NCBI GenBank assembly: GCA_020061125.1
Contig: JAGUYV010000489.1
Span: 1-21,687, forward strand
Source: a bacterium
GTDB lineage: Bacteria; UBP15; UBA6099; DSWB01
Direction of reading: 5' to 3'
Length of the DNA stretch: 21,687 nucleotides
This document shows, in pieces, positions 1 to 21,687 of this stretch. Under the pieces are notes generated by a model. That model worked only from the letters and a program-made list of their open reading frames with translations. It did no database searches and had not been told where the DNA came from. The translations under genes and the position numbers were made by a program. How positions within the stretch are numbered: the stretch's first letter is position 1; every line of letters begins with the position of its first letter.

Positions 1-143
1 CCGGGGCGCATCTCCGCGCTTTCGCAGGTCACATCCCCGCGCGCGGGCAAGCCGCCTCCGAGGCGCATCACGATCTCCATGTGCGCGCCTCCCACCACCA
101 CGAAGCGCGGCCTGTTCTCGGTTTTGAGCTTCACTGGCGCCAT
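1..143 (-). CDS. PfkB/ribokinase-family carbohydrate kinase, N-terminal fragment
   Basis: This gene runs off the left edge, so only the first 47 codons are visible. The translation starts MAPVKLKTENRPRFVVVGGA and continues with HMEIVMRL, a Leu-Pro-rich turn and a final Met-Arg-Pro-Gly. That order (hydrophobic beta strand, Gly-Gly/Ser-x-x-Met-Asp/Glu, short acidic and Gly segment before the substrate-binding GGN motif) is the typical N terminus of ribokinase-like ATP-dependent sugar or nucleoside kinases. The catalytic GAGD region and any substrate-specific residues lie outside the window, so the substrate cannot be named. The ATG at 143 is the first in-frame ATG. A good SD is not evident, and an in-frame TTG lies five codons upstream. 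The gene is oriented like the HD-GYP gene but separated by 110 nt that contain a promoter candidate, so it is probably transcribed on its own. Confidence 0.6.
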   Translation of the reverse strand, partial: MAPVKLKTENRPRFVVVGGAHMEIVMRLGGGLPARGDVTCESAEMRP

Positions 144-163
144 GGCGTCCGCCCGCAAAATAC

Positions 164-184
164 CGCCGCCCGCAGCAGGCGGCG
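164..184 (-). promoter_or_regulatory. Leader hairpin upstream of the PfkB-family gene
   Basis: A perfect 7-bp inverted repeat (CGCCGCC / GGCGGCG, loop of 7) lies between the putative transcription start near 208 and the ATG at 143. There is no U-tract after it in the minus-strand reading. It may only stabilise or tune translation of the mRNA. No function can be assigned from sequence alone. Confidence 0.3.
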
Positions 185-214
185 CGCACGCCGCAGCGCG
201 GCTTGCTGTCACTC

Positions 215-243
215 ATTATACCAGTGCGGAGCGGGTTGCTGAA
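215..243 (-). promoter_or_regulatory. Candidate sigma70 promoter for the PfkB-family gene
   Basis: Read on the minus strand, a consensus -10 TATAAT (215-220) is preceded by TGG, an extended -10 element. A weak -35 (TTCAGC, 238-243) sits 17 nt upstream. The start would fall near 208, giving a leader of about 65 nt. The -10 is strong and the -35 is poor, so extended -10 recognition is likely. Confidence 0.45.
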
Positions 244-253
244 TGCGCAGGCG

Positions 254-1855
254 TCAAATCTGCCCGGCGTCGTATGCGGCCAGAAAAGCCTTGACGATAA
301 GCGGGTCGAACTGGGAGCCGGCCTTGGTGGAGACCTGGTTGCGCGCGGCCTGCTTTTCCATGGGGTTGCGGTACGGCCGCGGGCTGGTCATGGCGTCGAA
401 CGAATTCGCGACATTAAGAATGCGGGCGATGAGCGGGATCTGCTCGCCCTGCACGCCTTTGGGATAGCCCTTGCCGTTGTAATGCTCCATGTGGTAGAGC
501 ACCGCGGGCACGGCGTACTCGAGCATCTTGATGCCTTGCAGGAACTTGGCGCCGAACAGGGGCTGGCGCTTGATCACCGCCCATTCCTGCTCGGTGAGTT
601 GTCCCTTTTTGGCGATGATGAAGTCCGGCACCTGGGTGCGGCCGATGTCGTGGAGGAAGGCGCACACCTGCACTTTTTCGATAGTGTCCTTGGGCACGCC
701 GAGCTGCTTGGCGATGGCCACCGCGTACTTGGCCACGCGCAGGCTGTGCCCGTTGTAAAAACTGTGGCGGCTGTCAATCATCTTGACCAGAGCCATGACC
801 ACATTAAGGAACAGTTCCTTGTTGGACTGGAGCAGGCGCACATTCTCGATGGCGATAGCGGCCTGTCCGGCGAGCGCCATCATGTAGGGCACATCGTCTT
901 CCTCGAACTCTTCCTTGTCCAGGGCGTTGATGATCTGGATGACGCCCACATTTTTCTTTTTGAAGAACATGGGCACGCACACAATGGAGCGCGTGCGGAA
1001 GCCCGTTTTTTTGTCAAAGTCGGAATTGAAGCGGTCGTCCTGGTACGCATCGGGGATGAGCTGGGGCTTGCCCTTTTGCGCGACCCAGCCCGCAATGCCC
1101 TTGCCCACGGGCAGGCGGAACTGCTTGATCTGCTCGCCGGCGTCGCCCTGCGCGCTTTCGATGTAAAGCTCCTGGGCCTTTTCGTCTAGCAGGAACAGGG
1201 AGCTGGCCTCGGCGCGCATGACCATCTTGGCGGACTCCATGATGGTGTCCAGAAGCTGGTGCAGATCGTTCTGCTTGTTGATTTCCTCGGACACCTGCAT
1301 GAGCGTGTTGAAGCGCTTGATGCGCGCCTCGGCGGTTTTGAAGGTGGTTTCATTGCCCACGATGGAGGCGGCCTGGTCGGCCAGAATCATGCCGAAGGAC
1401 ACATCCTCGTTGGCGAACTGCATGCCGTCCTTTTTGTTGATGACGCCGATGGCGCCCACCAGTCGGCCGTCCGCGTTCATGGGAAGAACCATGAGGGTCT
1501 TGATGTCTATGCCGAGCAGCTTGCCCACGGCGGGATCATAATCAGGTTCGGAATGAGGGCTGTTGCAGATGCGATGGTTTCCGGACAGGTAGCACTGGCT
1601 GATCACGCCCTTGTCCATGGGCCATTCCTTGCCGATGGTTTGCGCCTTCTTGAGGCCCGCCACGGCGCGCACGGTCAGAAAGTCTCCTTCCACAACATCC
1701 TTGACCAGCATATAGGCGGCCTCGGCCGTGGTGACCATGGTCATCAGGTCGAGGAGATAATTCAGTATGTTGTCGAGCTTTGTGGTGGTGTTCATCACGG
1801 AAATGAGCTGCTTGAGCAGATCATTCTCGCGCTGAAGCCTGAATTCTTCACTCAT
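254..1855 (-). CDS. GAF-GAF-HD-GYP protein with degenerate metal site
   Basis: This is a cytoplasmic sensor protein of 533 aa. The ATG at 1855 is chosen because GGAGG lies 9 nt upstream; an in-frame TTG at 1879 would add 8 residues. Two GAF domains (about residues 20-165 and 190-340) precede an HD-GYP domain (about 350-533). HD-GYP proteins normally hydrolyse c-di-GMP at a di- or tri-iron centre. The first His (H370 in GHSLRV), the HD pair (H402-D403), H455 and the GYP signature (GKGYP, 461-465) are present. The HPxxG His is Gln431, the second His of HHE is Met456, the VAD Asp is Asn484, and the HDxGK Lys is Arg406. Hydrolysis is therefore doubtful; a nucleotide-binding or scaffold role is possible. 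It lies 108 nt downstream of two cyclase genes on the same strand, which suggests a shared signalling role. Confidence 0.88.
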   Translation of the reverse strand: MSEEFRLQRENDLLKQLISVMNTTTKLDNILNYLLDLMTMVTTAEAAYMLVKDVVEGDFLTVRAVAGLKKAQTIGKEWPMDKGVISQCYLSGNHRICNSPHSEPDYDPAVGKLLGIDIKTLMVLPMNADGRLVGAIGVINKKDGMQFANEDVSFGMILADQAASIVGNETTFKTAEARIKRFNTLMQVSEEINKQNDLHQLLDTIMESAKMVMRAEASSLFLLDEKAQELYIESAQGDAGEQIKQFRLPVGKGIAGWVAQKGKPQLIPDAYQDDRFNSDFDKKTGFRTRSIVCVPMFFKKKNVGVIQIINALDKEEFEEDDVPYMMALAGQAAIAIENVRLLQSNKELFLNVVMALVKMIDSRHSFYNGHSLRVAKYAVAIAKQLGVPKDTIEKVQVCAFLHDIGRTQVPDFIIAKKGQLTEQEWAVIKRQPLFGAKFLQGIKMLEYAVPAVLYHMEHYNGKGYPKGVQGEQIPLIARILNVANSFDAMTSPRPYRNPMEKQAARNQVSTKAGSQFDPLIVKAFLAAYDAGQI

Positions 1856-1938
1856 GTCGGAAACCCTCCGTGGCCGCAACAGCGGCCGCGCGGCTTGCTG
1901 TTTTCTGTACCCATTCCTTACAGAATATTATCCCGGCG

Positions 1939-1958
1939 GCGCGAAAAAATGTTCGCGC
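1939..1958 (-). terminator. Hairpin in the gap between the cyclase and HD-GYP genes
   Basis: A perfect 7-bp inverted repeat (GCGCGAA / TTCGCGC) with a 6-nt loop begins 6 nt after the stop codon of the 1001-aa cyclase gene. No U-tract follows in the minus-strand direction. It could be a weak terminator, a 3'-end stabiliser or an attenuation point that lowers HD-GYP transcription relative to the cyclases. Confidence 0.3.
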
Positions 1959-1963
1959 AGTTT

Positions 1964-4900
1964 TCAGGCCTTTGATTTGAGCAGGTGTTGAAGCAGCTCG
2001 TCAAATTCCGGTCCCGGGGGATCGGCCTTGGCCTTTTCCACGCGGCCGATGGCCATTTGCGTGGGTTTGTCGTCCGGTATGTACTGGTAAACCTCGTTGT
2101 ATTTTGCGATGGCTTCGTCCCACTTGCGTTCGAGATACAGGCGCAGAGCCTCCTCGTGCACGGCCACGCCTTTGGCGATGTTGTCGGGCAGGCCTTCCTC
2201 TTTCTTGGCGAGAATCTCGAAGAGGCCGATCGGCTCGGGAATGCCCTTGTACTTGATGACATCGAGCTGGCGGGTGAGGATGGCGTCCGCGGCGAGTTCG
2301 CGCGTGCGTTCGCTGATGGTCATGATGGTGCCGTAGTCCTTGCCGCCGGCCTCGAGGTGCTCACCCAGTTCGCAGTGGTCGCCCACCACGGTGTAGTTGA
2401 AGATGTTCTTCGAACCCATGTTTCCGGCGATCATTTTTCCGGTGTTGATGCCGCAGCGCGCGGTGAGTTCGTGCTTGCCCTGCTCTTTCCACACCGCGCG
2501 CATCTCGGCCAGCTTGCGCTGCATGTCTATGGTGGCCAGGCACGCATTCCTGGCGTGGTCCTCGAAGAAAATGGGCGCGCCGTAAATGGCCACGATGGCG
2601 TCGCCGATGTACTTGTCCAGGGTGCCCCCGTACTGGAACACGATGTCGGTCATGGCCGTGAGGTACTCGTTGAGCAGATCCACGAGGTCTTCGGGGGTGA
2701 GGCTTTCGGAGATGGAGGTGAACCCGGCCACATCCGAGAAGAACACCGTGCACTCGACCCACTCGCCGCCGAGCCGCAGTTTGTCCGGATTGTCAATAAG
2801 GGAATCCACGACTTCCTTGTTCACATAAGTGGAGAACATGCCCTTCATCTTGTTTTTCTCGCGTTCCTCCGTCACGAACCGGTAGATGAACACCGCCAGG
2901 AACACGAGCACGATGAGAAGCAGCGGGATCAGGAACGGGATTTCAAGCCGGAACAGCCCGAACACGCCGATGGTGACCGCAAACAGGACCAGGCCGAAAA
3001 CGATCATGATGAAGAAATTGACCACGGCCGTCATGAACGAGGATTTGGTGTGCACCAGGCCGCCCGCATAACCCAGAGCCATGCCCAGAACAAGGAAAAT
3101 TATGACCACATAGGCGGGGTTCAGGCGGCGGATGAACAGGTTGTTCACGATGGTGTTGATGGCGTTGGCGTGCAGGCCCACGAAATGGTACCGGGGTTCG
3201 AGCGGGATGGGGTTGATCTCCGCGGTGCCCACGGCGGTGCGGCCTACCAGCAGGATTTTTCCCTTGAGTTCGTTCAAGCTCTTGCGGTACTCCGCTGCTT
3301 TTTCTTTGTCAATCAGCGACTTGGATCCGGACAGCAGCTCGGCCATTTCCAGGTCGTCCTGCTGCTCCAGGGACAGCGTCAGCTTGTACTGCGCAATCTG
3401 CTCTTCGCTCATGCCCTGGGTGTCTTTCTGGAATTTTTCCCAGAGTTCGAAAAGCTGGATCTGGCGGACCATGGTCCAGAGGTTCTTGAGATTGCGGTGC
3501 TCGAAGGTGGTGGTGTCGGCCCAGACGCCCGCCCAGTTGATGAGCATGGCGCCCTGATCCGTGAGGGGAATGACCACATCGCGCGTTTTTCCGGTGCGCG
3601 GGTGTTTCGCGTTTTTGAGCACAATGCGCCGCGGCTGGAACTCCACGGCGTCATGCTTGACGCCAAAGTAGTTCATGGCCAGGAGCAGATTGATGTGCGG
3701 GTAGAGTTTGTTGTCGTAAACCACAGCCGGGGCTATGGTGCGCAGGGTGCCGTCTTTTTCCGTGAACTCGGCGCTGCCGATGCCCGCGCCCGCGAGCGCC
3801 TCGCCCACGGCCGGGTGCACAGGCTCAATGAAACGCTTTTTCACGAAACGCTCTTTCACGCCTTCCGGAAGGTTGAACATATTTTCTCCGGACTGCTTGT
3901 GCAGTTCCTTGAGCGCCGACTTTTTTTCCGTGAGGTCGTGAAGGATTCTCTTGCGCGCAGCGCCGGGTAGCGAATTTTTGTCCTGTTTAAGCAAATATTC
4001 GAGATCCGGCACGCTCAAATTCTGATAGGCGTCGTAAACCAGGCCGTACTTTTCCTGATCCGGGCGGTTGCTCGTGGGGCGCTTGAGGATTTCGATGAAA
4101 ATGTTGCGCACCGGGCCAGATTTGAGAATCTGTGCGGTGTAGGGCGTGGGCAGAAATTCCTTGGACGCGTTGATAATGAACACATTGCCCGCGGCCGCGG
4201 CCGCTTCGCGCAGTTCCTTTTCGCGGTTGGGCGCCAGATCTTCGAGATCCGCTTCGTCCAGAAACTTGAGGATCCACTGGAACCTGCGGGAAACGGTGTC
4301 CATGGCGGGCAGTTTGAGGCGCGAGCGCTGCTCCTCGGGCGTGAGCAACTGGTCGAGCTTTTCCGCGATCACCGGCGCCTGATCCGGAGCGGCCAGGCCC
4401 GGGGGCTGCGAGATGTTGTCAATGTTGTCCACCATGGTGGCGCGGTCGCCCAGGCTGTCGGCCAGGGTCTGCAGGTCCATGCGGAATCCGTCCGCGGAGT
4501 CGGGCACCACGCGGCGGCCGTAGTCGCGGGAATACTCGAAAGTGAACACCACGGCCCCGGCGCCGAGCTGCTCCTTGCCGAGCCTCTTGATGATTGGGAC
4601 ATAGTAACGCGGATCGTCCGGGAAGGTCTCCTCCCACTCAAGGGTGAGATCGTCAATGTCCACGAACACAATGTCATCGGTTGTGGGAACCTGGAAGGCG
4701 GAGAAGCCGCTTTCGGCCAGGGACTGCCGGGTGCGGAACTTGAGGTCCAGATCAAAATTGTCAAACGAGCGGAACGGGCCGGCCAGATACAGGATGCTGA
4801 ACTCCACGGCCAGCACCAGGCCGATGATGAAACCCATGATGCGGTTGCGCTCGTTGATTTTGTTGGGGAGCCGGTCCCCGCGCTTTTTGAGGAACAGATA

Positions 4901-4969
4901 AACCAGCGCGGGCGTGACGGCGAGCGCCAGGATAATGAGCGGTATGTAAATGAGAAGTGGCATGCGCAT
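1964..4969 (-). CDS. CHASE2 membrane protein with class III cyclase domain, metal-site half (C1-like)
   Basis: This 1001-aa protein has hydrophobic segments at about 4-27 and 44-64, a large extracytoplasmic CHASE2 region (about 70-600), three membrane segments (about 612-697), a class III nucleotide cyclase domain (about 735-930) and a short TPR-like tail with a W-D-E-A motif. The cyclase domain keeps both metal-binding aspartates, D746 in FFSDVAGFT and D790 in IGDAIVAIYG, and Lys786. At the transition-state positions it reads GDHCELGEH: Glu867 replaces Asn and His871 replaces Arg. A homodimer should therefore be inactive or very weak. The ATG at 4969 has GGAGG 5 nt upstream and begins 14 nt after the stop of the paralogous gene, so the two are almost certainly co-transcribed. 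The extra N-terminal membrane segment implies the N terminus lies outside if CHASE2 is periplasmic. ATP rather than GTP specificity is inferred from Lys786 and Thr860. Confidence 0.9.
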   Translation of the reverse strand: MRMPLLIYIPLIILALAVTPALVYLFLKKRGDRLPNKINERNRIMGFIIGLVLAVEFSILYLAGPFRSFDNFDLDLKFRTRQSLAESGFSAFQVPTTDDIVFVDIDDLTLEWEETFPDDPRYYVPIIKRLGKEQLGAGAVVFTFEYSRDYGRRVVPDSADGFRMDLQTLADSLGDRATMVDNIDNISQPPGLAAPDQAPVIAEKLDQLLTPEEQRSRLKLPAMDTVSRRFQWILKFLDEADLEDLAPNREKELREAAAAAGNVFIINASKEFLPTPYTAQILKSGPVRNIFIEILKRPTSNRPDQEKYGLVYDAYQNLSVPDLEYLLKQDKNSLPGAARKRILHDLTEKKSALKELHKQSGENMFNLPEGVKERFVKKRFIEPVHPAVGEALAGAGIGSAEFTEKDGTLRTIAPAVVYDNKLYPHINLLLAMNYFGVKHDAVEFQPRRIVLKNAKHPRTGKTRDVVIPLTDQGAMLINWAGVWADTTTFEHRNLKNLWTMVRQIQLFELWEKFQKDTQGMSEEQIAQYKLTLSLEQQDDLEMAELLSGSKSLIDKEKAAEYRKSLNELKGKILLVGRTAVGTAEINPIPLEPRYHFVGLHANAINTIVNNLFIRRLNPAYVVIIFLVLGMALGYAGGLVHTKSSFMTAVVNFFIMIVFGLVLFAVTIGVFGLFRLEIPFLIPLLLIVLVFLAVFIYRFVTEEREKNKMKGMFSTYVNKEVVDSLIDNPDKLRLGGEWVECTVFFSDVAGFTSISESLTPEDLVDLLNEYLTAMTDIVFQYGGTLDKYIGDAIVAIYGAPIFFEDHARNACLATIDMQRKLAEMRAVWKEQGKHELTARCGINTGKMIAGNMGSKNIFNYTVVGDHCELGEHLEAGGKDYGTIMTISERTRELAADAILTRQLDVIKYKGIPEPIGLFEILAKKEEGLPDNIAKGVAVHEEALRLYLERKWDEAIAKYNEVYQYIPDDKPTQMAIGRVEKAKADPPGPEFDELLQHLLKSKA

Positions 4970-4983
4970 GAAATCCTCCCGGG

Positions 4984-7900
4984 TTAAAGGCCCTTTTTGG
5001 TGAGTTTGAATTCGCCCTGCCAGCCGTCACCGGGCGGGTCGGATTTGTACTGTTCGCAACGGGCGCGCAGCACCTTGCTCGGCCCGTCGCCGGGTTTATG
5101 TTCGAGGGCCTCGTCGAACGCGGCCATGGCTTCGTCCCAGCGTCTTTCGGTATACAGTTTGAAGCCCCGCTCGTAAGCCTCCACGCATTTGAGCGTGGCC
5201 TCATCGGGCGGGATGTCCGGACTGCCCACGATCTCGTAAACCTTGATCGGTTCGGTTTTGCCGACCACCACGATGTCGTCCACCAGCCGGGCGGTGATCT
5301 GGTCCTTGGCGCGCTCGTAGGTCATGGCGCTGCACATGAAGGCCACGCCGTACTGGTTGGCGGCGCCAAGGATACGCGCGGCCAGATTCACCGAGTCGCC
5401 CATGATGGTGTAACTGAAGCGCGCGGCCGACCCCATGTTGCCCGCGATCATGGGGCCGGAATTGAGGCCCACGGTCACATTGATAGGCTCAAGACCCTTT
5501 TCCTTCCATTCAATCTTGAGCTGTTCGAGGGCCTTTCTCATGCCCACGCAGGATTTGCACGCGCGGGCCGGGTGATCCTCGAAGGGTACGGGCGCGCCGT
5601 AGATGGACATGATGATGTGGCCCTCGTATTTGTCCAGAGTGCCGTCGTAGCGGAAGATTTCCTCGGTCATGGAGGTGAAGTATTCGTTGAGGCGGTCAAC
5701 CAAGATTTCCGCGTCGTCGGTGTGGATGCCGGGGCCGGAGGCCAGGGCGAACATGGCGGTCAGATCCATGCGCTCGCCGCCGAGCTTGAGCATGTCCGGA
5801 TTCTGGATCAGGGTTTCCACGATGGAGGGCGTCACATATTTCGAGAACATCTCCTTCATGCGCTTGGCTTCCTGGCCCTCTGTCATGAAGCGGTACACGA
5901 CCACGACGAGGTAAACCAGAACCAGTGCCATGGCCACGGGCACGAAGGGAAGCCACAGGCGCGCGCCCGAGAAAGCGGCCACGCACACCGCGCCGTAGGC
6001 GGCGATGGCGCCGAAGGTGATAAGCGCGCCGGGAAGCTGTTTGGCGCGCCCGCCCGCGAAGCCCACAACCAGACCCAGGCCCACGATGATGAGGAAGAAG
6101 AAATGCCATGGCAGCGAGGTGATGAACAGTTCCTTGGTGATGGTGTTCACCAGGTTTGCGTGCATGCCCACAAGGGGATAACGCGGATCGAACGGGATGG
6201 GGTTGAGGTCGTGCGTGTACGGGGCGGTCAGACCCGTGAGCACAACCTTGCCCCTGAAAAATTCGATGTCTTTTTTGATGCTCTTGATCTCGGCCGGACT
6301 CATGGCCTCGACCGCGGCCCGGTCCTCGGGCGAAATGAAGCCGTACTGCTCGATGTACGCGATCACGCGCTTTTCCTGTTTGCTGTCCAGCCCGTCCAGC
6401 ACCTTCTGCTCGTCCGCGGTGATTTCCCACCCGTGAGTGTCCATGAACTCCACGAGCGCATCAATCTCGGGCTGCGTGATGGCGGCGGCCTTTTGCTCTT
6501 CCTCGGGAGTCAGAGGCCCGCTCTTGCCCATGAAGTCCCGGATTTCCTGTTTCTGCTCGTCCGGGGTTTCCTGATACCAGGCCACAATGTCCTCGGTGAG
6601 ATTCTGGCCCAGAGTGTTGATATCCTGCACAAGCTGATTGATTTCTTCCTCGGACAGGGATTGCACAAATTCCTGCTGCTCGGGCGTGAGAGCCGCGCCC
6701 TGCATGCTGGCGGTCACAAGATCATACTTATCCATGAGCGCGTTGTATTGATCAACAACTTCAAGGATGTCAAAATACTGCGCGTACTCGACCTTCTTGA
6801 GCAAATCAAATGTTTTGAGATTTTCCCGCTTTTTCACGGGGATATACAGATCCGTGTACTCGGCGCGGCGGATGAGGTTGTATTTGAGCGCGGTTTCGTA
6901 CACAGCCTTGAAGCTCCGGTGCTCGAACTGATCCGGCTGCGTGAAGCTGCCGGCCCAGTTGACGAGAAGGCTGCGCTTCTCGTACAGGGGCATGGTGATG
7001 GTCTTGGGTTTCTTGTTCCAGGGAAGTTTTGCGTCTTTTATCACGATTTTGTCTGGATAGAAGATCACATTTTCCTGTTTGACATCCATATAGTGCAGTG
7101 CGAGCAGGGTTGTGATGTGCGGATAGAACCTGTTCTGGAACTGGGCCACGGGCGCGCTCATGCGGATGATGCCGTCTTTTTGCAGTTCGGGCTTGACATA
7201 GCCGTACCCGGCGGCGAACTCCACGATGTGCTTGTTGAGAGGCTTGATCTCGCGCAGAATGCGGTACCATTTGTCGAGCTGCTTCACGGACACAGGCGCC
7301 TTTTTGCCGACATCGAATCCCAGGGCGTGATTCATCTCCAGGGCCAGATCGGCCAGCGCCCTTCTCTCTTCAAGAGTCTTCTTGATGGCCTCGATGGTGT
7401 CCTTGTCGAGAGCCAGCACGGCGCGGCCCTTGTATTTTTTTGTCTCCGCGGCCTTGAGCAGGGTTTCGTATTCGCTGGTCATCATGTTGGTGATGAGGGT
7501 GTTGATGTCCACTTCGAGGCGGCTTTCGGTACCGGTGCGGTCCGCCATCTTGATGCGGCGCGAGAACTCGTCTCGAATCTTTTTGTCAAAAAGAATGTGC
7601 TCGACGCCGTATTTGAGCTTGAGCTTGTCTTCGACGATCTGCGCGAGGAACACATTGCCCGAGTCCTTGATGGCCTTGCGCAGTTCCTCGTCCATGTCGA
7701 AGGCGATGGAGTCGAGGCTTTTCTGTTCCTCGAAGAAAGCCTGGAACTCCTTGAAGACCGCGGCGTGGTCCACGGACGCCCTGTCCGAGAGCACGGCCTG
7801 GAGCGCCTGATTGGCGCGCGCCACATTTGCGGGCGCCAGCAGGGGCGCGAGCTGCGAGTCCGGATAAAAAGCGTCCAGGGCGGCGAGCGCCTGCGCCATG

Positions 7901-8973
7901 CTCTCCGCAGGCACGGCCCGGGTCAATTTGTCTTCCGGATATGCCTTTTCCAGGGCCGCGGATAGCGGGCCGAAATCCACGCCCTCGAAATCCTTGGGCT
8001 GGAAAATGCCGCCGGAGTTGAATGCGTTGTTGATCCTGTCCTCGGTGAACACCTCGTTGAGGACCTTGAGCGCGGCGGAGGCGTTTGCGGAGTCCATGTA
8101 GGATGGCGCGTCTTCGCCCCTGGACACGCTTTCGAGCTGCTTTCTGACAATGAGCAACTGCGAGGGGTCGAAGTCGTAGAACACCATCTCGCGTTCCTCT
8201 TCGGAAACGCCCTGGAACTGGGCCAGGATGGACTTGACCGTTGAGATGATGGGCGGATACGAGAGTTCGCCCAGGGTGGTGGCGAGCGCTTTGAGATTCA
8301 CGGCTTCGGGCGACCCCGGCGTGGCCAGGGATCGCTTGCTGTCCACGGCCTGCTTGGCGTCCACGAGCAGGGCGGCGTCGAAGGAATCCACGGCGCCGGT
8401 TTCCCCGGCTTTGACCAGAGCGGCCTTGGCTTTCTGGAAGGTCGCGGCGTCGGCGATGTCATTGACGGCCTTGAAGGCCTCGCGCGTGCGGGTTTTTTCC
8501 GCCTCGAGCAGCGACAGGTCGTCCCGGATCGTGCTCTTGAGGGCGTCGAACCGCTCGTAGAACATGTTGAGGTTGTTTACATCGAGCCGGCGGCCAAAGG
8601 GGTCGAAGAAGAAAATATCGAAAAACATGGCTTTGGCGTTGGCGCCGTCCGCGCCCAGGGCGCGAATGATGTCCGGGTACACTGTGCGGTCCGGAGGAAA
8701 CGGCTTCCACTGCTGGGCGTCGTTGTCGTAGTCGAGCAGAACGATGTCCTTGTTGACGCTCTTCTCGGGCAGAGGGCCGCGAAGACGGAACCGCAGGTCA
8801 TAGGTGCGGTACTCGAAATTCTTCACGAAATCAAAAAAGCCCCTGGCCCCCGGGATGTCTCTGGACCACGAGTTATAGAGCAGGCCGAACGAGGCGGCGA
8901 TCACCAGGCCGATGATCACGCCCACGATGGGATTGCGCTTTTCCGCCTGGCGGGGCAGTTTCAGCAATGCCAT
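4984..8973 (-). CDS. Large CHASE2 membrane protein with class III cyclase domain, transition-state half (C2-like)
   Basis: This 1329-aa protein starts at the ATG at 8973, which has GGGGAGGA 7 nt upstream; the frame is open to an ATG at 9060 but the extension lacks an SD. It has one N-terminal membrane segment (about 14-36), a very long CHASE2 region (about 45-935) containing an acidic helical repeat array (762-908), three membrane segments (about 940-1027), a cyclase domain (about 1065-1265) and a TPR-like tail ending in a Trp-Gln-Gly motif. Both metal aspartates are gone: the FFSD position reads FALA (Leu1077) and IGD reads EGH (His1119). Lys1115, Thr1189, Asn1196 and Arg1200 (GDSVNLAARI) are intact. 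Alone it should be catalytically dead. Its retained residues are exactly those missing from the downstream partner 14 nt away. The 183-nt upstream gap holds a 6-bp hairpin (9017-9033) and AT-rich sequence that may contain the promoter. Confidence 0.9.
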   Translation of the reverse strand: MALLKLPRQAEKRNPIVGVIIGLVIAASFGLLYNSWSRDIPGARGFFDFVKNFEYRTYDLRFRLRGPLPEKSVNKDIVLLDYDNDAQQWKPFPPDRTVYPDIIRALGADGANAKAMFFDIFFFDPFGRRLDVNNLNMFYERFDALKSTIRDDLSLLEAEKTRTREAFKAVNDIADAATFQKAKAALVKAGETGAVDSFDAALLVDAKQAVDSKRSLATPGSPEAVNLKALATTLGELSYPPIISTVKSILAQFQGVSEEEREMVFYDFDPSQLLIVRKQLESVSRGEDAPSYMDSANASAALKVLNEVFTEDRINNAFNSGGIFQPKDFEGVDFGPLSAALEKAYPEDKLTRAVPAESMAQALAALDAFYPDSQLAPLLAPANVARANQALQAVLSDRASVDHAAVFKEFQAFFEEQKSLDSIAFDMDEELRKAIKDSGNVFLAQIVEDKLKLKYGVEHILFDKKIRDEFSRRIKMADRTGTESRLEVDINTLITNMMTSEYETLLKAAETKKYKGRAVLALDKDTIEAIKKTLEERRALADLALEMNHALGFDVGKKAPVSVKQLDKWYRILREIKPLNKHIVEFAAGYGYVKPELQKDGIIRMSAPVAQFQNRFYPHITTLLALHYMDVKQENVIFYPDKIVIKDAKLPWNKKPKTITMPLYEKRSLLVNWAGSFTQPDQFEHRSFKAVYETALKYNLIRRAEYTDLYIPVKKRENLKTFDLLKKVEYAQYFDILEVVDQYNALMDKYDLVTASMQGAALTPEQQEFVQSLSEEEINQLVQDINTLGQNLTEDIVAWYQETPDEQKQEIRDFMGKSGPLTPEEEQKAAAITQPEIDALVEFMDTHGWEITADEQKVLDGLDSKQEKRVIAYIEQYGFISPEDRAAVEAMSPAEIKSIKKDIEFFRGKVVLTGLTAPYTHDLNPIPFDPRYPLVGMHANLVNTITKELFITSLPWHFFFLIIVGLGLVVGFAGGRAKQLPGALITFGAIAAYGAVCVAAFSGARLWLPFVPVAMALVLVYLVVVVYRFMTEGQEAKRMKEMFSKYVTPSIVETLIQNPDMLKLGGERMDLTAMFALASGPGIHTDDAEILVDRLNEYFTSMTEEIFRYDGTLDKYEGHIIMSIYGAPVPFEDHPARACKSCVGMRKALEQLKIEWKEKGLEPINVTVGLNSGPMIAGNMGSAARFSYTIMGDSVNLAARILGAANQYGVAFMCSAMTYERAKDQITARLVDDIVVVGKTEPIKVYEIVGSPDIPPDEATLKCVEAYERGFKLYTERRWDEAMAAFDEALEHKPGDGPSKVLRARCEQYKSDPPGDGWQGEFKLTKKGL
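6250..6690 (-). repeat. Five degenerate ~30-aa repeats inside the CHASE2 region
   Basis: Residues 762-908 of the 1329-aa cyclase divide into five units of 30, 29, 30, 30 and 28 residues. Each begins with Leu/Ile/Ser-Thr/Pro-Pro/Ala/Glu-Glu-Glu/Asp (LTPEQQ, LTEDIV, LTPEEE, ITADEQ, SPEDRA). Most have a second Thr/Ser-Pro-x-Glu/Gln or Ser-x-Glu-Glu turn mid-unit (SEEEI, TPDEQ, TQPEI, SKQEK, SPAEI), and units end in aromatic-Gly or Leu-Gly. The array sits immediately before the last strand of CHASE2 (KVVLTGLTAP). It looks like a stack of helical hairpins rich in Glu and Gln. The 1001-aa paralogue has only a short helical stretch here. The repeats are too diverged to be visible at DNA level. Confidence 0.6.
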
Positions 8974-9156
8974 AAAATATCCTCCCCGGAATCGCACCGG
9001 CGCGCGCTGACTCCTTTGCGGCGAACAGCCGCACGCCACGGAATGTCCAACTGTTTTCAATAATTCACTTTGCGTTGAATCTTAACATAGAGTCATGCAA
9101 CTGCACAACAAGTAAAACGCAGTAATATGTCACTCAATCACGGAGACCGGGCCGTG

Positions 9157-9387
9157 TCAACTCTTGCCGGATTCAGCCACGGCCAGCCTGTATGCGATGG
9201 AGAAAAGATCCATGAACATGGCGAGCGCGCCCTTGAGCGTTTCGCCATCCAGAGTCTGGCCCGCGAATCTCTGGACAAAGGACTCGGCCTGGAATTCAAG
9301 TTCTTCGCGCGCGTCTTCGGAAATGGTGGCCCTGGCGATGCGCTCGCGCGCCTGTTCAAGAATGTGTTCCGCGCTGTCCTGGGTCAT
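9157..9387 (-). CDS. Small helical protein of unknown function (76 aa)
   Basis: The ATG at 9387 has GGAGG 6 nt upstream, and the gene starts 37 nt after the metallo-beta-lactamase stop codon on the same strand, so co-transcription is likely. I do not recognise the family. The protein is charged and predicted largely helical: an N-terminal Glu/Arg-rich half (EQARERIARA, SEDAREELEF) followed by a more hydrophobic helix (ALAMFMDLFSIAYRLAVA). That second helix is amphipathic and may mediate dimerisation or membrane contact. There are no Cys residues, no nucleic-acid-binding motif and no signal peptide. The strong SD, the absence of overlapping alternatives and the spacing support a real gene, but no role can be assigned. 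Confidence 0.6.
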   Translation of the reverse strand: MTQDSAEHILEQARERIARATISEDAREELEFQAESFVQRFAGQTLDGETLKGALAMFMDLFSIAYRLAVAESGKS

Positions 9388-9424
9388 GGGCGGCCTCCAG
9401 TATGATTTCGATTTTCCTGAAATC

Positions 9425-10204
9425 TTAGCACATGTAGCTGCTGCACGCCTTGATCCAGTCCTTGTTAGTGGGATGCGAATAGGCGATGTACAAATCGTCC
9501 TTTTCCACCATGTCGCGGATCTGCCGGACCATGGCGAGGCCGCGCTCGGGGTCTGGGATGGGCATGCCCGGGGGCGTGAGAAAGTCGAGCTGTTCGGGCA
9601 TGAAGCACGCGTCGCCGGGCAGCAGCGTGGGGCCGAACTCGGGCAGCCGGGTGTACACCATCTGGTGGCCCACGGAATGCCCGCCGGTCTTGATAAGCCT
9701 GATTTTGCCATCGCCCATAAGATCCATGTCGCCGTTCAGACGCACGATTTTGAAATCGCGGGTCTGGGCGAAATCCTTGATTTCATAGTGGCCGCGGCTG
9801 AACTGCGGGTCGGGCCACATGGCGGCGGCAAGCTCGTCAGCCTGGATATAGAAGGTTGCGTCCGGGAACAGGCTCATGCCGCCTGCGTGGTCCAGGTGCA
9901 TGTGGGTGAGCACAACGATGTCAATGTCCGAGGTCTTGTAACCCAGGCGCTGAAGCTGCCTGTCAACAGCGTCGTCGCGATCCATTTTGGGCTGAATGCA
10001 TTCGGCAACATCCTTGCCCCAGTACGAGGCGGCGTCCTCGGCGACCTTGGGGTGGTTGCCCGTATCCACGAGAACCAGCGCCTGCTCGTGCTCGATGAGA
10101 AACATGCCCACGGCGCAACGCGCGGCCATGCCCTCGTTGTGTCCGGGTGTGGCATAAGCGGATTCCATGATGATGGTGCCGCATTTCATCGGGTAGATAA
10201 CCAT
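9425..10204 (-). CDS. Metallo-beta-lactamase-fold hydrolase, N-acyl-homoserine-lactonase-like
   Basis: This 259-aa soluble protein has the full MBL metal set: HMHLDH (H101, H103, D105, H106), GGHSVGH (H176), GDA (D198) and a terminal SHP (H244). Length and spacing fit the AiiA-like lactonase branch of the superfamily, whose members open lactone rings. Related enzymes hydrolyse other esters, so quorum quenching is only one possibility. No signal peptide is present. The ATG at 10204 is selected because the homologous region starts there and a TATAAT element lies about 50 nt upstream; the SD (GAAGGGA) is rather distant. An open extension to 10330 would run through the promoter and the CRP-like site, which argues against it. 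It is followed by the 76-aa gene and is divergent from the BY-kinase gene. Confidence 0.82.
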   Translation of the reverse strand: MVIYPMKCGTIIMESAYATPGHNEGMAARCAVGMFLIEHEQALVLVDTGNHPKVAEDAASYWGKDVAECIQPKMDRDDAVDRQLQRLGYKTSDIDIVVLTHMHLDHAGGMSLFPDATFYIQADELAAAMWPDPQFSRGHYEIKDFAQTRDFKIVRLNGDMDLMGDGKIRLIKTGGHSVGHQMVYTRLPEFGPTLLPGDACFMPEQLDFLTPPGMPIPDPERGLAMVRQIRDMVEKDDLYIAYSHPTNKDWIKACSSYMC

Positions 10205-10253
10205 TGCGTTCCGTTCCCTTCGGTTCAGTATTCCGGCGTGAGCGCCCGGATTT

Positions 10254-10282
10254 ATTATAAGACCGCGCGGGCCGGGCGACAC
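10254..10282 (-). promoter_or_regulatory. Candidate promoter for the metallo-beta-lactamase gene
   Basis: On the minus strand a perfect -10 TATAAT lies at 10254-10259, with only a weak -35 (GTGTCG, 10277-10282) at 17 nt. Transcription would start near 10247 and give a leader of about 43 nt. The weak -35 would fit dependence on an activator bound further upstream, such as at 10316-10331. Confidence 0.4.
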
Positions 10283-10315
10283 GAGAATCGCAAGCGCGGG
10301 CCGGCCGGATGACTC

Positions 10316-10331
10316 TGTGATGCAAATCACG
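10316..10331. promoter_or_regulatory. CRP/FNR-family binding site candidate
   Basis: The sequence TGTGATGCAAATCACG matches the classic CRP consensus TGTGA-N6-TCACA at 9 of the 10 conserved positions, and its arms are inverted repeats. It lies in the 412-bp divergent region (10205-10616) between the MBL and BY-kinase genes. Its centre, 10323.5, is about 64 bp upstream of the start predicted from the plus-strand TATAAT at 10376. That is close to the -61.5 class I activator position. The factor itself is not in the window. FNR sites (TTGAT-N4-ATCAA) fit less well. Confidence 0.55.
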
Positions 10332-10353
10332 GCAGATTATTTTTAACATCCGC

Positions 10354-10381
10354 CGGACAATTGCGTATGCGGTGATATAAT
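10354..10381 (+). promoter_or_regulatory. Candidate promoter for the BY-kinase gene
   Basis: A perfect -10 TATAAT at 10376-10381 follows a partial -35 (CGGACA, 10354-10359; four of six matches) with a 16-nt spacer. The start would be near 10388, leaving a leader of about 230 nt before the ATG at 10617. The deficient -35 and the CRP-like site upstream suggest activator control. Confidence 0.45.
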
Positions 10382-10505
10382 TTGGACCTTAGAGCCGCTT
10401 TGTCTTTTTTGGCGGCTTGAAAAAAATGGCGGTACGCAATAAAAATAAGGATTGGCGCGCAAGCATGCGTTGTTATCATTTAACATGTGCGTTTTATCCT
10501 TCATG

Positions 10506-10568
10506 AGGGAACATCGCAACTTTCAGCAATGTTCTCTTGAATGTGCGCCACAGCGGAGATGGCGCACA
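10506..10568 (+). promoter_or_regulatory. Structured 5' leader with two consecutive hairpins
   Basis: Two hairpins lie 4 nt apart in the long leader of the BY-kinase gene. The first (10506-10537) pairs AGGGAACAT with ATGTTCTCT, one G-U included. The second (10542-10568) is a perfect 9-bp stem, TGTGCGCCA / TGGCGCACA, with a 9-nt purine-rich loop. A small CTGCA/TGCAG hairpin (10588-10601) follows just before the SD (GAAGGA). The fold resembles no riboswitch class I recognise, and no U-tract terminator is present. An RNA-level control of translation or stability is possible. Confidence 0.4.
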
Positions 10569-10616
10569 AGGCTACATGACCCGGTCTCTGCAAATGTGCA
10601 GGTTTGTTGAAGGATT

Positions 10617-12722
10617 ATGGATTTTCGAGATATTTCGAAAATTGTACTGAAGTATAAATTCATCATCGTCATGTGCATGGCAGTGGTGCTTGGCGTGGCC
10701 ATGCTTTTCACCAAGAGGAACCCGACCCGGTACACGGCCCAATCGCGCATCGCCGTCAAAACCCAGAGCAAAATCTACGCCGGATACGATGAATACAGCG
10801 AACTGTCCATGCTTAGCGCATTCGACAATTACCGCAATGTGCAGACCCAGGCCGAGATGCTCAAAAGCAAAAAAATCCAGTCCCTGGCGCACAAGAGCCT
10901 GGGGCTTTCGGACGATGAAATCCGAAGCCTGCTGGTCAAAGTCAATCCGGAACAGGATTCCGATCTTCTGCGCATCGAGGTCACGAGCGTGCATCGCGAC
11001 CTGGCCATCAATTACGCAAATGAACTGGCCGATCAGTATGTGCGCTACACCCTGAATTCCTTCAAACAGGAAGCAGAAGAAAGAGCCGATTACTTTCAGG
11101 GCAAGCTCCTGGATGTGGAAAAGGAGCTGCGGCAGGCGCAGATTGAGCGCGAGATTTATAAGAAAGAGCACATCGCCGGCAGCTTCGAATCTGAAGCCGC
11201 GCAGACCGCGCAATCCATTTACGACTACGAGCGCATGCTAAACGCCGCGCAGATTGATCAGGAAGCCAACAAGCAACGCATTGCGCAAACCATGAGGGAG
11301 CTGTCCTCGGAAGCGCCCCTGGAAACAAGAACCATTTACACGGCAAACGCCCTGCGCAAGGAACTCCAGGGCCGCCAGGCCTCCCTGGAAATTGACCTGG
11401 CCAAAGCCAGGCAGCTTTACGGAGACCGCCATCCCGATGTGCAGTCCCTCGAACGCCAGATCGAGACAGTCAAGAACAAGCTCGTGGAAGACGAATACAA
11501 CGATCTGCGGGTCGTGCTTCAGGAAGTTGACGAAGCCAATCCCGTGCACCGTGAGTTGTTAAAGAATCTGGCCGACCTGCGCGTGGAACAGGGCGCCGTC
11601 GAGGACAAGGTCGCGATTCTCTCGGGCCTGGTTGAGGAAAGCCGGAAGCCGCTGGAGACCCTGCCCGAAAAGGAAAAAACCCTCGAGCAGTTCGACATCC
11701 GCATCAACATGCTCAAGGAGGAGCAGAGCACCCTTCAGAAAAAGTTCAAAGATTTCCAGTTGAGCAGCCAGGTGCCCACCACCGTGGGCGAAATCACAGA
11801 CCGCGCCCTGGGCGCCTACGACACCCAGCGTTCCCATAAGGCGCTTACGCTGCTCATCGCGGCCCTGGGCGGGCTTCTCATGGGCCTCATCATCGCCTTC
11901 ATCCGCGAGTACCTCGACGACACGCTCTACACGGCCCGCGATGTGGAGGAGGCTCTCACCTTGAGCGTCCTGGGGCAAATACCTCTCGAAAAGAATATCG
12001 GCACGGACCCCAGGGTGTGCGCGGACAAGCCCAACACGCCCGTAGCCGAGAGTTTCCGCGCTCTGCGCAACCGGCTCAAGTACATTCTGGCCGAGCAGGA
12101 CATGCGCATGTTTCTCATTACCAGTTCCGCGGTTCAGGAAGGCAAGTCCTTCGTATCCCTGAACCTGGCCATCACCATGGCGCAGTACGGGCACAAGGTG
12201 CTGCTCGTGGACGCGGACATGCGCCGCCCCACCCTGCACCGCTCATTCGATGTGCCCAACAACGGCATTTCCAATGTGATCATAGACGGGGACGATGTGA
12301 CCCAGTACATTCTGGAAACGGAAATCCCGAACCTGTCCATACTGCCCGCAGGCCCCCTGCCCCTGGCCGAAACCACGCCCGTGGTTTCCAGCGAAATCTT
12401 CGAGGACCCGCGCATCCGCGACATGTTCAGCCTGCTGCGCATTTCCTACGATTATGTAATTCTGGACACGCCGCCCATACTGGCCGTGACCGATGTCATG
12501 GCGCTCACTTCCATGGTGCCCGGCGTGCTGTTCGTTGTGAGCGCCGGGGACATGCAGCGCGCCGATGTGGTCAGCGCCAAGAATATGATCGAGTCCACAG
12601 GCGTGAAAATGCTCGGCGCGGTGCTCAACCGCGCGCAGCACTCCGTGTCCTATTACCGCTATCTTTACTACTATTACGACAAGGATTCGAGCAACAGGAA
12701 GCACCGCGTGGCGGGCCGTTGA
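10617..12722 (+). CDS. Wzc-type polysaccharide co-polymerase / BY-family tyrosine kinase
   Basis: This 701-aa inner-membrane protein has the Wzc layout. A first membrane segment (about 15-33) is followed by a Wzz periplasmic domain with long coiled coils (about 130-390), a second membrane segment (410-430) and a cytoplasmic BY-kinase (about 480-680). The kinase shows a Walker A (SSAVQEGKS, K510), Walker A' (LLVDADMRRP, 529-538) and Walker B (VILDTPP, 614-620). The C terminus carries a tyrosine cluster with seven Tyr (679, 680, 682, 684-687), the autophosphorylation region that controls oligomer assembly in this family. The usual Pro-Gly before EGKS is Val-Gln here. Such proteins set chain length and export of capsule or exopolysaccharide, yet no glycosyltransferase, Wzx, Wzy or Wza gene is adjacent. 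The ATG at 10617 follows GAAGGA at short spacing. Upstream are a promoter, a CRP-like site and a structured leader. Confidence 0.92.
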   Translation: MDFRDISKIVLKYKFIIVMCMAVVLGVAMLFTKRNPTRYTAQSRIAVKTQSKIYAGYDEYSELSMLSAFDNYRNVQTQAEMLKSKKIQSLAHKSLGLSDDEIRSLLVKVNPEQDSDLLRIEVTSVHRDLAINYANELADQYVRYTLNSFKQEAEERADYFQGKLLDVEKELRQAQIEREIYKKEHIAGSFESEAAQTAQSIYDYERMLNAAQIDQEANKQRIAQTMRELSSEAPLETRTIYTANALRKELQGRQASLEIDLAKARQLYGDRHPDVQSLERQIETVKNKLVEDEYNDLRVVLQEVDEANPVHRELLKNLADLRVEQGAVEDKVAILSGLVEESRKPLETLPEKEKTLEQFDIRINMLKEEQSTLQKKFKDFQLSSQVPTTVGEITDRALGAYDTQRSHKALTLLIAALGGLLMGLIIAFIREYLDDTLYTARDVEEALTLSVLGQIPLEKNIGTDPRVCADKPNTPVAESFRALRNRLKYILAEQDMRMFLITSSAVQEGKSFVSLNLAITMAQYGHKVLLVDADMRRPTLHRSFDVPNNGISNVIIDGDDVTQYILETEIPNLSILPAGPLPLAETTPVVSSEIFEDPRIRDMFSLLRISYDYVILDTPPILAVTDVMALTSMVPGVLFVVSAGDMQRADVVSAKNMIESTGVKMLGAVLNRAQHSVSYYRYLYYYYDKDSSNRKHRVAGR

Positions 12723-12788
12723 AGCCCCCGTTTTCCTCCGCGGCCAATTGCCTTTTCCATGAACTTGCTCTAAACTTCCATTTCAATT

Positions 12789-13925
12789 ATGGAACATGAA
12801 ACCGCGCCGGAAAATCCCGAGAGCCAGGGAGGCATCCCGTTCAGGAAACTGGGCGAGATCCTCAAGACCCGTTCGCCCGTGATCGTGATGTTCATTGTGG
12901 CGGGCATGGGCCTGCTGGGCTGGTTCCTGTACCTCACCGCGGACCTGTGGATCCTGTTCTGCGTGTCCGTTTTTCTGGCGTATCTCATGGCCGGGCCGGT
13001 GGACCTGCTTTCCCGCAAAATGAACCGCGCCGTGGCGATCCTGGTCCTGTTCGCGGTCGTGGCGTGCGTGGTGTCTGTCTCCCTGGTGCTGTTCATCCCG
13101 CAGGTGGTGGAGGAATTCAGGGCTTTCTCCGAGGACTTCCCGCAGGACATCGCGCAGTTGTCGCAGCACATGTCCCGCCTGGACGCCTGGCTTGGCAGCC
13201 AGAACCTGCCTCCGGCCCTCAAGAAGCTGCCCGAAAACCTGCTCACCAACGCCGGGGAAATCTTCGGCCAGACAGCGGGCCAGACCCTCAACAAGCTGGC
13301 CGGCGGCCTGACAAAGATCTTCCTGCCCCTGATCATTCTCCCTCTGACAACTTTCTATCTGCTCAAGGATTCAAGGCGCATGCACGAAACCTTCGTGCGT
13401 TATTTCCCGGAGCAGAGCCGCGAGAGCATCACGGGCCTGCTGTCGCAGATTGACCGGGCGTTCGGCGGTTTCATCCGCGGGCGCCTCAAGCTGTGCCTGG
13501 TGGTGGGCACGGGTATGGTCATCGGGCTGAACCTCGCGGGCATGAAGTTCGCCACCGTGCTCGGCATCATCTGCGGCATCTGCGAATTCATTCCGTACAT
13601 AGGCCCCGTGGCCGGCGCCGTGCCGGTCTTGATCGTGGGCATGGTGACTGACAAAATGCTCATCGGCCTGGGCATGGTGCTGCTCGTGCAAATCATAGAG
13701 AACATCATTTTCATTCCCATGATTATGAGCAGCGAAATGGGGCTGCACCCGCTTGTGGTGCTGTTTGCGCTCATCGCCGGCGGCCAGGTGGGCGGCCTGG
13801 CGGGCATGCTCATTTCCGTGCCCCTGGTCGCCACTGTGAAAATCCTGCTCGAATATTATGTCTCCAACTCCTCACACGAACACGAACACGGCGCCGCGCC
13901 CAAGGACCCGGCGCCCTCCGAGTAA
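12789..13925 (+). CDS. AI-2E/PerM-family permease (UPF0118)
   Basis: This 378-aa protein is a polytopic membrane protein with about eight hydrophobic segments: two near the N terminus (about 31-75), one at about 77-100, then five clustered in 175-365. A soluble, mostly helical insert (about 105-165) lies between, as is usual in this family. The segment around 250-300 (GICEFIPYIGPVAGAVP) is the family's most conserved stretch. Members export autoinducer-2 in E. coli (TqsA) or act as Na+/H+ or other transporters, so the substrate is unknown. The C terminus is hydrophilic and His/Glu/Pro-rich (SSHEHEHG). The ATG at 12789 lacks a clear SD. It lies 66 nt after the BY-kinase gene with no terminator between, so read-through is likely. 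Confidence 0.88.
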   Translation: MEHETAPENPESQGGIPFRKLGEILKTRSPVIVMFIVAGMGLLGWFLYLTADLWILFCVSVFLAYLMAGPVDLLSRKMNRAVAILVLFAVVACVVSVSLVLFIPQVVEEFRAFSEDFPQDIAQLSQHMSRLDAWLGSQNLPPALKKLPENLLTNAGEIFGQTAGQTLNKLAGGLTKIFLPLIILPLTTFYLLKDSRRMHETFVRYFPEQSRESITGLLSQIDRAFGGFIRGRLKLCLVVGTGMVIGLNLAGMKFATVLGIICGICEFIPYIGPVAGAVPVLIVGMVTDKMLIGLGMVLLVQIIENIIFIPMIMSSEMGLHPLVVLFALIAGGQVGGLAGMLISVPLVATVKILLEYYVSNSSHEHEHGAAPKDPAPSE

Positions 13926-13973
13926 TCCAGCCCCGCATCGCCCCGCGCACCTGTGTTTTTCACCGCGGTTCGC

Positions 13974-13979
13974 TATAAT
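13974..13979 (+). promoter_or_regulatory. Candidate -10 element upstream of leuS
   Basis: A perfect TATAAT lies 92 nt upstream of the leuS start. The best -35 at 17 nt (CTGTGT) is poor. If used, the transcript would begin near 13986 and immediately contain the hairpin-U-tract at 14000-14023, an awkward arrangement that keeps confidence low. Confidence 0.3.
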
Positions 13980-13999
13980 AATCCCCGTGCGGCACACGG

Positions 14000-14023
14000 C
14001 GGGCCAGGCCCGTTTTTGTTTTT
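14000..14023 (+). terminator. Rho-independent terminator between the permease gene and leuS
   Basis: A 5-bp GC stem (CGGGC / GCCCG, loop CAG) is followed directly by TTTTTGTTTTT. It lies 74 nt after the permease stop and 47 nt before leuS. It most simply ends the BY-kinase/permease transcript. As a second possibility it is a leader terminator for leuS. Confidence 0.6.
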
Positions 14024-14070
14024 CAGACGCCGCGCAATACCCGACCCCCCTGCGCCCGAGGTGACGCGCC

Positions 14071-16632
14071 ATGAAGGATTACGACTTCTCTCAAATCGAA
14101 AATAAATGGCAGAAAGCCTGGGAAGACGACAAGACCTTTTCCCGCGAACTGCCGGACCGCAGGGGCAAATACTATGTGCTCGAAATGTTCCCCTACCCCA
14201 GCGGCAAGCTGCACATGGGCCATGTGCGCAACTACTCCATCGGCGACGCCCTGGCCCGCTTCAAGCGCATGAACGGTTTCGACCTCATGTACCCCATGGG
14301 CTACGACGCCCTGGGCCTGCCCGCGGAAAACGCCGCCATCAAGCACCAGACCCACCCGCGCGAATGGACCGAGTCCTGCATCGCCACCATGATGGACCAG
14401 CAGAAAGCGCTGGGCCTGTCCTACGACTGGTCCCGGTTCCTGGCCACCTGCCGCCCGGACTACTACCGCTGGAACCAGTGGTTCTTCCTCAAGCTGCTGG
14501 AAAAGGGCCAGGCCTACCGCCGCGAAGCGCCCATCAACTGGTGCGGCGACTGCGGCACCGTGCTCGCCAACGAGCAGGTCATTGACGGCTGCTGCTGGCG
14601 CTGCGACGGTCCCGTGGTGCAGAAAAACCTCGAACAGTGGTTCCTGCGGATCACGGATTACGCCGAGGAACTCCTCGCCGATATTGACACCCTCACCGGC
14701 TGGCCCGAGTCCGTGAAGACCATGCAGCGCAACTGGATCGGCAAGTCCCACGGCGCCATGGTCAATTTCAGGGACCGCGACACCGGCGCGCCCATCCCCA
14801 TCTTCACCACCCGGCCCGACACCCTCTACGGCGTGCGCTTCATGGTCTACGCCCCCGAACACCCGGATGTGCTCAAGATGGCGCAGGGCACGGACCGCGA
14901 GCAGGAGGTGCGCGCGTTCGTGGACAAGGCCATGAACCAGGACAAGTACCAGCGCGCGGCCGACGACAAGGAAAAGGAAGGCGTGTTCCTGGGCCGTTAC
15001 GCCGTGAACCCGCTCAACGGCGACGAGGTGCCCATCTACACCGCCAATTTCGTGCTCATGGAATACGGCACCGGCATCATCATGGCCGTGCCCGCGCACG
15101 ATCAGCGCGACTTCGAGTTCGCCAAAAAATACGGCATCGGCATCAAGGTGGTCATCTCCCCGCCCGGAGAACAGCTCAAGGAATCGGACATGGATCGCGC
15201 CTTCGTGGAGCGTGGAACACTGGTCAGCTCCGGCCCCTTCGACGGAATGGACAACGAAGAGGCCAAAGAGAAAATAGCCCTGTACCTCGAGGAGCAGGGC
15301 ATTGGCAGCCGCACCGTGCAGTACAAGCTGCGCGACTGGCTCATCTCGCGCCAGCGCTACTGGGGCACCATCATCCCGGTCATTTACTGCGCCAAATGCG
15401 GCATTGTGCCCGTGCCCGAGGATCAGCTTCCGGTCACCTTCCCGGACGATGTGAAATTCACGGGCCAGGGCAACCCCCTGCTCTCCAGCGAATCCTTTGT
15501 GAAAACCGAGTGCCCGTCGTGCGGCGGCCCGGCGCGCCGCGAAACCGACACCATGGACACCTTCATTGACAGTTCCTGGTACTACTTCCGCTATTGCAGC
15601 GCGGACTACGACAAGGGCATGTTCCGCCGCGAGGACATTGACCGCTACATGCCCGTGGACCAGTACATCGGCGGCATCGAGCACGCCATCCTCCACCTGC
15701 TCTACAGCCGCTACTTCACCAAGGCCCTGCGCGACTGCGGCCTCACCTCCGTGAGCGAACCGTTCACCAACCTGCTCTGCCAGGGCATGGTCACGCACGA
15801 GACTTACAAGGACGCAACCGGCAACTGGCTGTACCCCGCGGAGATCGTGAAAAAAGACGGCGGGGTGTTCAAGCTCGACGACGATTCCCCGGTGTCCGTG
15901 GGCCGCGTCGAAAAAATGTCCAAGTCCAAGAACAATGTGGTGGACCCCGGCAACATCATCGGCGAATACGGCGCGGACACGGCGCGCATGTTCATCCTCT
16001 TCGCCTCGCCCCCGGAAAAGCAGCTCGAATGGACGGACGCGGGCGCGCAGGGCGCTCACCGGTTTCTCAAGCGCGTGTGGAACACCGTGCAGTCCGTGGC
16101 CGAAAAGCTACAGGACACCAACCCGGCGTCCGGTGAAATTGACGGCGGCATTCTGCGCCTCACGCACAAGACCGTCAAGCGCGTGACCGCGGACATCGGC
16201 GAGCGCATGAATTTCAACACGGCCATCGCCGCGCTCATGGAATGGCTCAACGCGTTCACGGCGTATGCGGGTGCGGACGGCGCGGACCCGGCCACGCTCC
16301 GCTACGGCGCCGAAACCTTCCTGCACCTGCTCCTGCCCTTTGCCCCGCACATCGCCGAGGAACTCTGGCGTGACCTCGGCCACGACGACATGCTGTCGCT
16401 GCGCCCCTGGCCCGCGTTCGACCCCGCCCTCACCCTGGACGAGGAAATCGAGATCCCCGTGCAGGTCAACGGCAAAATCCGCGGCAAGCTCACCGTGCCG
16501 CGCGATGCGCCCCAGGACGGCGTGCTGGCCCAGGCCCTGGAAATTGACAATGTCAGGGCGCACACGGACGGCAAAACCATCATCAAGAAAATTCTGGTGC
16601 CAAACAAAATCGTCACCATTGTGGTCAAATAA
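14071..16632 (+). CDS. leuS: Leucyl-tRNA synthetase
   Basis: This 853-aa class I aminoacyl-tRNA synthetase charges tRNA-Leu with leucine in the cytoplasm. The HIGH-type motif is HMGH (48-51, in the context [10 protein letters not shown]) and the KMSKS loop is intact (615-619, followed by KNNVV). The first Cys-rich knuckle ([12 protein letters not shown] with CCWRC) and a second (YCAKCG with CPSCGG) are present, as is the CP1 editing domain (about 225-420). The Leu-specific tail ends in a Val-Asn-Gly-Lys-Ile-Arg-Gly-Lys stretch typical of bacterial LeuRS. Length is normal for bacteria. The ATG at 14071 has an imperfect GAGG (14058-14061) about 9 nt upstream. It is flanked by terminators on both sides, so it is probably monocistronic. 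Confidence 0.97.
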
Positions 16633-16664
16633 CAGGCTGCGAATTCTCACGACAGAATAAACAC

Positions 16665-16693
16665 AGGCCCCCCGCGCAAGCGGGGGGCCTTTC
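16665..16693. terminator. Strong bidirectional terminator between leuS and the amidase gene
   Basis: A perfect 11-bp stem (AGGCCCCCCGC / GCGGGGGGCCT) with a GCAA tetraloop lies 32 nt after leuS and 29 nt beyond the amidase stop. Short T-rich stretches follow on both strands (TTTC on plus, GTGTTTATT on minus). It can serve the two convergent genes. Confidence 0.75.
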
Positions 16694-16719
16694 AATTCCC
16701 GGCAGATCATTTCAAAAAC

Positions 16720-17643
16720 TCACAGGGCGACGGTTTGCAGCCCGCACTCGGCGATGAGTTGCCGGAACGGGAACGCTGGGCCGAGGTCGTACTTGTCCGC
16801 GCGGAACATCTGGTGCGTGGCCACGCCCTTGAAATCGCGCATGGCGGGTAACTGGCAGGACAAGAAATCCGCGGGAATGCGCCTCGGGATGCGGTACTGC
16901 GCCAGGAGCCAGTTCACGAGCGCGCACACGGCCGCAACCTGCACGGGCGGAAATGCGGCCCCGCCGTGCGCGTCCCGGTTCCCGCCCGGCACGACCTTGT
17001 CCGCGCTCCACGCCCGGCCCGTGTAATCCGTCCATTTCCCGTTCCGGTTCCACACCGGGCCGATGTTCACGATTTCAATGGCTATGGAACGCTTGTCGTG
17101 CCGGTTGTTCCGCGAATGCGCGCCCCTCACGCCCAGATGCGGCGCCCAGAACTTTTCGTCGAACAGGCGGCGGATGGCCCCGTTCGTGTCCACGAGAAAC
17201 GGCGCGGCCACCCTGCCCGGCTGCCTGAAGGTGTTGTACGCGCTCTCCCAGGTGTAGCCCGCGGTGAAGTGCAGCACGATGAGGTCTTTGTGATAGGCTT
17301 CCTTCCAGAAGTCCCCGGAGCCGAGCGGCTTTTCGAGCACAGCGGGCTTTGCGGGAGCGAGGCCCGAGCGCGGAGCGTCCGAGGCCTGTGTTTTGGACAC
17401 AAGCGCGGCCGTGTCCCTGTCACCATGCGGCATGTCCGCGATGGCGGGCCGCGCGGGGTCCGCGCTCCCGTTCCAGGTGCCCGGAAGTTTCAGCGCCTGC
17501 CCCGCGCGGATCCAGTCCGGATCCGCAATCCCGTTGGCCGCCAGAACCATGTCCAGCAGCCGCGTGTCGAACCGGCCGTAGTATCTGCGGATGATTTGCG
17601 ACAGAGTTTCGCCGCTGCTTACAGTGTGTGATTTCATTGCCAT
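16720..17643 (-). CDS. LysM-domain N-acetylmuramoyl-L-alanine amidase without signal peptide
   Basis: This 307-aa protein starts at the ATG at 17643, with AGGT about 5 nt upstream. An N-terminal LysM (about 4-54: SHTVSSGETLSQI ... AGQALKLP) should bind peptidoglycan. After a Pro/Ala-rich linker, an Amidase_2/PGRP-like domain (about 115-295) carries the Zn ligand H125 (LHFTAG), the catalytic-type E190 (AIEIVNIG), H277 (THQMF) and D286 (KYDLGPAF). The expected GHRD-x-x-PGRKxDPG motif is thus altered to a THQMFRADKYDLGP form. Such enzymes cut the MurNAc-L-Ala bond. No signal peptide, Tat motif or lipobox is present, unlike housekeeping amidases. That fits a phage-type endolysin, a holin-dependent lysin or a non-classical export route. 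No phage genes are adjacent, and it is convergent with leuS. Confidence 0.82.
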   Translation of the reverse strand: MAMKSHTVSSGETLSQIIRRYYGRFDTRLLDMVLAANGIADPDWIRAGQALKLPGTWNGSADPARPAIADMPHGDRDTAALVSKTQASDAPRSGLAPAKPAVLEKPLGSGDFWKEAYHKDLIVLHFTAGYTWESAYNTFRQPGRVAAPFLVDTNGAIRRLFDEKFWAPHLGVRGAHSRNNRHDKRSIAIEIVNIGPVWNRNGKWTDYTGRAWSADKVVPGGNRDAHGGAAFPPVQVAAVCALVNWLLAQYRIPRRIPADFLSCQLPAMRDFKGVATHQMFRADKYDLGPAFPFRQLIAECGLQTVAL

Positions 17644-17649
17644 GGCGCA

Positions 17650-17662
17650 CCTCGCATCGAGG
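17650..17662 (-). promoter_or_regulatory. Small hairpin covering the amidase SD
   Basis: In the minus-strand transcript, CCTCG-ATG-CGAGG forms a 5-bp hairpin whose 3' arm includes the AGG of the amidase SD. It starts 6 nt upstream of the ATG at 17643. It could moderate initiation, but a stem this short may be coincidental. Confidence 0.3.
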
Positions 17663-17883
17663 AGATGACCGCGCGACCCTGCCACCCAACCGTCTCGCGC
17701 GCCTTGCGCCCTGTGCTGTGATTCCACAAACAGAATATCATGGATATGTATTTTTGTACAGTATATTCAAAAAATTATTCGTGGCTCAAAACAGCCCGGA
17801 TTTCCTGCCGCCTCTCCAGGCCGCCGGTTTTTTTTCTTCCATTGAAACATTTTTCACAATCCGCGGGTTTAGACGAAGTAATA

Positions 17884-18693
17884 ATGAGAACCGTTATCAA
17901 TAAAAACGCCCTGGACAAACTTCACAGGCGGTTTCACCGCCGGGAGTTCGTGTCCCCTGATCCCCTTGAAGTTCTGTACAATTACGATGTGGTCGAAGAC
18001 CGTGAGATTGCGGGGCTGATTGCATCGTGCCTTGCTTACGGGCGGGTCGCCCAGATTCTGAAAACAGTGGTTGCGGTTCTGGAAGTGATGGGGCCGTCGC
18101 CACGCCGTTACATTGAATCCGCACGGCTCGCGCGGCTGCGGCGCGACTTCTCGGGATTCAAATACCGGTTCACCACGGAGCAGGAGATGATTGCGCTGCT
18201 GCGGGGCGCGGGCGGCATGGCGCGGCGCCACGGCAGCCTGGACCGGTGCATGGCGCATTTGCTGGGACAGAACGAGGACGATCCCCAGGCCGCTCTGTGC
18301 GCGTTTTCCGCGGAATTGAACCGGCACGCGGACCGCGCGTGCACCAGCCTCGCCCCGGACCCCGCACAGGGCAGCGCCTGCAAGAGGCTGAACCTGTACC
18401 TCCGCTGGATGGTGCGGCGCGACGAAGTGGACCCCGGCGGCTGGACAAGCCTCGACCCGGCGCAGCTCACCATTCCCCTGGACACGCACATGCACCGCAT
18501 CTGCCGCGCCATGGGCCTCACGCAAAGAAACGCAGCGGACTTGAAGACCGCGCAGGAAATCACGGACGCATTCCGCGCCATCGCGCCGCGCGACCCCGTG
18601 AAATACGATTTCGCCATCACGCGCATCGGCATCCGCCGCGACATGACCCTGGAGAGTTTTCTTCGGGACTATCACGCCGCCGGAGCGGCCTGA
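17884..18693 (+). CDS. TIGR02757/DUF2400 family protein
   Basis: This 269-aa soluble protein of unknown biochemical function belongs to the TIGR02757 family. The diagnostic N-terminal segment is clear: a basic RRF/RREFVSPDPLEVLY region, then EDREIAGLIASCLAYGRV and QILKTV. The C-terminal half has LNLYLRWMVR, a TIPLDTHMHR motif and DPVKYDFAITRIG, which the family also conserves. Its helical layout with an LDTH-type motif recalls helix-hairpin-helix DNA glycosylases, but no activity can be claimed. The ATG at 17884 is chosen because it precedes the conserved region and gives normal family length; SD support is weak (GAAG). The frame is open upstream to 17740, but that AT-rich part has no family similarity and probably holds the promoter. 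It stands alone between the amidase and the oxygen-defence cluster. Confidence 0.8.
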   Translation: MRTVINKNALDKLHRRFHRREFVSPDPLEVLYNYDVVEDREIAGLIASCLAYGRVAQILKTVVAVLEVMGPSPRRYIESARLARLRRDFSGFKYRFTTEQEMIALLRGAGGMARRHGSLDRCMAHLLGQNEDDPQAALCAFSAELNRHADRACTSLAPDPAQGSACKRLNLYLRWMVRRDEVDPGGWTSLDPAQLTIPLDTHMHRICRAMGLTQRNAADLKTAQEITDAFRAIAPRDPVKYDFAITRIGIRRDMTLESFLRDYHAAGAA

Positions 18694-18713
18694 AATAAAC
18701 GCTCGCGCCTACC

Positions 18714-18741
18714 TTGTCTTGCGGCAAACGCGATTTATAGT
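18714..18741 (+). promoter_or_regulatory. Promoter of the perR-rubrerythrin operon
   Basis: A -35 TTGTCT (18714-18719) and -10 TATAGT (18736-18741) are separated by 16 nt, with four and five of six matches to sigma70 consensus. The start would lie near 18748. The -10 is embedded in a PerR-box-like palindrome, as expected for autorepression. Confidence 0.6.
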
Positions 18742-18749
18742 GACAATAA
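18735..18749. promoter_or_regulatory. PerR-box-like operator over the -10 element
   Basis: TTATAGTGACAATAA matches the PerR box consensus TTATAATTATTATAA at 11 of 15 positions. It is nearly palindromic, with two mismatched pairs around a central base. It overlaps the -10 of the promoter of the PerR-type gene, so bound repressor would block RNA polymerase. This supports autoregulation and peroxide-induced expression of the downstream rubrerythrin. Confidence 0.55.
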
Positions 18750-18751
18750 GT

Positions 18752-18770
18752 AGGAATGGGAATCATTATC
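18752..18770. promoter_or_regulatory. Fur-box-like element downstream of the start site
   Basis: AGGAATGGGAATCATTATC matches the 19-bp E. coli Fur box at 14 positions, with a perfect right half (AATCATTATC). It follows the PerR-like box by 2 bp. It may be a second half-operator for the same repressor or a site for another Fur-family protein. Confidence 0.4.
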
Positions 18771-18773
18771 AGA

Positions 18774-19253
18774 ATGACGAACGATAACACCATGAGAATG
18801 ACCAGGCAGCGCCAGGTCATCCTTGAAGAACTCAAAGCCATGCACACGCATCCCACGGCGGACGAACTGCACCGGCGCGTGCGCGCGCGCATGCCCAGCA
18901 TCAGCCTGGCCACGGTGTACCGGAACCTGAAGCTGCTGGCTGAAGCGGGATTCATCACCGAGATCCGCACTGTGGGCGTGCAGCGCCGGTACGAGGGCAA
19001 TGTGGATGATCACTATCATCTCACATGCGTGCGCTGCGGCCGCGTGGACGATGCGCCCGTGCCCGCGGATTCGGATCTCCAGGAAGCCGTGAACAACGCC
19101 ACGGGTTACCGAGTGCTTTCGCACCGCGTGGAGTTCCTCGGCGTGTGCCCGTCGTGCGAAAAGTCCTCAACCCAGAACCCCACCGCCCGATCCGGGCGGG
19201 GCAATCGTGTCTCTTATAAACAATCTCATAACCGAAAGGAGTTTTATCAATGA
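18774..19253 (+). CDS. Fur-family repressor, PerR-like
   Basis: This 159-aa Fur-superfamily regulator has the winged-helix domain (HPTADELHRRV ... LATVYRNLKLLAEAGFI) and a C-terminal dimerisation domain. The structural Zn site is complete (CVRCG and CPSCE). The regulatory metal site reads RRYEG, DHYH and GRVDD. The position equal to B. subtilis PerR Asp104 is Asp, as in peroxide-sensing PerR, whereas the Asp85 position is Glu. PerR-type peroxide sensing is therefore likely but not certain. It overlaps the rubrerythrin gene by 4 nt (ATGA). I prefer the ATG at 18774; the one at 18756 lies inside the Fur-box-like element with SD spacing too short, and 18792 is also possible. About 27 residues after the last Cys pair extend beyond the usual PerR end. 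Confidence 0.87.
   Translation: MTNDNTMRMTRQRQVILEELKAMHTHPTADELHRRVRARMPSISLATVYRNLKLLAEAGFITEIRTVGVQRRYEGNVDDHYHLTCVRCGRVDDAPVPADSDLQEAVNNATGYRVLSHRVEFLGVCPSCEKSSTQNPTARSGRGNRVSYKQSHNRKEFYQ
19183..19199 (+). promoter_or_regulatory. GC hairpin in the 3' end of the PerR-like gene
   Basis: A perfect 7-bp stem (CCGCCCG / CGGGCGG, loop ATC) lies inside the last codons of the PerR-like gene, 50 nt before the rubrerythrin ATG. No U-tract follows. It may be a processing or stabilising element that raises the downstream message over the regulator message. Confidence 0.35.
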
Positions 19254-19822
19254 ACATGAAAGGCTCGAAAACCGAACACAACCTGCTGGCGTCGTTCGCA
19301 GGGGAATCCCAGGCCCGGAACCGCTACACCTATTTCGCGGGCCAGGCAAAGAAGGAAGGCTTCATACAAATCGCGGACATCTTCGCGGAAACCGCGGACC
19401 ACGAGAAGGAACACGCCAAGCGCTTCTTCAAGCAGCTTCCCGGCGGCATGGTGGAGATCACCGCGGCGTATCCCGCGGGCGTGATCGGCAGCACAGCCGA
19501 GAACCTCAAGGCGTCGGCCGAGGGCGAAAACGAGGAGTGGACGCTCCTGTACCCCAAATTCGCGGAAATCGCGCGTGAGGAGGGCTTCGAGGAAGCCGCC
19601 ATCATCTGGGAAAAGGTTTCCATCGCGGAAAAGCAGCACGAGAACCGCTTCAGGGGCCTGCTGGCCAATGTGGAAGCGGGCACGGTGTTCAAGAAGGACA
19701 AGGCCGTGGTGTGGCGCTGCCGCAACTGCGGCTATCTGCACGAGGGCAACGAAGCGCCGCACAACTGCCCGGCCTGCGCGCATCCCCAGGCGCACTTCGA
19801 GCTTCTGGCGGAAAACTGGTAA
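19250..19822 (+). CDS. Rubrerythrin
   Basis: This 190-aa cytoplasmic non-haem iron protein reduces hydrogen peroxide to water using electrons from rubredoxin. The ferritin-like diiron domain (1-145) carries E19, E52-x-x-H55, E93, E96 and E127-x-x-H130. The C-terminal rubredoxin domain has C157-x-x-C160 and C173-x-x-C176 for the FeS4 centre. Length and order match classical Desulfovibrio-type rubrerythrins. The ATG at 19250 has AAAGGAG 8 nt upstream and overlaps the PerR-like gene by 4 nt, so translation is probably coupled and expression is controlled by the PerR-like operator upstream. This perR-rbr arrangement is known from anaerobes. Confidence 0.96.
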   Translation: MNMKGSKTEHNLLASFAGESQARNRYTYFAGQAKKEGFIQIADIFAETADHEKEHAKRFFKQLPGGMVEITAAYPAGVIGSTAENLKASAEGENEEWTLLYPKFAEIAREEGFEEAAIIWEKVSIAEKQHENRFRGLLANVEAGTVFKKDKAVVWRCRNCGYLHEGNEAPHNCPACAHPQAHFELLAENW

Positions 19823-19837
19823 TCACACGGCAATCCC

Positions 19838-19865
19838 GCGGGGCGGGCCGCAGCGCCCGCCCCGC
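19838..19865 (+). terminator. Strong GC hairpin after the rubrerythrin gene
   Basis: A perfect 11-bp stem (GCGGGGCGGGC / GCCCGCCCCGC, 6-nt loop) begins 16 nt after the rubrerythrin stop. The sequence after it is pyrimidine-rich (GTCTCCGCCCTTTTCCC) but has no immediate U-run. It may terminate partially or protect the rubrerythrin mRNA 3' end while allowing some read-through into the hemerythrin gene. Confidence 0.55.
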
Positions 19866-19910
19866 GTCTCCGCCCTTTTCCCTGAAACGCTTTGCCGGGG
19901 GGATGTTGCA

Positions 19911-20336
19911 ATGCCTTTCATGGAATGGACCGGACAATTCAGCGTGGGTGTGGACGCCATTGACGGCCAGCACCGGCATTTCTTCACGCTCATCAACACG
20001 CTCCATGCCGCGTTTCACCGCGGCGAGGGCGAATCCGAGCTGCGACAGACCATCGAGGAACTTGCGGACTACGCCGCGTTCCATTTCCAGTCCGAGGAAA
20101 ATTTGCTGCGCGAAATCAAATTTCCGCTCATGCTGAACCACGAGGACGAGCACAAGCGCTTCACCGCCAAAATCCAGGGGTTCCGCGACAAGCTGTCCTC
20201 GGGCAATTTCGCCATCACCGTGCCGCTCATGGATTTCATGAAGCAGTGGCTCTCCGGCCACATCCTCGGATCGGACAAGAAATACGCGGATTTCATTGCT
20301 GAAAATCACATTTCCATAAACGCATCCGGAGGCTGA
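19911..20336 (+). CDS. Bacteriohemerythrin
   Basis: This 141-aa single-domain hemerythrin binds O2 reversibly at a diiron site. All seven ligands are visible: H21, H58, E62, H77, H81, H117 and D122, within the family motifs GVDAIDGQH, HFQSEE, HEDEH and HILGSD. Length is typical of a stand-alone bacteriohemerythrin, with no fused methyl-accepting or cyclase domain. A GGGGGA run lies about 7 nt upstream of the ATG at 19911. It ends one base before the flavodiiron gene, so the two are translated from one message. That pairing suggests O2 capture and delivery to, or buffering for, the flavodiiron O2 reductase. The delivery role is inference. Confidence 0.94.
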   Translation: MPFMEWTGQFSVGVDAIDGQHRHFFTLINTLHAAFHRGEGESELRQTIEELADYAAFHFQSEENLLREIKFPLMLNHEDEHKRFTAKIQGFRDKLSSGNFAITVPLMDFMKQWLSGHILGSDKKYADFIAENHISINASGG

Positions 20337-20337
20337 C

Positions 20338-21528
20338 ATGTACACCATCGAAATTGCGGACAATCTTCACTGGGTGGGCGCCGTGGACTGGAACATCCGC
20401 GACTTCCACGGCTATTCCACGGAACGGGGAACCACTTACAATTCCTTCCTGCTACAGGACGAGAAGAACATTCTGTTCGATACGGTGAAAAAACCGTTCA
20501 CGCAGGATCTCCTGCACAACATCCGGCGGGTCATGGACCCGGAGAAAATTGACTATATTGTGGTGAACCATGTGGAGCCGGACCACTCCGGCGCCCTGCC
20601 CGAGATCCTCCGCGCGTGCAGGCCCGAGAAAATTTATTGTTCCCTCAACGGCAAAAAGGCGCTTGTCGCGCACTACCACGACGAGAACTGGCCCTTCGAG
20701 GTGGTTAAAACCGGGGACTCGTTGTCCGCGGGCAAACGCACGATCCAGTTCCTGGAAACGCGCATGCTGCACTGGCCGGACAGCATGTTCTCGTATCTTG
20801 TTGAAGACAAGATTCTGATTTCCAGCGACGCCTTCGGCCAGCACTGGGCCACGAGCGAGCGGTTCGCCGACCAGGTGGACGAGCCGGAGCTGTTCCGCCA
20901 CGCGGCCAAGTACTACGCCAACATCCTGCTGCTGTTCTCGTCCCATGTGCAGAAACTCCTGGCCACGGTCGGGGACCTGGGTCTGGAATTCAAAATGATC
21001 TGCCCGGATCACGGGCTGATCTGGCGCGAGAACCCGGAGAAGATCGTCGCGGCGTACGACAAGTGGAGCCGCCAGGAACCCGCGAACAAGGCGCTCATCA
21101 TTTACGATTCCATGTGGCAGAGCACCGAGAAGATGGCGCGCGGCGTGGCCCACGGCCTGCTGCAGGAGGGCGTCACGGTCAAGATGATGGACCTCAAATT
21201 GAACCACCGCAGCGACATCATGACCGAGGTGCTGGATGCGCGCGCCCTGCTGTTCGGATCGGCCACGCTCAACAACGGCATGATGCCCAATGTGGCGGAT
21301 TTCATGATGTACCTCCGGGGCCTGTCCCCGGCCAACAAGATCGGCGCGGCGTTCGGCTCGTACGGCTGGTCGGGCGAGGCGGTCAAGCTCATGAACGAGC
21401 GCATGCAGGAAATGAAGATAGAACTCGTGGACGAGGGCCTGCGCGTGAAGTTCGTGCCCACGCACGAGGATCTGGCTGCGTGCGTGGATCTGGGCGCGCG
21501 CGTGGGCAAGGCAATGAAACAGGGCTGA
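20338..21528 (+). CDS. A-type flavoprotein / flavodiiron O2 (or NO) reductase, FprA/ROO-like
   Basis: This 396-aa cytoplasmic enzyme reduces O2 to water (or NO to N2O) without releasing reactive species. The N-terminal metallo-beta-lactamase-like domain has the diiron ligands H78-x-E80-x-D82-H83, H145, D164 and H225. The C-terminal flavodoxin domain (about 252-393) begins with the FMN phosphate loop YDSMWQSTEKMA. No fused rubredoxin is present, so it should take electrons from a separate rubredoxin as Desulfovibrio ROO does. The ATG at 20338 has GGAGG 5 nt upstream, just after the hemerythrin stop. With PerR, rubrerythrin and hemerythrin it completes an O2 and peroxide defence cluster of an anaerobe. 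Confidence 0.95.
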   Translation: MYTIEIADNLHWVGAVDWNIRDFHGYSTERGTTYNSFLLQDEKNILFDTVKKPFTQDLLHNIRRVMDPEKIDYIVVNHVEPDHSGALPEILRACRPEKIYCSLNGKKALVAHYHDENWPFEVVKTGDSLSAGKRTIQFLETRMLHWPDSMFSYLVEDKILISSDAFGQHWATSERFADQVDEPELFRHAAKYYANILLLFSSHVQKLLATVGDLGLEFKMICPDHGLIWRENPEKIVAAYDKWSRQEPANKALIIYDSMWQSTEKMARGVAHGLLQEGVTVKMMDLKLNHRSDIMTEVLDARALLFGSATLNNGMMPNVADFMMYLRGLSPANKIGAAFGSYGWSGEAVKLMNERMQEMKIELVDEGLRVKFVPTHEDLAACVDLGARVGKAMKQG

Positions 21529-21537
21529 AACGGAGAT

Positions 21538-21687
21538 ATGCCTGTGGCGGCCGCGGCAAGACAGTTCCGGGGAACCGTGAGGGATTTGCTTGAAAGCAAT
21601 GACCCCGCCGCCGCGCGCAGCGCGCTGAACGCGATGCCCGCTTCGGCTCTGGCGGCCGCCCTGCCCGCGTTCCTGTGCAGCGCGGAC
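21538..21687 (+). CDS. Start of an unrecognised gene (N-terminal 50 codons)
   Basis: An open frame begins at the ATG at 21538, 9 nt after the flavodiiron stop, and runs off the right edge. The SD (GGAG) is only 2 nt from the ATG, so the GTG at 21544 is an alternative start with better spacing. The visible part is Ala-rich and probably helical (VRDLLESNDPAAARSALNAM), reminiscent of HEAT-like or tetratricopeptide-type helical repeats, but 50 residues do not allow assignment. The tight spacing suggests it belongs to the hemerythrin/flavodiiron transcript. Confidence 0.5.
   Translation, partial: MPVAAAARQFRGTVRDLLESNDPAAARSALNAMPASALAAALPAFLCSAD

Follow-up and report, generated by a model that had tools for sequence, protein, structure and literature searches.

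Two adjacent genes on a bacterial contig, contained in a window (the whole stretch of DNA analysed) of 21,687 nucleotides, encode CHASE2 sensor proteins that each appear to carry only half of the active site of a class III nucleotide cyclase, raising the question of whether the two proteins work as an obligate pair, an arrangement usually described in animals rather than in bacteria. The first protein, P1 (1964..4969, minus strand), consists of 1001 aa, and the second, P2 (4984..8973, minus strand), of 1329 aa counted from the ATG at 8973. Both ORFs are real, and each is preceded by a good Shine-Dalgarno sequence, GGGAGG before the P1 ATG at 4969 and GGGGAGG before the P2 ATG, and 14 nt separate the P2 stop from the P1 ATG. 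Both proteins contain a CHASE2 domain, TM helices, a class III cyclase domain and a C-terminal extension. The CHASE2 domain of P1, a predicted periplasmic sensor, spans aa 58-629 (3083..4798, minus strand; Pfam PF05226, 4.2e-22), whereas the CHASE2 region of P2 carries a large insert and is matched in three stretches, the best-scoring of which covers aa 889-970 (6064..6309, minus strand; PF05226, 2.6e-29).

To assess whether the C-terminal domains are cyclases, we combined profile searches with structure prediction. The P1 domain (aa 705-925; 2195..2857, minus strand) and the P2 domain (aa 1034-1254; 5212..5874, minus strand) both scored above the Pfam cut-off for PF00211 (Guanylate_cyc), with values of 6e-18 and 1.3e-11, respectively. 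AF2 models of the single domains, with pLDDT values of 91.2 (P1) and 91.6 (P2), matched 3r5g, 2w01 and 1wc1 with Z scores of 26-27. The nearest fold was in both cases CyaB (3r5g), with Z 27.4, rmsd 1.9 and 189 aligned residues for P1, and Z 27.1, rmsd 1.8 and 188 aligned residues for P2. Hence, both domains are predicted to fold as class III cyclases.

The catalytic residues were then inspected in HMMER alignments to CyaB (3r5g) and Cya2 (2w01), which placed them in the expected columns. A preliminary description had stated that P1 keeps both metal aspartates but lacks the transition-state Asn and Arg, that P2 shows the reverse, and that both keep the adenine-site Lys and Thr; all twelve residues named or implied there were confirmed. 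P1 keeps D746 (2732..2734, minus strand) and D790 (2600..2602, minus strand), but has E867 (2369..2371, minus strand) and H871 (2357..2359, minus strand) in place of Asn and Arg. Conversely, P2 has L1077 (5743..5745, minus strand) and H1119 (5617..5619, minus strand) in place of the first and second metal Asp, but keeps N1196 (5386..5388, minus strand) and R1200 (5374..5376, minus strand). The adenine-site residues are K786 and T860 in P1 and K1115 and T1189 in P2. Furthermore, the split extends to two phosphate-binding positions not mentioned in the preliminary description. The equivalent of Arg484 of mammalian C1, whose role has been described (PMC9223806), is kept in P1 as R838 (2456..2458, minus strand) and replaced in P2 by T1167 (5473..5475, minus strand), whereas the equivalent of Lys1065 of mammalian C2 is replaced in P1 by I910 (2240..2242, minus strand) and kept in P2 as K1239 (5257..5259, minus strand). 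Consequently, neither chain contains the complete set of catalytic residues of a homodimeric bacterial enzyme.

To determine whether these losses are more than chance, we searched for related loci. A scan of genome contigs with the single P1 sequence found nothing, but an alignment-based scan was successful. All seven UBP15-type genomes examined (group A) carry the adjacent pair with the same reciprocal losses, which at the six positions (Asp, Lys, Asp, Thr, Asn and Arg) read [LM]K[HAS]TNR for the P2 type and DKDT[ED]H for the P1 type. Interestingly, the same split recurs, with adjacent genes, in a second CHASE2 group (group B, 7 genomes), with the patterns [SAMW]KHTNR and DKD[TS][TA]E, and in a third (group C, 5 genomes), and it recurs partially in 9 GAF-domain pairs. 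The losses therefore co-occur in 7/7 UBP15 pairs and in 12/12 pairs of groups B and C, although in two of the latter only the first Asp is lost on the C2-like side, which looks like an intermediate stage. In group C, the sister family (f58) has solo intact enzymes, a second family (f59) has lost only the first Asp, and a third (f20) has lost both. About 128 solo or contig-edge relatives are intact. The two additional positions follow the same pattern: the Arg484 equivalent is R or G in 113/113 intact domains and in every C1-like domain, but never in a C2-like one, and the Lys1065 equivalent is K in every C2-like domain and never K in a C1-like one.

Since many loci were retrieved because they were pairs, these totals are not an unbiased frequency, and two less biased comparisons were made. 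In a survey of 80 loci, the only 2 Asp-less domains were the only 2 with an adjacent N/R-less partner (2/2 vs 0/78; Fisher about 3e-4, computed by hand). A wide search then led to 20 further loci, of which all 4 that were Asp-less had a reciprocal partner and 0 of 16 intact ones did (4/4 vs 0/16; about 2e-4, computed by hand). In each comparison related genomes count apart, and in the second the loci were picked partly for high rank and long ORFs. A non-reciprocal case was sought and found: one locus (G030 L078) has VTDTDH next to DEDTNR, a pseudo-cyclase beside a whole one, showing that adjacency alone does not force reciprocity. Seven non-canonical domains without a visible partner all lie near a locus or contig edge, and one of them is the P2 of the window itself, retrieved twice.

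Phylogenetic analysis showed A, B and C as separate local duplications, with intact enzymes between A and B and beside C. The P1 and P2 types of group A are sister groups, so that duplication followed by divergence, as proposed in the preliminary description, is supported, albeit modestly (93/66). Forcing the Asp-less domains of A and B into one clade was rejected by the AU test (p = 0.0006). These results bear on the possibility that both proteins are pseudoenzymes, i.e., two decayed, redundant CHASE2 receptors that signal by another route or act only as scaffolds or sensors. Each chain on its own does lack residues held to be essential, and the genome holds other intact class III cyclases that could make redundant copies dispensable. 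However, decay should not be complementary, and in every one of 28 pairs the residues missing in one chain are those kept in the other, the kept set being essentially invariant, with repeated independent origins leading to the same outcome. We thus consider this alternative very unlikely.

It could also be argued that each subunit works as a homodimer or with a different partner, such as an intact cyclase encoded elsewhere in the genome, and that adjacency reflects only recent duplication. Other cyclases are indeed present in the genome, and class III chimeric dimers can probably form in vitro. Nevertheless, P1-P1 and P2-P2 homodimers have no complete site, the pair has stayed adjacent across families while the flanking genes changed, the ORF junctions lie within about 130 nt in all CHASE2 pairs, and the trees of B and C show local sister pairs. 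This alternative therefore appears very unlikely, although a canonical cyclase elsewhere in the genome as partner is not excluded.

Taken together, these findings are best explained if P1 and P2 are the C1-like and C2-like subunits of one membrane adenylyl cyclase (probability of about 0.9), which arose from a canonical homodimeric CHASE2 cyclase by tandem duplication and reciprocal loss of active-site residues. Heterodimerisation, the cAMP product, the inactivity of each chain alone and dual sensing are inferred from the sequences and from the predicted folds of the single domains. In the head-to-tail class III dimer, P1 would provide the metal aspartates D746 and D790 and the phosphate-binding R838, and P2 the adenine-site K1115 and T1189, the ribose/transition-state N1196 and R1200, and the phosphate-binding K1239, making one complete ATP site. 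The second site would combine L1077, H1119 and T1167 of P2 with E867, H871 and I910 of P1, and is predicted to lack metal binding and the transition-state residues. P1 still supplies the Lys and Thr of an adenine pocket, so this site is not simply decaying and could bind a regulatory ligand. Since each chain carries its own CHASE2 sensor, cAMP output should need both chains and could integrate two periplasmic inputs, although P1 alone might keep residual activity, as loss of Asn/Arg is perhaps usually less crippling than loss of the metal Asp residues. The 13 cNMP-binding domain matches found in the genome are in line with this reading.

A heterodimer making cGMP or another cyclic nucleotide was also considered, since Lys/Thr is one of several purine-site combinations and the structural neighbour Cya2, a CHASE2 cyclase, is described as a guanylyl cyclase. 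However, Lys at the purine site with Thr in place of Asp, as in P2 (K1115 and T1189), appears to be the adenylyl cyclase pattern of the closest enzymes, such as P. aeruginosa CyaB, and 112 of 113 intact relatives have Lys and 112 of 113 have Thr. A product other than cAMP is therefore improbable.

In mammalian transmembrane adenylyl cyclases, one half of the chain provides the metal Asp pair and the Arg484-type residue and the other provides Lys, Asn, Arg and Lys1065, leaving one productive and one vacant site (PMC4174876, PMC9223806). There, C1 and C2 are fused in one polypeptide with 12 TM helices, whereas here two separate genes encode the CHASE2-bearing chains and the vacant site keeps the adenine-type Lys/Thr. 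Soluble guanylyl cyclase alpha/beta likewise consists of separately encoded homologous subunits forming one productive class III site, but it is eukaryotic, GTP-specific and has a haem/NO sensor, in contrast to the membrane CHASE2 architecture and predicted ATP use of the pair. The bacterial CHASE2/CyaB/Cya2-type cyclases (CyaB, 3r5g; Cya2, 2w01/6fht) are the closest in sequence and fold and have the same architecture, but they are homodimers with all residues in each chain, while the pair in the window is reciprocally incomplete. Engineered complementary mutants of M. tuberculosis Rv1625c seem to show that one composite site can suffice, natural Rv1625c being a homodimer with two sites (PMC9433096), whereas here the split is natural. 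Fungal RGC/NeoR rhodopsin cyclases are obligate heterodimers of two sensory cyclases, but RGC1 and RGC2 keep all catalytic residues and their obligate pairing is thought to come from the sensor or linker (PMC8815786).

Reviews describe bacterial class III adenylyl cyclases as monomers that homodimerise, and place the C1/C2 split in an early eukaryotic duplication-fusion (PMC9552081, PMC12505454). We found no natural bacterial reciprocal pair in the open-access literature, subscription papers not being covered, so that novelty is provisional. The split found here is natural, bacterial, conserved and convergent, and one lineage preserves the intact ancestor type, an intermediate and the finished pair, which makes the evolution of obligate heterodimers from homodimers directly testable and provides a natural candidate two-input sensor whose vacant site can be compared with the forskolin site. 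It is likely, though less secure than the reading of the P1-P2 pair itself, that bacteria independently evolved C1/C2-style heterodimeric adenylyl cyclases at least three times from homodimeric CHASE2 receptor cyclases, and partially once more in GAF-domain cyclases, yielding coincidence detectors with two sensors, one catalytic site and a constrained vacant site that may bind a regulator. The split seen in animals would then be a recurrent evolutionary outcome rather than a single eukaryotic invention.

Finally, the surroundings of the pair were examined. Rfam and tRNA scans of the window were empty, and no flanking-gene conservation was observed beyond the pair, except for a weak AI-2E transporter match. 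A GAF-GAF-HD (HD-GYP-like) protein is encoded 84 nt downstream on the same strand (254..1879, minus strand) and is possibly co-transcribed with the pair, but it is not conserved next to the pair in relatives and was therefore not counted as part of the system.

The window corresponds to contig C315 of a 4.1 Mb draft genome that is 79% complete, and it contains two genes running head to tail on the minus strand that encode P2 (1329 aa; 8973..4984) and P1 (1001 aa; 4969..1964). The P2 stop codon and the P1 ATG are separated by 14 nt, and each start codon is preceded by a strong Shine-Dalgarno sequence. Both proteins comprise a CHASE2 domain and a class III cyclase domain. P2 is much longer than its orthologues (ORFs of 957-1182 aa) and carries, inside the CHASE2 region, an acidic helical insert with LTPEEQ-like repeats (window positions 6300-6660, about aa 770-890 of P2). 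A gene encoding a GAF-GAF-HD protein (254-1879; HD-GYP-like, a possible c-di-GMP phosphodiesterase) follows 84 nt downstream of the pair. This gene is not conserved beside the pair, and it perhaps links two second messengers in this genome only.

To verify the catalytic residues, the two cyclase domains were aligned to CyaB and Cya2, which confirmed the columns. All positions named in the preliminary description, which had proposed that the two adjacent cyclases hold complementary halves of one active site, are correct. In signatures listing the first metal Asp, the purine Lys, the second metal Asp, the purine Thr, and the transition-state Asn and Arg, P1 reads DKDTEH and P2 reads LKHTNR. The site combining the Asp residues of P1 with the Lys, Thr, Asn and Arg of P2 is complete, whereas the opposite site lacks the metal ligands, Asn and Arg.

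As an independent check, we examined two further residues that contact the triphosphate, Arg484 from C1 and Lys1065 from C2 (PMC9223806), which the preliminary description had not mentioned. In 113 intact relatives, the first position is R (65) or G (48), and the second is K or R in 110. Every C1-like partner keeps R or G at the first position and none has K at the second, while every C2-like partner has lost the first (T, S, M, A, N or C) and keeps K at the second. In P1/P2 these positions are R838/T1167 and I910/K1239.

To assess whether the arrangement is conserved, six further genomes of the order were inspected. All of them have the pair adjacent, in the same order and strand, with reciprocal losses, the C2-like signature being [LM]K[HAS]TNR and the C1-like signature DKDT[ED]H (group A). 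The flanking genes are not shared, so the pair is kept together as a unit.

The same partition was also found outside this group. A second CHASE2 group (B) has adjacent pairs in the genomes G035, G060 and G061, with signatures [SA]KHTNR and DKDTTE. A search of 386 genomes with the C2-like profile then led to four more pairs, in genomes G227, G152, G287 and G088, all of them reciprocal, whereas the other 16 loci retrieved from that ranking were intact and solo. Interestingly, a third group (C) preserves the stages within one bacterial order: family f58 has solo intact enzymes (DKDTNR), family f59 has adjacent AKDTNR and DKDTTD/DKDTIE domains, in which the first Asp is lost and the second kept, and family f20 has SKETNR and DKDTIE, with both Asp lost. 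A fourth and partial case (D) occurs inside UBP15 itself, where nine pairs of GAF-domain cyclases have EK[DE]TNR next to DKDT[DE]x, in the opposite gene order and with about 0.9-1.9 kb and at least one other ORF between the two genes; two of these pairs lie in tandem on contig C1 of genome G005. Since an Asp-to-Glu change may not abolish metal binding, group D constitutes weaker evidence.

To determine whether these pairs arose independently, a tree was inferred with the catalytic columns left out. The C1-like and C2-like domains of each CHASE2 group form clades at 100% bootstrap, and they are sisters in A (93/66), B (100/99) and C (98/89). Intact enzymes sit between A and B (loci L140, from Neomarinimicrobiota, and L021) and beside C (f58). 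Furthermore, holding the Asp-less domains of A and B together was rejected (log-likelihood 94.8 lower, p-AU 0.0006). The simplest reading of these findings is at least three duplications, each followed by complementary loss.

As a control, 80 loci from named genomes of many phyla were analyzed. In 78 of them the domain was intact, with no second cyclase on the retrieved DNA (up to 10 kb on each side), and the only two Asp-less domains, both from UBP15, were the only two with a reciprocal neighbour. Over all the loci retrieved, 128 intact domains were solo or at a locus edge and one was paired, although these overall totals are descriptive only, because pairs were retrieved on purpose. The exception (locus L078, contig C13 of genome G030, 1793-6338) is a pseudo-cyclase beside a whole enzyme: a fully degenerate domain (VTDTDH) overlaps a neighbour with a complete metal/Asn/Arg set but with Glu at the purine Lys position, a possible guanylyl cyclase with a pseudo-subunit. 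In addition, locus L187 (contig C58 of genome G001, 3212-4816) encodes a possible solo C1-like domain (DKDTIR, with Asn lost and Arg kept), with no partner seen in the 6.5 kb retrieved.

AF2 models of the two domains are confident (pLDDT 91.6 and 91.2) and match CyaB at Z 27. The P2 model lacks the short helix after the first metal position (residues 46-51 of the P1 model), and the P1 loop that would carry Lys1065 is eroded. P1 and P2 most likely form an obligate heterodimer in the inner membrane with one composite ATP site, although no complex could be modelled. The CHASE2 halves are more diverged (28% identity) than the catalytic ends (41%), which fits two different inputs. The vacant site is not simply decaying, since the C1-like chain keeps Lys in every group and Thr (or Ser) at the purine positions. 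Moreover, the substitutions in this site are not random: His at the Arg position (H871 in P1) is invariant in group A, and Glu at the Arg position and His at the second Asp position are invariant in all seven group B pairs. A regulatory or structural role for the vacant site is plausible. Thirteen cNMP-binding domain matches in the genome show that receivers for cAMP could exist.

Previous reviews state that bacterial class III cyclases homodimerise and that the C1/C2 split arose early in eukaryotes (PMC9552081; PMC12505454). One of them mentions that many bacterial cyclases need complementation by dimerisation, but its example, Rv1625c, forms two equal sites (PMC9552081). The fungal RGC1/RGC2, which pair with NeoR, keep all residues (PMC8815786). 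We found no report of natural reciprocal loss in bacteria in a search limited to open-access literature.

Among the other cyclases encountered, locus L193 (contig C88 of genome G002, 2330-3673) encodes a class III cyclase with the Lys/Asp purine site and an unusually strong Pfam match (5e-56) that sits on a very long branch, and it could represent a mammalian-like subclass or a contaminant. Elsewhere in the window, at positions 18756-21528, genes encoding a Fur-family regulator, rubrerythrin, hemerythrin and a flavodiiron-type protein lie in a row and form a likely oxygen/peroxide defence cluster.
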